Assembly (NCBI RefSeq): GCF_002260845.1
Contig: NZ_BEDT01000005.1
Span: forward strand, 62,001 to 126,000
Source of the DNA: Pseudolactococcus reticulitermitis
GTDB taxonomy: Bacteria; Bacillota; Bacilli; Lactobacillales; Streptococcaceae
Length of the DNA stretch: 64,000 nt
Direction of reading: 5' to 3'
The stretch's first letter is position 1. The number at the start of each line of letters is the position of its first letter. The translations under genes and the position numbers were made by a program. The notes beneath the pieces were generated by a model. That model was not told the DNA's origin. It searched no databases and saw nothing but the letters and a program-made list of their open reading frames with translations. This document shows positions 1 to 64,000 of the stretch, one piece after another.

Positions 1-711
1 AAGATTGCGGAAGTTGAAAAAGATACGCAAATTAAAACAGCTGAATATGATCGTGAAAAACAAATCGCAATCATCGAAGCACAACGCGAACAAGAGCTTC
101 AAAATATCGAAGCCAGACGGCAACAAGAATTGGCGAAAGCTGATGCGGACAAGCTAGTAGCTGAGCGTAACGTTGAAACCGCTAAGGTCGAACAAGCACA
201 GAAAAAAGTCGAAGCTGAAACAGTTGCGCAAGTGAAGTTGATCGCCGAGCAAAAAGAAGCAGATGCAAAAGCTTATGCTGTTACAGCTGAGGCACAAGCG
301 GAAGCGGATCGTATTCGCAGGAGCGGTGAAGCCGAAGCTGAAAGTATTCGCCAAATTGGTCTAGCCAAAGCAGAAAGTCAAGAGAAATTAGCCAAGGCTT
401 TTGAATCTAATGGTCAAATGATCATCATGCAAGAACTTGTCAAAATCTTGCCAGAGGTTGCTTCTAAGCTTGCAGAACCATTGTCTCAAATTCAAAATAT
501 GACAGTTTACGACGGCGTTGAAAGTATCTCAGGCGCTTCTGCTAGTCAATTGCCAGGATTATTTGATTTTATAAAATCATCAACAGGCATGGATTTAGCT
601 AACATGATGGAACAGCGTGCTGCAGGCACATTGACGGTTCAAGAAACTGGTAAATTAGCAAAAGTCGCTGAACACGTCAACATCGTTTCTGATGAGCAAA
701 TAGACGAGTGA
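1..711 (+). CDS. Flotillin-like protein, C-terminal part (5' end outside window)
   Basis: The frame is open from base 1, so this is the tail of a larger gene. The visible 236 residues begin with a long charged Ala/Glu/Gln/Arg-rich region (KIAEVEKDTQ..., EAQREQELQ, AEAQAEADRI), which is the heptad-rich coiled coil of flotillins. A less charged tail follows with LVKILPEVASKLAEPLSQI and a glycine/serine stretch. Flotillins are membrane scaffold proteins with an N-terminal anchor and a SPFH domain, both of which would lie upstream of the window. A hairpin terminator follows the stop. Another SPFH protein with a coiled coil is possible, but the NMTVYDG segment fits flotillin well. Confidence 0.8.
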   Translation, partial: KIAEVEKDTQIKTAEYDREKQIAIIEAQREQELQNIEARRQQELAKADADKLVAERNVETAKVEQAQKKVEAETVAQVKLIAEQKEADAKAYAVTAEAQAEADRIRRSGEAEAESIRQIGLAKAESQEKLAKAFESNGQMIIMQELVKILPEVASKLAEPLSQIQNMTVYDGVESISGASASQLPGLFDFIKSSTGMDLANMMEQRAAGTLTVQETGKLAKVAEHVNIVSDEQIDE

Positions 712-724
712 TGTTAAATACTAT

Positions 725-760
725 CAAACAAACGAGGTCTTTGCTTTGTTTGTTTTTTAT
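725..760 (+). terminator. Terminator after flotillin-like gene
   Basis: CAAACAAA (725-732) pairs with TTTGTTTG (745-752), followed by a T run. Confidence 0.7.
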
Positions 761-774
761 TCTCATTAAAATAC

Positions 775-803
775 TTGCCAAGCTCAATCACTTTTGGTAT
801 AAT
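775..803 (+). promoter_or_regulatory. Promoter of rplU operon
   Basis: TTGCCA at 775-780 and TATAAT at 798-803 are separated by 17 bases. About 170 bases of leader follow before rplU. Confidence 0.75.
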
Positions 804-811
804 AATAACGT

Positions 812-970
812 TGTCTTTGTGAGTTTCATAGCTTTCAAGAGTACAACCGCACGAAGTCAGGTTCGGGCACAGCTTTAAAATTGAACAAAAAGCAATTTTA
901 GAGTGGTGTCTAAGTGAAGTATTTCCACCTACTAAGGCGAGTCTAACATATTATATAAGGAGGAAACACG
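812..970 (+). ncRNA. Ribosomal protein L21 leader (probable)
   Basis: The roughly 160-base untranslated region between the promoter and rplU contains several short pairings and sits where Firmicutes carry the conserved L21 leader, an RNA thought to let L21 or L27 control its own operon. The position and the partner gene support the call; I did not match the family consensus base by base. Confidence 0.55.
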
Positions 971-973
971 CAA

Positions 974-1285
974 ATGACTTATGCAATCGTAAAAACTGGC
1001 GGGAAACAAGTCAAAGTTGAAGTAGGACAAGCTATCTACGTTGAGAAATTGGACGTTGAAGCTGGCGCTACTGTCACTTTTGATGAAGTTGTCCTTGTTG
1101 GCGGTGAAAAAACTGTGATTGGGGCGCCATTCGTATCTGGTGCAACTGTTGTCGCAGAAGTTGAGAAACAAGGTAAACAAAAGAAAGTTGTTACTTTCAA
1201 ATACAAACCTAAAAAACACTCACACCGTAAACAAGGTCACCGTCAACCGTATACAAAAGTTGTCATCAAAGAAATCAACGCTTAA
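974..1285 (+). CDS. rplU: 50S ribosomal protein L21
   Basis: This 103-residue protein binds 23S rRNA in the large ribosomal subunit. It starts [18 protein letters not shown] and ends with the basic [17 protein letters not shown] segment, both hallmarks of bacterial L21, and its length is normal. The start has a strong AAGGAGG site a few bases upstream. It is first in the rplU-prp-rpmA operon, the standard arrangement in Firmicutes. Confidence 0.97.
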
Positions 1286-1303
1286 TCGCGGTATTTCAAT
1301 CAG

Positions 1304-1636
1304 ATGATTAACATCAAGTTTAGTCGAAAAGATGACCAGATTACACGCTTTGTGATCACAGGACACGCCTTTAATGGCAAAATGGCGCACGACATTGTTT
1401 GTGCTGGTGTTTCAAGTCTTGCGATTACGACGGTAAATTCGCTAGAGACAATCGCGCATTTTCAACCTTTAGTTGAAGTGGACGAGGTCGAAGGTGGCTT
1501 TCTCGATTGTGAAATCTTGTCAGATTTATCCGACAAACAAGCTGAAATTGCTCAGATATTATTGCTGAACTTTGAAAATGGTGTTAGCGCCATTGCCGAG
1601 GAAGCAGAATATAGCAGTTTCATCAAAGTTACCTAA
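1304..1636 (+). CDS. prp: Ribosomal-processing cysteine protease Prp
   Basis: Prp (YsxB family) removes a short N-terminal head from ribosomal protein L27, a step needed for ribosome assembly in Firmicutes. The 110-residue sequence has the family's GHAFNGKMAHDIVCAGVSSL segment, which holds the catalytic His and Cys. It lies between rplU and rpmA, and the L27 encoded just downstream has the cleavable head, so enzyme and substrate match. The ribosome binding site is weak, so translation may be coupled to rplU. Confidence 0.93.
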   Translation: MINIKFSRKDDQITRFVITGHAFNGKMAHDIVCAGVSSLAITTVNSLETIAHFQPLVEVDEVEGGFLDCEILSDLSDKQAEIAQILLLNFENGVSAIAEEAEYSSFIKVT

Positions 1637-1717
1637 GGGTATCTACTAAGTGAATTGTTTTGGTGACAGTTTAGCACCAAAACAATTTCCGACATTAAAT
1701 CAAGGAGGAAAAACCCT

Positions 1718-2008
1718 ATGTTGAAAATGAATCTATCGTTGTTCGCCCACAAAAAAGGTGGTGGTTCAACTTCCAATGGTCGTGATTCACAATCTAAACG
1801 TCTTGGCTCTAAAGCTGCTGACGGACAAACTGTGACTGGCGGATCAATCCTTTACCGTCAACGCGGTACTAAAATCCATCCAGGTGAAAACGTTGGCCGT
1901 GGTGGTGACGATACACTTTTCGCTAAAATCGAAGGCGTTGTGAAATTCGAACGTTTCGGTCGCGATAAGAAAAAAGTATCTGTTTACCCAGTAGCAAAAA
2001 AAGCATAA
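1718..2008 (+). CDS. rpmA: 50S ribosomal protein L27 with Prp-cleavable head
   Basis: This 96-residue large-subunit protein reaches toward the peptidyl transferase centre. It begins [21 protein letters not shown]. The residues up to LSLF are the Firmicutes head that Prp removes, exposing the AHKKGGG terminus. The rest ([33 protein letters not shown]) is classic L27. The start follows AAGGAGGAAA, and a hairpin terminator lies just past the stop. Confidence 0.97.
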
Positions 2009-2012
2009 AAAT

Positions 2013-2046
2013 GAAAACTTTCGACTTTACGGTTGAAAGTTTTTTC
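2013..2046 (+). terminator. Terminator after rpmA
   Basis: AAAACTTTCGAC pairs with GGTTGAAAGTTTTTTC across a short TTTAC loop, ending in a T run. Confidence 0.85.
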
Positions 2047-2086
2047 ATGTGAATCGGGTGGTGCCACCCAAGAAATGAGGAAAATG

Positions 2087-3325
2087 ATGACAGAAAATCA
2101 AATGTTAGCACGTTTTTTACGTTACGTTAAAATCAATACGCGCTCTGACGAAACAAGTTCAACAGTGCCAACGACGCAATCACAAGTAGATTTCACAGCC
2201 ATGTTGGCGGATGAAATGCGTGACATCGGCTTAGAAAATGTCCATTATTTAGAAAGCAATGGCTACGTCATTGGAACCATTCCAGCGACGACGGCTCAAC
2301 CTGTCCGTAAAATGGGCTTGATTGCGCACGTCGATACAGCCGATTTTAATGCGGAGGGTGTCAAGCCACAAATCATCGACAATTATGACGGCAAGCCTAT
2401 CCAACTTGGGACAAGTGGCTATGCCTTAGATGCGAAAGATTTTCCAAATCTGGCCAATTATACAGGTCAAACCCTGATTACAACTGATGGGACAACCTTG
2501 CTCGGGGCTGATGATAAGGCGGGGATTGCTGAAATCATGACAGCAGCCGATTTCTTAATCCAACACCCTGAGATTGAACATGGTGAAATTCGAGTTGGCT
2601 TTGGCCCAGATGAAGAGATTGGTACGGGTGCAGATTTATTTGATGTGGCCGATTTCGATGTTGATTTTGCTTACACCATCGATGGTGGTCCACTTGGTGA
2701 ATTGGAATATGAAACTTTTAACGCCGCATCAGCAGTCATCACGATTGCTGGGCGTAATGTTCACCCGGGAACAGCTAAAAATCAGATGATTAATGCCCTG
2801 CAGCTGGCTCATGATTTCCACAATCAATTACCAGAAACTGCGCGTCCTGAGCTGACTGACGGTCGTCAAGGTTTCTATCACTTGGCAAGCCTGACAGGTT
2901 CGCCAGAAGCAGCAACGATGACCTATATCATTCGCGACCATGATCGGCCGATTTTCGAGCAAATGAAATCAGACCTTCTGACGCTTGCTGAAAAAATGAA
3001 CGCGGGATATGACGAAAACCGTGTCAATGTGGTCTTGAAAGATCAATATTACAACATGGCTGAAGTGATTGAGAAAGATATGTCGATTGTCACGCTTGCC
3101 GAAACTGCCATGACCAATTTAGGGATTACGCCGAAAATTGAACCTGTTCGTGGTGGCACAGATGGCTCAAAAATTTCATTTATGGGCATTCCAACGCCGA
3201 ATATTTTTGCGGGTGGTGAAAATATGCACGGTCGCTTTGAATTTGTTAGCGTGCAGACGATGCAGGCAGCTGTTGATACAATTATTGAGATTGCGAAATT
3301 AAATGTCACGTCAACTCAAGCCTGA
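2087..3325 (+). CDS. pepT: Tripeptidase T
   Basis: PepT is a cytoplasmic zinc M20 aminopeptidase that removes the N-terminal residue from tripeptides during peptide use. The 412-residue protein shows the M20 metal ligands: HVDTAD near residue 80, DDKAG near 140 and PDEEIG near 175, with [12 protein letters not shown] in the lid domain and [13 protein letters not shown] near the C terminus. An upstream in-frame TTG would add 18 residues overlapping the rpmA terminator, so I chose the ATG six bases after ATGAGG. A perfect GGGTGG/CCACCC hairpin lies just upstream of the ribosome binding site and may affect translation. The gene seems monocistronic. Confidence 0.95.
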
Positions 3326-3348
3326 GTGTAGGTGGCTATCTATCAAAA

Positions 3349-3376
3349 AATCAGAACTCTTGCTTGAGTTCTGATT
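3349..3376. terminator. Bidirectional terminator between pepT and usp gene
   Basis: AATCAGAACTC (3349-3359) pairs with GAGTTCTGATT (3366-3376). It has A-rich and T-rich flanks and serves the two convergent genes. Confidence 0.85.
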
Positions 3377-3382
3377 TCATTT

Positions 3383-3817
3383 TTAACGGACGATGAGGAT
3401 GTCGCATTTGGCGTGGGCGGTCACATACTGGGCAACGGAGCCGATAAAGAGGCGTTCGATATAGCTCAGACCTGTCGCACCAATCATAATTAAATCGACA
3501 TTTTCTTCTTTGGGCACTGTTGTGGCCATCATAACCTTAGGAGAGCCAAATTCGACGCGGGTCTGAATTTTAGTGATACCCGCTCTTTTTGCCTCTTCGG
3601 CAAAGTCGGCGATGAGTTGCTCTGCGCCTTTTTTGGTGTCTTCAGCGACCATCGTGTCGTAGGTTGAGATGCTTTGGAAAGCACGCAAGTCGATGATGTT
3701 GACGAGTAAAAGTTCCGCATCATTTCGGAGCGCAACGGCAACGGCGCGGTCGAAAGCGTTAGCAGATTCGACAGAACCATCAATCCCCACCATAATTTTC
3801 TTATATTCTTGAAGCAT
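3383..3817 (-). CDS. Universal stress protein (UspA family)
   Basis: This 144-residue single-domain UspA protein is expected to bind ATP. It has KKIMVGIDGSVESANAFDRAV at the N terminus and the nucleotide-binding signature near the C terminus, GATGLSYIERLFIGSVAQYVTAHA in substance (G-2x-G-9x-G-S pattern). The chosen start follows GGAGGAAAA. The frame stays open to an ATG at 3913 that also has a GGAGAGGG site, giving a 176-residue form. A TATAAT on the minus strand near 3930 would place the mRNA start almost on top of that upstream site, so the shorter form is preferred. Confidence 0.9.
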   Translation of the reverse strand: MLQEYKKIMVGIDGSVESANAFDRAVAVALRNDAELLLVNIIDLRAFQSISTYDTMVAEDTKKGAEQLIADFAEEAKRAGITKIQTRVEFGSPKVMMATTVPKEENVDLIMIGATGLSYIERLFIGSVAQYVTAHAKCDILIVR

Positions 3818-4062
3818 AGCTTTTCCTCCATTCATGCTACTCTGAGGGGCTAATACGATGACGAAAAGTTTCGTGTTGCCCATGAGGTTGATAATGGGGT
3901 AGAAACCAGTCATACCCTCTCCTTTTATTATATGCTCATTTGTCGGAAAAGTAAAAGGAAAACTTGTGGCTGGCTCATTTGAGAGGCTGTGGTGTTGTGG
4001 CGTTGGCGCTAGACTTCCTTTTTATGCTATAATAAGACATATCAATCAAATGGAGAGATGAA

Positions 4063-4359
4063 ATGAAAAAGATGTCTGATGATGAATTTGAACGTAAAAT
4101 TCAACATATGCGTGAGCTTTATTTGGAAAATCATGATAAAAGTGACTTGAAGCTTGCCATGGCGGCCAAATTATCATTTTTGGATCATTTTCGCAGTCGG
4201 GAACATCAGAAGGCGAGGTTGCGTCGTCAGTTATCAAAACTGGAAATCAAACGATGTCGTGCCACTTTGGATAAAAAATCTGCCCAAAAATTTGATCAGA
4301 AGTTAGCCATGAAAAAAGCTTTATTTAAAAAATTATTGGACGAGAAGAATAAGGACTAG
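4063..4359 (+). CDS. Small basic helical protein, function unknown
   Basis: The 98 residues are strongly charged and basic (EHQKARLRRQLSKLEIKRCRA, KKALFKKLLDEKNKD) with no membrane segment or signal peptide. It looks largely alpha-helical and could bind nucleic acid or a partner protein, but I recognise no family. TATAAT at 4028-4033 with TTGGCG at 4003-4008 (a long 19-base gap) is a plausible promoter, and GGAGAG precedes the ATG. The next gene, an antiporter, starts about 60 bases later behind a repeat cassette. Confidence 0.7.
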   Translation: MKKMSDDEFERKIQHMRELYLENHDKSDLKLAMAAKLSFLDHFRSREHQKARLRRQLSKLEIKRCRATLDKKSAQKFDQKLAMKKALFKKLLDEKNKD

Positions 4360-4363
4360 CGTA

Positions 4364-4406
4364 AGTCAAGTTTCAAGATTTCATAGCATGAAATCGTAGA
4401 AAGGAG
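4364..4406 (+). repeat. Hairpin plus RBS cassette, copy 1
   Basis: AGTCAAGTTTCAA is followed by the perfect hairpin GATTTCAT-agc-ATGAAATC and then GTAGAAAGGAG, which is the ribosome binding site of the antiporter gene. Related copies occur at 27778, 27870 and 41416. Confidence 0.7.
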
Positions 4407-4417
4407 CGTGTCAACGA

Positions 4418-6463
4418 GTGATCCATACGGTATTTTATGTCATCATATTTTTTGTTGCCTTAATTGTTTCCAATGTCATCAATAAGGTCTTTCCTAAACT
4501 GCCTCTCCCTCTGATTCAAGTTATCTTTGGTTTGATTTTAGGTATGCTTGGGGCGGGAGATGTGTTGCGATTAAATTCGGAGCTTTTTCTAGCCTTTATC
4601 ATTGGTCCGCTTTTGTTTAGAGAAGGCGAAGAAGCTGATGTGAAAGGGATTATTAAGCATAGTCGGACAGTGACGATGCTTGTCTTTCCAGTTGTTTTTA
4701 TGACGACCTTTATCATCGGCGTTATCAGCCATAATTTTTATGCTGCGATTCCTTTAACCGCTTGTTTTGCTCTTGGGGCCAGTTTGGGACCGACGGATGC
4801 AGTGGCGGTGGGCTCACTCTCTGAGCGTTTTGATTTTCCCAAGCGGATTACCGCTGTCTTAAAAGGGGAAGGCCTTTTTAATGATGCATCAGGCATTATT
4901 GCCTTTCAATTTGCTATATTAGCGCTGACGACGGGGGAATTTTCTCTTGGGAAAGCCGTTGGCAGTTTGGCTTTGTCAGCCATTGGGGGGGCGCTAATTG
5001 GTTTCCTAGTGGCTTGGTTGAATCGGCTTGTTTTGACTCTGATGGAAGATGTTGCAGCGCAGGACGTTACGGGCTATCTCATGCTTGAAATGATGTTACC
5101 CTTGGTGGCTTTCTTCCTCGCAGAAGAGTTTCATGTCTCAGGGATTATTGCTGTCGTTGTCGCAGGTGTCATGCAGGCAGGTGGTTTCAAGAAAATTACC
5201 CTGTTTGATGCTCAGGTTGAGAGTGTCTCGAAAACAGTTTGGGATGCCATTACCTTTATTTTGAACTCCATCGTCTTTTTGTTTTTAGGCATTGAGTTGC
5301 AACAAATCGTGACGCCGATTATCAGGAATGCCTATTATGATAATTTCCGTCTCTTCCTTACTGTTCTAGCGCTGACGGCAACTCTGTTCATCTTGCGTTA
5401 TGTGATTTTGAGTATCTATTATGCCGTGATTGCTAAAAAACGGCGCCAGAAATTTTCACGCTATGTCGATGATATTTTGCTTCTGACCTTTTCAGGTGTC
5501 AAGGGGACAGTATCCATTGCGACGATTTTGCTGCTACCAGAAGCAGTTGCTCAGAAGTATTCATTATTGATTTTTCTTGCGGCGTCAGTGACAGTTGTCA
5601 GTTTCCTAACGGGCATTTTGGTCTTGCCCATTATCGCGCCCAAAAAAGAAGAAAAGGTTGATAATGTTGCTAAAATTGCCATTTTGACCAGTGTTGTTGA
5701 AAAGCTTGAACATGAGTCGAAAAAAGGGCGCAATAAACTCGGCTATATCGCAACGATTGATAATTATCAGGCGAGAATTCGAAAATTAATTATCAATCAA
5801 GAATCGGCGACCATGACTGCGGAATTTAATGATTTACAGCTCTTGATTCTTCGGCTTGAAAATGAAGGCCTGGAAAATGCCTTTCGAAATAATGAGATTA
5901 CGATCAAAACGTATCAGATTTACCAACAATATTTGAAAGAGTTAGAACGTTCAATCGTTCATCGATTTGTTTCAAGTTTAGCCTTTGCAGTCGCCATTTT
6001 TCTACGTGCCATTCGTTTGGTTTTGAGTCATCTTTTACATACAAATATTCATTTTAAGCGGAAAAAAATTCAAAAATTGGTTGGTGATGCCAAAACGGAA
6101 ATTCGCGACCTTTATTTCAAGAATACAAGTCTCATTTTGGATGCCCTAGAGAGTTTGGAAGGAGTCTATAATGCTGACTTGATTAATTATGTCCAGTCAG
6201 AACGGCTGCGAGCGTCAGAGCAAGTAGCTGCAGGAGACTTTCTCACGCGAATTATTACCAAGGCAAGACCCAATAATCTAGATGAGATGATGCGTGGCTA
6301 TTATTTAGAGCGCAAATTCATCTTTGAATATGAAGCGCAAGGCCTACTTACAGCGCGAGAAGCCAAGGTCATGCGAAAAAACGTCAACGCTCTGGAAAAT
6401 TATTCTATGAATGACAACCAGTCTAATCTGCTTTATGATTTTCTCGAGTATAACCCCAAATAA
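4418..6463 (+). CDS. CPA1-family Na+/H+ antiporter
   Basis: This 681-residue protein has an N-terminal membrane half of roughly 12 segments (about residues 1-410) and a long charged cytoplasmic tail. Family features are SLGPTDAVAVGSL near residue 128 and GEGLFNDASGIIAF near 150, which carry the acidic residues of the ion site, plus FSGVKGTVSIA near 355. It should exchange Na+ (or K+) for H+ at the cytoplasmic membrane for pH and salt homeostasis. The start is GTG, 11 bases after AAGGAG; that site lies at the end of repeat cassette copy 1. A hairpin terminator follows directly. Confidence 0.9.
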   Translation: MIHTVFYVIIFFVALIVSNVINKVFPKLPLPLIQVIFGLILGMLGAGDVLRLNSELFLAFIIGPLLFREGEEADVKGIIKHSRTVTMLVFPVVFMTTFIIGVISHNFYAAIPLTACFALGASLGPTDAVAVGSLSERFDFPKRITAVLKGEGLFNDASGIIAFQFAILALTTGEFSLGKAVGSLALSAIGGALIGFLVAWLNRLVLTLMEDVAAQDVTGYLMLEMMLPLVAFFLAEEFHVSGIIAVVVAGVMQAGGFKKITLFDAQVESVSKTVWDAITFILNSIVFLFLGIELQQIVTPIIRNAYYDNFRLFLTVLALTATLFILRYVILSIYYAVIAKKRRQKFSRYVDDILLLTFSGVKGTVSIATILLLPEAVAQKYSLLIFLAASVTVVSFLTGILVLPIIAPKKEEKVDNVAKIAILTSVVEKLEHESKKGRNKLGYIATIDNYQARIRKLIINQESATMTAEFNDLQLLILRLENEGLENAFRNNEITIKTYQIYQQYLKELERSIVHRFVSSLAFAVAIFLRAIRLVLSHLLHTNIHFKRKKIQKLVGDAKTEIRDLYFKNTSLILDALESLEGVYNADLINYVQSERLRASEQVAAGDFLTRIITKARPNNLDEMMRGYYLERKFIFEYEAQGLLTAREAKVMRKNVNALENYSMNDNQSNLLYDFLEYNPK

Positions 6464-6464
6464 A

Positions 6465-6488
6465 AACTGCGAATTCGCAGTTATTTTC
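6465..6488 (+). terminator. Terminator after antiporter gene
   Basis: AACTGCGAA/TTCGCAGTT is a perfect palindrome at 6465-6482, followed by ATTTTC. Confidence 0.65.
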
Positions 6489-6537
6489 AAGTGTTCATGA
6501 TACTGAAAGCGATACGACGTAGTCGTAAACTTCTGTA

Positions 6538-6626
6538 GAAAATTAGGAAGAACGGTGCTCCTGCGATTACTCGTCGCTGGTAAAGCTTTCGCGCTTGCGC
6601 GGGTTCGTCAATTATCTATTTTCCTA
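6538..6626 (+). repeat. TTAGGAAAA inverted-repeat element, copy A
   Basis: The ends GAAAATTAGGAA (6538-6549) and ATTATCTATTTTCCTA (6611-6626) are inverted relative to each other. The same ends, in opposite orientation and with a different centre, occur at 37010-37083. The rest of the 6489-6757 gap holds a TACGAC/GTCGTA hairpin and the long hairpin listed next; I see no gene in it. Confidence 0.5.
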
Positions 6627-6660
6627 TGGCTTTGAAGTTGCCAATTTAGTGGCTTACGGA

Positions 6661-6720
6661 AAAGCTAGGGGCAACGTGCCTTAGTGATTTATCACTTAGG
6701 CGTTGCTAAGAAGTTAGCTT
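6661..6720 (+). promoter_or_regulatory. Long hairpin upstream of cysteine desulfurase gene
   Basis: AAGCTA pairs with TAGCTT, GCAACG with CGTTGC, and GCCTTAGTGA with TCACTTAGGC around a TTTA loop. This makes a nearly continuous 60-base stem. No T run follows, so it is not an ordinary terminator. Confidence 0.5.
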
Positions 6721-6757
6721 GAAGTTCAAATAGCAGTTCAAATAAAAGGAAAAAAAC

Positions 6758-7900
6758 ATGATCTATTTCGATAATTCAGCGACGACGGCGATCGATCCCG
6801 CAGTCCTGAAAACCTACACAGACGTTGCCACTAAAATCATGGGCAATCCGTCTAGTTTACATAATCTAGGGACAGTCGCTGGGCGAATGCTAGAGGCGTC
6901 TCGTAAGCAAATTGCCGACTTACTCGGCAAAGCTGCGTCGGAAATTTACTTTACCTCAGGCGGTACAGAGGGCGATAACTGGATTTTAAAAGGTGTGGCA
7001 TTTGAAAAGCGTGTCTATGGTAACCATATCATCGTCTCAAGTGTTGAACATCCTGCAGTCAAAGCATCAGCCGAATGGCTAGCGACACAGGGCTTTAAAG
7101 TCGATTTCGCCCCCGTTGATAGCAATGGCTTTGTCAAGTTAGAGGCGCTAGCAGCTTTAATCAAAAAAGAAACGATTTTAGTCTCAGTCATGGCGGTCAA
7201 TAATGAAATCGGTACGATTGAGCCGATTCGTCAGATTGGGGAATTATTAGCAGATAAGCCAACGATTTCTTTTCATGTGGATGCGGTACAGGCTGTTGGT
7301 AAGCTAGACGTTCGTGAATTTTTACCAGAACGTGTTGATTTTGCGACCTTTTCAGCTCACAAATTTCATGGGCCACGCGGTGTTGGATTTGTCTACATTA
7401 AAAAAGGTAAAAAGTTACAACCATTACTAACGGGTGGCGGTCAGGAAAATAATCTGCGCTCAACGACAGAAAATGTGGCGGGTATTGCGGCAATGGCGAA
7501 GGCTTTACGCATGGTGCTGACAGACTCAGAAGCCAAATTAACAAAATTAGCGGCTATGAAAGAGGTTTTGTTGAAAGCTTTAGGAGCTTATCCTGATGTT
7601 GTCGTCTTTAGTCAGCAGGCTAACTTTGTACCGAATATCATCACTTTTGGGCTCAAAGGTGTCCGTGGCGAAGTCTTGGTGCATGGGTTTGAGGCACACG
7701 AGATTTACATCTCGACGACAAGCGCCTGCTCGTCTAAGGCGGGTCTGGCGTCAAGTACCCTGACGGCGATGAAAGTGTCGCCTAAACTTGCCACATCAGC
7801 TGTCCGCATTTCCCTAGATGAAAGCAATAATATGGCAGAAATCGAGCAATTTTTGACGATTTTTAAACAACTCCATGCTAAATTTCAAAAAATACAATAG
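6758..7900 (+). CDS. Cysteine desulfurase (IscS/NifS type)
   Basis: This PLP enzyme takes sulfur from cysteine and passes it on as a persulfide. The 380 residues include IYFDNSATTAIDP at the N terminus, HVDAVQAVGK near residue 175, the PLP lysine in SAHKFHGPRGVGF near 205, and the catalytic cysteine in STTSACSSKAG near 325. The gene is followed after 9 bases by thiI, the usual partner that uses the persulfide to make 4-thiouridine in tRNA, so that is the likely main job here. The leader is unusually structured. The ribosome binding site is AAAAGGAAA. Confidence 0.94.
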   Translation: MIYFDNSATTAIDPAVLKTYTDVATKIMGNPSSLHNLGTVAGRMLEASRKQIADLLGKAASEIYFTSGGTEGDNWILKGVAFEKRVYGNHIIVSSVEHPAVKASAEWLATQGFKVDFAPVDSNGFVKLEALAALIKKETILVSVMAVNNEIGTIEPIRQIGELLADKPTISFHVDAVQAVGKLDVREFLPERVDFATFSAHKFHGPRGVGFVYIKKGKKLQPLLTGGGQENNLRSTTENVAGIAAMAKALRMVLTDSEAKLTKLAAMKEVLLKALGAYPDVVVFSQQANFVPNIITFGLKGVRGEVLVHGFEAHEIYISTTSACSSKAGLASSTLTAMKVSPKLATSAVRISLDESNNMAEIEQFLTIFKQLHAKFQKIQ

Positions 7901-7909
7901 AAAGTAATC

Positions 7910-9133
7910 ATGACAAATTTAAATTATTCAGAAATTATGGTTCGTTACGGCGAGCTGTCAACAAAAGGCAAGAATCGGATGCGCTTTATCGGTCGACTTG
8001 CTAAAAATATTCGGGAGGTTTTGACAGAATTTCCAACGATTTCAGTCAAGGCTGAGCGAGACCGGGCGCATATCTTTCTTAATGGCGCAGAATATGGCCC
8101 ATTGGCTGAAAAATTAGTCAAGGTTTTTGGTATACAAAATTTTTCGCCTGCGATTAAAGTCGATAAAAATATGCCAGCGCTTGAGGCAGCGGTGGCTGCC
8201 CTGATGACCGAAGTTTATCAAGACGGCATGACCTTTAAAATCACAGCCAAACGCTCTGACCATGACTTCGAGCTGGATAGTACAGAGTTAAATCGCGAGT
8301 TGGGGCATACCGTTATCATGGCGGTGCCCCATGCCAAAGTTCAGATGAAGAAGCCTGATATTGATTTGCGGGTTGAAATTCGCCCTGATTTTGCCTATCT
8401 GAGCTATGAAACGATTAAGGGTGCAGGTGGCCTGCCTGTCGGAACGGCTGGTAAAGGCATGCTCATGCTGTCTGGCGGGATTGACTCACCGGTAGCGGGT
8501 TATTTGGCGCTGAAACGTGGCGTTGAAATCGAGGCAGTGCATTTTGCCAGCCCGCCTTATACTAGCCCCGGTGCTCTTCAAAAAGCTAAAGATTTAGCCA
8601 GCAAATTGACTGTCTTTGGTGGCGATATTCAGTTTATCGAAGTGCCTTTTACTGAAATTCAAGAAGAAATCAAAGAAAAAGTGCCCATGCCTTATTTGAT
8701 GACGGTGATACGTCGTTTCATGATGCGTGTCGTCGATGAAATTCGGGCGCGTCGTCATGGTCAAGTCATTATCAATGGTGAAAGTCTAGGCCAGGTCGCC
8801 AGTCAAACGCTAGGCTCAATGACAGCGATCAATGCAGTGACGACAACGCCAGTCATTCGCCCAGTTGTGACCATGGATAAGCTGGAAATTATCGAATTAG
8901 CTGAGAAGATTGATACCTTTAATATTTCCATTCAGCCTTTTGAAGATTGCTGTACGATTTTTGCGCCACCACAACCCAAGACCAATCCAAAACTTGAAAA
9001 CGCTGAGAAATTCGAGGCACGTATGGATATTGATAACCTCGTTAAACGGGCGGTTGATGGGATTATGGTCAGTCAAATCACAGGCGTAACACAAGTCGAT
9101 GCGCTTGAGGTAGCCATTCAAGATTTGTTATAG
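7910..9133 (+). CDS. thiI: tRNA 4-thiouridine synthase ThiI
   Basis: ThiI activates uridine 8 of tRNA with ATP and inserts sulfur. The 407-residue protein has an N-terminal ferredoxin-like/THUMP part (about residues 1-165) and a PP-loop ATPase domain with [11 protein letters not shown] near residue 188. It lacks the C-terminal rhodanese domain of the enterobacterial enzyme, as is usual in Firmicutes; the adjacent desulfurase would supply sulfur. [18 protein letters not shown] near residue 345 is typical. It forms an operon with the desulfurase gene. Confidence 0.95.
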
Positions 9134-9150
9134 AAAAAGGTGGGTCACTT

Positions 9151-10560
9151 ATGTTTAGTAAAGAAAAATTTCCGGGGCTACTAGCCCTTGGTATTTTCAC
9201 GTTTATGTCAACCCTTGATGGGTCAATTGTCAACATTGCCTTGCCGAGTATGGCGCGTGAAATGCACCTTGAGATGGGGCAAGTGACCTGGTCAGTGACG
9301 ATTTATCTGGTCGTCATTTCAGGTTTGATTTTGCTCTTTGGCCGGCTCGGCGATTTGATTGGCAAAACGAAAATTTTCAATTATGGCAGCCTACTGTTCA
9401 CATTTGGGTCGCTCCTTGCGGGCATCAATCTGGGGTTGCATTTTCTGCTATTTGCCAGAATTATCCAAGCGATTGGTGCGTCGATGACTATGTCCAATAG
9501 TTTTGGAATTACCAGTCAGCTTTTTGAACCAGCACTTCGAGCCAGAGCCATGAGCATTATGTCCATGTTCGTCAGTTTGGGGTCGATTGCTGGGCCGGCG
9601 ATTGGTGGTTTCATTCTACAAATCGCAAGTTGGTCCTATATTTTTTGGATTAATGTGCCTTTGGGCATCATCGCTTATCTGGTTGGCCGAAAAGCCTTAC
9701 CGAAAGATGAGGGTTCAGGTAGCGTGAAAGATGCCGATTTGCTGGGCGCCACGCAGATGTTTCTAACGATTGTGGCGTTTTTCATCGCCGTCAGTCTGGG
9801 GCAGGCGCAAGGTTTCATGACGGTGCCGGTTATGTTAAGTTTTCTTACCATGGTCGCGCTCTTTGTCTGGTTTATCCACACTGAAAAAACGGTCGAAAAA
9901 CCTTTGCTGAATCTTAATATTTTCAGCAGTAAACTCTTTAGCATGAGCGTCTTGACCAGCATGACTATGTTTACAGCGGGTAGCTTTGTCAATATCCTCA
10001 TGCCTTTCTACCTCCAAGATTACCGCGGGGCTGCTGCCGGTTTTGCTGGTATGGTGATGATGGCTTATCCTGTGGGCATGTTCATTTTCAGTCCGATTGC
10101 AGGTGTCTTGTCGGATAAATTCGACAAGGAAGTCATTACCTTCTTTGCCATTTCTGGTGTGTTGATTGTGCAACTCGGCTATCTTATGATTGGTCAGGTC
10201 ACCATTTTGCCAGTCGTGATGCTAATTCTCTTCATTCATGGCGGTAGCGTCGGCTTTTTCCAAAGTCCTAATAATGCCTTAGTTATGTCAACGGTGGAGA
10301 CCAAATATCTGGGGATTGCAGGATCGGTCAACGCCTTAGGACGAAATCTTGGCTTTGTATTAGGGACAACCCTAGCGACAACGGTCTTATTTGTCGCCAT
10401 GTCAGGGCAAATCGGTCATCGCGTGTCCGGCTATGTCAAATCACAACCGGAAGTTTTCCTTCATGGCATGCACGTGGCGTTCTACGTCGCACTGGCTTTA
10501 GTCATTTTTGCTTGGGGGCTGTCAAGTTATCGTTTACTGACACGGAGAAAAACGGCTTGA
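9151..10560 (+). CDS. MFS multidrug exporter, DHA2 (14-TM) family
   Basis: The 469 residues form about 14 hydrophobic segments. Features include LDGSIVNIALPSMAREM in the first helix (the DHA2 D-x-T/S-IVNVALP motif), LFGRLGDLIGKTK between helices 2 and 3, and GPAIGGFILQIASWSYIFWINVP (motif C region). It should expel drugs or metabolites in exchange for protons. It starts 17 bases after thiI with GGTGGGTC upstream and may be cotranscribed, but the function is unrelated. A terminator follows. Confidence 0.9.
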   Translation: MFSKEKFPGLLALGIFTFMSTLDGSIVNIALPSMAREMHLEMGQVTWSVTIYLVVISGLILLFGRLGDLIGKTKIFNYGSLLFTFGSLLAGINLGLHFLLFARIIQAIGASMTMSNSFGITSQLFEPALRARAMSIMSMFVSLGSIAGPAIGGFILQIASWSYIFWINVPLGIIAYLVGRKALPKDEGSGSVKDADLLGATQMFLTIVAFFIAVSLGQAQGFMTVPVMLSFLTMVALFVWFIHTEKTVEKPLLNLNIFSSKLFSMSVLTSMTMFTAGSFVNILMPFYLQDYRGAAAGFAGMVMMAYPVGMFIFSPIAGVLSDKFDKEVITFFAISGVLIVQLGYLMIGQVTILPVVMLILFIHGGSVGFFQSPNNALVMSTVETKYLGIAGSVNALGRNLGFVLGTTLATTVLFVAMSGQIGHRVSGYVKSQPEVFLHGMHVAFYVALALVIFAWGLSSYRLLTRRKTA

Positions 10561-10584
10561 TTTGAGTAGCAGTTAATAATAATT

Positions 10585-10637
10585 AAAAAACTGTATGGAA
10601 TTTGCTTGGGGTAGGTAGATTTTGTACAGTTTTTTAG
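10585..10637 (+). terminator. Terminator after DHA2 exporter gene
   Basis: AAAAAACTGTA (10585-10595) pairs with TACAGTTTTTT (10625-10635) with a 29-base loop. Confidence 0.6.
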
Positions 10638-10732
10638 TCATAAAAAAATCATTTTTAAGATGAGTTGATGATATGTTATCTGAATATTTCGATATAAATA
10701 ATTGACAGATATTCTGAAAATTTGCCTAATTT

Positions 10733-10785
<53 letters not shown>

Positions 10786-10795
10786 CATTATTAAA

Positions 10796-10809
10796 TGAAA
10801 GCGATTACT
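10796..10809 (+). promoter_or_regulatory. cre-like box upstream of Rgg gene
   Basis: TGAAAGCGATTACT matches the CcpA operator consensus TGWAANCGNTNWCA at 13 of 14 positions (last base differs). Confidence 0.4.
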
Positions 10810-10882
10810 GTTTTCCTGCTTGTGTTCGTTCTGCTATGCTATTTTATCTGTATTTGCTAAGTAAAATAATGGAGAAAGATAG

Positions 10883-11725
10883 ATGTTAGGTTTCAGAGAT
10901 TTAGGTGCTCACTATCGAAAAGTGCGGGAGTCTAGGGGTTACACTATGGGAGATGTCACAAGTGATAATTTGAATAAATCACAGGTTTCAAGATTTGAAA
11001 ATGGGACACAAATGTTATTGTTAGACGGTTTTATGCATGCGATTAAAGGTTTAAATATGACTGCGAGCGAATTTTTCTTGACAATCGGAAATTTTGAGGG
11101 TGGTAATTTACATAGGTTTGGTGAAAAATTACAGTCTTATATTGTTACTCAAGATATAGAGGGATTGAAAGCCCTGATTCTACCAAAACCTAGAACAAAA
11201 GAGAAAAAGATTTTCAACATTTTGGCTAAGTGTGCAATCAAAGATTTGTCGGGAAGAAATGTGTTGACAGATGAGGAATGTCTGTTTATTGATAAACATT
11301 TAACAGATATTGAAGAATGGACAGTATTTGATGTTAATGTTTTTGCGATGGTTTTGGAAACTTTAGATATTAATTTAGTGTACCAACTTGGTTTAGATTT
11401 ATTGAAAAAAGATAAATTTTATAAAAAGTTACCTTACAATGCACATATCGTTAAGCGAACAGTTGTGAATCTATATGTTCATATGATTCTTCATCGAAAG
11501 TTTAGCTATGCAGATGTGTTTGAAAAGAAACTTGAAGTACTATTAAAACCAAATGATACAGTAGAGAGAATCGCTGTTTCTGTTTTTAAAAAAATTTCTT
11601 GCTATCGTCAAGATGAAAAATCAGAGATTTTGACGGAGATTGAAAGGGATATACAGTTTTTGAAAACTTTAGATGCATCAGCATTAGCGAGAAAAATTGA
11701 GATTCTTCTAGTCAACTATACCTAA
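10883..11725 (+). CDS. Rgg/GadR/MutR family transcription regulator
   Basis: The 280-residue protein has an N-terminal helix-turn-helix (residues about 8-65: HYRKVRESRGYTMGDV, NKSQVSRFENG) and a long all-helical C-terminal part, the Rgg layout. Rgg proteins are cytoplasmic receptors for short imported peptides and commonly switch on adjacent peptide or bacteriocin operons. It directly precedes the peptide gene and its modification operon, with its own terminator between, so it is the likely local activator. GGAGAAAG precedes the ATG. The sequence is visibly more AT-rich than the flanking core genes, suggesting transfer with the cluster. Confidence 0.9.
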   Translation: MLGFRDLGAHYRKVRESRGYTMGDVTSDNLNKSQVSRFENGTQMLLLDGFMHAIKGLNMTASEFFLTIGNFEGGNLHRFGEKLQSYIVTQDIEGLKALILPKPRTKEKKIFNILAKCAIKDLSGRNVLTDEECLFIDKHLTDIEEWTVFDVNVFAMVLETLDINLVYQLGLDLLKKDKFYKKLPYNAHIVKRTVVNLYVHMILHRKFSYADVFEKKLEVLLKPNDTVERIAVSVFKKISCYRQDEKSEILTEIERDIQFLKTLDASALARKIEILLVNYT

Positions 11726-11733
11726 ATAAAAAT

Positions 11734-11765
11734 ACCAGTAGCTTGTTAAAATACTGGTGTTTTGT
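11734..11765 (+). terminator. Terminator after Rgg gene
   Basis: ACCAGTA (11734-11740) pairs with TACTGGT (11752-11758), followed by GTTTTG. Confidence 0.65.
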
Positions 11766-11876
11766 TTAAATTAAAAATCTAAAATACCAAACAGATTAAG
11801 TAGTTTAAAAATCATGATTAGAATTCCTTTCCTATGATAGCTATATTTTATCAAATTTAAAAAGGGAAAACCTATC

Positions 11877-11926
11877 GTTGCTAACTTGCAACACTTTTTT
11901 GCTATAAACCGTTGCAAGTTAGCAAC
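11877..11926 (+). promoter_or_regulatory. 16-bp perfect inverted repeat, probable Rgg operator
   Basis: GTTGCTAACTTGCAAC (11877-11892) is repeated in exact inverse at 11911-11926 with 18 bases between. The repeat ends four bases before the expected -35 position of the peptide-gene promoter. Weaker outer pairing (CCTAT/ATAGG) extends it. Confidence 0.6.
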
Positions 11927-11952
11927 TTTTCATATAGGTGTGTTTGAAGTGA

Positions 11953-11958
11953 TATAAT
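11953..11958 (+). promoter_or_regulatory. -10 box of peptide operon, no good -35
   Basis: TATAAT has no recognisable -35 hexamer at the proper distance (TCATAT lies there). This suggests a promoter that needs an activator bound to the adjacent inverted repeat. Confidence 0.6.
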
Positions 11959-11962
11959 TATT

Positions 11963-11990
11963 TTGTAAGTTAGTTCGGAATGACTTACAA
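11963..11990 (+). other. 5' leader hairpin of peptide operon
   Basis: TTGTAAGT and ACTTACAA are perfect 8-base inverted arms around a 12-base loop at the expected 5' end of the transcript. It could stabilise the mRNA. Confidence 0.45.
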
Positions 11991-12101
11991 TAAACAAAGT
12001 AAGGATTAGATTTTAGTTTTATATGTATCTGATTCATTACTTATTTTTGAAACATTCATAGTTTAATGCGCAAGGTTATGATTGTCGGAAAGGAAAGAGC
12101 G

Positions 12102-12200
12102 ATGAAAACATCACATATTGTGAAGGTGAAAGTAAGCGCACCAATAGCGGTTACAACTTCAACTAAAATTGCCGCTATGGCGAGTGCTTCAGAACGTTAA
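12102..12200 (+). CDS. Candidate RiPP precursor peptide (32 aa)
   Basis: A 32-residue open frame starts MKTSHIVKVK and ends AAMASASER. It follows GGAAAGGAAAGAG at a good distance and is the first gene after the operator-linked promoter. The second half is rich in Thr, Ser, Ala and Ile (VTTSTKIAAM). Two in-frame ATGs at 12066 and 12078 would lengthen it to 44 or 40 residues, but their ribosome binding sites are absent or poorly spaced. It sits upstream of a ThiF/E1 enzyme, an exporter and a methyltransferase, so I infer a precursor of a modified peptide. A signalling role for Rgg is an alternative. It is too short for most gene finders. Confidence 0.6.
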   Translation: MKTSHIVKVKVSAPIAVTTSTKIAAMASASER

Positions 12201-12211
12201 TGTCAAACTTT

Positions 12212-12250
12212 TCCGCTTCGATTTATAAAAAGATTGAAGTGGATTTTTAT
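12212..12250 (+). terminator. Partial terminator/attenuator between peptide gene and enzymes
   Basis: TCCGCTTCGAT pairs with ATTGAAGTGGA (two G-U pairs), followed by TTTTTAT. In peptide operons such a leaky stop gives much precursor message and less enzyme message. Confidence 0.5.
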
Positions 12251-12268
12251 TATGCGTAAGGAGAATAC

Positions 12269-13330
12269 GTGAAAAATTTAATGACTAATAAGAATTTGCA
12301 AGTTCATTTAACTAAAGAGGAACATTTATTTATTTCTGTAGTCGGTACTGATGGTATCGAATATAAGGATAATATTGATTTTTATTTGAATTTATTAAAA
12401 ATAGTTCAAATAACCCCAGAAGTGAGTAACTATCAAAAATTATTAAGGGAAAATGGCTTTGATATTGATTTAGATGATCTGAACGATTTGCTACAATTGT
12501 GGCTTGATTTAAACATTTTAAAGTTACAAGAAGATTGTGAAAAGAAGTTAGTGGATTTAAATTTTGAAAAATATGATAGACAAATAAAAAATTTTGGAAC
12601 ATTACCGGGACTAACAGAACAAGACGGTATAGAATTTCAAAAGAAAATAAGCGCCTCATCTATCGGTGTTTTAGGGATTGGAGGGGTTGGTTCATATATT
12701 GTTCAAGGACTTGCTTCTATGGGGATAGGTAAATTAAAAATAGTTGATGGTGATATTATAGAGTTAAGTAACACTTCTAGGCAGATTTTGTATCGTGAGC
12801 ATGACATTGGAAAAAGCAAGGTGCTTGTAGCAAAAGAGCAAGTAGCTTTAATATCGCCTAAAACGGAGGTAGAAGTTTTAAATACTTTTATTGATTATGC
12901 AAATATAGATGAAGTGTCTCTCTTTTTTGAGGGTATTGATTTTTTGATATTGGCAGCTGATACACCAAGAGGTGAAATAGAATATATAACAGATAGACTT
13001 GCAGTTAGGAATCAAGTACCTTGGCTAACATTTGCTCCATTTGGATTTAGTAAAATATTTTTAGGTCCATTAATTATTCCGAATAAAACAAAAACTTTAA
13101 AGGAGTTAATTCCTCAGAATAATTTTATTGAAAATAGTAAATTGATAAAAGAAATTAATGATAATTTTTATTCTACAATTATGGATCCTTACAATGGAAT
13201 GGCAGCAAAAATGGCATTGATTGAAGTGGTTAAATTTATTACAGGATACGGAAATGTTTCAGTTATTAACAAAAGAATTTTAATTGATACTAGCACTTGG
13301 GAAATTGAGCATTATGATTTGGAAAATTGA
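12269..13330 (+). CDS. ThiF/E1-like adenylating enzyme (MccB-like layout)
   Basis: The 353 residues split into an N-terminal region of about 115 residues without E1 motifs, which could be a peptide-binding domain, and a ThiF/E1 adenylation domain. Motifs are YDRQIKNFG (102-110), the nucleotide loop GIGGVG (136-141), NTSRQILY (168-175) and DIGKSK (179-184), and ADTPRG near 230. There are no CxxC zinc pairs. MccB of microcin C and PaaA of pantocin A have this general plan and act on small ribosomal peptides. The substrate is probably the 32-residue peptide upstream. The start is GTG after AAGGAG. It overlaps the next gene by 17 bases. Confidence 0.85.
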   Translation: MKNLMTNKNLQVHLTKEEHLFISVVGTDGIEYKDNIDFYLNLLKIVQITPEVSNYQKLLRENGFDIDLDDLNDLLQLWLDLNILKLQEDCEKKLVDLNFEKYDRQIKNFGTLPGLTEQDGIEFQKKISASSIGVLGIGGVGSYIVQGLASMGIGKLKIVDGDIIELSNTSRQILYREHDIGKSKVLVAKEQVALISPKTEVEVLNTFIDYANIDEVSLFFEGIDFLILAADTPRGEIEYITDRLAVRNQVPWLTFAPFGFSKIFLGPLIIPNKTKTLKELIPQNNFIENSKLIKEINDNFYSTIMDPYNGMAAKMALIEVVKFITGYGNVSVINKRILIDTSTWEIEHYDLEN

Positions 13331-14312
13331 TTACAAAGAAGAAATAACAGCGGAATATGTATCATATCTCTATAACCTATTAAGAACGCATATAATGGGA
13401 ACGTATTCCGATGCTAAATTAATATTAATGCAAACCAAAGCCAAACAATTTACAAATGATTACTCTCTTAAAAAAACATTAGGGGAGTATTTAAGCTTTT
13501 TGATAACAACAGATTCGGATATAAAAACAATGAAAAGGGATTTGGATAAGTGTCTAATGGGTGAAGAAAAAATAAAAGAGCTGCAGGAATTTACAGAAAT
13601 AGGATATTTTCTGAACAAAAATAAAAATTTATTATTCATTGGTAAAGAGTTTGAGTTAGAATTTATGGAAATAACATTATCTAGAAAAATTAAAAATAAT
13701 TTATTAATTATCGGACAACCTGGTACAGGAAAAACGACTTTGGTTTCACAATATAATAAGCAAACCGATAAACGCATATTCGTAGTAGAAATGGGGAAAA
13801 TCATTTCAAATACAAAATATCGTGGAGAATTTGAGAATAAACTCATTAAGCTGATAGAATATTCTCGGGAAGAACGCATCATTCTATTTATAGACGAAAT
13901 CCATATTATATTTTCAAGTGGAAAAGTAGATGGGGGGCTTTCAGCGGCAGATATTTTAAAACCTTACTTGACTGATTCTGAGTTAATTATTATTGGTACA
14001 ACAACGATAGAAGAATTTAAGATTATGATGTCTGATAAGGCAATTGAAAGAAGATTTAATTTGCTAACTCTTGGTAACATGGAGAATTCTGTTTTACGAA
14101 ATTTGTATCAAGAGTTATTATCATCATTTGGAATTACCACTCTTACTTTAGAAAATTTTGAGGATATTCAAAAAGCTTTAGATAAAGTATCAAATCGAAA
14201 TTATCCAGATAAATTAATTGATTTTATTGATTTATATGAAGCTATAGAAAAATTTAATGGTAGAACAACGATAAACGAAGTAATTCAAAGAGGTTTCTAT
14301 GAATTCAAATAA
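13314..14312 (+). CDS. Single-ring ClpA/ClpB D1-like AAA+ ATPase
   Basis: The 332-residue protein has an unfamiliar helical N-terminal region (1-105) and one AAA+ module close to the first ring of ClpB/ClpC. It has GQPGTGKT Walker A (134-141), the pore-loop KYRGEF (168-173), FIDEIH Walker B (192-197), GTTTIEEF sensor 1 (228-235), ERRF arginine finger (245-248) and YPDKLIDFID near 300. There is no second ring, no ClpP-docking loop and no Clp-N repeat that I can see. I chose the ATG at 13314 because the upstream in-frame start lies deep inside the ThiF gene. It overlaps both neighbours, so it is a cotranslated part of the cluster; its job (remodelling the enzyme complex, or self-protection) is unknown. 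Confidence 0.8.
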   Translation: MIWKIDYKEEITAEYVSYLYNLLRTHIMGTYSDAKLILMQTKAKQFTNDYSLKKTLGEYLSFLITTDSDIKTMKRDLDKCLMGEEKIKELQEFTEIGYFLNKNKNLLFIGKEFELEFMEITLSRKIKNNLLIIGQPGTGKTTLVSQYNKQTDKRIFVVEMGKIISNTKYRGEFENKLIKLIEYSREERIILFIDEIHIIFSSGKVDGGLSAADILKPYLTDSELIIIGTTTIEEFKIMMSDKAIERRFNLLTLGNMENSVLRNLYQELLSSFGITTLTLENFEDIQKALDKVSNRNYPDKLIDFIDLYEAIEKFNGRTTINEVIQRGFYEFK

Positions 14313-15498
14313 AAAACTATCTATGAAAATTGCAATAACTTATTTACTTTTTGTTGCTTTATTAACTCTATTTAGATCTGGCGTATCAGGCATATTATCT
14401 CTTTACTATGTGGAAAAGGGTATGGAAAATCATGCTATCAGTAGTATAAAATCATTTCAAAATATTGGTATTTTAGTAGGTTTACTTCCTGCGGGTTTTT
14501 TAGCAGATAGAATTGGCAGATTAAAAGTATTGATGTTTTCTAGCTGGGTAATGGCAACGAGTTTTGTGGTGATGTTAATATCTAATTCTCAATTAAATTT
14601 TTCTTTAGCTGAAATGTTGTATGGTATTGGATTGGCGTTGAATTCGGGTATATTGATTGCTTATATTAGTGATTTACAATTGGAAAAAAATGTTTTTTTA
14701 TCTAATCAAACAATAGGTCGTAGAACAACGGTGCTAAATATTTCAACATTAATCGGAGGGAATATTGGAACCTTTTTGTTTGCTAGAAATTATAATTTAC
14801 CACTGTATTTTTCGATTACTGGTTTATTTTTATATCCGATAATCATTTTGGGGTGGACTCACTTAATGGAATTTAAGGATAATAGCTCAATTAATTCTTT
14901 AAAAAAAACGAACTTTTATAAAAAAGATAAATTTTCAATTAATAAGCTATTGTTACATGTTTCAATTATCAATTTAATTTTTGAGATAGGAATTCAATTC
15001 ATCATGGTTTATTGGTCGATATATTTTGTTCAAAAGTTAAATTTTAATTTATCAATTATATATACTTTAATGTTACTTTCAGTTATTTTTGGAAATGAAA
15101 TTTACGTTTTAGGAAGTAAAAAGCGTTCTAATCATATGCTTGTTGTAATATCAGCTTTTTTGATGACAATATCAACTATTTTGATTGGTATACTTGAAAA
15201 TAAAATTGGAAGTTTGATATTTTTTATTTTATTTGAATTATGTACAGGGATTTTTACAAATGCAGTTCATGTTTTACAAAACCAAGCACTTTTAAATCAA
15301 GAGAAAAAATCAAAAACATTATCTAGTATAGATTTTTTCACAGAGATTATTATTATAATTTCTTTGCAGTTTATTAACGTATCAATAGAATTTTTAGGTG
15401 TTAAAATAATGTTTGTTATAAGTGGCTGTTTATTTGCTACGATAATAGTGAAAGAAAAATTAAACTTAAAGGGTAGGAAAATAAAAAATGGTATATGA
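14299..15498 (+). CDS. MFS transporter, probable peptide-product exporter
   Basis: The 399 residues form about 12 hydrophobic segments with the MFS loop motif GFLADRIGRLKVLMF near residue 73. Codon use and base composition are as AT-rich as the rest of the cluster. It overlaps the AAA+ gene by 14 bases and the methyltransferase gene by 11, so it is translationally coupled. In microcin C operons the exporter MccC is also an MFS protein next to the ThiF enzyme, which supports export of the finished product and perhaps producer self-protection. Confidence 0.85.
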   Translation: MNSNKKLSMKIAITYLLFVALLTLFRSGVSGILSLYYVEKGMENHAISSIKSFQNIGILVGLLPAGFLADRIGRLKVLMFSSWVMATSFVVMLISNSQLNFSLAEMLYGIGLALNSGILIAYISDLQLEKNVFLSNQTIGRRTTVLNISTLIGGNIGTFLFARNYNLPLYFSITGLFLYPIIILGWTHLMEFKDNSSINSLKKTNFYKKDKFSINKLLLHVSIINLIFEIGIQFIMVYWSIYFVQKLNFNLSIIYTLMLLSVIFGNEIYVLGSKKRSNHMLVVISAFLMTISTILIGILENKIGSLIFFILFELCTGIFTNAVHVLQNQALLNQEKKSKTLSSIDFFTEIIIIISLQFINVSIEFLGVKIMFVISGCLFATIIVKEKLNLKGRKIKNGI

Positions 15499-16366
15499 TG
15501 AAAATAGTAAGTATTTGGCAAAAGATACAGCTGAAAATTATGAAAAATATTTACCGAAATATTATTTTTTTGATGATGAAATTAGAGAGTATGTTGAGGA
15601 AACTGTTGTAGTTGAAAATAAACTTTCTAGAGAGAGTTTTAATTCGGTATTGGAGTTTGGGGTTGGTTCTGGTCGTATAACAGAATTATTGATGCCTATA
15701 TCAAAAAAATATAAAGGTATTGATATAAGTGATAGCATGATAAAGAGGATTAATCGACGTTTTCCTGTAGAAAAAAGTCAATTTGAAGTTTTTGATATTA
15801 ATGAATTCATTAATCAAAATATAGACGGTTTGAGACAATATGATTTTATTGGGAGTTATTGGGCTTTTAATTACGCTATTTTAAGTTTTTTCGAGTATCG
15901 GGATTTATCTACTGGAAAAACATATGCAATAGACAATTTAACTGAGGCAGAAGAGAAGGCAAAAGAACAAATAACAAAATTATTTTCTAATTTAAGTAAA
16001 GGAACAAAATTTTTGTTTCTTTACTTTGATGCGTATTCCGTTGAACAATCATATGTGACAAGCGTTTTAGAACAAAGTTTACCATTTCCTTATAATGACA
16101 GAGGATTTACTTTCAGGTTATTTAAAAAAATTTTACATCAGTTAGAGAGCGTTAAGTTTGTTCATGAACATAAAAGTGGATTTGTTATTTTAGATGATGA
16201 TGAACATTTGATAGAGTACTTTAAAAATTTACATTTGAAAGGATATTTAGATAGTGATGAATCTATTGAATTGCTGATGAATACTTTTAGAGCTTATAAG
16301 TATGAAGATGGACATTATGAAATTCCTGCAGGAATGAATATTATTTCTGGTAATATCACGATATAA
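15488..16366 (+). CDS. Class I SAM-dependent methyltransferase
   Basis: The 292-residue protein has the SAM-binding motif I VLEFGVGSGRITELL (about 54-68) followed by the acidic GIDISDSMIKRI strand end (about 76-87), the Rossmann methyltransferase pattern. The C-terminal part is not familiar to me. As last gene of the coupled operon it probably methylates the peptide product or the adenylated intermediate, but neither substrate nor target atom can be read from the sequence. Confidence 0.8.
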   Translation: MVYDENSKYLAKDTAENYEKYLPKYYFFDDEIREYVEETVVVENKLSRESFNSVLEFGVGSGRITELLMPISKKYKGIDISDSMIKRINRRFPVEKSQFEVFDINEFINQNIDGLRQYDFIGSYWAFNYAILSFFEYRDLSTGKTYAIDNLTEAEEKAKEQITKLFSNLSKGTKFLFLYFDAYSVEQSYVTSVLEQSLPFPYNDRGFTFRLFKKILHQLESVKFVHEHKSGFVILDDDEHLIEYFKNLHLKGYLDSDESIELLMNTFRAYKYEDGHYEIPAGMNIISGNITI

Positions 16367-16478
16367 ATTAAATTATTTAAAGAAAAAAGACAGCTGAAAA
16401 TATTCTAAGAATAAAAATTACTTCTCTAAAATGTGTCAAAAAATAGATTTTGGTGAGGCAAAAATTTTAAAATAAAAA

Positions 16479-16514
16479 ATACCGTAGCTTGTCAGAACCG
16501 GCTACGGTATTTTT
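16479..16514. terminator. Bidirectional terminator between peptide cluster and tyrS
   Basis: ATACCGTAGC (16479-16488) pairs with GCTACGGTAT (16501-16510), with A and T runs on the two sides. Confidence 0.85.
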
Positions 16515-16527
16515 GGATTGGTTTGGT

Positions 16528-17781
16528 TTAGTAATTCACAATCGTGTATCTTTTTTTACCACGACGGATGACGGTTAATTCATTTTCAAGTTTATCCGCA
16601 TCGCTCAAGACATAATCAAGTTCAGTTTGACGGTCACCGTTGAGGTAAATGGCGCCATTGGTGATGTCTTCACGCGCTTGACGGCGACTTGGGGAAATTT
16701 TCGCATCCACGAGTAGATTGACAAAATTGCCATCGAAATCAGGCGCGACTGTAAAGTTTGCGACATCAGATAAACCAGCCTTGATGTCTTTGACTGATAA
16801 GTCTTTGATATTGCCCGCAAAGAGTTGTTGAGAAATATTGACCGCCTGCTCATAAGCAGCCTCACCGTGAACCAAAGTCACGACTTCTTTAGCCAATGTT
16901 TTCTGAGCCAAGCGCTCGTGCGGTGCGACCTCAAAGGCTTTGGCAATGTCGTCAATCTCGTCAAGAGATAAGAAAGTAAAGATTTTCAGGAATCTGACGG
17001 CATCAGCATCAGCGATATTGAGCCAAAATTGGTAGAACTCATATGGCGAGGTTTTATCGGCATCAAGCCAGACAGCATTGCCCTCAGACTTGCCGAATTT
17101 TTTACCGGTTGAATCCGTAATCAGCGGAACTGTAATGACATGGGTTTCGTTTCCTGACTTTTTACGGATTAAATCAGTTCCCGCTACCATGTTCCCCCAT
17201 TGGTCAGAACCACCGATTTGGAGGGTAACGCCCTTGTTCTCATTGAGTTGATAGAAATCATAGCCTTGAAGGATTTGGTAAGCAAACTCAGTATAAGAAA
17301 TCCCAGTTTCAATCCGTTTTTTGACCGATTCCTTGCTCATCATGTAGTTGATGGTGTAGTATTTGCCGACATCGCGCAAGAATTCGAGGACGTTCATGTT
17401 GGCGAACCAGTCGTAGTTATTGACGACGATAGCAGCATTATCGCCTTCAAAACTTAGAAAACGTGAGAGCTGTTGCTTGATTGATTCCGACCATTGCGCC
17501 ACGGTATCGGTGGTTTGGAGTGAGCGCTCGGCATCCTTAAATGATGGATCGCCAATCATCCCAGTTGCCCCGCCAACGAGCGCCACAGGGTGATGCCCCG
17601 CAAGTTGGAGGCGGCGCATATTCAGGATAGGCACCAAGTGTCCTAAATGCAGTGAATCCGCAGTCGGGTCATAGCCTGTATAGAAGCTAACAGAAGTTTC
17701 CGTCAAGGCTTTGATTAAAGCCGTTTCATCTGTCGTTTGAAAAATCAAACCACGTGCTTTGAGTTCTTCGAAGATATTCAT
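16528..17781 (-). CDS. tyrS: Tyrosyl-tRNA synthetase
   Basis: This 417-residue class I synthetase charges tRNA-Tyr. It has the HIGH-type motif in [10 protein letters not shown] near residue 42, GGSDQWGNM near 190, the KMSKS-type motif [12 protein letters not shown] near 230, and a C-terminal S4 RNA-binding domain ([18 protein letters not shown] near 350). AAGGACG precedes the start. I see no T-box in the 256-base upstream gap, which carries the promoter of the divergent TraX-family gene. Confidence 0.96.
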
Positions 17782-18037
17782 GTTTAATCGTCCTTACTTT
17801 GAACTAAATTTTTAGAAATTAACTCTATTATATCAAAAAAATCAAGATATTTTAAGGCATGAGGCGATGATTTGACGATTTAAATGCTGCCTGATAAGCA
17901 TCTGAAATGTCTAACCTTACATTGAGCTTACGAAAGTGTAAGGCAAAGCTGCCAGAATATGGTGTATAATTTCAATATCGTCAAGGCACACAACAATGTG
18001 TTGTTACCTTTAAATGAAGTAAATAGGAGAAAATAAT

Positions 18038-18808
18038 ATGTCTATCCTCAAAAGAGGTTTCACATCATTTGATTTAAAACTTATCGGCATTAGCTTAATG
18101 GTCTTTGACCATGTCCACCAAATGTTTTATTTTGAAGGGATTCCGCTGTGGTTTACCATGCTAGGGCGATTAGTCGCACCGATTTTTTTGTTTTTAAGTG
18201 CAGAAGGCTTTCATTATACCCGTAATCGCAAAAAATATATGCTGAATTTATTAATTGGTTTTTGGATTTGTCAGGTTTTGTTCATGGTTATCCCAGGTAT
18301 CTTGCCAAATCCTAAGGTGGAGCTGATTAATACAATCTTTGGCACTTTATTTTTAGGTTTATGTGCCATGTGGGTCTATGATGGCTTTTTCGGAAAAGTC
18401 AAATACATCGGTAAGGCAGTTTTAGGATTGCTGTTTCTCGTCGTGACACCTTTCGTGACTTTGTTTGTGATGGCCAGTCAAGATATGCCGTTTATCATCA
18501 AACAAATTTTTATCTTTTTTATCCCCAATGTCATCACTGTTGAAGGTGGTCCTATTTTTATCCTACTTGCTTTGTTATTTCATATCTTTAGAGAGAAAAA
18601 ATTGGGTGCTTATTTAGCGCTTGCGCTTGTCAGCCTCTTTATTTTTATTTCAAATCCACATCAGGAGCAATGGATGATGGTCTTTTCACTTATCCCAATC
18701 ATTTTGTATAACGGTCAAGAAGGCAAAAAAGAGAAATGGCTTTTCTATATTTTTTATCCGCTGCACATCTTGGTCTTGTATCTTGTATCAACCTTATTTT
18801 TCCTATAA
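18038..18808 (+). CDS. TraX family membrane protein
   Basis: The 256-residue polytopic protein begins with FTSFDLKLIGISLMVFDHVHQMFY, followed by LGRLVAPIFLFLSAEGFHYTRNRKKYM. This is the pattern of the TraX family, named after the enzyme that acetylates F pilin. Chromosomal Firmicutes members are widespread and their substrate is unknown. About eight hydrophobic segments are visible. A TATAAT near 17967 and a GGAGAAA site drive it; a small ACAACA/TGTTGT inverted repeat lies in the leader. Confidence 0.8.
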   Translation: MSILKRGFTSFDLKLIGISLMVFDHVHQMFYFEGIPLWFTMLGRLVAPIFLFLSAEGFHYTRNRKKYMLNLLIGFWICQVLFMVIPGILPNPKVELINTIFGTLFLGLCAMWVYDGFFGKVKYIGKAVLGLLFLVVTPFVTLFVMASQDMPFIIKQIFIFFIPNVITVEGGPIFILLALLFHIFREKKLGAYLALALVSLFIFISNPHQEQWMMVFSLIPIILYNGQEGKKEKWLFYIFYPLHILVLYLVSTLFFL

Positions 18809-18886
18809 ATCGTGTGTAGAAAAAGATGAAAGCCCCATATACAAAGGCTTACAGGCATATAGTAGTAGGTAAAAGAAAAGAGTTAT

Positions 18887-18894
18887 GATATAAT
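18887..18894 (+). promoter_or_regulatory. Extended -10 promoter giving a possibly leaderless PBP mRNA
   Basis: TATAAT (18889-18894) preceded by TGA fits an extended -10. The ATG of the PBP gene begins seven bases after the box, where transcription should start, and no ribosome binding site is visible. Confidence 0.45.
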
Positions 18895-18900
18895 GAAACT

Positions 18901-21345
18901 ATGACTAAAGAATTTTCTGATAAGGAACGTGAAGCCTTGCAGCGTCGTATCGAAGCTAAAAAGGCGAAGCGGAATGAAAAAAATAACAAGAAAAAAAGTC
19001 CCTCAGATGGTAAAACCATTTTAGAGACGATTTTTATGGTTGTGAGAGGTTTGGCAATTGTTTTTGCGACGATTGTGAGTCTCGGGATTATTTTTGGGGC
19101 TGCGACAGGAACAGGTTATTTGGTCAGTCTGATTTCAGATGTTAAGGTTCCTTCAAGCAAAGTCTTGACTGAAAAAATCAATACCATCCACGAAGCATCT
19201 GTGATGACTTACAGCAATGGTCAACCGATTTCTGACATTTCGAGTGATTTAATCAGAACAAAAGTCGCAAGTGATCAGATTGCCAAAACGGTCAAAGATG
19301 CCTTGATTGCGACAGAGGACGAGAATTTTGAACACCATAATGGTGTCGTGCCGAAAGCCTTTCTGAGAGCGATTTTGGGCGAGACGATGGGCGGTTCATC
19401 TTCAGGTGGCTCAACGCTGACTCAGCAATTAATCAAGCAACAAGTCCTTGGTGATTCGCCGACTTTTAAGCGAAAAGCGACTGAAATGGTCTATGCTTTG
19501 GAGCTTGAAAAACACGCCACTAAGGATCAAATTTTAACGGATTACCTCAATGTTTCACCTTTTGGTCGCAATAATAAAGGTCAAAATATCGCTGGTGTGG
19601 AAGAGGCAGCGCGGGGGATTTTCGGAAAAGCAGCTAAGGATTTGACGATTCCAGAAGCGGCATTTATCGCCGGTTTACCGCAAAGTCCGATTGTTTACAC
19701 GCCTTATGGTGCAGATGGTCAGCTCAAATCTAAGGAAAATATGCAGTATGGTTTAGCGCGACAAAAAGATGTCCTTTTTAATCTTTATCGCAATGGCTAT
19801 ATCTCTCAAAAAGAATATGATGCCTATAAAGCTTATGATATTTCGACAGAGTTTATCGCGCCAGCGACACCTGAAACAACCAGCCATGGATATCTTTATC
19901 ACGTGGTCTACAATGAAGCCTTTGATAAAATCTATGATTATTTGATTAAGACGGATAAGGTTTCTGAGGCTGATCAAGGCAACGATGTGATCAAAGAGAC
20001 CTATCAAAAAATGGCTGAGCAAAAATTGCAACAAGGCGGTTATACGATTACAGCAACCATTGACCAAGGGATTTATCAGGCCATGCAGTCGGCAGTCGCC
20101 AATTATGGTTATCTGCTGCAAGATGGGACGGGTGAAAATCAGACGGGTAATGTTTTGATGGATAATAAAACGGGTGCTGTGCTTGGTTTTGTTGGCGGTT
20201 TGGACTATAATGCCAACCAAAACAACCATGCTTTTGACACGCACCGTGATCCGGGATCTTCTATCAAGCCAATCGTAGCTTATGGTCCGGCGATTGATAT
20301 GGGCTTGATGGGTAGCGCAAGTCGCTTATCTAACTACCCGACGAAGTTCTCAAGTGGTGAGCCTATCATGCATGATACCTCAGCTGGGACGCAAGAAATG
20401 ATGACCTTGCAGGATGCGCTGGATACATCTTGGAATATTCCGGCTTACTGGACTTACCAGACCATTCTTAAAGATGGTTTGAGTGTTAAGCCGTATATGA
20501 CTAAGATGGGCTACAAGGTTTCTGACTATTCGATTGAGTCCTTGCCTTTAGGTGGTGGTTTGGATCCAACGGTTGTGCAGCATACCAATGGCTACCAAGC
20601 CTTGCTCAATGGCGGTCAATACGAGCCTTACTACGTTGTCGATAGTATCAAAGATAGCAACGGTAAGGAAGTTTATAAACACCAAAGTCAACCGGTACAA
20701 GTTTATTCAAAAGCAACTTCATCAATCATGGCAGAGCTTTTAAAAGGGCCGATTAAGTCGCAGAAAACAACGACATTTTACGGTCAGCTGTCTGGTCTGA
20801 ATCCGACACTTGCTGGGGCAGACTGGGTCGGTAAAACGGGGACATCGAATGACTTTAAAGACGTTTGGTTAATGGTTGCAACACCATCAGTAACGTTGAG
20901 TTCGTGGGCTGGTCATGATAATAATACCCCGATGGCTGCGATGACAGGTTATACTAATAACTCGCAGTATATGGCACAATTAGCCAATAGTATTTATCAA
21001 GCTAATCCAGCAGTCTTTGGCATTGAGCAACGGTTTGCGCTCGATCCGTCAGTGACGAAGTCAACGGTCTTAGTCTCGACTGGCGAAAAACCAGGGGCGT
21101 TCACAGGTGGTAATTATACCAACTTCACACTGTCTGGACCGACGACGACCTCTTACTGGGCTAAATCGGAAGGCGCACCAACGACACAGTATAAATTTGC
21201 GATTGGGGGTAGCGATAGCGATTATGCTAATGCTTGGACACAAATTTTAGGTAATAAAGCGAATAATAATACAACTCCTCCTACCAGCAGCAACCCTCCG
21301 ACTAGCAGTAGTAGTTCAGATGATGCTAATAAGAAAAAACAATAA
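18901..21345 (+). CDS. Class A penicillin-binding protein (transglycosylase/transpeptidase)
   Basis: This bifunctional 814-residue enzyme polymerises glycan strands and cross-links stem peptides outside the membrane. There is a short basic cytoplasmic head (MTKEFSDKEREAL, then many Lys), one membrane helix (about 42-78), a GT51 domain with the catalytic glutamate in ALIATEDENFEHHNG and with GGSTLTQQLIKQ, and a transpeptidase domain with SSIKP (SxxK), SWN and KTGTSND. The tail is Ser/Thr/Pro-rich. PBP1B-like and PBP2A-like proteins cannot be told apart here. No ribosome binding site is seen; see the promoter entry. Confidence 0.93.
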   Translation: MTKEFSDKEREALQRRIEAKKAKRNEKNNKKKSPSDGKTILETIFMVVRGLAIVFATIVSLGIIFGAATGTGYLVSLISDVKVPSSKVLTEKINTIHEASVMTYSNGQPISDISSDLIRTKVASDQIAKTVKDALIATEDENFEHHNGVVPKAFLRAILGETMGGSSSGGSTLTQQLIKQQVLGDSPTFKRKATEMVYALELEKHATKDQILTDYLNVSPFGRNNKGQNIAGVEEAARGIFGKAAKDLTIPEAAFIAGLPQSPIVYTPYGADGQLKSKENMQYGLARQKDVLFNLYRNGYISQKEYDAYKAYDISTEFIAPATPETTSHGYLYHVVYNEAFDKIYDYLIKTDKVSEADQGNDVIKETYQKMAEQKLQQGGYTITATIDQGIYQAMQSAVANYGYLLQDGTGENQTGNVLMDNKTGAVLGFVGGLDYNANQNNHAFDTHRDPGSSIKPIVAYGPAIDMGLMGSASRLSNYPTKFSSGEPIMHDTSAGTQEMMTLQDALDTSWNIPAYWTYQTILKDGLSVKPYMTKMGYKVSDYSIESLPLGGGLDPTVVQHTNGYQALLNGGQYEPYYVVDSIKDSNGKEVYKHQSQPVQVYSKATSSIMAELLKGPIKSQKTTTFYGQLSGLNPTLAGADWVGKTGTSNDFKDVWLMVATPSVTLSSWAGHDNNTPMAAMTGYTNNSQYMAQLANSIYQANPAVFGIEQRFALDPSVTKSTVLVSTGEKPGAFTGGNYTNFTLSGPTTTSYWAKSEGAPTTQYKFAIGGSDSDYANAWTQILGNKANNNTTPPTSSNPPTSSSSSDDANKKKQ

Positions 21346-21352
21346 GTGATTA

Positions 21353-21390
21353 AAAACCGCAAATGGCACAGCCGTTCGCGGTTTTTTTCT
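21353..21390 (+). terminator. Terminator after PBP gene
   Basis: AAAACCGC (21353-21360) pairs with GCGGTTTT (21378-21385) and a T run follows. Confidence 0.85.
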
Positions 21391-21425
21391 TTTGACTTCT
21401 AAACATTTGGTGAACTGAATTGAGC

Positions 21426-22415
21426 TTATAGATCTACACGGTATTCAGAGTACAAATTCTGGACTTCTCTTCGTCTCGTGACATCAAGTTTCATGAAAAT
21501 ATTATGGATATGACTTTTGACAGTGCCCATTGATATAAAAAGTTCGCTGCTAATCTCGAGGTTGCTTTTATTTTCCAAGAGCAGCATCAAAACTTCTATT
21601 TCACGCGACGTCATGCTGTAAGTATGGGCAAATTTTCGTTGTTTGGCAATTGACAGACTTTCAGCTGGACATGCGTCGTCTAACACATTTCCCGCAAAGA
21701 CTGGTTGAATCAAGTCCTTCGTGAGATAGCCAATCGCAATACTCGCATAAATGATGGCTAATAGATCTTCACTGATACTCCGATTTGTCATGTGGACTTG
21801 ATCTAATGCGTAACTATCATGGAAAAAGATGACAATGGTATCTTCAATGATAATAACAACGGTCATGATAATGGTAATGATCAGTAATTTTCTAAATAAA
21901 TCGGAATTACTAATTTGAATGTCAATATGAGAAGCATTTTTTTCATATTCTTCTTGGTTCATATTTTTTAAAACGTACAGACCATAAGTAGCCAGTATAA
22001 TCCTTACAATTTCTGAGGTGAAATAGAAAATCCAGACCTTAAAAGCGTTGTTTGGCAGCATGGGTACAAATAAAAGGACAGTTGTTTGCGCAATCACCAA
22101 GAGATATTGCCAAGTTTGAATTTTAGCTTGTAAGGCGGCGTCTAAAATAAGGACTAAGAAGACAGAGTGTGCCACCAGAAGAATGGTTTTAGGCGAGGGT
22201 GTTGTCATGAAAATTTGATCAAACCCATCTGAAAACCAAGGAATTTGTTCGGTTAAGTAAATCAAAATATTGTTAATGATTAAAAAAACAAATAAAAAAG
22301 TGATGGTGAGGAAAAATGGTCGTTTTTTCTGAAGATAGGTAATGATACCAAGTGTTGCGACGACAGTAAAAAGGATAAAAAGTCCAATGTTATAAATGAT
22401 AAGTAGAATATCCAT
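21426..22415 (-). CDS. aguR: Membrane-bound LuxR-type regulator of agmatine operon
   Basis: The 329-residue protein has about seven hydrophobic segments over residues 1-240 and a C-terminal LuxR helix-turn-helix: YSMTSREIEVLMLLLENKSNLEISSEL in part, then ISMGTVKSHIHNIFMKL. AguR of L. lactis is this kind of one-component membrane sensor that responds to agmatine and activates aguBDAC. It is divergent from that operon here, which fits. GAGGGGGAGC is followed by an in-frame GTG one base away and an ATG seven bases away; I chose the ATG. Confidence 0.85.
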   Translation of the reverse strand: MDILLIIYNIGLFILFTVVATLGIITYLQKKRPFFLTITFLFVFLIINNILIYLTEQIPWFSDGFDQIFMTTPSPKTILLVAHSVFLVLILDAALQAKIQTWQYLLVIAQTTVLLFVPMLPNNAFKVWIFYFTSEIVRIILATYGLYVLKNMNQEEYEKNASHIDIQISNSDLFRKLLIITIIMTVVIIIEDTIVIFFHDSYALDQVHMTNRSISEDLLAIIYASIAIGYLTKDLIQPVFAGNVLDDACPAESLSIAKQRKFAHTYSMTSREIEVLMLLLENKSNLEISSELFISMGTVKSHIHNIFMKLDVTRRREVQNLYSEYRVDL

Positions 22416-22490
22416 ATTCACGCTCCCCCTCGATTAAATATGTTCTAACTCTAGTTGAATTATAACAAAAAAACGCTTACATAACAAGTT

Positions 22491-22504
22491 TGAAAACGCT
22501 GTCA
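22491..22504 (+). promoter_or_regulatory. cre box (CcpA site) in aguR-aguB gap
   Basis: TGAAAACGCTGTCA matches the consensus TGWAANCGNTNWCA fully. A weaker inverse half match lies at 22473-22486. Agmatine operons are known to be under carbon catabolite control. Confidence 0.7.
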
Positions 22505-22660
22505 ATAAAAGGAGTTTAGGCATTTCAATCAAAAAGGTATAGAAAAGTTTAGATGAAAATAAGCCCGAAAGTTGGATAGAAGCTGATAGTAAACTCCTTG
22601 CTTTAAGTTTAAACTGAGCTTGTCAAACAAACTAAAATTTTAAACATGGAGGACAGACAC

Positions 22661-23683
22661 ATGTCGAAAAAAGATTTTATTACAACTGAAGATTTTACCA
22701 AAGCAGAATTATGGGAAATCTTACAATTATCACTTGCCATTAAAAGAAGTATCAAAGCTGGCTTTTACCCACCATTACTTAAGAATAAATCACTTGGCAT
22801 GATTTTCCAACAATCATCAACTCGAACACGTATTTCATTTGAAACGGCCATGACCCAACTCGGGGGCCATGCCCAATATTTAGCACCGGGTCAAATTCAA
22901 CTCGGTGGTCACGAAACATTAGAAGATACTGCTAGGGTTGTTTCTAGATTGGTGGATATTGTCATGGCACGTGTTGACCGGCATGCTAATGTAGCTGATT
23001 TGGCAAAATATGCAACAATTCCTGTCATTAATGGCATGTCTGATTACAACCATCCAACACAAGAAATGGGTGATGTTTGTACCATGTTAGAGCATTTACC
23101 AGAAGGTAAGAAACTGGAAGATTGTAAAGTTGTTTTTGTCGGTGATGCGACACAAGTTTGCTTCTCATTGGCTTTAATTACAACCAAATTAGGTATGCGT
23201 TTTGCTCAATTTGGTCCTAAAGGCTTCCAGTTAAATGAAGAGCACCAAGCTAAACTAGATGAAATTTGTCAAGTTTCTGGTGGTTCTTATGTCATTACAG
23301 AGGACGAAAGCGAAGGCTTGGCTGATGCCGATTTCGTCTACACAGATGTTTGGTATGGTCTCTACGATGCCGAATTATCCGAAGAAGAACGAATGGGTAT
23401 TTTCTATCCGAAATATCAAGTGACAGATCGGATGATGAAGAAAGCCAATCCTTGGGCAAAATTCATGCACTGTTTACCTGCGAGTCGTGGCGAAGAAGTG
23501 GTGGATGAAGTTATTGATTCAGATTATTCGATTGTCTTTGATGAAGCAGAAAATAGATTGTCTTCTATTCGAGGGTTACTCGTTTATTTCTATCAGCAAC
23601 ATGCTGCCAAAACAAGCGTAAGTGAACAAGAAAAGGCGACTGCTAAAGCTGATTTGGAAAAATTCTTAGGTTTAGCACTCTAA
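22661..23683 (+). CDS. aguB: Putrescine carbamoyltransferase
   Basis: This enzyme runs carbamoylputrescine + phosphate to putrescine + carbamoyl phosphate, the middle step of agmatine use. The 340 residues show the carbamoyl-phosphate site [10 protein letters not shown] near 52, NHPTQEMGD near 130 and [10 protein letters not shown] near 270. Ornithine carbamoyltransferase is a close relative, but the neighbours aguD and aguA decide the assignment. An earlier in-frame ATG lies inside the ribosome binding site, so I start at the ATG after GGAGGACAGACAC. Confidence 0.93.
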
Positions 23684-23751
23684 ATGACCGGCAGTTGAGC
23701 ATTTTGCTTTAAATCAAAGCATAGCTCAGCGCCTTACTGGAGGAAACAGAT

Positions 23752-25119
23752 ATGAGTGATATAAAACCAAAAAAGAAATTTAAACTATTTTCCGCCATAC
23801 TAACAGTTATCTGTGTGGTATTTGTTGCTGAAGCAGCGGCACCTGTCGCAGCTATCGGTAATTCGCAATACTTCTGGTGGATTTTCCTGATGATTACTTT
23901 CCTACTCCCTTATGGCTTAATCGCTTCAGAACTTGGAACGACCTATGAAGGTGAGGGCGGTATCTATGATTGGGTAACCAAAGCTTTCGGACATCGCATG
24001 GGCGCACGTACAGCTTGGTATTACTGGATTAACTTCCCTTTGTGGATGGCATCGCTTGCCGTGATTTGCCCTGAGCTGATTCGCATCGTGACGAGTCAAA
24101 CACCCAATACCCTAGTCTCCCTTTTGATAGAGCTTGTCTTTATCTGGGTGATTGTCTTCATTAGCTTTTATTCCGTTAGTGACAGCATATGGATTCTCAA
24201 TGGTGCGGCATTTATCAAAGTCTTTCTAGCGCTGCTTGTTGGTTGTCTCGGTATTTATGTTGCAGTGACGCAAGGTGTTGCCAACGAATACACACTTGCA
24301 TCCCTCTTGCCTAGCTTTGACATGAAATCCCTGTCCTTTATCTCGGTCATTTTGTTCAATTTCTTAGGCTTTGAAGTTGTATGTACCTTCGCGCCGGATA
24401 TGGAAAACCCCAAGAGACAAATTCCACTTGCCATTATCACAGGTGGGCTTGTGATTGCTGCGATTTATATCTTCTCGGCATTTGGGATAGGCGTTGCTAT
24501 TCCAACCGATAAGATTAGCACAAGTAGCGGTTTGATTGATAGTATTCAACTCATGCTTGGCAATTCTGGGGGCATACTAGTGGCGATTGTGGCCTTCCTG
24601 TTCTTACTTACCTTGTTTGGGAACATGGTCTCATGGTCGCTAGGGGTTAATAACACTGCTTGCTACGCAGCTGAAAATGGGGATATGCCAGCTGTTTTTG
24701 CCAAGAGAAATGCCAAAACAGACATGCCGACTGGTGCAGCGGTTATGAATGGCGTTGTTGCATCAGCTATCGTCATCATCGCACCACTTTTACCAAATGA
24801 AGATTTATTCTGGAGTTTCTTCGCCTTGAATCTGGTCATGTTCCTCTTATCCTATATTCCCATTTTCCCAGCATTCTTGAAACTTCGTAAAATTGATCCG
24901 GATACAGAAAGACCGTTCAAAGTTGGTGGTGGTAAAGGCTTCCATTATCTATTGGTTACCTTGCCCATTATTTTGATCGTCACATCGCTTATCTTTATCG
25001 CCGTCCCGTTTGATTTCAGCCCAGAAACCTTGGGTGAAGTCTTACCGATTACGATTGGGTCGATTATTTGTCTCATTGTCGGTGAACTTATCATTACTGT
25101 TAAAAAAATAAAAAAATAG
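23752..25119 (+). CDS. aguD: Agmatine/putrescine antiporter
   Basis: The 455-residue APC-superfamily transporter has about 12 membrane segments. Typical pieces are EAAAPVAAIGNSQYFWWIF near residue 25 and LPYGLIASELGTTYEGEGGIYDWV near 55. It should import agmatine in exchange for putrescine made by the pathway. It lies 68 bases after aguB and 29 before aguA on the same strand, with TGGAGGAAA before the ATG. Confidence 0.9.
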   Translation: MSDIKPKKKFKLFSAILTVICVVFVAEAAAPVAAIGNSQYFWWIFLMITFLLPYGLIASELGTTYEGEGGIYDWVTKAFGHRMGARTAWYYWINFPLWMASLAVICPELIRIVTSQTPNTLVSLLIELVFIWVIVFISFYSVSDSIWILNGAAFIKVFLALLVGCLGIYVAVTQGVANEYTLASLLPSFDMKSLSFISVILFNFLGFEVVCTFAPDMENPKRQIPLAIITGGLVIAAIYIFSAFGIGVAIPTDKISTSSGLIDSIQLMLGNSGGILVAIVAFLFLLTLFGNMVSWSLGVNNTACYAAENGDMPAVFAKRNAKTDMPTGAAVMNGVVASAIVIIAPLLPNEDLFWSFFALNLVMFLLSYIPIFPAFLKLRKIDPDTERPFKVGGGKGFHYLLVTLPIILIVTSLIFIAVPFDFSPETLGEVLPITIGSIICLIVGELIITVKKIKK

Positions 25120-25148
25120 CATATTTTTTGTAAAAGGAGAAAAATATC

Positions 25149-26246
25149 ATGGCTAAAAGAATAATTGGAACAACACCTAAAGCAGACGGTTTTAGAATGC
25201 CGGCAGAATTTGAACCACAAGAACAGGTTTGGATGATTTGGCCAGAACGCCCAGATAATTGGCGTGATGGCGCGAAACCTGCCCAAAAATCATTTGCCAA
25301 TGTGGCGAAAGCTATCAGCCGTTTCACAAAAATGACTGTCTTAGTCTCACAAGCCCAATATGCTAACTGTCGTGAACAGTTGCCTGATACCATTCGCGTG
25401 ATTGAAATGTCAAATAATGATGCTTGGGTGCGTGATTGTGGGCCAACTTTTGTGATCAATGATAAAGGTGAAATTCGTGCTAATGACTGGGATTTCAATG
25501 CTTGGGGTGGTTTGGTTGATGGGCTCTATTTTCCATGGGATCAAGATGAATTAGTGGCTCGAAAAGTGACGGAGCTTGAAGGGGTTGATACTTATAAAAC
25601 ATCGGGCTTCGTGCTCGAGGGTGGTTCAATTCATGTTGACGGTCAAGGCACTGTTTTGACAACTGAAATGTGTTTGCTCAGTGAAGGTAGAAATCCACAG
25701 ATGAGTAAGAGCGAAATTGAACAAATGCTTTGTGACCATCTCAACTGTGAAAAAGTCCTATGGCTAAAAGATGGCATTGATCCAGACGAAACTAATGGTC
25801 ACATTGATGATGTAGCGTGCTTCGTTGCACCGGGCGAAGTGGCCTGTATCTATACTGATGATACCAACAGTCCTTTCTATACTGAAGCTCAAGCTGCCTA
25901 TCAAACATTGTCAGCAATGACAGATGCCAAAGGGCGTGCGCTTAGAGTTCACAAACTCTGCTGTCCTAAAAATGCCATTACGATTAAAGGGAATTTCGCC
26001 ATTGACACGGTAGAAGGCACGCTGCCACGGGAAGACGGTGATATTTGTATTACCTCATATATGAACTTCTTGATTACAAATGGTGGTGTGATTGTGCCAC
26101 AATATGGCGATGAAAATGATGCGTTAGCGCTTGAGCAAGTCCAAGCCATGTTCCCAGATAAGGAAATTGTGGGTGTGGATACGCTCGAAATTGTCTACGG
26201 CGGCGGCAACATTCACTGTGTCACACAACAACAACCTAAAAGATAA
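25149..26246 (+). CDS. aguA: Agmatine deiminase
   Basis: This pentein-fold hydrolase converts agmatine to carbamoylputrescine and ammonia. The 365 residues show PAEFEPQEQVWMIWPERPDNW near the N terminus, DAWVRDCGPTFV near 93, ETNGHIDDVACF near 215, and the nucleophilic cysteine in GGGNIHCVTQQQP close to the C terminus. Length and motifs are normal. It is the third gene of the pathway operon. Confidence 0.96.
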   Translation: MAKRIIGTTPKADGFRMPAEFEPQEQVWMIWPERPDNWRDGAKPAQKSFANVAKAISRFTKMTVLVSQAQYANCREQLPDTIRVIEMSNNDAWVRDCGPTFVINDKGEIRANDWDFNAWGGLVDGLYFPWDQDELVARKVTELEGVDTYKTSGFVLEGGSIHVDGQGTVLTTEMCLLSEGRNPQMSKSEIEQMLCDHLNCEKVLWLKDGIDPDETNGHIDDVACFVAPGEVACIYTDDTNSPFYTEAQAAYQTLSAMTDAKGRALRVHKLCCPKNAITIKGNFAIDTVEGTLPREDGDICITSYMNFLITNGGVIVPQYGDENDALALEQVQAMFPDKEIVGVDTLEIVYGGGNIHCVTQQQPKR

Positions 26247-26296
26247 GACTGACAGAAATAAAACGAGAGCGTTATGAAAACGTCAGGAGAAGAAAT

Positions 26297-27649
26297 ATGT
26301 CCATCATGAAGAAATTAAAAATCATTGTTGTCACATTCGCCGTCATCTTTTCTGTGAGTGCCTGTGGCACGACGACTAAAGAAAATGCGACCAAACCGAG
26401 CCAATCCAATGTTGCGAAAGAGAAATCTAAAAGTACGTCTTATCATCAACCGGATACAGACGCCTTGATTGCAATCGTTGAAAAAGATCCAGAGCTCAAA
26501 ACCATGCTAATGGATGCCATTGCAGAAGGGAAAAAAATCAATCCTAATAAGGATAAAAATCCGGCACAAACATTGGATGAATTTTATAGTTTTATCGACT
26601 GGGCAACCTTAGCTTTGCCTTGGAATATCAATTATAATAATGATAAACAGCCAAGCTTATTTAGAAGTATTGACCAGAGTTTGAATTACTTCTATTTTCT
26701 AGCAGATATTGAATTACCACAGCTAGCAGATAAAGGCTACTATAGAGCTTGTTTAGAATACTATCCACCCTATTCTGAATGGCTGGTTAAATTCACCAAA
26801 AATTGGGGTAAATATTTGAGTCAACCCGCATCTTGGAATGATCAATACCTGCAAAGAGCCAAGAATGATGAAAATTTTGGCTTACAAAATGATTGGTATG
26901 AAGAGGCGTCAAATTGGCATTCATTCAATGACTTCTTTGCCAGAAAACTAAAGGATCCAAGTGTGAGACCGATTTCGAATCCTGATGATGATTCGATTTT
27001 GACAGCGCCAGCTGATAGTGAAGCACAAGGTCTGTGGCAAATCAATGACAAATCAGAGATTATGAATAGTAGTGACCAAGTTGATTCTGAAAATGGCGAC
27101 AAGATGGTTGTGAAATCTAAAGGCTACAATTCTATTCCTCAAATCTTGCACGACAGTAAATATGCCAATACATTTGCAAACGGCAGCGTGACACATACTT
27201 TCTTAAACGTTCAGGACTATCATCGTTATCATTTCCCGATTTCAGGAAAAATATTGGAAATGAAAACAGTGATGGAGCAGGATGCGATTGGTGGGCTAAC
27301 CTATTGGGATTCAAAACTTCAACGTTATATGCTCTCAAGTACCAATCCTAACTGGGAATCAATTGAGACGAGACAGTATATGATTATTGACAATCCAACT
27401 TTTGGCAAAATTGCCCTAGTTCCAGTTGGTATGTCACAAATTAGTTCAGTTAATTTTGAAAAAAATCTAAAAGTTGGGGACACCGTTAAAAAAGGTGATC
27501 CACTTGGCTACTTCTTATTTGGTGGCAGTGACTATATGATGATTTTTGAAAAAGGCGTTAAGCTAGACATTACGATTCCAAAAACAGATGGCGAATATTA
27601 TGACCATGTTTTAATGGGAGAAAAATACGGTAAACTTACTAAGGAATAA
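26297..27649 (+). CDS. Lipoprotein of the phosphatidylserine decarboxylase family
   Basis: The 450 residues start with a lipoprotein signal (KKLKIIVVTFAVIF, then SVSAC with the lipidated cysteine at 23). Then comes a helical N-terminal part like the accessory region of decarboxylases in this family, and a C-terminal domain with APADSEAQG near 235, DYHRYHFPISG near 303 and FLFGGSDYMMIF near 407-416. The GGS serine corresponds to the residue that self-cleaves to form the pyruvoyl cofactor, and the Asp/His sites also seem present. Family members include phosphatidylserine decarboxylases and the fungal tryptophan decarboxylase PsiD. It sits inside the agmatine pathway, so decarboxylation of an amino acid outside the membrane is possible but unproven. 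Confidence 0.75.
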   Translation: MSIMKKLKIIVVTFAVIFSVSACGTTTKENATKPSQSNVAKEKSKSTSYHQPDTDALIAIVEKDPELKTMLMDAIAEGKKINPNKDKNPAQTLDEFYSFIDWATLALPWNINYNNDKQPSLFRSIDQSLNYFYFLADIELPQLADKGYYRACLEYYPPYSEWLVKFTKNWGKYLSQPASWNDQYLQRAKNDENFGLQNDWYEEASNWHSFNDFFARKLKDPSVRPISNPDDDSILTAPADSEAQGLWQINDKSEIMNSSDQVDSENGDKMVVKSKGYNSIPQILHDSKYANTFANGSVTHTFLNVQDYHRYHFPISGKILEMKTVMEQDAIGGLTYWDSKLQRYMLSSTNPNWESIETRQYMIIDNPTFGKIALVPVGMSQISSVNFEKNLKVGDTVKKGDPLGYFLFGGSDYMMIFEKGVKLDITIPKTDGEYYDHVLMGEKYGKLTKE

Positions 27650-27691
27650 GGAAATCTAAGCCGTCATAAATTGACAGTAAGGCACTAGTAA

Positions 27692-27748
27692 AAAGGGCAG
27701 AACAAGCTAAAAACGACAAGTTTTGTGCTTGCTCTGCTTACTTTTTCT
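27692..27748 (+). terminator. Terminator between decarboxylase-like gene and aguC
   Basis: GCAGAACAAGC (27697-27707) pairs with GCTTGCTCTGC (27727-27737), with AAAA before and ACTTTTTC after. Confidence 0.65.
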
Positions 27749-27777
27749 CCCTCGTTTAGACGGTAGTGTTTAGCATA

Positions 27778-27818
27778 GGTCAAGTTTCAAAATTTCATAA
27801 AATGAAATCGCAGAAAGC
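27778..27818 (+). repeat. Hairpin plus RBS cassette, copy 2
   Basis: AGGTCAAGTTTCAAAA is followed by a hairpin ATTTCATaaaATGAAAT and CGCAGAAAG, with no gene start behind it. With copy 3 and similar upstream bases (CGTTTAGACGG / CGTTTGGACGG) it forms a tandem duplication of about 93 bases. Confidence 0.65.
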
Positions 27819-27869
27819 CTTTGAGCGGTCGAAGCTCGCGAATGCCCCCGTTTGGACGGAGCGCAGCGT

Positions 27870-27911
27870 AGGTCAAGTTTCAAGGTTTCATAAAATGAAA
27901 TCGCAGAAAGG
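27870..27911 (+). repeat. Hairpin plus RBS cassette, copy 3
   Basis: AGGTCAAGTTTCAAGG, a TTTCATaaaATGAAA hairpin and CGCAGAAAGG, which supplies the ribosome binding site of aguC. Confidence 0.7.
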
Positions 27912-27920
27912 AAAAAAATT

Positions 27921-28859
27921 ATGAAAAGAATCGTCATCGCCCTCGGTGGGAATGCTCTCGGCAATAATCCCAAAGAACAGCTTGAACATGTCAATCAAGC
28001 AGCGCCAGCAATGGTCAATCTCATCAAACTCGGCTATGAGATTATCATCAGCCATGGCAATGGCCCTCAGGTTGGCATGTTAGAAAAAGCAATCAATATG
28101 TCAGCAAATTTGGATAGCTCAATCCCACATGTGCAATTACCGGAATGTACAGCCATGAGTCAAGGTTATATTGGCTACCATTTGCAGAACGCTATTCTAA
28201 GAGAATTGAGAAAACAAGGCATGCCATGGAATGTGGCAACGGTTGTCACGCAAGTTGAGGTTGCAGCTGACGATCCAGCCTTTCAAAATCCAACCAAACC
28301 AATCGGCAGTTTTTATACCCAAGAAGATGCCGAGAAGATGATTTCAGAAAATCCATCTTTGGTTTATCGAGAAGATTCAGGTCGTGGCTATCGTCAGATG
28401 GTTGCTTCACCCAAACCGATTGACATTGTGGAAAGTAAATCTATTCTTAATCTGCTAGATAATGAATTTATCGTCATCGCTTGTGGTGGTGGTGGTATTC
28501 CTGTTGTCAAACATGGCGATGGGGACTATGAAGGTGCGCTAGCAGTCATTGATAAAGATATTTCGTCAGCGAAATTAGCCGAGCTGGTTGAGGCAGACTA
28601 CTTCTTTATCTTGACCGCAGTTGATCGTGTTGCCATTCGCTTTGGGCAACTAGACCAATTAGATTTGGACACATTAACAGTAGCACAAGCTAAAGTCTAT
28701 GCTGAACAAGGTGAATTTGCGCCGGGCAGTATGCTCCCTAAAATTGAGGCAGCGATTGAATTTGCCTCATCTCAAAAAGGTCGAAAAGCAGTCATTGCCT
28801 CACTTGAAAATGCACCATTGGTCTTTGATGGCAAAAGTGGCACGATTATTACCTTATAA
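27921..28859 (+). CDS. aguC: Carbamate kinase
   Basis: The enzyme transfers phosphate from carbamoyl phosphate to ADP, giving ATP, the energy yield of agmatine breakdown. The 312 residues begin RIVIALGGNALG and contain SHGNGPQVGML near residue 48, VEVAADDPAF near 113, and ACGGGGIPV near 190, all family hallmarks. An arginine-pathway arcC would look the same, but only agmatine genes are nearby. It is cut off from aguBDA by the lipoprotein gene, a terminator-like hairpin and a duplicated repeat, so it may have its own promoter. Confidence 0.9.
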   Translation: MKRIVIALGGNALGNNPKEQLEHVNQAAPAMVNLIKLGYEIIISHGNGPQVGMLEKAINMSANLDSSIPHVQLPECTAMSQGYIGYHLQNAILRELRKQGMPWNVATVVTQVEVAADDPAFQNPTKPIGSFYTQEDAEKMISENPSLVYREDSGRGYRQMVASPKPIDIVESKSILNLLDNEFIVIACGGGGIPVVKHGDGDYEGALAVIDKDISSAKLAELVEADYFFILTAVDRVAIRFGQLDQLDLDTLTVAQAKVYAEQGEFAPGSMLPKIEAAIEFASSQKGRKAVIASLENAPLVFDGKSGTIITL

Positions 28860-28868
28860 ATCAAGGAA

Positions 28869-28905
28869 AAAGCTCCAATTTCAAAAGTGAAATTGGAGCT
28901 TTTTT
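28869..28905. terminator. Bidirectional terminator between aguC and recF
   Basis: AAAGCTCCAATTTC pairs with GAAATTGGAGCTTT around AAAAGT, ending in a T run. Confidence 0.9.
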
Positions 28906-28912
28906 GTCAACC

Positions 28913-29998
28913 TTAATCGTGATTATCTTGTTCTGTGATTTCCCCATGAGCAACTTCAAAAACCGTCATTTTATCGGGCAAATGTTGGAGGTGATCTAGC
29001 GTCGTTGTTGTGATAAAGGTCTGTGTTTTACCGATAACCAGAGCCAATAAATCGAGCTGTCTTTGATTATCGAGTTCACTCATGACATCATCTAAGAGTA
29101 AAACAGGATACTCTCCCGTTTCTTGATAAATCAATTCAATCTCAGCTAATTTGACAGATAGCGCAGTCGTGCGTTGCTGACCTTGAGAGCCAAAATTTGA
29201 CACATTAATGGCATTGATTAAAAACTGTAAATCATCACGATGCGGCCCGACAGAAGTTTGCGACCGAAATTTATCTTTGTCACGCGCTTGTTTCAACTCG
29301 GCTGCAAAGTCGGTCTTGACATTTTGGGCATAAACGATGCTTAATTTTTCTTGACCATGGCTGAGATGATGATGTAACTCAGCCGAAATTTCGGTCAGAC
29401 TGGTGATAAATTGCCTGCGATGGGTCATGACTTTTTCACCATATTCGACCAGCTGATCGTCTAAAACGTCCAAAAAATCGGGGTCAATTTTAGCTGCATC
29501 GAATTTGAGATAGCTGTTGCGCTCTTTGAGCGTTTTATTATAGCGCATCAAATCGTAAAGATAGACTGGGCGAATCTGTCCGATTTCCATATCAATAAAC
29601 CGTCTGCGAACACTAGGCGCGCCCTTGATAATCGCCAAATCCTCAGGTGCAAACATGATGACATTGAGATGACCGATATAATCAGCCAGTCGATTTTCCT
29701 TGAGGTGGTTGACTTTGGCAATTCGACCCTTTGGTGTCAAAGTAATCTCAAGTGGCACCGTTGTATTTTTTTTGAGGATTGTGCCTGAAACCGACATCTC
29801 TTTTTGCTGCCAAGCAATCAATTCACGGTCGGCGTGTGTTCTGTGGCTACGGGTCAATGCCAGAAAATAAATGCTCTCAGCAATATTGGTCTTGCCTTGC
29901 GCATTTTGCCCGACAAAAATATTGAGATGAGGATGAAACTTGAGATCGAGATGGCTATAATTTCGGAAGTTGTTGAGATGTAACTCGGAAATAATCAT
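28913..29998 (-). CDS. recF: DNA repair/recombination protein RecF
   Basis: This 361-residue SMC-like ATPase helps load RecA on gapped DNA. It starts MIISELHLNNFRNYSHLDL, has Walker A VGQNAQGKTNI near residue 30, the ABC signature FGSQGQQRTTALSVKLAE near 275 and Walker B PVLLLDDVMSELD near 300. The upstream gene is yaaA, as in many Firmicutes, although the dnaA/gyrB neighbours of the origin are not in this window. Confidence 0.96.
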   Translation of the reverse strand: MIISELHLNNFRNYSHLDLKFHPHLNIFVGQNAQGKTNIAESIYFLALTRSHRTHADRELIAWQQKEMSVSGTILKKNTTVPLEITLTPKGRIAKVNHLKENRLADYIGHLNVIMFAPEDLAIIKGAPSVRRRFIDMEIGQIRPVYLYDLMRYNKTLKERNSYLKFDAAKIDPDFLDVLDDQLVEYGEKVMTHRRQFITSLTEISAELHHHLSHGQEKLSIVYAQNVKTDFAAELKQARDKDKFRSQTSVGPHRDDLQFLINAINVSNFGSQGQQRTTALSVKLAEIELIYQETGEYPVLLLDDVMSELDNQRQLDLLALVIGKTQTFITTTTLDHLQHLPDKMTVFEVAHGEITEQDNHD

Positions 29999-30004
29999 AG
30001 GGGT

Positions 30005-30403
30005 TTATTTAGCACCAGGAAATTTTGGTTTGCTTGTTTTGCGTTTATAGTATTGCTCTTTATTGTTAGCAGCTGATTTTTGACGCATTTCCGTTTTTTT
30101 ATTATCAGCGTTGATTTTTTTGACAATGGCTTTAACACGCGCTTCTTCATCAAGTTCAGCCTGATGCTCAGCAATTTCTTCAGCTGTCGCTGCGATAATG
30201 TCAATTTTCAGTCCAAATTCTGGGAATTCTAGCACATCGCCGTCGAAAAGTTTTTTACCGCGTCTATTTTCATAGTTACCATTGTACAAAACGTCGTGGG
30301 TCTCGAGGAAATGCTTGGCTGCGCCGCCAGTTTCGATAATGGCTGCCTCTTTGAGCAACTTGCCGAGGGTAATAAAGTCATCGTATATCGTATAAGTATT
30401 CAT
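30005..30403 (-). CDS. yaaA: S4 domain protein YaaA
   Basis: The 132-residue protein has an S4 RNA-binding domain (FITLGKLLKEAAIIETGGAAKHFL, then LYNGNYENRRGKKLFDGDVLEF) and a basic tail ending KRKTSKPKFPGAK. YaaA proteins are encoded next to recF and are thought to act in ribosome assembly. It is six bases upstream of recF and cotranscribed. The tail is longer than in the shortest relatives. Confidence 0.88.
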   Translation of the reverse strand: MNTYTIYDDFITLGKLLKEAAIIETGGAAKHFLETHDVLYNGNYENRRGKKLFDGDVLEFPEFGLKIDIIAATAEEIAEHQAELDEEARVKAIVKKINADNKKTEMRQKSAANNKEQYYKRKTSKPKFPGAK

Positions 30404-30550
30404 ACCTCATTTTAACATAATTTGAGGTGGGATAGGTGCGCAACCCGAATCTTTCGTGAAATGGTGTGATCAGTTGACAGAAAATGCAAAAAAAAGCTGG
30501 TGATAATGGCAATTTCTGTGTTTGAAAATTTATAAAAATCTTCTGCTTGA

Positions 30551-30583
30551 TTTAAGGAGGGAGGCCTTAAATTTTGGTATAAT
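30551..30583 (+). promoter_or_regulatory. Promoter of M16 peptidase operon with palindrome over -35
   Basis: TATAAT lies at 30578-30583. The palindrome TTTAAGG...CCTTAAA (30551-30571) covers the place where a -35 box would be, so a DNA-binding protein may act there. Confidence 0.45.
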
Positions 30584-30610
30584 GGAAAAGTATATAAATA
30601 AAGGACAAAC

Positions 30611-31873
30611 ATGAAAATAAAAAATGGTGTAAATTTACATATAATCAAGGAAACGAAGTTTAAGACAGTCCAGTTTTTAGTGCGCTTTCGGACGAAGATG
30701 TCACGGCAAACTGTTGCCAAACGGGTGATTATTTCCAATCTTTGGGAGACATCAAATGCAGTTTTGACGACCAACCAGCAATTTCAGCGGAAATTATCAG
30801 AGATGTATGGGGCAAGTTTTGCGACAGGTGTGGCTAAAAAAGGCGATAATCATTTTTTGAATATCGGCATGAGTGTGGTTAATCCTAAATTTGTCAAGAG
30901 TGATACGGTGACAGATGCGGTTGAACTTATCCATCAGGCTTTGTTTATGCCCTTGATTGATGAGATTGGCTTTGATGAGGCAACATTTGCGCGTGAGAAG
31001 AAAAATCTCCTGCATTATTTGGCGTCAACGCGTGAGGATAAATCCTACGTCGCATCTACGCGTTTGAGCGAGCTCTTTTTTGCGGATAAAAACCTGTCAA
31101 CACCGAGTATTTCAACCGTTGAGCTGATGGAACACGAAACGCGTCAGAGTGTTTTTGACTATTATAAAAAAATGTTGCTGACCGATACGATTGATATTTG
31201 GATTTTGGGTGATTTGACTGTTGCTCAGGAAAGTAGTATCAGAGCTTATTTTTCGGACATGCCGTTCACTGACCGAGACCCTTTGACCACGGTTTTTTAT
31301 GCGCAAGCGACATCAAATATCGTCCGTGAAAAAACAGAGAAAGAAGACGTCAATCAATCGATTTTACAGCTAGCTTATAGCCATCCAGTTAAATATGGCG
31401 ATGCAGACTATCTGACCCTGCAAGTGTTGAATGGGCTTTTAGGTGGTTTTTCGCATTCCAAACTCTTCACAAATGTGCGGGAAAAAGAAAGTCTGGCTTA
31501 TTATGCCAATTCACGTTTTGATACGTTCACAGGCTTCTTGAAAATTGCAGCGGGGATCGATGCAGGACATCGCAGTAAGGCGTTGACTATTATTCGGGCG
31601 CAGGTTCGGGCTTTGGTACAAGGAGACATTTCGGAAAACGAACTCCGTCAGACCAAGGATATGCTGAGAAATGCTTATTTCTTATCATTGGATTCACCGT
31701 CAAATTTGATCGAACAAGCCTATATCAAGCAACTTTTACCAGATCGTCAGCTCTCTCAAGCAGAATGGCTACAGAAATTAGACGCCGTGACCAAAGCAGA
31801 CGTCGTCAGGGTAGCTCAAACATTGAACCTACAAGCCTTGTACTTCATGGAGGGAGAAAGCCTTGGAGATTAA
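30611..31873 (+). CDS. M16 peptidase-like protein, YmfF type (no HxxEH seen)
   Basis: The 420 residues match the fold pattern of insulinase-family subunits (LREKESLAYYANSRFDTFTGFLKI in substance, near 290) but the N-terminal half has no HxxEH zinc motif, so it is likely the non-catalytic partner. The downstream gene overlaps by 11 bases and carries the motif, giving the usual YmfF-YmfH pair. Its biological substrate in this group is not established. Confidence 0.85.
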   Translation: MKIKNGVNLHIIKETKFKTVQFLVRFRTKMSRQTVAKRVIISNLWETSNAVLTTNQQFQRKLSEMYGASFATGVAKKGDNHFLNIGMSVVNPKFVKSDTVTDAVELIHQALFMPLIDEIGFDEATFAREKKNLLHYLASTREDKSYVASTRLSELFFADKNLSTPSISTVELMEHETRQSVFDYYKKMLLTDTIDIWILGDLTVAQESSIRAYFSDMPFTDRDPLTTVFYAQATSNIVREKTEKEDVNQSILQLAYSHPVKYGDADYLTLQVLNGLLGGFSHSKLFTNVREKESLAYYANSRFDTFTGFLKIAAGIDAGHRSKALTIIRAQVRALVQGDISENELRQTKDMLRNAYFLSLDSPSNLIEQAYIKQLLPDRQLSQAEWLQKLDAVTKADVVRVAQTLNLQALYFMEGESLGD

Positions 31874-33146
31874 AAAATATCCACAAGTCGGTGAGACACT
31901 CTATAAAGATGTGCTAGAAAATGGCCTGCTCGTTTACTATCTGCCCAAGCCTGAGTTTAATAAAACTTATGGTCTGTTTACGACAAATTTTGGGAGTTTA
32001 GATACCCGTTTTGTCCCACGTGGGGCCTCAGAAATGCAGACTTTTCCAGAGGGGATTGCCCATTTCTTAGAGCATAAATTATTTGAGAAAAAAGATGGCG
32101 ATGCCATGAACTTTTTTGGTGCGCTTGGTGCGAATTCTAATGCCTTTACGAGTTTTACACGGACGTCTTATCTATTTTCAACCATGGAAAATGTTGACCC
32201 TAATGTTGAATTACTGCTAGATTTTGTGCAGGAGCCTTATTTTACCCAAGCCTCAGTCGAAAAAGAGCAAGGGATTATCACACAGGAAATCCAGATGTAT
32301 CAAGATGATGCAGACTTTAGATTGTTTTTTGGTCTCCTACAAAATCTTTATCCGAAGTCCCCTTTGGCTGCGGATATTGCAGGCACGCCGCAAAGTATCA
32401 GACGCATTTCAGCAGAAGATTTGTATGAAAATTATCGGACTTTTTATCATCCTGCCAATATGACCCTCTTTTTGACAGGGCCATTTGAGGTGTCAGAAAT
32501 GGCAGCCTTGGTCGAGAAAAATCAGGCAGAGAAACGCTTTGAGCCGATTGTACCAATTCAGCGCGCGCCATTTGAAGCCGCAGCACCGATTCCGACAAAT
32601 AAACTGGCTTTTGATGTGACCATTCCCAAACTTGCCCTAGGTTTTCGGGGATATGACCGCTTGCCGTCAGATCCCTTGTTGCGCTTTGAATATAAGTTAG
32701 CCATTCAACTCATGCTGACGATGATTTTAGGCACTACCAGCAGTCGCTATGAAAGCCTGTATAATCAAGGCTTGATTGATGATTCTTTCGGTTTTGATTT
32801 TGAAGTCGCCCCGCAGTATCATTTTGCCAGCATGACATCTGATACGATTTATCCCATAAAACTTGCTAAAATTTTGCGTGATACGCTAAAAAGTTATAAA
32901 ATAGAGAATGATTTCAATTTAGATCATCTGACGATTATCAAAAAAGAAATGCTTGGCGACTATTATAAGTCTTTAAATTCCTTGGAATTCATCGCCAATC
33001 AATTCTCGTCTAACCTTTTTGAAGGCGTGACTTTCTTTGATTTTCCAATGATTTTGTCAAGTCTGACACTCGAAAAAATCGAGCAGCACGCTGACCGATT
33101 TATTCAAGAGATGGTCTCGACTGATTTCATAATGAATCCTAAGTAA
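31863..33146 (+). CDS. M16 zinc peptidase, YmfH type
   Basis: The 427-residue protein has the inverted zinc motif HFLEH in GIAHFLEHKLFEKKDGDAM near residue 68 and a downstream glutamate region (EKEQGIITQEI near 135), so it should be an active metallopeptidase. It overlaps the YmfF-like gene and is followed by the RodZ-like and pgsA genes, an order common in Firmicutes. Confidence 0.88.
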   Translation: MEIKKYPQVGETLYKDVLENGLLVYYLPKPEFNKTYGLFTTNFGSLDTRFVPRGASEMQTFPEGIAHFLEHKLFEKKDGDAMNFFGALGANSNAFTSFTRTSYLFSTMENVDPNVELLLDFVQEPYFTQASVEKEQGIITQEIQMYQDDADFRLFFGLLQNLYPKSPLAADIAGTPQSIRRISAEDLYENYRTFYHPANMTLFLTGPFEVSEMAALVEKNQAEKRFEPIVPIQRAPFEAAAPIPTNKLAFDVTIPKLALGFRGYDRLPSDPLLRFEYKLAIQLMLTMILGTTSSRYESLYNQGLIDDSFGFDFEVAPQYHFASMTSDTIYPIKLAKILRDTLKSYKIENDFNLDHLTIIKKEMLGDYYKSLNSLEFIANQFSSNLFEGVTFFDFPMILSSLTLEKIEQHADRFIQEMVSTDFIMNPK

Positions 33147-33236
33147 ATCAACAAGTAAAAATGTAAAAAAGTGATGCTGGCGACCATTGCATCTATCAGG
33201 TAAGCACCAGCTTAAAATGACCAGAAAGGAGTTTTC

Positions 33237-34112
33237 GTGGCCCAAAAAACAGTAGGACAAGTTTTGCGTGATCAACGCGCGAAGCTTGATATGACGCTTA
33301 ATGCAGCGCAAGACTTAACGCAGATTCAAAAAATGTATATCGTCGCCTTGGAGCGTGATGATTATGATGCCTTGCCAGGGGACTTTTACGTCAAAGCTTA
33401 TCTCAAACAATATGCTGAACGTCTGGATCTCGATTATGACCAGTTGGTCACAGCTTATGAAAAAAATGAGCCAATCGATGTCCAAGAAACACCGGATTTA
33501 ACTGAAGATTATCGGTTTGTCAAGCCGTCAGAACGCGTTGACGAAAATGAGGACGAGCTAGACGGTAAAAAATGGCGCTATTATTTGCCCATCGTTTTAT
33601 TAGGGACTGTTGCGGCCTTGATTATCATCAGCATTTCAGCTGCAGTCATTCTCAACAAACCTAAAAATAGCGGCATCGCGGAACACCTCTATAGCGTGTC
33701 GACCAGCTCTAAAAGCAAGGCGTCGGCGAGCAGTACTGAGCCAAGCGCGTCATCATCATCTGCCACATCAGAGTCCAAAGCACCAGAACCGCCTAAAGCC
33801 GACATTACGGTGGCGGGCAATGGTCAAGCGCTTGTTGCAACCGTGAAAAATGTGCCAAGTCCAGTGAAAGTTAGCCTGAGTACGGCAGCAGGTGTTGCCG
33901 TCTGGATTGGGATGACGAATTCAGACTTGGCTGGTGGTCAGATTACTTTGACTGATGCGACACCAACGACAGCGACTTTAACAGGTAATCAGACCGTTTT
34001 GACATTAGGAAAAACAGCAGGTCTGACCCTTAAAATTGGCGATACCCCAATTGATTTGTCAAGTATTGCAGCGCCTGAAAGCCCTGCAACCTTGACGATA
34101 AACGTAGAATAG
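33237..34112 (+). CDS. RodZ-like membrane protein with HTH_25 domain
   Basis: The 291 residues contain an N-terminal Xre-type helix-turn-helix (VGQVLRDQRAKLDMTLNAAQDLTQIQ region, about 4-75), one membrane helix (about 118-140, IVLLGTVAALIIISISAAVIL region), a Ser/Ala-rich linker and an extracellular beta-rich C-terminal domain. This is the layout of RodZ/YmfM, which links the cell-shape machinery to the membrane. The start is GTG after AAAGGAG. It is followed after 8 bases by pgsA. Confidence 0.88.
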   Translation: MAQKTVGQVLRDQRAKLDMTLNAAQDLTQIQKMYIVALERDDYDALPGDFYVKAYLKQYAERLDLDYDQLVTAYEKNEPIDVQETPDLTEDYRFVKPSERVDENEDELDGKKWRYYLPIVLLGTVAALIIISISAAVILNKPKNSGIAEHLYSVSTSSKSKASASSTEPSASSSSATSESKAPEPPKADITVAGNGQALVATVKNVPSPVKVSLSTAAGVAVWIGMTNSDLAGGQITLTDATPTTATLTGNQTVLTLGKTAGLTLKIGDTPIDLSSIAAPESPATLTINVE

Positions 34113-34120
34113 AGATTAAG

Positions 34121-34678
34121 ATGAAACTAACCAAAGAAAACTTACCCAATAATTTAACGATCGCCCGCATTTTCGCGATTCCACTTTTTATCTTAATTTT
34201 AGCCTTGGGTGGCAAACACCAAGCTTGGCAAATCGTTGCAGCGATTTTATTTGCTGTGGCATCTGCAACCGACTGGCTAGATGGCTATTTGGCCCGCAAA
34301 TGGCAGATCGTGTCAAATTTCGGTAAATTTGCAGATCCTTTAGCTGATAAAATGTTAGTCATGTCAGCTTTCATCATGTTAGTGCCTTTGAAATTAGCAC
34401 CAGCTTGGGTGATTGCCATTATCATCTGTCGGGAATTAGCCGTGACAGGCTTGCGTCTGCTCTTGGTCGAACAAGGTGGTGTCGTGATGGCAGCAGCCTT
34501 GCCAGGGAAAATCAAAACCTTTACACAAATGCTGTCAATTATCTTCTTATTACTCGGTTGGCATACCCTTGGTGTGATTTTCTTATACATCTGCCTCATC
34601 GCAACCATTTACTCAGGTTACGACTATTTTGCTCAAAATCTGTCTGTCTTTAAAGAAGCAGACCAATCACAACAATAA
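34121..34678 (+). CDS. pgsA: CDP-diacylglycerol-glycerol-3-phosphate 3-phosphatidyltransferase
   Basis: This membrane enzyme makes phosphatidylglycerol phosphate. The 185 residues contain the CDP-alcohol phosphotransferase signature: TDWLDGYLARK, then GKFADPLADK (D-G-x2-A-R ... G-x3-D-x3-D) near residues 46-75. There are about six hydrophobic segments, and LPNNLTIARIFAIPLF is at the N terminus as usual. Confidence 0.95.
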   Translation: MKLTKENLPNNLTIARIFAIPLFILILALGGKHQAWQIVAAILFAVASATDWLDGYLARKWQIVSNFGKFADPLADKMLVMSAFIMLVPLKLAPAWVIAIIICRELAVTGLRLLLVEQGGVVMAAALPGKIKTFTQMLSIIFLLLGWHTLGVIFLYICLIATIYSGYDYFAQNLSVFKEADQSQQ

Positions 34679-34681
34679 ATC

Positions 34682-34710
34682 TTGCAAAATGGCACGGACT
34701 GAGCTATAAT
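34682..34710 (+). promoter_or_regulatory. Promoter of hisS T-box transcript
   Basis: TTGCAA (34682-34687) and TATAAT (34705-34710) have 17 bases between them. Confidence 0.7.
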
Positions 34711-34780
34711 TGAGATAACCAATCAGAGAGCGGAGGTAGCTGAAAATCCGCAACTAGGAAACGTGACAGTTTATCCGCAA

Positions 34781-34922
34781 TTAAGCAAATAAAGCGAACA
34801 TTTTGGGCTATTTTTTGCCACTTCTTCGTTGACAAGATTTGACGTACGCCTGTACGCCAGCGCCTTATCGCCTCGAATTGACAAAAAAGATCTCAAAAAT
34901 GCTGTACACTTTTTTTACTTAA
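34781..34922 (+). repeat. 142-bp TTAA-bounded inverted-repeat element, copy 1
   Basis: It begins and ends with TTAA. The terminal 20 bases (TTAAGCAAATAAAGCGAACA and, inverted, TTAAGTAAAAAAAGTGTACA) pair at 16 of 20 positions. An inner CGTAC-gcct-GTACG hairpin is present. Ungapped alignment with copy 2 gives 27 differences in 142 positions by my count. Confidence 0.8.
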
Positions 34923-35010
34923 ATGAGTATAAAAAGAAAAGTTAGCGACTTTATAGCTAAAGAGCTAGGAATGCCTAGAAAACAAGGTGGTACCACGATA
35001 TTATCGTCCT

Positions 35011-35204
35011 TGAGCGTATATACTCACTTAACCCAATAAAGCAAACATTTTCGGTTATTTTCCGCCACTTCATCGTTGATAAGTCTTGACGTACACCTGT
35101 GTGTCATCGCCTCATCGCCTCGAATTGACAGAAAATATCTCAAAAATTTTGTTTTCTTTCTTGAGTTAACTGAGTATATGTCTACGCTCAGGGGCGTTTT
35201 CTTA
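35011..35204 (+). terminator. T-box terminator stem with element in its loop
   Basis: TGAGCG and TATATACTCA (35011-35026) pair with TGAGTATATG and CGCTCA (35171-35190), followed by GGGGCGTTTTCTT. Element copy 2 occupies nearly the entire loop. Confidence 0.65.
35028..35169 (+). repeat. 142-bp TTAA-bounded inverted-repeat element, copy 2
   Basis: It has the same length as copy 1 and the same TTAA ends. Terminal arms TTAACCCAATAAAGCAAACA and, inverted, TTAACTCAAGAAAGAAAACA pair at 17 of 20 positions. Changes from copy 1 at arm positions 5, 7 and 16 are matched by changes on the opposite arm. Confidence 0.8.
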
Positions 35205-35232
35205 TAGGAAATGAAAGAGGTAAAGAGCAACT

Positions 35233-36516
35233 ATGAAATTACAAAGACCCAAAGGCACGGTTGATATTCTGCCCGGTGAGAGTGAAAAATGGCAGTTTGT
35301 CGAAGCCACCATGCGTCGCGTTTTTGCGACCTACCGCTTTAGTGAAATTCGCACGCCACTTTTTGAGCATTATGAAGTGATTTCGCGTTCTGTTGGCGAT
35401 ACGACAGACATTGTCACCAAAGAAATGTACGATTTTTATGACAAGGGTGACCGTCATGTGACCTTACGTCCGGAAGGGACAGCGCCCGTTGTTCGCTCGT
35501 ATGTCGAAAACAAAAAATTTGCGCCAGAAGTTCAAAAACCTTTTAAAGTTTACTATACGGGTTCAATGTTTCGCTATGAACGCCCACAGGCTGGTCGTCT
35601 GCGTGAGTTTCATCAGATTGGTGTTGAAAATTTTGGCTCAAAAAATCCCGCAACGGATGTCGAGACGATTGCCATGGCTAAAGCCTTTTTTGACCAAGTC
35701 GGTGTCAAAAATATCAAGCTGGTTATCAATTCATTGGGGGATAGCGAGACGCGTGAACGTTATCGTACAGCTCTGATTGCTTATTTGGAACAGCATCTTG
35801 ACAAGCTATCTGATGATTCTAAGCGCCGTTTGCATGAAAATCCCTTGCGTGTTTTAGATTCCAAGGATAAACAGGACATTGCTATCGTCAAAGACGCGCC
35901 TTCAATTCTGGATTTCTTGACTGACGCCAGTCAGCAGCATTTGACCGACGTCAAGACCATGTTGGAAAGCCTTAATATCGCCTACACCGTCGATCAGAAT
36001 ATGGTGCGGGGCTTGGACTACTATAACGACACGATTTTCGAGTTTATGACGGAGATTAAGGGCAAGGAGTTGACGATTTGCGGCGGCGGGCGCTATGATG
36101 CGCTGGTTAGCTATTTTGGTGGCCCTGAGACCCCCGGCTTTGGCTTTGGGATTGGTGTGGATCGCCTCCTGCTCGTCTTGGAGGAGCAGGGCACGTCCTT
36201 GCCAGTTTCGCAGCCGCTCGATGTTTACGTGGTTGTTTTGGGCGCAAGCGCCAATGTTGCAGCACTCAAGTTAGTTCAGTCGCTGCGCGATCAAGGCTAT
36301 AGTGTGGAACGTGATGTCTTAAATCGCAAGATTAAGCAACAATTCAAGTCGGCAGAAGAATTTGGGGCGAAGACCATCATCACTCTTGGGGAAACAGAAG
36401 TCGAAACCGGCGAAATTGTCGTTAAAAACAATGTGACCCGTGCAGAAGTCAAGACAACTTTGAGCGAGATTGAAAGTCAGTTTGACGCTGTTTTTGCAGA
36501 AGTGACGGCTGACTGA
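35233..36516 (+). CDS. hisS: Histidyl-tRNA synthetase
   Basis: This 427-residue class II synthetase charges tRNA-His. It begins [18 protein letters not shown], with motif 2 at [26 protein letters not shown] in substance near residue 108, the histidine motif [14 protein letters not shown] near 257, and [27 protein letters not shown] near 285-320; the C-terminal anticodon-binding domain follows. It is controlled by the T-box leader upstream. Its stop overlaps the start of the next small gene (TGATG). Confidence 0.97.
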
Positions 36517-36746
36517 TGGCAGATAAACTCAAGATATTGATGGGCTTATCGGCCTTATCAAGCGCTGCTAGTTTGTATCAAATTCTGACACATTCTCATC
36601 AGTTTGACCGGACTTTTCTCATCATTTATTGTGTCTTAATCGTGATTTTTAATCGCGATAAGGCGATTACACAGGACAAAATCGCACGGGTTGTCGTCAT
36701 TATCACGCTTATCCTCTTATTTGTCACATCGTTTCTGGCGAGGTAG
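36516..36746 (+). CDS. Small two-helix membrane protein
   Basis: The 76-residue protein has hydrophobic stretches at about 6-22 and 29-74 (LIIYCVLIVIFNRDKAI, VVVIITLILLFVTSFLA) and no other recognisable feature. The stop of hisS overlaps its start, so it should be translated with hisS. I do not recognise the family. Confidence 0.65.
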   Translation: MADKLKILMGLSALSSAASLYQILTHSHQFDRTFLIIYCVLIVIFNRDKAITQDKIARVVVIITLILLFVTSFLAR

Positions 36747-36749
36747 CGT

Positions 36750-36992
36750 ATGACTGACAAGAAAGTCCATATATTCATCAGAATTTTAGCGATTTTAATC
36801 ATCATTATCAGCGTGCTCAAACTTGCACAAGGCGATGATAAGGGTCTCAATCTCTGGTTATTTGTCGCGCTCTATGTGGTGGCAGTCAAGAAAATCAATA
36901 CCTTTCTCAAAGAAAGTCGCTTGACGACGGTGTTAGTTTTTCTAGCAGTTAGTTTGCAGGTTGTGATGTTGATATTATCGAAAGTATTATAA
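36750..36992 (+). CDS. Small membrane protein
   Basis: The 80-residue protein has three hydrophobic segments (FIRILAILIIIISVLKLA, LWLFVALYVVAV, VLVFLAVSLQVVMLILS). It starts three bases after the previous small membrane gene, and the pair may act together. No family is recognised. Confidence 0.65.
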   Translation: MTDKKVHIFIRILAILIIIISVLKLAQGDDKGLNLWLFVALYVVAVKKINTFLKESRLTTVLVFLAVSLQVVMLILSKVL

Positions 36993-37009
36993 TTGAGTTT
37001 CGGCTCCTT

Positions 37010-37083
37010 GGTGTTAGGAAAATAGATAAAAGTACGCAGACACTGTCGTGTCTTGACGTCTTTTTCCTAATTTTCGACACACC
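37010..37083 (-). repeat. TTAGGAAAA inverted-repeat element, copy B
   Basis: GGTGT-TAGGAAAA (37010-37022) pairs with TTTTCCTA...ACACC (37062-37083) and an inner AGACAC-tgtc-GTGTCT hairpin fills the middle. Its ends match copy A (6538-6626) in the opposite orientation. It fills the gap before aspS. Confidence 0.55.
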
Positions 37084-37123
37084 ATGGCAGTCGCCTCAAC
37101 ATTTTAATTAAGGAAATAAAAAA

Positions 37124-38866
37124 ATGAAACGTACAGTATATGCGGGCGCCGTCCGCTCAGAACATATCGGTCAAACCATGACGCTTAAAGGCTGGGTAGC
37201 ACGCCGTCGTGACCTTGGTGGCTTGATTTTTATTGACCTGCGCGACCGTGAAGGGATCATGCAGTTGGTAGTGAACCCTGAATTGGCCTCAAAAACAGTC
37301 TTAGCAACAGCAGAAAGTCTGCGCAGTGAATTTGTCATCGAAGTGACAGGAACGGTTGTCGCCCGCGGGCAAGCCAATGATAAATTAGCAACAGGACAAG
37401 TCGAGCTTGAAGTGGCTGATTTGACCGTGTTAAATGTTGCCAAGACAACACCCTTTGAAATCAAAGATGACTTAGAGGCTAGTGACGACACACGCATGCG
37501 TTATCGCTATCTGGACTTGCGTCGTCCTGAGATGTTAGCGAATTTTAAACTCCGTCACAATGTGACCAAGGCTATCCGTCATTATCTGGACGATTTGGAC
37601 TTTATTGATGTTGAAACACCGATTTTGACTAAGTCAACACCGGAAGGGGCGCGTGATTATTTAGTGCCGAGTCGAATTTCGGAAGGACATTTTTATGCCT
37701 TGCCACAGTCGCCACAAATCACGAAACAGTTATTGATGAATGCTGGCTTTGACCGCTATTATCAAATCGTTAAATGTTTCCGTGATGAGGACTTGCGGGG
37801 CGATCGTCAGCCTGAATTTACACAGGTCGATTTGGAGACATCTTTCCTTGATGAACAGGACATTCAAGATTTGACAGAGGGCTTGATTGCTAAGGTCATG
37901 AAGGACACGAAAAATATCGACGTGACCTTGCCTTTCCCACGCATGACGTATGATGACGCCATGAATGACTATGGTTCTGATAAGCCAGACACACGCTTTG
38001 AGATGCTCTTGACAGATGTCTCTCCCATTGTCAAAAAGGCTGAGTTCAAGGTCTTTACAGAGGCGCCAGTCGTCAAAGCCATCGTTGCTAAAAATGCGGC
38101 AGATGCCTACTCGCGGAAAGACATTGACCAAATGACCGACTACGCCAAACAATTCGGTGCTAAAGGTCTGGCTTGGGTTAAGTTTGTAGATAATGCATTT
38201 TCAGGCCCTATCGCGAAATTCCTGCCAGAAATTGCCGATGAATTGGCTACCAAACTCGCCTTGACGGATAAAGATTTAGTCCTCTTTGTAGCCGATGAAT
38301 TGGATGTGGCAAATGCGACACTTGGCGCATTACGCAGTCGCATTGCTAAAGAACAAGATTTGATTGACCAAAATCAGTTTAATTTCCTTTGGGTCATCGA
38401 CTGGCCGATGTTTGAGTGGAGCGAAGAAGAAGATCGCTACACCAGCGCCCACCATCCCTTTACTTTGCCGACAACAGAGAGCGCGCCTGAACTTGAGGGG
38501 GATTTGTCTAAGGTTCGTGCAGTCGCCTATGACATCGTACTCAATGGTTATGAGTTGGGTGGTGGTAGCTTGCGGATTAACCACAAAGATCTGCAAGAGC
38601 GCATGCTCAAAGCCCTTGGTTTCACAACAGAAGCTGCCAATGAACAGTTTGGCTTTTTATTGGAAGCCATGGACTACGGTTTCCCGCCACATGGTGGCCT
38701 AGCGCTTGGGCTTGACCGTTTCGTCATGCTTTTAGCTGGTAAAGATAATATTCGTGAAGTCATTGCCTTTCCGAAAAATAATAAGGCAACGGATCCAATG
38801 ACACAAGCCCCGAGCTTGGTTTCTGACCAACAACTAGCCGAACTCAATTTGAAAATCGGAAAATAA
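37124..38866 (+). CDS. aspS: Aspartyl-tRNA synthetase
   Basis: The 580-residue class II enzyme has an N-terminal OB fold ([26 protein letters not shown], about 18-45), motif 2 [20 protein letters not shown] near residue 216, a long bacterial insert domain, and motif 3 [16 protein letters not shown] near 525 followed by [11 protein letters not shown]. It follows hisS and the two small membrane genes in the same direction, as often found in Firmicutes, and no separate T-box is visible. Confidence 0.97.
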
Positions 38867-38872
38867 TCCCCT

Positions 38873-39748
38873 ATGATGAACGTCATTAAAAATTTATCTA
38901 TTGAAAAGCTGATGTACAAACTTTCAGCGTCAGTCGTCTATGCGATTCTGTCTGCGGTCGCTCTGAATTTCTTCTTTCAGCCGGGACATGTTTATTCTAG
39001 TGGCATTACAGGTCTGGCGCAGATTTTCACGACTCTATCCTCTAAATTATTAGAGCACAATATTCCCGTCTCCATCACCTTGTATCTGCTGAATCTGCCC
39101 TTGCTGATTTTAGCTTGGCTAAAAATTGGCAAACGCTTTACCATTTACACGGTGATTACGGTCACTTTAAGCTCGATTTTCATCCACATTATCCCTGAGT
39201 ACACCATGACGACTGACCCGATTATCAATGCAATTTTTGGTGGTGCTGTGATGGGTGCTGGTATTGGCTATGCGCTCCGCAGTGGGATTTCCAGCGGTGG
39301 CACGGACATTGTCAGCCTCTATATTCGGAAGAAAACAGGCCGTCAAGTTGGACATATTAGCCTTTTGTTCAATGGTATCATTGTGATGATTGCAGGGGTG
39401 CTTTTTGGTTGGCAATATATGTTCTATTCGCTGCTCACGATTTTTGTGTCTAGCCGTGTGACCGATGCTATCTATACCAAGCAACGTAAGATGCAGGCGA
39501 CCATTATCACCCAACATCCGGTCGAGATTACCCAAGCTCTGCACCAACAGCTACATCGGGGCGTGACGGTGGTTCGATCAGCTGAGGGTGGCTACACACG
39601 CGCTGATATGACGATTTTAATCACGATTATCACCCAAGCCGAGTATCAGGAATTCAAGTACATCATGAAAAAAACGGATCCGACGGCCTTTGTCTCAATC
39701 GCTGAAAACGTGAAAGTTTTAGGACGTTTTGTTGAGGATGATAATTAA
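38873..39748 (+). CDS. YitT family membrane protein
   Basis: The 291-residue protein has an N-terminal membrane part of about five segments with YitT features (NFFFQPGHVYSSGITGLAQIF, GIGYALRSGISSGGTDIVSLYI) and a soluble C-terminal DUF2179-like domain (RGVTVVRSAEGGYTRADMTILITII in part). Its function is not established. It starts six bases after aspS without a clear ribosome binding site. A second YitT gene follows. Confidence 0.85.
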   Translation: MMNVIKNLSIEKLMYKLSASVVYAILSAVALNFFFQPGHVYSSGITGLAQIFTTLSSKLLEHNIPVSITLYLLNLPLLILAWLKIGKRFTIYTVITVTLSSIFIHIIPEYTMTTDPIINAIFGGAVMGAGIGYALRSGISSGGTDIVSLYIRKKTGRQVGHISLLFNGIIVMIAGVLFGWQYMFYSLLTIFVSSRVTDAIYTKQRKMQATIITQHPVEITQALHQQLHRGVTVVRSAEGGYTRADMTILITIITQAEYQEFKYIMKKTDPTAFVSIAENVKVLGRFVEDDN

Positions 39749-39771
39749 AAGATAAGGCTTAGCACTTTGAT

Positions 39772-39805
39772 AAGATTGTGATGAAGGATCGCAATCTTAT
39801 TTTTT
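39772..39805 (+). terminator. Terminator/attenuator between the two YitT genes
   Basis: AAGATTG (39772-39778) pairs with CAATCTT (39792-39798), followed by ATTTTTT. The ribosome binding site of the next gene comes immediately after. Confidence 0.7.
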
Positions 39806-39816
39806 GAGGAGAATAA

Positions 39817-40683
39817 ATGAATAAAGAAGTCAAATTTCACCCCCTGAATTTCCTGATGATTGCCTTGGGAACGGCGATTTACGCCTTTGGGTTTGTAAAT
39901 TTTAACATGGTCAATCACTTGGCAGAGGGCGGTGTCAGCGGGATTACCTTGATTTTTCATGCCCTGTTTAAAATCAATCCCGCCTATACGCAAATCGTGC
40001 TCAACATTCCCCTATTTATTCTAGGCGTGAAAATATTCGGCAAGCGGGGCATGATTTACACCATTCACGGCACCATCTGTCTCTCTGTTTTTATCTGGCT
40101 CTTCCAGCGCATGAGCTGTTCAATCGACCTCGCGCACGACACCTTAATCGCCGCCCTGCTCGCTGGTATATTTGCGGGGATTGGCGGCGGCATCGTCTTT
40201 CGCTTTGGCGGCACGACGGGCGGCGGCGACATCATCGGCCGCTACTTTGAACAGAAAAAAGGCTTCGCCCTCGGTCAAACCCTCTTCGTTTTTGACATCG
40301 TCGTCCTCACCCTGTCCCTCTCCTACATCGACATCCAGCACATGATGTACACCGTCATTGCCAGTTTCGTCTTTAGCCAAGTCGTTGCCGTCGTGCAAAA
40401 TGGAGGTTACACTGTGCGAGGGATGCTGATTATCAGCCGGAAGCACACAGCAATCAGCCAAAAAATCACAGATGAAATCGGTCGTGGCGCGACCTATCTT
40501 AAGGCAGAAGGCGTCTACTCGGGTCAAGATACTAAGGTCATCTATGTCGTCTTAAGTCCTATCCAAGTCCAAGCCGTCAAAGGCATCCTAGCAGAAATTG
40601 ACCCCGATGCGTTTGTTTCGATTATTAATGTTCATGAAGTGATTGGGAGTGGGTTTACTTATACCGAAGATTTAAAATCGTGA
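39817..40683 (+). CDS. YitT family membrane protein, second copy
   Basis: This 288-residue protein has the same plan as its neighbour: NFNMVNHLAEGGVSGITLIFHALF and GGGIVFRFGGTTGGGDIIGRYF in the membrane part, then a C-terminal soluble domain with GRGATYLKAEGVYSGQDTKVIYVVL in substance. The two are diverged paralogues that may work as a pair. The middle of the gene is unusually GC-rich compared with its neighbours (about 40100-40350). Confidence 0.85.
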   Translation: MNKEVKFHPLNFLMIALGTAIYAFGFVNFNMVNHLAEGGVSGITLIFHALFKINPAYTQIVLNIPLFILGVKIFGKRGMIYTIHGTICLSVFIWLFQRMSCSIDLAHDTLIAALLAGIFAGIGGGIVFRFGGTTGGGDIIGRYFEQKKGFALGQTLFVFDIVVLTLSLSYIDIQHMMYTVIASFVFSQVVAVVQNGGYTVRGMLIISRKHTAISQKITDEIGRGATYLKAEGVYSGQDTKVIYVVLSPIQVQAVKGILAEIDPDAFVSIINVHEVIGSGFTYTEDLKS

Positions 40684-40774
40684 CAGGTTCCCGATGTTTG
40701 TTCAAAGCAAATAATAAGAGTGACTTGACGAAAATGTCGGGTATGTTTTTGCTACACTATCAGAAGCGGAATTT

Positions 40775-41007
40775 ACTTTGAAATATGTAAAATCAAAATT
40801 TACACGTGTGTTATTGGGAGTTTTAAAAATTACACAACATAATACACCTGAGACTTGGCAATATGTCCCCTCCAAGACTTCACAGCCAACTCAGATATCC
40901 CATGGAAAAAAGCAATTGCTGAAATCGACCAGTTTTTCTATCCAAAATACGGACTTGAGGCACAAGAGATTGCCTTTATTGAAGAAAAAGTGAAACCTAT
41001 GCTTTAA
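40775..41007 (+). pseudogene. C-terminal remnant of a restriction-modification enzyme
   Basis: One frame reads YVKSKFTRVLLGVLKITQHNTPETWQYVP to about 40869. A one-base shift then gives LQDFTANSDIPWKKAIAEID, then QFFYPKYGLEAQEIAFIEEKVKPML and a stop at 41005-41007. Joined, they resemble the conserved end of large methylase/endonuclease polypeptides of the Eco57I or type ISP kind (YVPLQDF, EIDQ..Y.KYGL...EI.FIE). The frameshift and the lack of the upstream 90 percent show a decayed gene. The family assignment is from memory of the motif. Confidence 0.55.
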
Positions 41008-41041
41008 TGACAGTTAGCCCTACAAATGTTTGAGATTAGGC

Positions 41042-41075
41042 AACACCTGAAAAACAATTTTCAGGTGTTTTTTGC
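41042..41075 (+). terminator. Terminator after restriction-modification remnant
   Basis: AACACCTGAAAA (41042-41053) pairs with TTTTCAGGTGTT (41058-41069) and a T run follows. It probably served the lost gene. Confidence 0.8.
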
Positions 41076-41269
41076 TGTCTTGAGTTGCCATTATCAAAAA
41101 AATGGTCGTTCATGGCATATTTTATAACCGTTCATGACATCTCGAAAATAAAGCTGTCAAGATATGCTATAGTAGAGCTATAAACAACTCGCGCGAATTG
41201 TTTAGCAACACCACATGAAGGTGTCGTGTTTAGCAAGTCAAGACATGACGATGTCTTGAGTTCACTGAT

Positions 41270-41413
41270 GGCGCGGTAGCAGAATACGACAGTAGCGATA
41301 GCAGATTTCTGTCGCAGCGGTAGCAAAAAACTATCGTAGCGGTAGCAAATTTCTACTGTAGCGGTAGCGAAAAACTGTCGTCGCAATAGCAAATTTCTAC
41401 CGGAGCAGTAGCG
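41270..41413 (+). repeat. 22-bp tandem array with alternating units
   Basis: About 6.5 units follow the form GTAGCGGTAGC plus an 11-base half that alternates between AAATTTCTACT-like and AAAAAACTATC-like versions. Units differ by point changes and there are no spacers. The array ends immediately before repeat cassette copy 4 and the HU-like gene. Bases 41076-41269 hold a possible promoter (CTATAG region near 41170) and a TCAAGACATGACGATGTCTTGA palindrome in substance (41239-41260). Confidence 0.8.
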
Positions 41414-41415
41414 TC

Positions 41416-41456
41416 AGTCAAGTTTCAAGTAGTCGCAAAGGAATGCGCAGAAAGGA
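41416..41456 (+). repeat. Hairpin plus RBS cassette, copy 4
   Basis: AGTCAAGTTTCAAGT, then a different small stem (CGCA-aaggaa-TGCG) and CAGAAAGGAAA, the ribosome binding site of the HU-like gene. The hairpin position is kept though its sequence is changed. Confidence 0.55.
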
Positions 41457-41464
41457 AAAATAGT

Positions 41465-41869
41465 ATGGCAATTCATTATCATCTCGTCCCAAGAACAAAT
41501 CTCCAACATCCTGAGGAGGCACCTAAGTTTTATGCCATCGCGAAGTCGGTTGGCGAGGTAACCTTGGCGGATTTGGCAGAAAAGATTGCGAAAGGGTCGA
41601 CGACAGTCAGTGATACGGACGTCTTAGCCGTTTTAAACGAAGTTGCTAAGCTTGTCGAATCTGAAATCGTTGAAGGGAACATCGTTCGTTTTGGCAGATT
41701 GGGCAACTTTAGTCTCTCACTTAACAGTGAGGGCGCTGAGACTGAGGCAGCCTTTAACGTTAAGCTCATCAAAGGCGCCAAAATAAAATTTAAAGCAGGC
41801 GATAAGCTAGTGAACGCCCTAGCGACAGCTAAGTTTAAAAAAGATGAAAAACCCAAGGTAGCGAAATAA
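41465..41869 (+). CDS. HU-related DNA-binding protein of the type common in Bacteroidetes
   Basis: The 134 residues begin MAIHYHLVPRTNLQHPEEAPKFYA in substance and continue with VTLADLAEKIAKGSTTVSDTD, then VRFGRLGNFSLSLNSEG. This is the plan of the Bacteroidetes HU-related proteins (HU fold with a beta-rich N-terminal lead and LG.F..S..SEG loop), not of the 91-residue HU of lactococci. It probably binds DNA as a dimer. The tail is lysine-rich. Its place next to a decayed restriction gene and a tandem array suggests acquisition by transfer. Confidence 0.75.
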   Translation: MAIHYHLVPRTNLQHPEEAPKFYAIAKSVGEVTLADLAEKIAKGSTTVSDTDVLAVLNEVAKLVESEIVEGNIVRFGRLGNFSLSLNSEGAETEAAFNVKLIKGAKIKFKAGDKLVNALATAKFKKDEKPKVAK

Positions 41870-41883
41870 ACCACGATAAGCTA

Positions 41884-41917
41884 AAAAGACTGCCGTCAAC
41901 CGACAGCAGTCTTTTGG
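41884..41917. terminator. Bidirectional terminator between HU-like gene and dus
   Basis: AAAAGACTGC (41884-41893) pairs with GCAGTCTTTT (41906-41915), with inner GTC/GAC pairing. Confidence 0.85.
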
Positions 41918-41920
41918 TTA

Positions 41921-42910
41921 TCAAAACAGGTTCAAATAGTCATCAAAGATGCCAGAAATCTCCGCAGCAGAATTGGCTTGATTGATGGCGACTTTAACCT
42001 TGGCAGCCCGAGGTGCCCCTTTGAGGTAGTAAGCGGCGTGTTGGCGGAATTCACGAGAACCGTTTTCATCCCCTTTAAGCTCCGTCAGGCGTGTCAAGTG
42101 AACCTTGGCCGTTTCGATTTTCTCAGCAACGCTTGGCTCAGGCATTGCCTCGCCAGTGGCTAAAAAATGCGCCGTCCGTTTCAGCATCCAAGGGTTACCC
42201 AGTGCTGCACGCCCAATCATCACGGCATCGACACCGGTCTCATCCAGCATGCGCTTCGCGTCCTCAGGCGTTTTGACATCGCCATTCCCGATGAAAGGAA
42301 TCGTCATCTGGCTCGCAACCTTGGCGAGCCAAGCCCAGTCCGCCTTGCCCTCGTACATCTGAGCTTTCGTTCGCCCGTGCATGGCAATGGCAGCAGCACC
42401 CGCTTTTTCAGCAGCTAGCGCGTTTTCGACGGCGAACAGATGATCCTTATCCCATCCGAGCCGCATCTTGACCGTTAAGGGCAGGTCGATAGCAGATGAA
42501 ACGGCAGAGACCACATCATACACCTTATCAGGGTCTAGCAGGAGGCGGGAGCCTGATTCATTTTTAGTGACCTTAGGGACAGGACAGCCCATGTTAATAT
42601 CGATAATATCAGCCGTCGTATGTGCTTGGACAAATTTCGCAGCAGCGACCAGCGTCTCAGCATCGCCACCAAAAATTTGAATCGACAAGGGATTTGGTAC
42701 GCCATCAAAATCCAGCATGGATAAGGTCTTAGCATTGCGGTATTCGATGCCTTTATCAGAAATCATTTCTGTAACCACAAGACCAGCGCCAAAGTCTTTC
42801 GCAAGGCTAAGAAAAGCCTTGTTGTTAATCCCCGCCATCGGGGCGAGGACGATGCGGTTTTTGATGTCAACATTTCCAATTTTCCAGGGTGTATCGTAGG
42901 TATTCGTCAT
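41921..42910 (-). CDS. dus: tRNA-dihydrouridine synthase
   Basis: This FMN enzyme reduces specific uridines in tRNA to dihydrouridine. The 329 residues form a TIM barrel with VLAPMAGINNKAF near the N terminus, the catalytic cysteine in DINMGCPVPKVTK near 100, KMRLGWD near 145, HGRTKAQMYEGKADW near 175 and IGNGDVKTPEDA near 205, then a small helical C-terminal domain. It is closest to DusB-type enzymes. It lies one base after hslO. Confidence 0.94.
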   Translation of the reverse strand: MTNTYDTPWKIGNVDIKNRIVLAPMAGINNKAFLSLAKDFGAGLVVTEMISDKGIEYRNAKTLSMLDFDGVPNPLSIQIFGGDAETLVAAAKFVQAHTTADIIDINMGCPVPKVTKNESGSRLLLDPDKVYDVVSAVSSAIDLPLTVKMRLGWDKDHLFAVENALAAEKAGAAAIAMHGRTKAQMYEGKADWAWLAKVASQMTIPFIGNGDVKTPEDAKRMLDETGVDAVMIGRAALGNPWMLKRTAHFLATGEAMPEPSVAEKIETAKVHLTRLTELKGDENGSREFRQHAAYYLKGAPRAAKVKVAINQANSAAEISGIFDDYLNLF

Positions 42911-42911
42911 C

Positions 42912-43772
42912 TTATATCAGTTCTTTCAAATCATTTTCAGAAAAATTGTAGACTGTTTCGCAGAACTGGCAAATGACTTCCGCCCCGTGATTTTCAGTGA
43001 TTAATTTTTCAACTTCTAGTTTGCCAAGGCCTTGGATACCGTCAGCAAACCGTTCTTTAGAGCAATCGCAGTGGAAAGCCAGAGGCGATTCGACCAAGAT
43101 TTTGTACTGGTCTTGACCGTAAATGGCATCTAAAATGGCTTTAGAGTGGTCATGTGAGCGCAAGAGCTTAGAAATGGCAGGCATGTTCTGAATGCGTGCT
43201 TCAAAAGCTGCGATTTCAGCCTCAGGGGCATCCGGCATGACTTGGAGCAAAAAACCACCGGCAACGTGGACAGACTCATCTTCGTTGAGCAAGACATTCA
43301 AGCCAACAGCCGAAGGTGTTTGCTCAGAAGTTGTCAGGTAGTAAGCCAAGTCTTCGCCGATTTCCCCTGAAATCAAAGGCGTTTGACCGGTATAGGGTGT
43401 TTTCAAGCCCATGTCTTTCACGACTGAAAACCAGCCCTGACCGACTAAATCGCCGACCAAGACTTCGCCAGTTGCGCCACGTTTGTAGTCGACATTTGGT
43501 TCTTTAATATAGCCTTTGACATTGCCACGTGTATCTGCGACCGCAATGATACTGGTAATCGCGCCATTACTTTGCACGCGGACGGTAATCATATCATCGC
43601 CTTTTTGATTGGCACCTAAAATTTGCGCCGCAATCAAAGTCCGACCAAGCGCAACCGTCGAGCTTGACCAGGTTTGATGTCGCTTTTGCGCCTCACTAAC
43701 CGTCTGTGTCGCTTCAAGGGCATAGGCTCTAAAATGCCCGTTATTTGAAATTGTCTTGATTATCTTATCCAT
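42912..43772 (-). CDS. hslO: Redox-regulated chaperone Hsp33
   Basis: Hsp33 becomes an active holdase when its zinc cysteines are oxidised. The 286 residues carry the C-terminal zinc switch [10 protein letters not shown] (CxC near 236-238) and [10 protein letters not shown] (CxxC near 269-272). [23 protein letters not shown] in substance near 105 is family-typical. It forms a unit with dus, an order shared with other lactic acid bacteria. Confidence 0.96.
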
Positions 43773-43822
43773 AAGCTATATTTTAACATAAATGTGGGAG
43801 CGGTGGAAAGGAGTTGGGCTAG

Positions 43823-43846
43823 AAAAAAACGCCCACGGCGTTTTCA
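43823..43846 (-). terminator. Terminator after murE
   Basis: On the minus strand AAAACGCC-gtg-GGCGTTTTTTT follows the murE stop. Confidence 0.8.
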
Positions 43847-43851
43847 TCAGT

Positions 43852-45285
43852 TTATAAATATTTCTCAGCAATCTTGCGATCACCTGCATAAGGCTCACGC
43901 ACGCCATTGACGATTTGATAGGCGTCGACCCCTTTGCCAGCGATAATCACCGCATCGGCAGCACCAGAAGTGCTGGCCATCGCGGTCTGAATTGCCGTTT
44001 CCCGATCAACGATAATCTGAGTATCGCGCGTGATAAAACTCGCAATTTCGCGCGCAATCTCAGCAGGATCTTCAAAATTCGGATCATCCGCAGTCAAAAT
44101 CACTTCTATCTCAGGCAGTTGCTCCAAAAGCTCGCCCACACCTTGACGTCGGCTCTCGCCTTTATTCCCTGTCGTGCCTATCACAAGCACCACGCGCCCC
44201 GTCTGGTGGGGCAACACCACATCGAGTAACTTCGCCAAACTATCGGCATTATGCGCGTAGTCGACGAAAACCTTGGCACCATTGGCTTGCGTCAACACCT
44301 CCATGCGGCCAGGCACAGTCGTCATCGCGACACCGACCTGCGCATCAGCTGAGCTCGCCCCTAGGCGAATGGCAGCCAGACTTGCAGCGACGGCATTTTC
44401 TTGATTAAAACGGCCAATTAACTGAATCTCAAACTTGGTATCCAGGGCAGAAAAAGAGAAAGCCTCAGAGTTTGAAATTGGGTGCTCAGACCCCGTCCCA
44501 TAAAAGGCAGTCTCGCCTGTCAACTCAGATTTGACAAAGTCAAAATGCGCCATCTCAGCATTGACCACGGCATAGCGCGAATTAGCCAACAACTGACGTT
44601 TGCAGTAGAAATAGTCCTCAAACGTCGGGTGCTCGATCGGGCCGATATGGTCAGGCGAAATATTCAGAAAGACCCCGACATCAAAGGTCAGACCGTAAAC
44701 ACGGGCGGTTTTATAAGCCTGGGACGAGACTTCCATGACCAGATGCGTCATGCCATTACTGACAGCCTCACGCATCATCCGAAAGAGGTCAAGACTTTCA
44801 GGTGTCGTCAGTTGCGATTTGAAAAAAGTCTTCCCGTCAAGGCTTGTTTCCATGGTTGAAAAGATAGCGGTTTTACCGCCATTATGCGTATCTAGGATAT
44901 TTTTAGCAAAGTAAGCGGCAGTCGTTTTGCCTTTCGTACCCGTAAAAGCCAGGGTTTTGAGCGCATCTTGTGGCTGACCGTAAAAAGCCATGGCAATCAA
45001 ACTCATGGCGTGCTTGACATCATTGACGATAATGGCAGGGATGCCGACCTCGTAGTCTGTTTCAGATACATAAAAAGGAATGGCTAAATCTGCCAAAAAT
45101 TCACGCTTGAAATTCAGCCCCTTGGCGAAAAAGAGGGTGCTGTCGGTCACATTCCGACTATCATAGGAAAGCTGGCTAAAAGTCAGGTTTTGTTGCGGTC
45201 TGCTAAAATAAGCACCGTCACTGATAATGTCACGAAAATTTTGGTCTTGTTTTAAAATAGCGATCACGGTCTTTAAAGTTATCAT
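43852..45285 (-). CDS. murE: UDP-MurNAc-tripeptide synthetase (MurE, L-lysine type)
   Basis: MurE adds the third residue of the peptidoglycan stem peptide. The 477-residue protein has the ATP loop [12 protein letters not shown] near 115, [27 protein letters not shown] in substance near 190-220, [11 protein letters not shown] near 293 and [13 protein letters not shown] near 370. The substrate-selecting loop is [11 protein letters not shown] rather than the DNPR of diaminopimelate enzymes, so L-lysine is expected. The ATG aligns with the streptococcal MurE start, but a TATAAT (45292-45297) ends six bases before it, so the mRNA may be leaderless. Confidence 0.95.
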
Positions 45286-45291
45286 AGCTCT

Positions 45292-45322
45292 ATTATAGCG
45301 GATTTTTTGGTAAAATTGTTAA
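45292..45322 (-). promoter_or_regulatory. murE promoter abutting the start codon
   Basis: On the minus strand TATAAT (45297-45292) is followed by AGAGCT and then the murE ATG. A TTAACA lies 19 bases upstream of the -10. No ribosome binding site fits between. Confidence 0.45.
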
Positions 45323-45346
45323 TAGATTAAAAGTCGTGTCTCAATC

Positions 45347-45805
45347 TTAAAGGATTGGCACGCAGATTTCGCATAACTCATCTTTAAGCACCGCCATGGC
45401 ATAACGCTCAATAATGGCTTGCTGCGGATTAAAAGTATAGCTTGCTTGTGCGAGGTCAGCAAACAGATTTTGCATGCAGGCTTGAATGGCAGCTTCGGTA
45501 TGGGCGATTGTAAAAACAGCATACCGTCCAGCTTTTAAATGTCCTGCTTTGATAGTCGGCGAAAGCAACTCTTCAAAAGTATCAAAATTATCTACGATTA
45601 AGGCAACATCGTAGCGACAATTTTGGGGTGTGACGGTTTCGGGATTATCCCAAGCCAAGGCTAAAATAACGGCATCATCTGTCAAAAGCTGCTGCGTCTT
45701 GAGCCAAGCCTTAAAGTCAGTCATCAGGTGCTTGTTTGTAAGACCATAAGCCCCTATTCGCCGTTGGTACATGAGGTGTGTTTCGGAAATTTGTTCGATT
45801 TTCAT
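45347..45805 (-). CDS. GyrI-like small-molecule binding domain protein
   Basis: The 152-residue protein has the GyrI/AraC effector-binding fold pattern: MKIEQISETHLMYQRRIGAYG at the N terminus, CRYDVALIVDNFD near 85, and AGRYAVFTIAHTEAAIQACMQNLF near 115. No DNA-binding domain is attached. Such proteins bind or hydrolyse small molecules, or inhibit gyrase. The start is the ATG after GGAGCGCACA; an ATG four codons earlier lies within that ribosome binding site. Confidence 0.8.
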   Translation of the reverse strand: MKIEQISETHLMYQRRIGAYGLTNKHLMTDFKAWLKTQQLLTDDAVILALAWDNPETVTPQNCRYDVALIVDNFDTFEELLSPTIKAGHLKAGRYAVFTIAHTEAAIQACMQNLFADLAQASYTFNPQQAIIERYAMAVLKDELCEICVPIL

Positions 45806-45907
45806 TGTGCGCTCCATCGTTTTAGTCCACCGGTGTCTAAGTGCATTGTATAGCCATTTAAAATAGATGACAACCCCTATTTAAAATAAATGTTAAAGGA
45901 AAGTGCC

Positions 45908-46741
45908 ATGCCAGAATTACCAGAAGTCGAAACCGTCAGGCGTGGGCTCAACACCCTCGTCCGCGGTCAGAAAATCTCAGCAGTCAAGATTAATTACAAG
46001 CGAATGATTCAGTCTGATTTGGCTGAGTTTAAAGCCTATCTCGTCAATCAAACCATCCATCAGGTCAATCGTCGCGGCAAGTATTTGTTGTTTGATTTAG
46101 GTGAGCAGACCTTGGTCAGTCATTTGCGGATGGAGGGGAAATGGTTGCGTTATCCCAGTTCTGAAGTGCCGGACAACAAGCATTTTCATGCCTTTTTTGA
46201 CTTGTCAAACGCACAAACCCTCGTCTATCAAGATGTCCGAAAATTTGGCACCATGGAGCTGGTCAAAACGCTAGAGCTTGGCGATTTTTTCAGCCGTAAA
46301 AAAATTGGTCCAGAACCAACTGAGGCGGACTTTGATTTAAAAACGTTGCAAGATCAGCTCTCAGGCAGTCAAAAGAAGCTTAAACCTTACTTATTGGATC
46401 AGTCTTTGGTGGCGGGTTTGGGTAATATCTATGTAGATGAGGCCTTGTGGCTGGCTAAAATCCATCCGTCTGAAATCGCTCGACATTTATCGCCCCAAAA
46501 AGTGGCAGAGCTGAGGCGTGCTGTCATTCATATCTTAGCAGAGGGTGTCAAACATGGTGGTTCTACCATTCGCAGCTATCAAAATGCGCTTGGGATGAAC
46601 GGCACCATGCAGAATTATTTACAGGTTTACGGGAAAACGGGACAGCCGTGTGCCCGCTGTGGGACGCCAATCGAGAAGTATAAGCTAGCGGGACGTGGCA
46701 CGCATTTTTGCCCGAAATGTCAGAAATTGAAAAAAGTTTGA
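45908..46741 (+). CDS. mutM: Formamidopyrimidine-DNA glycosylase
   Basis: MutM (Fpg) removes oxidised purines such as 8-oxoguanine. The 277-residue protein must begin at [13 protein letters not shown] because the catalytic proline follows the removed Met, so I moved the start six codons inside the longest frame; AAAGGAA supports this. It has the C-terminal zinc finger CARCGTP...CPKCQ (about 245-272). The next gene is recA, as in L. lactis. Confidence 0.96.
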
Positions 46742-46859
46742 GCAAGTTGACGGTGCATTACGTATATAAAAGTAGACGGAAAAATGCTATAATAGGGTAT
46801 TGTGAAAGTTTTGCGGTCGGGTCATAAAACTGGTCGTGTATGAAACGAGGAGAGAAAGA

Positions 46860-48044
46860 TTGGCAAAAAAAGCTAAGAAAAATTTAGACGATATTACGAA
46901 GAAATTTGGCGAAGAGCGTGAAAAAGCGCTCAATGATGCCCTAAAAGTCATTGAAAAAGACTTTGGTAAGGGTGCTTTGATGCGTCTGGGCGACAAGGCT
47001 GAGCAAAAAGTGCAGGTCATGAGTTCGGGGTCATTGGCACTTGATATTGCCTTGGGTGCGGGTGGCTATCCGAAAGGGCGGATTATCGAAATCTATGGGC
47101 CAGAATCATCAGGTAAGACAACTGTTGCCCTTCATGCGGTGGCACAAGCCCAAAAAGAGGGCGGGATTGCAGCCTTTATCGATGCAGAACACGCGCTTGA
47201 TCCTGCCTATGCCGCAGCGCTTGGTGTCAATATCGATGAACTCTTGCTGTCTCAACCAGATTCTGGTGAACAAGGTCTTGAAATTGCAGGTAAATTGATT
47301 GATTCTGGTGCCATTGATTTGGTTGTCATCGACTCAGTTGCAGCCCTTGTCCCACGTGCTGAAATCGATGGCGAAATCGGTGATTCTCACGTTGGTTTGC
47401 AAGCACGGATGATGTCGCAAGCCATGCGTAAATTATCAGCATCCATCAATAAAACGAAAACAATCGCCATCTTTATCAACCAATTGCGTGAAAAAGTTGG
47501 GGTCATGTTTGGTAGCCCAGAAACAACACCTGGTGGTCGCGCCTTGAAATTTTACGCCTCTGTTCGTCTTGATGTCCGTGGTAACACGCAAATCAAGGGA
47601 ACTGGCGATGATAAAGACACGGCGATGGGGAAAGAAACTAAGATTAAAGTCGTGAAAAACAAGGTGGCGCCACCTTTTAAAGTTGCTGAAGTTGAAATCA
47701 TGTTTGGCGAAGGGATTTCTCGAACTGGCGAGCTAGTCAAAATCGCAACTGATTTGGAGATTATCAAAAAATCAGGCGCGTGGTTCTCTTACAACGATGA
47801 AAAAATCGGTCAAGGTTCTGAAAAAGCGAAACTTTATTTGAAAGAACACCCAGAAGTATTTGATGAAATCGACCGTAAAGTGCGTGAAAAATTTGGTTTA
47901 ATTGAGGGCGAAACGACTGCCGAACAAACAGACCAAACTGAAGAAAAAGTGACAAAAAAAGCAACTAAAGCTAAAAAAGGGAAACAAGAAGCCGAACCTG
48001 AATTAGTCTCTCTCGATTTAGACACGATTGAAATTGAAGAATAA
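46860..48044 (+). CDS. recA: Recombinase RecA
   Basis: RecA forms filaments on single-stranded DNA for repair and SOS induction. The 394-residue protein has Walker [10 protein letters not shown] near 69, [11 protein letters not shown] near 97, VIDSVAAL (Walker B) near 143 and [13 protein letters not shown] near 208. The start TTG ([17 protein letters not shown] when translated) follows GAGGAGAG and matches lactococcal RecA; an upstream GTG would add eight residues. A TATAAT near 46791 is its likely promoter, inside the mutM-recA gap. Confidence 0.97.
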
Positions 48045-48080
48045 AGTCTATTTTTAGTTGAAAAACAAAAGGAATATTAA

Positions 48081-48130
48081 ACTTTTTTTAAACAAACCAC
48101 TAATAATTGTTTTAAAAAGTGAAGTTTTTT
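48081..48130 (+). terminator. Terminator after recA
   Basis: ACTTTTTTTAAACAA (48081-48095) pairs imperfectly with TTGTTTTAAAAAGT (48107-48120), then GAAGTTTTTTAG. Confidence 0.55.
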
Positions 48131-48225
48131 AGGGAATAGGTCTTTTGACTGATGACAAAATATGTTATAATTGATATCATATAAATAACATGAAATGCGT
48201 TAGAAATACCAACATGGAGGTCACT

Positions 48226-48624
48226 ATGATAACAATTTATACAGCGCCATCTTGCACGAGTTGCAAGAAAGCGAAACTATGGTTAGGTCAGCATGATATT
48301 TCATATGACGAGAGAAATATTATGTCCTTTCCTTTATCGACAGATGAAGTTAAACATATTTTAGAAAAATGCGATGATGGCATTGAATCTTTGATTTCAA
48401 ATCGAAATCGATTCGTGAAATCATTAAATGTTGATTTTGAGGAGCTTTCTTTATCGGAAGCTGTCACAATCATTTCTGAAAATCCACAAATTCTACGTCG
48501 TCCGATTATCATGGATGATAAACGTCTCCACATTGGTTACAATGAAGAAGAAATTCGCGCATTTTTACCACGTAGCGTCCGTGTTTTAGAAAATGATGGC
48601 CTGCGCTTGCGTGATGCCATTTGA
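48226..48624 (+). CDS. spx: Transcription regulator Spx
   Basis: Spx binds RNA polymerase alpha and redirects transcription during thiol stress; ClpXP degrades it. The 132-residue protein has the redox switch CTSC near residue 10 in TAPSCTSCKKAKLWL, and RRPIIMDDKRLHIGYNEEEIRAFLP near the C terminus, typical of the ArsC-like fold of Spx. The start is the ATG after TGGAGGTCACT. A TATAAT at 48166-48171 lies upstream. Lactococci have several Spx paralogues, and this one sits by recA. Confidence 0.93.
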   Translation: MITIYTAPSCTSCKKAKLWLGQHDISYDERNIMSFPLSTDEVKHILEKCDDGIESLISNRNRFVKSLNVDFEELSLSEAVTIISENPQILRRPIIMDDKRLHIGYNEEEIRAFLPRSVRVLENDGLRLRDAI

Positions 48625-48640
48625 GTGCTTGACCTGTTCA

Positions 48641-48670
48641 AACTGTCCAGACTTTAGGGACAGTTTTTTG
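48641..48670 (+). terminator. Terminator after spx
   Basis: AACTGTCC (48641-48648) pairs with GGACAGTT (48658-48665), followed by TTTTG. Confidence 0.85.
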
Positions 48671-48839
48671 TTGTCTGGCAATTTAGGAAAAATAGAGTTT
48701 GCTTTATTGGATTAATTAGCTACAATACGAAACCGACTGCTAAATAAATGTTATAATGGAAGCAGTAGCTTCTGTTGTTTGGCGGAATACCTTGTAAAGT
48801 AGTATTCACAGGCATCAGAAATAGAAAACGGAGAAGCAC

Positions 48840-49610
48840 TTGATATTTGATACCCATACGCATTTAAATGTAGCGAATTTTGCAGGTCGTGAAGCTGAGG
48901 AGATTGAGAAAGCGCGTGAATTTGGTGTGACCAAACTTAATATCGTAGGGTTTGATACGCCAACAATTCAACAGAGTTTGGCTTTGTCAGCAACCTATGA
49001 TAATTTATATGCAACCATTGGCTGGCACCCGACTGAAGCTGGGTTTTATACATCTGAAATTGAGGCGATGATTGTCCAGCAGTTGGCGAATCCAAAAGTG
49101 ATCGCGCTTGGCGAGATTGGTTTAGACTATCACTGGATGGCAGATCCGAAAGACGTGCAAGAAACTGTCTTTCGTCGTCAGATTCAGTTGTCTAAAACGC
49201 ATAATCTACCGTTTGTTGTTCATACCCGTGATGCCATGGCGGACACCTATGCTATCATCAAGTCTGAAGGTGTCGGACCACGTGGTGGTATCATGCACTC
49301 TTTTTCAGGCACTTATGCAGAAGCCAAGCAGTTTTTAGACTTGGGGATGATGATTTCTTTCTCAGGTGTCGTGACCTTTAAAAAGGCACTGGAACTCCAA
49401 GAGGCAGCGACAAAATTACCACTTGATAAGCTCTTAGTTGAAACCGATGCGCCCTATCTTGCGCCCATGCCCTTCCGGGGTCGTGAAAACACACCCGCCT
49501 ACACGAAATTTGTCGTCGAAAAAATCGCAGCACTCCGCGGTATATCGGCAGATGAAGTTGCCCAAGCGACTTATGATAATGCCATGAGGATATTTGACCT
49601 CCATGACTGA
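48840..49610 (+). CDS. tatD: TatD family metal-dependent DNase
   Basis: The 256-residue TIM-barrel hydrolase has IFDTHTHLN at the N terminus, ALGEIGLDYHW near 92, VVHTRDA near 128, MHSFSGT near 153 and VETDAPYLAP near 200, which hold the metal ligands. TatD enzymes act as deoxyribonucleases in repair. The start is TTG after GGAGAAGCAC. The gene is the first of a tatD-rnmV-rsmA set that is common in Firmicutes. A TATAAT near 48752 may be the promoter. Confidence 0.95.
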   Translation: MIFDTHTHLNVANFAGREAEEIEKAREFGVTKLNIVGFDTPTIQQSLALSATYDNLYATIGWHPTEAGFYTSEIEAMIVQQLANPKVIALGEIGLDYHWMADPKDVQETVFRRQIQLSKTHNLPFVVHTRDAMADTYAIIKSEGVGPRGGIMHSFSGTYAEAKQFLDLGMMISFSGVVTFKKALELQEAATKLPLDKLLVETDAPYLAPMPFRGRENTPAYTKFVVEKIAALRGISADEVAQATYDNAMRIFDLHD

Positions 49611-50175
49611 TAAACGCAAAATTTCAGAAATTGTTGTCGTCGAGGGCAAGGATGATACCGCCAATCTCAAACGTTATTATGAGGTTGACACTTACGAAAC
49701 GCAAGGGTCAGCGATTTCAGATGAGGATTTGGAGCGGATTGAGCGCCTGCACGACCTGCGTGGCGTCATCGTCTTTACAGACCCTGACCACAGTGGTGAG
49801 CGGATTCGGCGCATCATCATGACCGCCATTCCGACCGTCAAGCACGCCTTTCTCAATCGAGACGAGGCCAAGCCAAAATCGAAAACTAAAGGGCGTTCCC
49901 TCGGGGTGGAACATGCGAGTTATGACGATTTAGAGAAGGCCCTAGGGCATTTAACGTCGAATTTTGAGGATGACACTGATTTTGACATCACGCATGGCGA
50001 CTTGATTCGGTTAGGTTTAATCGGTCATAGGGACAGCCGGCAAAGACGAGAATATCTGGGTCAGACACTCAGAATTGGTTACAGCAATGCGAAGCAGCAG
50101 CTCAAACGTTTAGAATTGTTTGGCATCACCCTAGCAGAAGTTGAAAACATAATGGAGAATTATTCATGCACATAG
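49603..50175 (+). CDS. rnmV: Ribonuclease M5
   Basis: RNase M5 trims 5S rRNA precursors. The 190-residue protein has a Toprim domain: [27 protein letters not shown] in substance at the N terminus (catalytic Glu), then [16 protein letters not shown] near 55 (DxD). The C-terminal part ([25 protein letters not shown] in substance) matches M5. It overlaps tatD by eight bases and the downstream rsmA by ten. An in-frame TTG nine bases upstream is an alternative start. Confidence 0.94.
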
Positions 50176-51038
50176 CAGATTACCGCGTCACCAAAGCCAT
50201 TCTAGACCGTCATGGTTTCTCATTTAAGAAAAGTCTGGGGCAAAATTTCCTGACAGATACCAATATCTTGCAGAAAATCGTCGATACAGCCGAAATTGAC
50301 CGCCAAGTTAATGTCATCGAAATCGGCCCTGGTATCGGCGCCCTGACAGAATTTATCGCTGAGAATGCGGCAGAAGTCATGGCTTTTGAAATCGACGACC
50401 GTTTGATTCCGATTTTGGCAGACACCTTGCGTGATTTTGACAATGTCACCGTGATTAATGAGGATGTCCTCAAAGCAGATTTACAGACGCACATTCGCAA
50501 CTTCAAAAATCCAGAGTTGCCCATCAAAGTCGTGGCGAACCTGCCTTACTACATCACAACCCCGATTTTGATGCACTTGATTGAGAGTAAAATTCCTTTC
50601 ACGGAGTTCGTTGTCATGATGCAAAAAGAAGTCGCCGACCGCATCTCAGCTGAGCCTAATACCAAAGCCTACGGTAGCCTTTCCATCGCCGTCCAGTACT
50701 ACATGACCGCCCAAGTCGCCTTTATCGTGCCCAAAACAGTTTTTGTGCCAGCGCCTAATGTCGACTCCGCCATTCTCAAGATGACCCGGCGCGATGCGCC
50801 AATGGTTGCGGTTTCAGACGAGGACTTCTTTTTCAAAGTCGCAAAACTTGCCTTTCTTCACAGACGAAAAACGCTTTGGAACAATCTCCAGTCAGCCTTT
50901 GGTAAGACGGAAGAAGTTCGTCAGCAACTCACACAAGCCTTGGAAGTCTCAGGCATTTCCCCACAAATTCGAGGGGAAGCCCTCTCAATCCCAGAATTTG
51001 CCAAGTTAGCAGAAGCACTATTACCTTTAAAAAAATAG
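50166..51038 (+). CDS. rsmA: 16S rRNA dimethyladenosine transferase RsmA (KsgA)
   Basis: RsmA dimethylates two adjacent adenosines near the 3' end of 16S rRNA. The 290 residues show [13 protein letters not shown] near 18, the SAM motif [13 protein letters not shown] near 55, the catalytic NLPYYIT near 125 and [10 protein letters not shown] near 235. It overlaps rnmV and ends the tatD-rnmV-rsmA operon. Confidence 0.97.
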
Positions 51039-51089
51039 TCTGACACATTAGTGTAGATACTCATAAGGAACTGTAAGCAAACTACGAAA

Positions 51090-51118
51090 GGAAAGGTGGT
51101 ATCATCCACTTTCCTTTT
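51090..51118 (+). terminator. Terminator after rsmA operon
   Basis: GGAAAGGTGG (51090-51099) pairs with CCACTTTCC (51106-51114), followed by a T run. The remaining gap to 51434 is AT-rich with no gene that I can support. Confidence 0.85.
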
Positions 51119-51434
51119 TGATTGTCCTGATAGACTTTGTGGCGCTTTTTTGTTTTCATTCCGAACAAAAGCACCATAAGTCTATTTTTTTATTCATATC
51201 ATGCGCTTCTATTTTAGATAATCTTTGTTTTGAATTGGTTGCAGTTTAGTTGTTAGTTTTTTCTTGTTTTGACAACCAAAGAAGCAATTTTTAAATAATG
51301 TCCTTTGATAGTTTCATTTTATAGTCTTTTGAATACCTATTCTAAAATCTTGTGAGCATAGGTAGAAATATTTGTAAAATTTTGACAAATAACATAAAAT
51401 GATAATAACATTTAGAAAGATAATGAGGTTTAAT

Positions 51435-51836
51435 ATGTCGGAAGAAATGAGCTTATTACCACTTGGAACAACTGTTAGCGTAAAAGAAAATGATAGCGTT
51501 TACATCATCATATCAAGAGGTTTTCAAAAACAAAAGGATGGTACGTTTTTAGCGGAGTATAGAGGGGTTCTCCACCCATTCGGAAAAACTGCAACTCACG
51601 AACCCATTATTATAGCTGAAAATTAAATAACAGAACTTCATCATTTTGGTTATGAAGATGAAAAAGATGAAATTTTTGCCAAGCAACAACTTGAAAAGGC
51701 GAGCAATCCATCACAGGAAATTGGAAATCAGGTCACTTCATCAAGTCTTAACCCTATTTCTCAAACAATTCAAGACGATGAAATGGAACCTGAATATCTT
51801 AAAGCCCCATTTTATAAACTTAGAAATGGGAAATAA
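51435..51836 (+). pseudogene. DUF4176-type type VII secretion accessory gene with in-frame stop
   Basis: MSEEMSLLPLGTTVSVKEND...YRGVLHPFGK is the usual DUF4176 start, a family found beside type VII (LXG) effectors. A TAA at 51624-51626 stops it after 63 residues. The same frame continues without another stop as ITELHHFGYEDEKDEIF and on to 51836, and the family normally has a segment of that kind (hydrophobic + GY.DE.E) right there. I therefore read it as one gene broken by a nonsense change; the shortened product could still be made. GAGG six bases before the ATG supports the start. Confidence 0.6.
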
Positions 51837-51881
51837 TCAATAAATATAGTAAGTATTGATTTCAAATAGGAAGAGGAAAAA

Positions 51882-52595
51882 ATGACATTAATAGCGTTAA
51901 TTGTTATGATTTTGGTAATAGGAAGTCCAATAGTATTTATGAGTTTTATAAGTTTAGAGTTACGTGCACGGCTTTCAACCAAAGAATATCTAGTCATTAT
52001 ATTTATTCTTTTCCTGTTAATTATAAATCTTATAGGAGCTTTTTATTACTATGACAATCTTTATAATGATACGGGAGGAGACTTCCAAGGGATTACTATA
52101 TGGTTAGATGTACTTTTAATTATTTCTTTTATAATCTCACAAATTGTAGTTATCTCAAAAAATTCAAAGGATAAAGAAGATGTACAACAACTAGATTTTA
52201 AAAAAGTATTTATTTTTTCAATCGCTTTTTTATCATTGATAACATTTGCCAATGTTAGGGGTATTCAAGAACATCAAAAAAGTGAAATGTGGGGAATTAT
52301 TTACCATGAGAAAGAAATTGTCAAGATGGTTACTGACAAATATCCTGATATTAAGAAACTAGAATTTGAAAAATTAAAGTATGTTCCAACAAACCCTTTT
52401 ATGTCTGAGCCTAAAATCTCACTAATTGTTACTTTTACAGATAATACAATAAAAAAAATAAAATTTAATCCTAAAAATTTTGAGTATACTGATGATGTGG
52501 AAGAACTTTTAAAACATAATATTAACACAAATATTACAAAAGATATTGAAGTTAGATACTCAGATGAAAAGGTTAAAAAAGTGAAAATTAAATGA
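51882..52595 (+). CDS. Membrane protein of the type VII effector locus, unknown
   Basis: The 237-residue protein has about four hydrophobic segments in the first 125 residues (MTLIALIVMILVIGSPIVFM, IIFILFLLIINLIGAFYY, VLLIISFIISQIVVI, VFIFSIAFLSLITFA) and a charged soluble C-terminal domain with KYPDIKKLEFEKLKY near 155. That segment resembles the FPDIKEIRF of the next two proteins, so all three may share a domain and form an immunity group. The stop overlaps the next start (ATGA). Confidence 0.65.
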   Translation: MTLIALIVMILVIGSPIVFMSFISLELRARLSTKEYLVIIFILFLLIINLIGAFYYYDNLYNDTGGDFQGITIWLDVLLIISFIISQIVVISKNSKDKEDVQQLDFKKVFIFSIAFLSLITFANVRGIQEHQKSEMWGIIYHEKEIVKMVTDKYPDIKKLEFEKLKYVPTNPFMSEPKISLIVTFTDNTIKKIKFNPKNFEYTDDVEELLKHNINTNITKDIEVRYSDEKVKKVKIK

Positions 52596-53044
52596 GTAAG
52601 CGAAGGAAGATAATTATAAGGATTGTCATTGGTTTATTGGTAGTTGTTGGAATTGTAGGAGGAAAAATGTATATGGCTAAACAAACGCATAATCAAAGAA
52701 TAGCTGAAATGGCGAATAAATTGAGATACGAGGGGTTTGAAACAGAAATTGCGAAAAAATTAAAGGAAGAATTTCCTGATATTAAAGAAATCAGATTTGA
52801 TGATACTGCAAAAAATAGGAAAATGGGATTTTATTGGTCAACATTTCAGATTATTGCAGATTGGACAGAAAATCAGCCTGAAAGTGAGAGACATTCAGTG
52901 ATAAATTATAATAATATTCAAGATATACAAACGCATGTATATTCGATGATTTTGTCAAAATCTATGTATAAATATCAGGGGACAGGTAAAACAGTGACAC
53001 CAGTATTAGTTACATATTCAACTGGTAAAAATAAGGAGGTTTAA
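52592..53044 (+). CDS. Membrane-anchored protein, candidate effector immunity (copy 1)
   Basis: The 150 residues have an N-terminal anchor (IIIRIVIGLLVVVGIVGG) and a soluble domain with EMANKLRYEGFETEIAKKL and FPDIKEIRFDDT. The first 75 residues are almost identical to the protein at 53128, while the C-terminal half is diverged. That pattern, duplication with divergence next to a toxin, is usual for immunity genes. It is followed by a ribosome binding site and a broken head of an effector gene. Confidence 0.7.
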   Translation: MSKRRKIIIRIVIGLLVVVGIVGGKMYMAKQTHNQRIAEMANKLRYEGFETEIAKKLKEEFPDIKEIRFDDTAKNRKMGFYWSTFQIIADWTENQPESERHSVINYNNIQDIQTHVYSMILSKSMYKYQGTGKTVTPVLVTYSTGKNKEV

Positions 53045-53045
53045 A

Positions 53046-53117
53046 ATGGCGACAGAACAAGAGCTTGTAGATTTGAACGGTATAGTTTATGGCGTTGACC
53101 ATAATTATAAGGAATAG
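53046..53117 (+). pseudogene. Head of a second effector gene, truncated at 23 codons
   Basis: With AAGGAGG upstream, it encodes MATEQELVDLNGIVYGVDHN plus YKE and then a stop. This aligns with the first 23 residues of the effector at 53585 (MVTDKQLKELNELVYGVDHN). It is what remains of an effector that once followed the first immunity-like gene. Confidence 0.75.
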
Positions 53118-53127
53118 GAAAAATTGA

Positions 53128-53583
53128 ATGAGTAAACGGAAGAAAATAATTATAAGGATTGTCATTGGTTTATTGGTAGTTGTCGGAATTATAGGAGGAA
53201 AAATGTATATGGCTAAACAAACGCATAATCAAAGAGTAGCTGAAATGGCGAATAAATTGAGATACGAGGGATTTGAAACAGAGATTGCGAAAAAATTAAA
53301 GGAAGAATTTCCTGATATTAAAGAAATCAGGTTTGAGGGTACAAGCAAAAATAGTAAAACTGGAAGTTACTGGTCCACATTCTATATTATAGCCGACTGG
53401 ACTAAAGGACAACCAGAATCAGAATATTATTCAGATTTTACTGGGTACGGCTCTATTCAAGATATTCAAACTAGTGGTTATTCAATGGGTATAACAAAAT
53501 TGATGGATAAATATGATGAAACGGGAAAGACGTTAAATTCAGTATTAGTCACGTATTCAACTGGAAAGAAAAAGGAAATTTAA
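53128..53583 (+). CDS. Membrane-anchored protein, candidate effector immunity (copy 2)
   Basis: The 151-residue paralogue of the 52592 protein shares the anchor and the region to FPDIKEIRF. It then differs (GTSKNSKTGSYWSTFYIIADW in substance) and ends LVTYSTGKKKEI. It lies two bases before the intact lipase-like effector, so it is the best candidate for the cognate immunity protein, placed to protect from a toxin that acts at the membrane. The family is not recognised with certainty. Confidence 0.7.
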   Translation: MSKRKKIIIRIVIGLLVVVGIIGGKMYMAKQTHNQRVAEMANKLRYEGFETEIAKKLKEEFPDIKEIRFEGTSKNSKTGSYWSTFYIIADWTKGQPESEYYSDFTGYGSIQDIQTSGYSMGITKLMDKYDETGKTLNSVLVTYSTGKKKEI

Positions 53584-53584
53584 C

Positions 53585-54799
53585 ATGGTAACAGATAAAC
53601 AACTTAAAGAATTAAATGAACTGGTATACGGAGTTGACCATAATTATATAGAAAAAGGGAAACCTTTTGTAGATGTTGATGAAGGTTTTGAGAGAAAGAT
53701 TGGAAATCAAAAATTTCAAGTTATTTCAACCTCCAACAATGATAAATCAGGAACTATCATTCTTCACGAGCCACAGCCTAATGGTGGTTATAAAGATGTT
53801 CCTTATACTGTAAAACCGAATGATGGCTTTTCAGGGATGGCAGTTGCCCCAATCAATAATGGTGTGGTTGATTATGGTAATGTGACAGTAATCGCTGCTG
53901 CCACAAACCCAACCTCTCCAAATGATTTAGGTGGTGCAGCTGCAGCTGTTCCAGGGTTATCTTTACAATATGATACCGCTGAACAATATCTATTAAAGCT
54001 AATGAAAGAACACCCTGACTGGCAGATTAACCAATTATCAGGTTATTCTCAAAGTGCTTATATGTTGAAAATAGGTGCTAAATATCACATTCCCACAACC
54101 GTTTTTCACGGTTGGTTTAACTATAATACTTTATCCAAGGAAGAACGGGATTATATGAACGCTCATATGGCGCAATATATTAACTATCGAGCGCATGAGG
54201 AGGAAGTCGGTGGTAAGCTCGTCGTCAGTCATGATGCTAAGAATACCGCTGGTTCTGTTTATTATATAGGTAACGCTAATAGTCATTTATTGACTTCTTT
54301 CAAATTTGATAAAGACGGCAACATCAAATTTAATATTGAGGATTCAAAAGGCGAGGATAAAATATCTAATTTACAAGGTAGTATCGCAAAAAGTTCAGGA
54401 GGGAAGAAGATTGCTTTACGGACTGAACTTATTGCCACAATTTCAGAGCACGCCAAAGACCTTGCCCAAGGCTATGAATCTGCCATAAAGGCCGAACTTG
54501 AGAAAGCTGAACTTGAGATTAAAACGATTGTTCAAGAAATCAATCAAGGTGCTTATGAGATTCAAAATTATTTGCAAGGTTGGGAAGTTGATAAGTTGAT
54601 TCAAAATTATCAAGAATCTGATTTCTGGGATGATGGTCTTGAATCATCAATCAAACAAGAGGTTAAAAAATATAAAAATAGTCTCTATGACTTCTCAGAT
54701 ACGCTAACAGTAGTTTCAAGAAGAATAGCTGATTACGATAGTCAAGAAGGTGCTAGATTGTTTAAACAAGATATTACAGCTCGTGGAAAGGTAAGATAA
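53585..54799 (+). CDS. Type VII-secreted lipase-like toxin with reverse domain order (TslA-like)
   Basis: The 404 residues have an N-terminal alpha/beta-hydrolase-like domain (about 1-250) with a nucleophile elbow LSGYSQSAYMLKIG (Ser near 156) followed by PTTVFHGWFNYNTL, and a C-terminal all-helical charged region (about 285-404, AELEKAELEIKTIVQEIN, VVSRRIADYDSQEGARLF). Most LXG effectors carry the secretion helix bundle first; S. aureus TslA carries lipase first and helices last, with two small helper proteins downstream, as here. Phospholipase activity against competitors is the inference. No secretion apparatus gene is in the window. Confidence 0.7.
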   Translation: MVTDKQLKELNELVYGVDHNYIEKGKPFVDVDEGFERKIGNQKFQVISTSNNDKSGTIILHEPQPNGGYKDVPYTVKPNDGFSGMAVAPINNGVVDYGNVTVIAAATNPTSPNDLGGAAAAVPGLSLQYDTAEQYLLKLMKEHPDWQINQLSGYSQSAYMLKIGAKYHIPTTVFHGWFNYNTLSKEERDYMNAHMAQYINYRAHEEEVGGKLVVSHDAKNTAGSVYYIGNANSHLLTSFKFDKDGNIKFNIEDSKGEDKISNLQGSIAKSSGGKKIALRTELIATISEHAKDLAQGYESAIKAELEKAELEIKTIVQEINQGAYEIQNYLQGWEVDKLIQNYQESDFWDDGLESSIKQEVKKYKNSLYDFSDTLTVVSRRIADYDSQEGARLFKQDITARGKVR

Positions 54800-54800
54800 G

Positions 54801-55082
54801 ATGTATTCAGATGTTGAAGAGGCTTATATAGAATTACAAAAAGAAATGGAACGCCAAGCTATTCAAATGTTGTTGCAAGTCAAAACGCAACAAGTCCAAG
54901 AAATTAAACAGACTTTACAGAAAGAACTTGATGCGTTTGAAGAATCTATGTATCAGACAAGTCAAAGTGATTTACCTGCTGACTTGAAAGGGGCTTTGAC
55001 AGGCAAAGCTTCAGAGGCTGCTAAGGAATTTTTGAAAAATATTAAGAAGTTAGAACTTACTTCGCCAGTAAAAGGATGTTAA
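54801..55082 (+). CDS. Small helical helper protein of type VII effector (TlaA/Lap-like)
   Basis: The 93-residue protein is mostly helical and charged (VEEAYIELQKEMERQAIQMLL, VQEIKQTLQKELDAFEESMY) without signal peptide. It lies one base after the effector. Small WXG100-like partners in this position bind the helical region of the effector and target it to the secretion machine. The exact family is not certain. Confidence 0.65.
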   Translation: MYSDVEEAYIELQKEMERQAIQMLLQVKTQQVQEIKQTLQKELDAFEESMYQTSQSDLPADLKGALTGKASEAAKEFLKNIKKLELTSPVKGC

Positions 55083-55086
55083 AATT

Positions 55087-55395
55087 ATGGAAGATAAACG
55101 TAGACAACGTGCGCTACTTGAAGAAAATTATGATGATGATAAACGAAAACTCAATCGTCAAAAAGAAGCCATTTTCGAAAAAGAAAATGAATTTAAACGA
55201 GAACGTTCTCGTTTAATGGAAAGAGTATATTCAATTATTCCTCAAAGTGCCCATGAATTACATATTTTAGACAATAGATTATATAAACTTCATGACGAGT
55301 TTTTAACAGAAACTAAAAGAGCTCATAGAAAACTTGAAGACGAAGAACGAGAATTAAATTCAAATTTCAATACAGCTTTAAATAATTTAATATAG
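55087..55395 (+). CDS. Small coiled-coil helper protein of type VII effector
   Basis: The 102 residues form a charged coiled coil (QRALLEENYDDDKRKLNRQK, KRAHRKLEDEERELNSNF) with a break at SIIPQSAHEL, a helix-turn-helix hairpin like the small LXG-associated partners. It begins four bases after the previous helper and is followed by a terminator, closing the operon. Confidence 0.65.
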   Translation: MEDKRRQRALLEENYDDDKRKLNRQKEAIFEKENEFKRERSRLMERVYSIIPQSAHELHILDNRLYKLHDEFLTETKRAHRKLEDEERELNSNFNTALNNLI

Positions 55396-55402
55396 GCATA
55401 GT

Positions 55403-55431
55403 AAAAGCAGAGCCTGAAACTCTGCTTTTTG
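55403..55431 (+). terminator. Terminator after type VII effector locus
   Basis: AAAAGCAGAG (55403-55412) pairs with CTCTGCTTTT (55420-55429) around CCTGAAA. Confidence 0.9.
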
Positions 55432-55495
55432 TGTGTTTACAATTTACCGTTTAGCTGTTTTGGTTAAAGTTCTTTATTGAACCTTGGCAAATGGG

Positions 55496-55939
55496 TCAAA
55501 CTATTTTTTTCATGGCGACATGCTGGATACCAGCGTCTAAAAACATCTCACCAAATGGCTCAAAGCCTAATTTTTCATAGAAAGGAATGGCTTGCATTTG
55601 GGCATGAAGCTCGACGAGCTTAAAATGCTGTTCCTGCAAAAAGTCTAGGACATGCACCATCAGATCATGAGCATATCCCTGACCTCTGTAAGGTTTGAGC
55701 GTCGCGACACGCTGGATTAAAGCCTGCTCACCATTTGCCGAAGGCAGGAGGCGCAAGGTTGAAACGGCGGTTTCGTTAGGGTCGTCGAGCAGCAAAACAA
55801 AGTGGATAGCGTAGGCCTCGTCTTTGTCGATTTCGAGGGAGAGCGGGACTTGCTGTTCCTTGACAAAGACGGTGTTGCGGATTTTGAGTGATTGGACGTA
55901 AACGTCGGATAAAGTGTCGCGGGTTTGCTTGATTTTCAT
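55496..55939 (-). CDS. GNAT family N-acetyltransferase
   Basis: The 147-residue protein has the GNAT acetyl-CoA loop in RVATLKPYRGQGYAHDLM (about 72-89) and a C-terminal FYEKLGFEPFGEMFLDAGIQHVAMKK in substance, like the ElaA/YjcF subgroup. The substrate is unknown. GTAGGAG precedes the ATG. Its base composition matches the core genome, so the AT-rich island ends before it. Confidence 0.88.
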   Translation of the reverse strand: MKIKQTRDTLSDVYVQSLKIRNTVFVKEQQVPLSLEIDKDEAYAIHFVLLLDDPNETAVSTLRLLPSANGEQALIQRVATLKPYRGQGYAHDLMVHVLDFLQEQHFKLVELHAQMQAIPFYEKLGFEPFGEMFLDAGIQHVAMKKIV

Positions 55940-56091
55940 GGGGCTCCTACTTATCTTGATATGACTTATTTCCTATGCTATTTGTGTCTTAATTTTTCTA
56001 CTGCTTTATTGTATCATAAAGGCTAACTGAGTAGTTTGTTTTAATTTTGCATAAAAATTTCATATCATTAATTATATAACACAGACGAAGT

Positions 56092-56105
56092 TGAAAGCGT
56101 TTACA
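56092..56105 (+). promoter_or_regulatory. cre box overlapping the -35 of a membrane/secreted gene pair
   Basis: TGAAAGCGTTTACA matches TGWAANCGNTNWCA at every position. Its last six bases TTTACA (56100-56105) are the -35, with TATAAT at 56123-56128 after 17 bases. CcpA bound here would block RNA polymerase. Confidence 0.65.
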
Positions 56106-56152
56106 TAGAAGAGGGTTAATGGTATAATATTTATAGATAAGGAGGTAGTGAG

Positions 56153-56551
56153 ATGATACGGTTGAAAAAATTGTCTTTTTATAACTTTTTCCCTTTGTTT
56201 TCTATTGTCAGTCTATTCTTTATTAGATTTATAGAGCTAGACTATCCTACTAGAGAGGCGCAAATGTTCAGATGGTATTTATATTTTAATATGCTGTTTC
56301 CATCTTTCTATTTGTTTCTTGTAGCCTATCTAGTTCCTTTATTTATTTCATTAAAATGCGCCAAAAATGTTACTCGTATATTAAAGTTGTGCTGTTTTTT
56401 GCTTATCGTTGCTTATATTGTTGTTAGTTTATCTTTTTTCCTGATAAAAAAAGATCCTGATTTATTGCCACAAAAAATAGATATTATGATAGGGGTTTTA
56501 GGGGGAGTACTCTTGGGTGTCGCATCTACAAGTTCAGATGAATTAAGTTAG
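56153..56551 (+). CDS. Four-helix membrane protein, unknown
   Basis: The 132-residue protein has four hydrophobic segments (FFPLFSIVSLFFIRFI, YFNMLFPSFYLFLVAYLV, CCFLLIVAYIVVSLSFFL, IMIGVLGGVLLGVAS). AAGGAGG precedes the ATG. It shares the cre-controlled promoter with the secreted protein gene 14 bases downstream, so the two may work together. I recognise no family. Confidence 0.7.
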   Translation: MIRLKKLSFYNFFPLFSIVSLFFIRFIELDYPTREAQMFRWYLYFNMLFPSFYLFLVAYLVPLFISLKCAKNVTRILKLCCFLLIVAYIVVSLSFFLIKKDPDLLPQKIDIMIGVLGGVLLGVASTSSDELS

Positions 56552-56565
56552 AAAAGAGGAATGTT

Positions 56566-57240
56566 ATGAAAAAGGTCATAATGCTACTGCTTTCTTTGGT
56601 TTTGATAACAACTTTTACGATAAATATTCACGCTGAAGAAGCAACTAATTCTAAAAATACAATCTCACCACCAAAGTATTCAGTACAGATTACAAATACT
56701 GAAACTGGTGAGCAGAAACAAATCTTTGTAAATAAAAATGATGTTAAAGTTACCAAAAATGAAGTAACGCCAATTGAGGGAATGATTCAAGGTTACTCTG
56801 CATCTATTTATAATAATGATAAAGTTTACACTGAATATCTAGAAATTGAACTAGGAAAAGAGCTTGCCGAATCATTTGGCTTAAAAGTAACAAATGAGAG
56901 TGGTTCAGCTACAAAAGATAGTGATGTTAGAGTTACTGCAGGTTTGACATATTCGACTAATGCTAGTAATAATACAGTGAAAATCCATAATGCTTTTGGT
57001 TCAACTGTGAATAAAGGATACTATTACGTCCAAAAGAGAGCGTTTTATTGGCGTAATCCTGGGAGTGGGAATTTTTCTCATTTACTACCTTCTTCAGCAT
57101 CATGGAACTATTCGGTAAGTGACTCGTGGGGGACATACAGTAGCTCTCTTCAACCTTATGCTATAACGGAGGCAACGGTCAGAGTATCAGGGATGGACGG
57201 AGAAAGAGTGATAAGTGTCACTTATTATTTATCAGCTTAA
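56566..57240 (+). CDS. Secreted protein, unknown
   Basis: The 224-residue protein has a signal peptide (KKVIMLLLSLVLITTFTINIHA, cleavage after HAEE or HA). The mature part is polar and beta-rich, with an aromatic C-terminal half (YYYVQKRAFYWRNPGSGNF, WNYSVSDSWGTYSSSL). No LPxTG anchor or catalytic motif is visible. It is released or surface-associated and likely repressed by CcpA when sugar is plentiful. Secreted bacteriocin-like or surface-binding roles are possible but unsupported. Confidence 0.7.
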   Translation: MKKVIMLLLSLVLITTFTINIHAEEATNSKNTISPPKYSVQITNTETGEQKQIFVNKNDVKVTKNEVTPIEGMIQGYSASIYNNDKVYTEYLEIELGKELAESFGLKVTNESGSATKDSDVRVTAGLTYSTNASNNTVKIHNAFGSTVNKGYYYVQKRAFYWRNPGSGNFSHLLPSSASWNYSVSDSWGTYSSSLQPYAITEATVRVSGMDGERVISVTYYLSA

Positions 57241-57280
57241 CAAATTATGAGTTATCCCCTAAAATGTTTATTAATAATAC

Positions 57281-57316
57281 ACTCCCACATCTTTCTCAAG
57301 AAGTGGGAGTTTTTAT
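57281..57316 (+). terminator. Terminator after secreted protein gene
   Basis: ACTCCCAC (57281-57288) pairs with GTGGGAGT (57303-57310), followed by TTTTTA. Confidence 0.85.
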
Positions 57317-57401
57317 ATTTAGACTATAAAGAAAGTCAGTTATATCAATAGAAATGGTATAATGAGTTATTCAGTAAAAAATAGAAATACAAGGTGGACG
57401 C

Positions 57402-58529
57402 ATGTTTAAAAGCTCGAAATTATTTTTTTGGACGATAGAGATACTAGCCGTTGTGGCTTTGATTTGGCTGATGACGCATATCAGTTTTGTCTTCAAGCCA
57501 ATCACAACCTTGTTTTCAATGGTTTTCCTGCCCTTTATCATCGCGGGTTTCTTTTACTATGTCTGTAATCCACTTGTCTCATTTTTAGAGAGGAAATTCA
57601 AGCTCAAACGGATTTGGGGCATCGTACTCGTTTTCATCATCATCATCGGTGGTTTCGTCTTTACTGTGATGTCGCTGGTGCCAAGTATTATCACCCAATT
57701 GTCCGACTTGATTAATGCCTCGGGTAATATCTACCCTGAGTTGCAAAAATGGTTGGAGAAATTATCTGAGAACCCTGCTTTTAGCGAGATTGACTTCAAG
57801 GCCCTGCTTAATAAAGCCAATATCAGCTATATGGACATTCTGCAAAACCTCCTATCTGGCGTGACCCTCAGCGTGTCAAATGTCGTCGCAGTTGTCTCAA
57901 AAATTTTCATGGTCTTGGCTTTAGTGCCTGTCTTACTTTTCTACATGTTGAAAGACGGCAAGGATATGCTGCCGTTTTTGAAAAAAACAGTTTTAAAATC
58001 AGACCGACTGAATATCGTCGGGCTTTTAGATGATATGAATGGTACGATTTCTAAATTTATCAGTGGTGCAGCCATTGATTGTTTGTTTATTTTTGTGACG
58101 GTCTTTATCTCCTATATGATTATCGGCATCCCCTACGCTTTCTTGTTTGCAGCTTTTGCGGCAGTAACGAACCTCATTCCTTACATCGGCCCTTATATCG
58201 GTGTCATACCTGTTGTGCTGACAGTCGCTTTCACGCATCCCATCCAAGCGTTGATTGCTGTCTTGGTCGTGCTGACCTTGCAACAAATTGACGGGAGCAT
58301 CATCTATCCGAAAGTCGTGGGTTCAGCCGTTGAAGTCCATCCTGTGACCATTATGGTACTCATGCTAGTGGTCGGCAGTCTCTATGGCCTTGTCGGCATG
58401 TTAATCGCGGTGCCATTTTATTCACTGGTCAAAGAAATCGTCAAATTTTCATGGCGGCTTTGGGAAAATCATAAAGCGGTGCGACTTGGTACGATTGAAA
58501 ACAAGAAGTATGATATAATAGAGAAATAA
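57402..58529 (+). CDS. AI-2E family transporter
   Basis: The 375-residue protein has about seven hydrophobic segments and the family signature region GIPYAFLFAAFAAVTNLIPYIGPYIGVIP in substance near 245 and GSIIYPKVVGSAVEVHPVTIM in substance near 300. Members range from autoinducer-2 exporters to Na+(Li+)/H+ antiporters, so substrate is open. GGTGGAC precedes the ATG. Confidence 0.85.
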   Translation: MFKSSKLFFWTIEILAVVALIWLMTHISFVFKPITTLFSMVFLPFIIAGFFYYVCNPLVSFLERKFKLKRIWGIVLVFIIIIGGFVFTVMSLVPSIITQLSDLINASGNIYPELQKWLEKLSENPAFSEIDFKALLNKANISYMDILQNLLSGVTLSVSNVVAVVSKIFMVLALVPVLLFYMLKDGKDMLPFLKKTVLKSDRLNIVGLLDDMNGTISKFISGAAIDCLFIFVTVFISYMIIGIPYAFLFAAFAAVTNLIPYIGPYIGVIPVVLTVAFTHPIQALIAVLVVLTLQQIDGSIIYPKVVGSAVEVHPVTIMVLMLVVGSLYGLVGMLIAVPFYSLVKEIVKFSWRLWENHKAVRLGTIENKKYDIIEK

Positions 58530-58604
58530 TGTCTTAACTTGCGATTTGCAAGTATTAGTGGCATTAGATACCGATACTAAAACTACATTGGAGGAACACA
58601 ACTC

Positions 58605-59960
58605 ATGCACCCTGACCCCGAAAGTCAGTCCTTAATATTTCAAATTGGTTTATTGGTCGTTTTGACCATCCTGAATGCCCTCTTTGCAGGTGCCGAAATG
58701 GCGCTAGTATCGACGAGCCGTGCGCGTGTCGAGCAAAGAGCAGAAGAAGGCGATAAGAAGTATCAACAATTGCTTGGTATTTTAAACCAACCAAGTAACT
58801 TTCTGTCAACGATTCAAATCGGGATTACCCTGATTAATATCTTGTCAGGGGCAAGTCTAGCTGATACTTTGGCGTCAAAACTTGCACCTGTTCTGGGCGG
58901 AACGGCGACAGCTAAGAACTTGGCGACAATCATCATTCTTGCCATTTTGACCTATGTATCGATTGTTTTTGGTGAGTTATATCCCAAACGTATCGCGCAA
59001 AATCTTAAAGAAACATATGCCTTAGCGGCGGTGACCCCCCTGAAAATTTTGGGAACCATCATGAGTCCTTTTGTTTGGTTACTCGCCACATCGACGAATA
59101 TTCTCAGTAAATTGACACCGATGACTTTTGATGATGATTCTGAGAACATGACGCGTGATGAGATTGAATACATCCTAAATGCGGATAGTAGTGTCTTGGA
59201 TGAAAATGAGCGTGAGATGTTGGCAGGCGTTTTCAGTTTGGATGAGCTGATGGCGCGTGAGATTATGGTGCCAAGAACGGATGCTTTCATGATTGATATC
59301 AACGAAGACATTCATGATAATATTGCAGATGTTCTCTCGCAAAACTACAGTAGAATTCCTGTTTATATCGATGATAAAGATAAGGTCGTTGGTGTTCTAC
59401 ACACTAAAACGTTACTGAAAAGCGCTTATGAAAAAGGATTTGACAACTTAGATTTACAGTCGATTTTACAGGAACCCCTCTTTGTGCCTGAGACGATTTT
59501 TGTCGATGACCTCTTGCGTGAACTTAAGAAAACGCAAAATCAAATGGCGATTTTGCTTAATGAATATGGTGGTGTTGAGGGGATTGTGACCCTTGAAGAT
59601 CTCTTAGAGGAAATCGTTGGCGAAATTGAAGATGAGTCTGACGTTGCCGAGAAAGACATTTTCAAAATTAATGAGCATATCTTTATCGTTAAAGGTGGCT
59701 TGACGCTGAATGACTTCAACGAGTATTTCGATACCTACCTAGAATCAGATGATGTTGATACCATTGCCGGCTATTTCATGGCGGGGATTGGTGCTATTCC
59801 AGGCGAAAAAGAACAGATTGACTATGATGTTGTGACCGAGAAAGACAACTTGACTTTAACCAGTCTTGAAGTTGAGGGCACACGACTTGTCAAATTACGG
59901 GTCACTTTCCATGATCAAAAAGTTATTGAGACTGATGAGAAGGATAGTGAAGAGAAATAA
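58605..59960 (+). CDS. CNNM/CBS domain membrane protein (HlyC/CorC family)
   Basis: The 451 residues show an N-terminal CNNM membrane domain (about 10-200: LNALFAGAEMALVSTSRARVEQ, then SFLSTIQIGITLI in similar form, GELYPKRIAQN), two CBS domains (about 215-340, MVPRTDAFMIDI and LNEYGGVEGIVTLEDLLEEIVGEI) and a C-terminal CorC_HlyC domain (about 355-440, GGLTLNDFNEYFD, DTIAGYFMAGIGAIP). Members are linked to Mg2+ or other ion export. GGAGGAAC precedes the ATG. Confidence 0.92.
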   Translation: MHPDPESQSLIFQIGLLVVLTILNALFAGAEMALVSTSRARVEQRAEEGDKKYQQLLGILNQPSNFLSTIQIGITLINILSGASLADTLASKLAPVLGGTATAKNLATIIILAILTYVSIVFGELYPKRIAQNLKETYALAAVTPLKILGTIMSPFVWLLATSTNILSKLTPMTFDDDSENMTRDEIEYILNADSSVLDENEREMLAGVFSLDELMAREIMVPRTDAFMIDINEDIHDNIADVLSQNYSRIPVYIDDKDKVVGVLHTKTLLKSAYEKGFDNLDLQSILQEPLFVPETIFVDDLLRELKKTQNQMAILLNEYGGVEGIVTLEDLLEEIVGEIEDESDVAEKDIFKINEHIFIVKGGLTLNDFNEYFDTYLESDDVDTIAGYFMAGIGAIPGEKEQIDYDVVTEKDNLTLTSLEVEGTRLVKLRVTFHDQKVIETDEKDSEEK

Positions 59961-59971
59961 GAACAGGGTGG

Positions 59972-59998
59972 GCGTCTGGGCAGACGCTCATTTTTTTA
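59972..59998 (+). terminator. Terminator after CNNM gene
   Basis: GCGTCTG (59972-59978) pairs with CAGACGC (59981-59987), then a T run. Confidence 0.85.
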
Positions 59999-60083
59999 TG
60001 TTTTAACATAATCGGAAGTGGCAAGATAGTATAACGATACGTGTATTATACTGATTATAACAAGTTGAGAAAAGGGAAATTTA

Positions 60084-61214
60084 ATGCAGGAATTAAGTTA
60101 CATGACGATTATTTTAGGCGCCAGTCTCATTGCCACGGTTATCTCTAGGCGGATTGGCGTTCCGGTCGTCGTCGGTCAGATTTTGATAGGCATTATTTTG
60201 ACGCCCAGTATGTTGGGTGTTATCCATGGCACACATACCTTAGAAATTTTGGCAGAAATCGGCGTCATTTTATTGATGTTTTTGGCTGGGCTTGAAAGTG
60301 ATTTTAGCTTGTTAAAAAAGCATCTGAAACCGAGTCTATTGATTGCGATTTTCAGTGTGCTAGTCCCGCTGTTTGTTTATGCTGGCATGACGACTTATAT
60401 CGGCTATCAATTACCAGTAGCTATTTTTTATGGTCTTGTCTTTTCAGCAACCAGCGTGTCGATTACGGTTGAAGTTTTACAGGAGTATGGTAAGCTATCT
60501 TCTCGAGCAGGGGCAGTCATTTTAGGTGCAGCTGTTGTTGATGATATTTTGGCTGTGTTAGTCCTAAGTTTTTTTATGAGTTCGCAAGAAACTGGCGGAA
60601 ATATTGGTTTGAAAATCGTCATGCAAGTTATCTTCTTAATCTTTCTCTACCTTGCCTTCAAATGGTTGGTCACTTTCATCTTCCGTTTTGTTAGCAAACT
60701 CAATATTTATGGGAAATATACGACTGTTAGTCTTTTGATTTGTTTTATTTTTTCACTTCTCGCTGATTCAGTGGGGATGAGTGCAGTGATTGGCGCATTT
60801 TTTGCAGGTTTGTCGATTGGTCAAACGGACATGGCTGAAAAAATTGAGGCTTCTATTACTAAGATTTCCTATGTCTTTTTCATTCCAATTTTCTTTGTGA
60901 CAATCGCCCTGCCCATTAATTTTTCGAGCGTCTTTGAAAAGCCATTATTTTTAATTGTTTTAATCTCTCTGGCTGTTTTATCAAAATTTATCCCAAGTTA
61001 CCTCGTTTCTCGCGGTTTCAAATTCTCTCAACAAGAAAGTCTATTGATTGGTAGTGGTATGGTTAGCCGTGGGGAAATGGCTTTAATTGTGGCTCAGATA
61101 GGTCTTTCAAGCAAGTTGATTGGCACAAGTGTTTATAGTGAGCTTGTTGTTGTGATTATTTTCTCGACGCTAATTGCACCATTTTTGATAAAAATGACGT
61201 TAGATAAAAGGTAA
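60084..61214 (+). CDS. CPA2-family cation/H+ antiporter
   Basis: The 376-residue protein has about 12 membrane segments with ILGASLIATVISRRIGVPVVVGQILIGII in substance at the N terminus, ILLMFLAGLESDF near 60, GAAVVDDILAVLVL near 148 (paired aspartates of the ion site) and VIGAFFAGLSIGQ near 235. There is no RCK domain, so it is the short NapA/KefB-like form. AAAGGGAAA precedes the ATG and a strong terminator follows. Confidence 0.9.
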   Translation: MQELSYMTIILGASLIATVISRRIGVPVVVGQILIGIILTPSMLGVIHGTHTLEILAEIGVILLMFLAGLESDFSLLKKHLKPSLLIAIFSVLVPLFVYAGMTTYIGYQLPVAIFYGLVFSATSVSITVEVLQEYGKLSSRAGAVILGAAVVDDILAVLVLSFFMSSQETGGNIGLKIVMQVIFLIFLYLAFKWLVTFIFRFVSKLNIYGKYTTVSLLICFIFSLLADSVGMSAVIGAFFAGLSIGQTDMAEKIEASITKISYVFFIPIFFVTIALPINFSSVFEKPLFLIVLISLAVLSKFIPSYLVSRGFKFSQQESLLIGSGMVSRGEMALIVAQIGLSSKLIGTSVYSELVVVIIFSTLIAPFLIKMTLDKR

Positions 61215-61243
61215 TTTAGGCAGTAATTAAAGTTGGAAAACTC

Positions 61244-61287
61244 AAAAATAGTCTAGCAACTCAAATCTGAGCTGCTAGACTATTTTT
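61244..61287. terminator. Bidirectional terminator between antiporter gene and tRNA
   Basis: AAAAATAGTCTAGCA (61244-61258) pairs with TGCTAGACTATTTTT (61273-61287). Confidence 0.9.
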
Positions 61288-61300
61288 GTTTGTATTGTGA

Positions 61301-61383
61301 TGCGGAGAAAGGGATTTGAACCCTCACACCCGTACGGATACATGCACCTGAAGCATGCGCGTCTGCCATTCCGCCACCTCCGC
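61301..61383 (-). tRNA. tRNA-Leu (anticodon CAG)
   Basis: On the minus strand the acceptor GCGGAGG pairs with TCTCCGC (one G-U), with discriminator A. The anticodon arm is CATGC-TTCAGGT-GCATG, giving anticodon CAG, which reads CUG. The variable arm is long, as in class II tRNA-Leu, and GGTTCAAATCC is the T loop. CCA is not encoded. A TATAAT just upstream (near 61399, minus strand) is its promoter. Confidence 0.93.
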
Positions 61384-61492
61384 TCGACTATTTTATTATA
61401 TCAAAAAAATAGAAAAAATGTCGGAAAAACATAGGATATCATTTTCTATTTCCACAATGTGATAAGTTTTGGAAGTTTTTGGCAGAAAATGC

Positions 61493-61540
61493 TTGACAAT
61501 GATTTGTTTTGCTTGTATAATGAACCTGTAAACGATTCCA
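61493..61540 (+). promoter_or_regulatory. Promoter and cre-like box of fru operon
   Basis: TTGACA (61493-61498) and TATAAT (61516-61521) have 17 bases between. TGTAAACGATTCCA (61527-61540), just after the -10, matches the cre consensus at 13 of 14 positions and could block early elongation. Confidence 0.7.
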
Positions 61541-61586
61541 TATCATGCCAATAGAGTTGTTGTACTGAAATGCTAGGAGAATGGCT

Positions 61587-62309
61587 ATGCTAAAAAATGC
61601 GAGAAAACAAAAAATTTTAGACCTTGTGACTCAAAAAGGTTATGTGACTTTGGAGCTGTTGGCACAAGCATTGGACACAAGTGAATCAACGGTCAGACGT
61701 GATTTGACAGAGTTGGATGCTAGCCAGCAACTCAAACGTGTTCATGGTGGTGCGGAAAGTTTGTTCAATCTACGCTATGAAGAAGGTGTGGCTGAAAAAT
61801 CTGTCAAAAACGTGCAAGCCAAACAAATGATTGCCCAACGTGCAGTCAGCCACCTCGACAATGATGATGTTATTTTCATGGATGCCGGTACGACTGTCGC
61901 TATGATGACAGACTATCTCGCGGAGGCAGATAACCTCACCGTGGTCACAAATTCGGTACACACCGCATCGAACTTGATTGATAAAAAGATTAAGACGATT
62001 ATCATCGGTGGTGCAGTTAAGCCAACGACAGAAGCTGTTACAGGTAATTTCGCCGTTCAGCAGTTGGTGACTTTTAACTTTAACAAGGCCTTCATCGGGG
62101 CGAATGGCGTTTCACGTGATGGTGGGATCACAACGGCAGATGAAGAAGAAGCAATGATTAAGCGTTTAGTTTTACAGCAAGCCAAAGAGAAATATATCTT
62201 AGCTGACAGCTCGAAACTCGGTCAAATCTATTTTGCAAAAATCGCAGAATTTGATGATAAGATTAACATGATTACGGAGGAAATTCATGATATACACAGT
62301 AACACTTAA
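61587..62309 (+). CDS. fruR: DeoR-family regulator of fructose operon
   Basis: The 240-residue protein has an N-terminal DeoR helix-turn-helix (KQKILDLVTQKGYVTLELLA, DTSESTVRRDLTELD) and a C-terminal sugar-phosphate sensor domain (MDAGTTVAMMTDYL near 90, GANGVSRDGGITTADEEEA near 175). It should repress fruRKA until fructose 1-phosphate appears. An ATG two codons earlier abuts the TAGGAGA site, so I start six bases after it. It overlaps fruK. Confidence 0.92.
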   Translation: MLKNARKQKILDLVTQKGYVTLELLAQALDTSESTVRRDLTELDASQQLKRVHGGAESLFNLRYEEGVAEKSVKNVQAKQMIAQRAVSHLDNDDVIFMDAGTTVAMMTDYLAEADNLTVVTNSVHTASNLIDKKIKTIIIGGAVKPTTEAVTGNFAVQQLVTFNFNKAFIGANGVSRDGGITTADEEEAMIKRLVLQQAKEKYILADSSKLGQIYFAKIAEFDDKINMITEEIHDIHSNT

Positions 62310-63198
62310 CCCCTCTATCGACTTTTTGGTGCGACTGCCGGAATTCAAGGTTGGTGAAGTGAATCGCATGACTAGCGACGATAAATTCCCAGGTGGTAAA
62401 GGCATCAATGTCTCCCGCATCTTAGCTCGCCTTGGCTCACACTCGACTGCTCTCGGGTTTCTTGGTGGTTTCACTGGTGCTTTTATCAAAGAAAAATTAG
62501 AAGCAGAAGCAATTCAAACAGATTTTGTCAAGATTGCATCAGACACGCGGATCAATGTCAAAATTAAATCAAGTATCGAAAGCGAGATCAATGGTGCAGG
62601 GCCGACAATCTCAGCAGCAGAACAGGATAGTTTCTTTGCTAAACTCGATGTTTTGACCGCTGAAGATATCGTTGTTCTAGCCGGTTCAGCACCTGCAAGT
62701 CTAGGGCAAGATTTCTACCTGGAGGTCATTAACAAAATCAAAGCGCAAGGGGCTGAGTTTGTCATTGACATTGAAGGGGATGTCTTGGTTAAATCTTTGG
62801 CAAACCGCCCCTTGGTTGTCAAACCTAATAACCATGAGCTAGGTGCTATCTACGGTGTCGAGTTCGACGGTGTAGATGATTTAATCCCATACGGGCATAA
62901 GCTTTTGGCTGATGGCGCCCAATACGCCATGATTTCGATGGCTGGCGACGGTGCGCTGTTATTTGCAGATGGTAAAACTTACTTTGCCAAGGCGATTAAA
63001 GGCACGGTTAAAAATTCTGTTGGCGCAGGCGACTCGATGATTGCTGGGTTTGTTGGAGAATTTGCCAAGTCACATGATGCGGTCAAAGCGTTCCGTCAAG
63101 GCGTTGCCTGTGGCACGGCGACAGCTTTCTCAGATGACTTGGCAGCAGCAGATTTTATCCAAGCAATCGCTGAGCAAGTGGTTATTGAAGAACTTTAA
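62287..63198 (+). CDS. fruK: 1-phosphofructokinase
   Basis: This PfkB-family kinase turns fructose 1-phosphate into fructose 1,6-bisphosphate with ATP. The 303-residue protein has YTVTLNPSIDFLVRL at the N terminus, GGKGINVSRILARLG near 38, KPNNHELGAIYG near 180 and the anion hole/catalytic NSVGAGDSMIAGFVGEF near 240. It overlaps fruR by 23 bases and precedes fruA by 33. Confidence 0.94.
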   Translation: MIYTVTLNPSIDFLVRLPEFKVGEVNRMTSDDKFPGGKGINVSRILARLGSHSTALGFLGGFTGAFIKEKLEAEAIQTDFVKIASDTRINVKIKSSIESEINGAGPTISAAEQDSFFAKLDVLTAEDIVVLAGSAPASLGQDFYLEVINKIKAQGAEFVIDIEGDVLVKSLANRPLVVKPNNHELGAIYGVEFDGVDDLIPYGHKLLADGAQYAMISMAGDGALLFADGKTYFAKAIKGTVKNSVGAGDSMIAGFVGEFAKSHDAVKAFRQGVACGTATAFSDDLAAADFIQAIAEQVVIEEL

Positions 63199-63231
63199 TT
63201 CAGTTTATTTTATATTTAGAAAGGTTTTCTT

Positions 63232-64000
63232 ATGAAAATTCAGGACTTATTGCAAAAAAATGCGATGATCTTATCGCTCAAGGCAACCAATAAAGCAGAC
63301 GCCATTTCAGAAATGGTCCAAAAACTCGTTGACACAGGCTATGTCACTGACTTTGAAACGTTTAAATCCGGTATCTTGGCGCGTGAAGCATTGACGACGA
63401 CTGGTCTTGGCGAGGGTATCGCCATGCCGCATAGCAAAAATGCGGCAGTTAAAGAAGCCGTCGTGTTATTTGCTAAGAAAGATGGTGGATTAGACTATGA
63501 ATCATTAGATGGTCAACCGACTGATTTATTCTTTATGATTGCAGCACCGGATGGGGCGAACGACACGCATTTAGCGGCGCTTGCGGAGTTGTCTAAATAT
63601 CTGATGAAAGATAGCTTTGCCGATTTGCTCCGCGCGACAACAACGCCTGAGCAAGTCTTGGCAACATTCGACGAAGCTGAAGCAGCAACAGTCGAAGCAG
63701 CGGTTACAGCGATTAACACTGGTGAAGATTTCGTCGTTGCGGTCACAGCTTGTACGACAGGGATTGCCCACACTTACATGGCTGAAGAAGCCCTTAAAAA
63801 ACAAGCCAAAGTGCTTGGTGTGGCGATTAAGGTCGAAACAAATGGCGCGTCTGGTGTCGGTAACAAATTGACAGCAGACGATATCAAACAAGCCAAAGGT
63901 GTGATTATCGCAGCGGATAAGGCTGTCGAAATGGACCGTTTTGATGGCAAACCCTTGATTTTGAAACCCGTTGCGGCGGGCATTCGTGAACCAGAAAACT
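63232..64000 (+). CDS. fruA: PTS fructose-specific enzyme II (EIIA-EIIB part; 3' end outside window)
   Basis: The frame is open from the ATG to the window end, 256 codons. An EIIA domain (about 1-145) carries the phosphorylated histidine in GEGIAMPHSKN near 67, and an EIIB domain starts near 165 with the cysteine in VTACTTGIAHTYMAEEAL. The EIIC membrane domain would follow. The protein imports fructose as fructose 1-phosphate, feeding fruK. AGAAAGG precedes the start. Confidence 0.94.
   Translation, partial: MKIQDLLQKNAMILSLKATNKADAISEMVQKLVDTGYVTDFETFKSGILAREALTTTGLGEGIAMPHSKNAAVKEAVVLFAKKDGGLDYESLDGQPTDLFFMIAAPDGANDTHLAALAELSKYLMKDSFADLLRATTTPEQVLATFDEAEAATVEAAVTAINTGEDFVVAVTACTTGIAHTYMAEEALKKQAKVLGVAIKVETNGASGVGNKLTADDIKQAKGVIIAADKAVEMDRFDGKPLILKPVAAGIREPEN

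Follow-up and report, generated by a model that had tools for sequence, protein, structure and literature searches.

Several described pathways use a ThiF-type enzyme to adenylate a ribosomal peptide. Pantocin A (PaaA/PaaP) derives from a precursor of about 30 aa whose core is Glu-Glu-Asn. In GRC, enterofaecin (EnfB) and IndF of streptococci and enterococci, ThiF activates a carboxylate of the peptide by adenylation, and the activated group is captured intramolecularly. The microcin C7 cluster (MccA-MccB-MccC-MccD-MccE-MccF) encodes an RRE+E1 adenylyltransferase that acts on a short ribosomal peptide, an MFS exporter and a class I SAM enzyme. Its precursor is a heptapeptide ending in Asn. PMC6495379 describes all precursors found beside mccB homologs as having C-terminal Asn, required for the N-P bond. 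Here we describe a locus in a 64,000-nucleotide stretch of Pseudolactococcus reticulitermitis DNA (the window) that is best read as a RiPP cluster of the ThiF type connected to a reusable quorum switch. It is probably a quorum-switched RRE-ThiF cluster that has its own dedicated AAA+ protein, and its gene set is apparently undescribed.

Re-reading of the sequence bore out the coordinates and frames of the initial annotation as well as its gene order: Rgg, 32-aa peptide gene, ThiF/E1, AAA+, MFS and methyltransferase (Table 1). The overlaps it had given also follow from the gene ends (17 nt for ThiF/AAA+, 14 nt for AAA+/MFS, 11 nt for MFS/methyltransferase). Between 11 and 16 kb, GC content per 1-kb interval is 25-31%; in most nearby intervals it is 40-46%, with a single one of 35% at 18-19 kb. 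Three elements had not been listed before: the 14-aa minus-strand ORF, the back-to-back promoters and the hairpin between the peptide gene and ThiF.

Table 1. Features of the locus, in window coordinates.
Feature	Position	Strand	Evidence or remark
Rgg-family peptide-sensing regulator (280 aa)	10883..11725	+	Rgg_C PF21259 2.6e-28; TIGR01716 2.1e-33
Candidate signal peptide gene, MIFKLLNLFGILDF (14 aa, hydrophobic)	11772..11816	-	Convergent with rgg; Shine-Dalgarno AAGGA
-10-like box TAAAAT, leftward promoter	11845..11850	-	26 nt from left operator
Operator 1 (putative), GTTGCTAACTTGCAAC	11877..11892		Repeat GTTGC-N6-GCAAC
Operator 2 (putative), GTTGCAAGTTAGCAAC	11911..11926		Inverse of operator 1
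-10 box TATAAT, rightward (biosynthetic) promoter	11953..11958	+	26 nt from right operator
Precursor peptide gene, MKTSHIVKVKVSAPIAVTTSTKIAAMASASER (32 aa)	12102..12200	+	Kept in L017, mostly silent changes
Terminator-like hairpin (candidate attenuator)	12212..12243	+	Between precursor and ThiF; fold z=-3.8
ThiF/E1-like adenylyltransferase (353 aa)	12269..13330	+	GTG start; PF00899 5.6e-42
Single AAA+ module, ClpC/ClpB D1 type (332 aa)	13314..14312	+	AAA PF00004 7.6e-15
MFS transporter, presumed exporter (399 aa)	14299..15498	+	MFS_1 PF07690 3.8e-18
Class I SAM-dependent methyltransferase (292 aa)	15488..16366	+	Methyltransf_25 PF13649 3.1e-6

The precursor start at 12102 is preceded by GGAAAGGAAAG; a 44-aa reading of the same frame, beginning at 12066, stands in the ORF list because the first start codon was taken there. 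The cassette also occurs on a plasmid of Exiguobacterium, a genus of Bacillales (locus L017), with the same four enzymes in the same order and, at the equivalent position, an unannotated peptide identical to the window precursor at 23 of 32 residues. Between the two peptide genes, 11 of 33 codons are identical, 13 synonymous and 9 non-synonymous, and changes affect 18 of 33 third positions and 11 of 66 first or second positions (hypergeometric P=1.5e-4, from two sequences only). Judged by this comparison of sequences, the 32-aa precursor gene is real beyond chance, since its counterpart shares position, residues and mostly silent codon changes. The two methyltransferases are 56% identical; beyond the L017 copy, the window methyltransferase had no match at E 1e-25 among 319 genomes of the class.

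The ThiF protein carries the ThiF/E1-type domain, and a short precursor gene and a transporter, by which ThiF-like RiPP clusters are recognized, adjoin it. Of its ATP/Mg residues, R171, Q172 and K184 are invariant and D231 nearly invariant across 20 ThiF proteins. In the AF2 model (pLDDT 89.4), strands and then three helices precede residue 90, and the protein is predicted to consist of an RRE (about residues 1-90) and an E1 domain. Its best fold matches are PaaA (5ff5), which ranks first, and MccB (3h5a), the only ones among the 50 entries listed to align over the full length, from residue 2 to 352-353. In the ThiF tree, the window protein groups with those of L017 and L034 (100/99), joined by L019 (89/85). 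Separate clades without it contain L147 (99/92) and L139/L140/L035 (100/99; L140 is annotated as pantocin A family). The sampled sequences thus place the window ThiF outside the McC-like and pantocin-like branches. The earlier proposal of a modified-peptide cluster of the ThiF type, with a real precursor gene, an AAA+ partner and an MFS, is supported. Pantocin A was set aside on the exclusion of the window ThiF from the PaaA-type clade, and no 2OG oxygenase was found among the six proteins of the locus.

A microcin C-type Trojan horse would have an MccB-like ThiF nucleotidylating the peptide C-terminus, an MFS equivalent to MccC, an MccD-like aminocarboxypropyl transferase in the methyltransferase and a ClpA-like immunity factor in the AAA+ protein. 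MccB is among the best sequence as well as fold matches of ThiF, and the order peptide-ThiF-(AAA+)-MFS-methyltransferase mirrors ThiF-MFS-methyltransferase at L147, on a plasmid of E. coli ATCC 25922 that we took as mcc from gene order. ClpA homologs have been reported in McC-type clusters by a 2025 review (PMC12250964), and the peptides of the related Pantoea and L021 loci (see below) end in Asn. We still regard this reading as quite unlikely: the peptides end in Arg in the window and L017, in Ala in L034 and in Pro in L018, not in Asn; the L147 clade excludes the window ThiF; and the methyltransferase matches its L147 counterpart in a generic SAM motif only (hhalign probability 26.6, 42 columns). 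No MccE/MccF-like genes were found in the operon.

ThiF and AAA+ genes accompanied by a short ORF and an MFS gene were found at six loci in all, across Bacillota, Pseudomonadota and Actinomycetota; besides the window and Exiguobacterium, the hosts are Priestia, Pantoea, Bifidobacterium and another Streptococcaceae genome. MFS is present in all six, methyltransferase in two (window and L017). In Bifidobacterium a P450 gene lies downstream of the AAA+ gene, and in Priestia the ThiF gene is divergent from that of a 651-aa AAA+ protein; L020, whose ThiF is the nearest relative of Priestia's, has no AAA+ gene within about 8 kb on either side. Rgg relatives were not found in the examined flanks of the other five loci. 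The methyltransferase count, the P450 and the lack of Rgg relatives do not support a fixed gene set. A short ORF preceded by a Shine-Dalgarno sequence, chosen by eye, adjoins the enzymes in 6/6 loci, the weakest case being L021 (23 aa). Homologous loci without a peptide gene, named beforehand as a refuting outcome, therefore did not appear, and the expected co-occurrence holds for the short peptide but not for the methyltransferase. Peptides outside the window/L017 pair are too diverged for confident alignment. A hairpin follows the peptide in five of the six loci (z=-3.3 to -4.2 in L017, L018, L019 and L034), with no such signal after the peptide ORF of L021 (z=0.2). Of the new ThiF branch postulated by the initial annotation, the tree position, AAA+ partner and MFS stand, but the methyltransferase is not constant.

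The AAA+ protein, whose ATG at 13314 lies inside a longer ORF beginning at 13284, has Walker A/B motifs, a YRG pore loop, sensor 1 and an RRF finger. It is about 36% identical to plasmid ClpB proteins over some 214 residues and matches the ClpA model TIGR02639 at 2.4e-37, well below the model's own cut-off; its predicted structure is of low confidence (pLDDT 46.9). In Clp-type ATPases, the ClpP-docking loop is carried by the second ring. In five of the six loci the AAA+ protein consists of one module, stands alone and is 258-343 aa long. Its gene, found on either side of ThiF, overlaps the ThiF gene in four (17 nt in the window, 11 in L017, 23 in L019 and about 20 in L021, where the start codon is unsure) and is separated from it by 14 nt in L034. 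In the ThiF tree, the AAA+ label takes three changes (0/500 shuffles as low), and AAA+ carriers formed a single clade in 0/200 bootstrap trees. An immunity or quality-control factor that unfolds or removes toxic intermediates, the role suggested for ClpA homologs of McC-type clusters (PMC12250964), would suit the retained substrate-threading pore loop. We consider it plausible yet the less likely role, as the protein is a D1-type module without a second ring, and gene overlap in 4/6 loci, on either side, suits a maturation partner of ThiF. The AAA+ link to ThiF-type clusters is not wholly new because the same review already reports ClpA homologs; the claim that no described cluster has this set holds to the extent that the full set is apparently undescribed.

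A defence or ubiquitin-like conjugation island (E1-like protein, AAA+ and methyltransferase), with the peptide incidental, is highly improbable. Hits of this kind were to the E1 part of PADLOC E1-E2 models for ThiF (best 1.4e-14), to the P-loop of IetA for AAA+ (4.1e-13) and to mad2 for the methyltransferase (9.4e-8), but they span single domains of longer models, an E2 domain is absent from all six proteins of the locus, the peptide is conserved across genera and ThiF has a predicted RRE-like N-domain.

Both Rgg C-terminal domain models score above cut-off, and solved-structure relatives of the window Rgg include MutR-family and RopB regulators, RopB matching weakly (2.9e-5). GTTGC-N6-GCAAC occurs twice in the window versus 0.11 expected, in agreement with the operator-like repeat previously noted upstream of the peptide gene; the promoter scan overall found no excess of sites (38 vs 36.0 in shuffles). 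New here, the Rgg is accompanied by a hydrophobic 14-aa ORF convergent with its gene and by a pair of inverted operators, one for each of the back-to-back -10 boxes. The exact GTTGC pair was found at five places in 12 genomes, each <300 nt from an rgg gene or a fragment of one; a reversed control gave 0. At the corresponding site, two sister genomes keep the operators and an Rgg 98% and 94% identical, with a different ThiF cassette, and eight have no Rgg, operators or cassette. Control by Rgg, as first proposed, thus gains a 14-aa ORF, paired operators and promoters, but the switch is also present at the site without this cassette. The 14-aa peptide is the same or nearly so in L180 and L181. 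Among 29 examined Rgg loci, signal-type short ORFs are present in 15 (0.08 expected from shuffles) and absent by the criteria used in 14, and inverted 13-bp arms with a 22-24 nt gap lie <400 nt from rgg in 21 (1.3 expected) and are absent in eight; these counts are not independent, the arm criterion having been chosen after the loci were inspected and several loci being close relatives. The arms counted in L190 differ from its operator pair, L202 lacks the arms and L191 has one dyad only.

By sequence, relatives of this Rgg adjoin other bacteriocin-type cassettes. The genes found behind related Rggs are ThiF (L180, L191, L221), radical SAM genes (L197, L203), B12-binding and radical SAM genes below cut-off (L190), lactococcin 972 (L202) and MATE (L193). 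The modified peptide could itself be a signal, as suggested for GRC and enterofaecin products as quorum effectors (PMC12250964), and the cluster does adjoin an Rgg switch. This is rather unlikely, given that related Rggs precede a bacteriocin (L202) and radical-SAM genes and that the candidate signal ORF of 14 aa would already take the pheromone role.

Returning to a switched antimicrobial cluster, we infer its product and motor role as follows. The exported 14-aa peptide, whole or trimmed, would re-enter the cell and bind Rgg, which on its two operators would fire both promoters, the leftward giving more signal and the rightward the cassette. Most transcripts would end at the hairpin, leaving precursor in excess over enzyme. 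The RRE of ThiF would bind the N-terminal half of the precursor, MKTSxxVKVxVSAP, and the E1 domain would adenylate a carboxylate in the conserved C-terminal TKIAAMAxAxER, either C-terminal Arg32 or the Glu31 side chain. Because the precursor lacks Cys, Trp and Asn, the acyl-AMP would be taken by Lys, Thr or Ser or by an outside nucleophile, for example in a Lys22-to-C-terminus lactam. Since the D1 pore loop is kept and there is no second ring for ClpP docking, the AAA+ ring may thread or pull the modified peptide off ThiF, or present it. The methyltransferase would add a final group, and the MFS would export a product probably active against competitors.

More tentatively, at somewhat less than even odds, the locus may represent a new RiPP class in which the modification machine joins an E1-like enzyme to a stand-alone AAA+ threading motor that loads, releases or proof-reads the adenylated peptide, with interchangeable weapons behind one Rgg switch. 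If so, a prokaryotic E1/AAA+ pairing would make a small molecule rather than serve protein turnover, and the genus would hold several such weapons behind the same bidirectional Rgg/short-peptide switch. The locus raises two questions: what part a Clp-type motor plays when a peptide natural product is made, and which bond an E1-like enzyme makes when the peptide lacks the nucleophiles of described ThiF pathways. The paired operator with a convergent 10-16 aa ORF is also a search tool, by which clusters are sought from the regulator rather than the enzymes; starting from a single cluster, it turned up several cassettes for peptides in the genus that are uncharacterised.

Compared with microcin C7, the window cluster shares the enzyme types, exporter and a similar gene order, whereas its precursor is a 32-aa peptide ending in Arg, it has an extra AAA+ protein and its ThiF belongs to another clade. 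With pantocin A it shares a similar precursor length and the fold of PaaA, without the 2OG oxygenase or the Glu-Glu-Asn core. Its proposed carboxylate chemistry is that of GRC, enterofaecin and IndF, and GRC is linked to quorum-sensing operons as this cluster is flanked by Rgg; unlike them, it has AAA+ and a methyltransferase and no radical SAM enzyme, peptide Cys or Trp. GRC was rejected for want of radical SAM enzymes and of a C-terminal Cys for the thiolactone, and enterofaecin/IndF for want of the Trp-containing C-terminal core (WWIVI, NWYFI), the window peptide having no Trp, Tyr or Phe. The AAA+ module has the Walker A/B motifs, YRG pore loop, sensor 1 and arginine finger of the ClpA/ClpC D1 module, but it stands alone and is linked to ThiF. 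Like Rgg/SHP and RopB/leaderless-communication-peptide (LCP) switches, which include modified-peptide clusters among their targets, the window switch combines a cytosolic Rgg receptor with a neighbouring tiny hydrophobic peptide and a palindromic operator. RopB-clan/LCP switches have a leaderless hydrophobic peptide of mostly 8-10 aa and a receptor of the RopB clan. What sets the window switch apart from these known switches is that its 14-aa ORF is convergent with rgg, that its two inverted operators lie symmetric to two promoters, and that the chromosomal site holds different cassettes in different genomes.

The Rgg gene, the 32-aa peptide gene and the four genes with overlaps of 17, 14 and 11 nt that the initial annotation had described were all confirmed from ORF ends and domain searches, and we added to them the 14-aa ORF, operators, -10 boxes and hairpin listed in the table. 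GC content is 25-31% in 1-kb windows between 11 and 16 kb, and the cluster is flanked by a DHA2-type MFS gene on one side and by tyrS on the other. A slipped-strand change of rgg expression at the heptamer repeat is conceivable. A stretch resembling the tabulated palindromic stem was seen by eye past the operators at other Rgg loci. The second low-GC block presumably encodes, by its look, a secreted effector with companion proteins.

Features of the window and of the comparison loci, with coordinates
Sequence	Position	Feature	Details
Window	10733-10785	Tandem repeat of the 7-base CAGTAGG	Perfect copies number 7.6; distance to rgg, which lies downstream, about 100 nt
Window		14-aa hydrophobic ORF, MIFKLLNLFGILDF	Minus strand, directly after rgg
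Window		Operators	Two inverted copies of GTTGC-N6-GCAAC
Window		-10 boxes	Back to back, each 26 nt from its own operator
Window	11963-11990	Palindromic stem, TTGTAAGT...ACTTACAA	Directly 3' of the rightward -10
Window		Hairpin	Between the 32-aa peptide gene and the ThiF gene
Window	51882-54799	Second low-GC block	Tandem pair of near-identical 150-aa proteins and a 404-aa protein
L021 (genome G037)	9811-11070	419-aa ORF	Inside the ThiF gene of the ThiF+AAA+ locus
L119 (NZ_CP073103.1)	50960-51970	Second, distant ThiF gene	Same Exiguobacterium plasmid as L017, about 9 kb from the cassette
L210 (Rgg locus)	3169-3306	45-aa Cys-rich peptide, GCCCSTCTCTCSSTC	Next come genes resembling an ABC transporter
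L025 (Streptococcaceae genome)	5917-8815	Gene for a 602-aa ThiF protein and gene of an Rgg relative	The two genes are divergent

The gene order of the window recurs on the Exiguobacterium alkaliphilum plasmid pE73 (L017), with matches of 61% for ThiF, 47% for AAA+, 57% for MFS and 56% for the methyltransferase. Upstream of its enzymes lies an unannotated peptide gene whose product shares 23 of 32 residues with the window peptide. The codons of the two genes show 13 synonymous and nine non-synonymous differences, with an excess at third positions (P=1.5e-4, from two sequences only). Because pE73 keeps the peptide with mostly silent codon differences, sequence comparison indicates that the 32-aa peptide gene is genuine and belongs with the enzymes, and its reading as a chance ORF was rejected on the codon comparison. 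The second ThiF of this plasmid (L119) sits far from the window ThiF in the ThiF tree.

ThiF is paired with an AAA+ protein at six loci, listed here with their short-ORF peptides: the window (MKTSHIVKVKVSAPIAVTTSTKIAAMASASER), pE73 (MKTSNLVKVNVSAPVAVSAQTKIAAMAMAAER), a Priestia plasmid (L018; MKNSVKQGLQIKKAGAVHTGAMVSVTVNSVTP), Pantoea ananatis pOC5aB (L019; MTVKVASRIKCNKVQTVTMANVKAVVESLAN), Bifidobacterium indicum (L034; MEKTLISAKTVQAQNTSEAEDTAARAATVFA) and genome G037 (L021; MIITKVKVSSKVSERVVSMHQGN), where ThiF is split by an insertion. We take the 419-aa ORF in L021, by eye, to be this transposase-like insertion, and the two ThiF pieces were treated separately. An MFS gene is present at all six loci. 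The initial annotation had asked whether the ThiF and AAA+ pair is always accompanied by both a short peptide gene and the methyltransferase; a short SD-preceded ORF, picked by eye, does adjoin the enzymes at all six loci (31-32 aa; 23 aa in L021), but the methyltransferase is found at only two, and the additional enzymes vary, with a P450 in the Bifidobacterium locus. In five of the six loci the peptide gene is followed by a hairpin with z of -3.3 to -4.2; in L021 the fold is not significant (z 0.2). The view of Rgg as the cluster switch is supported by the switch arrangement in the window. No relative of the window's Rgg was found in the flanks examined at the five other loci, and we rejected Rgg as a part common to the whole group.

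The gene set with the window's methyltransferase is rare. It was found in one of 12 genomes of the genus, the window's own; a methyltransferase profile (E 1e-25) matched only the own genome among 319 of the class; and 72,556 plasmid records yielded two matches, pE73 (56%) and Nocardia farcinica (25%). Searches with ThiF, own genome included, gave two matches among 398 genomes of the class (E 1e-30) and 16 among 196 of the family (E 1e-20), and in the flanks examined for these 16 an AAA+ neighbour was seen, besides the window, only at L003/L021. Three of 151 genomes around Bifidobacterium matched at E 1e-45, as did nine of 299 around Bacillus, and the new matches had no AAA+ gene within about 1.5 kb. 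An Enterobacterales profile search at E 1e-45, on a draw without a positive control, matched 0 of 394. In viral contigs 54 pattern matches were seen, of which none was confirmed, and the ThiF matches of 10 phage records were all partial. The contig scan for relatives relied on a pair of short patterns, and of its 229 hits the best 80 were taken further, so that close relatives were possibly missed; AAA+ neighbours were sought in flanks of about 1.5 to 8 kb, less at contig ends. A defence island was rejected after a defence-model search (PADLOC), in which the matches were single domains of longer models.

Within the host genus, which we take to be Lactococcus-like, Rgg orthologs occupy the same chromosomal site in genomes G044 (98%) and G009 (94%), with operators as in the window and a 14-aa ORF that is identical or nearly so. 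Downstream, however, these two sister genomes carry another cassette, in which an ORF of 20-21 aa is followed by genes for a membrane protein and for a distant ThiF; the latter has 321 aa in G044 and is split in G009. The membrane protein is an MFS protein by eye, as labelled at loci L180 (G044), L181 (G009), L191 and L221, and that of G009 has no Pfam match. The site is empty in eight of 11 genomes having the flanking DHA2 gene, with 24 to about 400 nt from DHA2 to tyrS. Taken together, the other cassette and the empty sites therefore mark DHA2/tyrS, as judged from sequence, as a cassette position at which the switch is able to stand without the window's cassette.

Inverted 13-bp arms spaced 22-24 nt apart were found within 400 nt at 21 of 29 Rgg loci, against 1.3 expected, by a criterion set after the loci were viewed and with some loci closely akin; the arms counted at L190 differ from its operator pair. 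A convergent hydrophobic ORF of 10-16 aa occurs at 15 of the 29 (0.08 expected). The 29 loci were taken from 89 places: those of the genus that scored better, and a single one from another genus (G023); L221 stands outside the count. An exact search of 12 genomes for the paired GTTGC operator returned five places, each at most 300 nt from an rgg gene or fragment, and zero for the reversed-pattern control.

The genes behind these Rggs and related ones include ThiF (L180; L191, where Rgg is shortened and a single dyad is present; L221, with a split Rgg), radical SAM (L197, L203), a B12-binding protein whose radical-SAM match is under the cut-off (L190), a 19-aa ORF together with a MATE exporter (L193), and a Pfam-supported lactococcin 972 (L202) with the short ORF present and the arms absent by the criterion used. 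Four loci (L195, L201, L206, L214) encode a 106-140 aa peptide without a Pfam match and two larger proteins, one of 557-680 aa and an ABC-ATPase-like one of 202-208 aa; L200 is similar but has a 22-23 aa peptide, and the layout of all five resembles that of L202. At L210 the Rgg preceding the cassette has both the short ORF and the paired arms, and the 45-aa peptide has no Pfam match. One study reports radical SAM or ThiF in 11 of 21 rgg regions of S. thermophilus (PMC12445099), and another places modified-peptide clusters among the candidate targets of short leaderless peptides (PMC10518010). Our literature search found no description, in Lactococcus-like genera, of a symmetric paired-operator switch with varying cassettes at one site.

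Adenylation by RRE-ThiF enzymes is known already. The predicted structure of the window ThiF (pLDDT 89.4) has PaaA and MccB as its top folds, and among the 50 entries listed these two alone span the N-terminal domain, in keeping with an RRE joined to an E1 domain; the entries cover some fold families only, and a family missing from them carries no weight. All of 20 ThiF proteins compared share R171, Q172 and K184, and nearly all of them D231. For EnfB, PMC12250964 assigns the corresponding roles to an Arg, a Lys and an Asp, which the conserved residues would match by analogy. The AAA+ proteins of the group retain Walker A, Walker B, sensor 1, the RRF finger and an aromatic pore loop, which reads YRG except for FRG in the Pantoea protein; the motifs of the latter were read by eye from the alignment. 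Each is a single module except the Priestia protein of 651 aa, which lacks a Walker A in its second half, and the predicted AAA+ fold was of too low quality to use. The methyltransferase was rejected as a clear MccD, the match covering a generic motif only.

From these elements we infer a probable course from switch to export. The short peptide would be re-imported and bind Rgg, and the complex would occupy both operators and fire outward, amplifying the signal gene to the left and expressing the cassette to the right. Low read-through of the hairpin would yield little ThiF per precursor. ThiF would grip the N-terminal half of the precursor and adenylate a carboxylate close to its invariant ...ER terminus, and the acyl group would then pass to a Lys or Thr within the peptide or to a nucleophile from outside. 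The AAA+ ring, produced in step with ThiF, would most likely thread or release the peptide, and methylation and export by MFS would come last.

The literature search found no description of the window's gene set, nor of a ThiF+AAA+ group whose precursor has 31-32 aa and lacks microcin C (McC) features. ClpA homologs are already mentioned in McC-type clusters, as possible degraders of toxic precursors, in PMC12250964.

The ThiF tree comprises 63 rows: the window, the N-terminal piece of L021, three rows of lesser length, and those of 98 distinct ThiF ORFs that reach 320 aa, apart from ten such ORFs omitted by name. The L021 piece received no placement. The window groups with L017 and L034 at 100/99 and L019 joins at 89/85, while L018 pairs (99/94) with L020, a locus without AAA+ in the flanks examined; the resulting six-row set has support of 87/90. 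The AAA+ label requires three changes on the tree, lower than every one of 500 shuffles, and AAA+ carriers form a single group in none of 200 bootstrap trees. The ThiF of L025 falls with the clade of E. coli L147, which we take from gene order to be mcc. Support is 99/92 for the group in which L147 stands with Nocardiopsis rows and 100/99 for the pantocin-type group of L139, L140 and L035; the window lies outside both, in agreement with the initial proposal of a branch distinct from microcin C and pantocin A.
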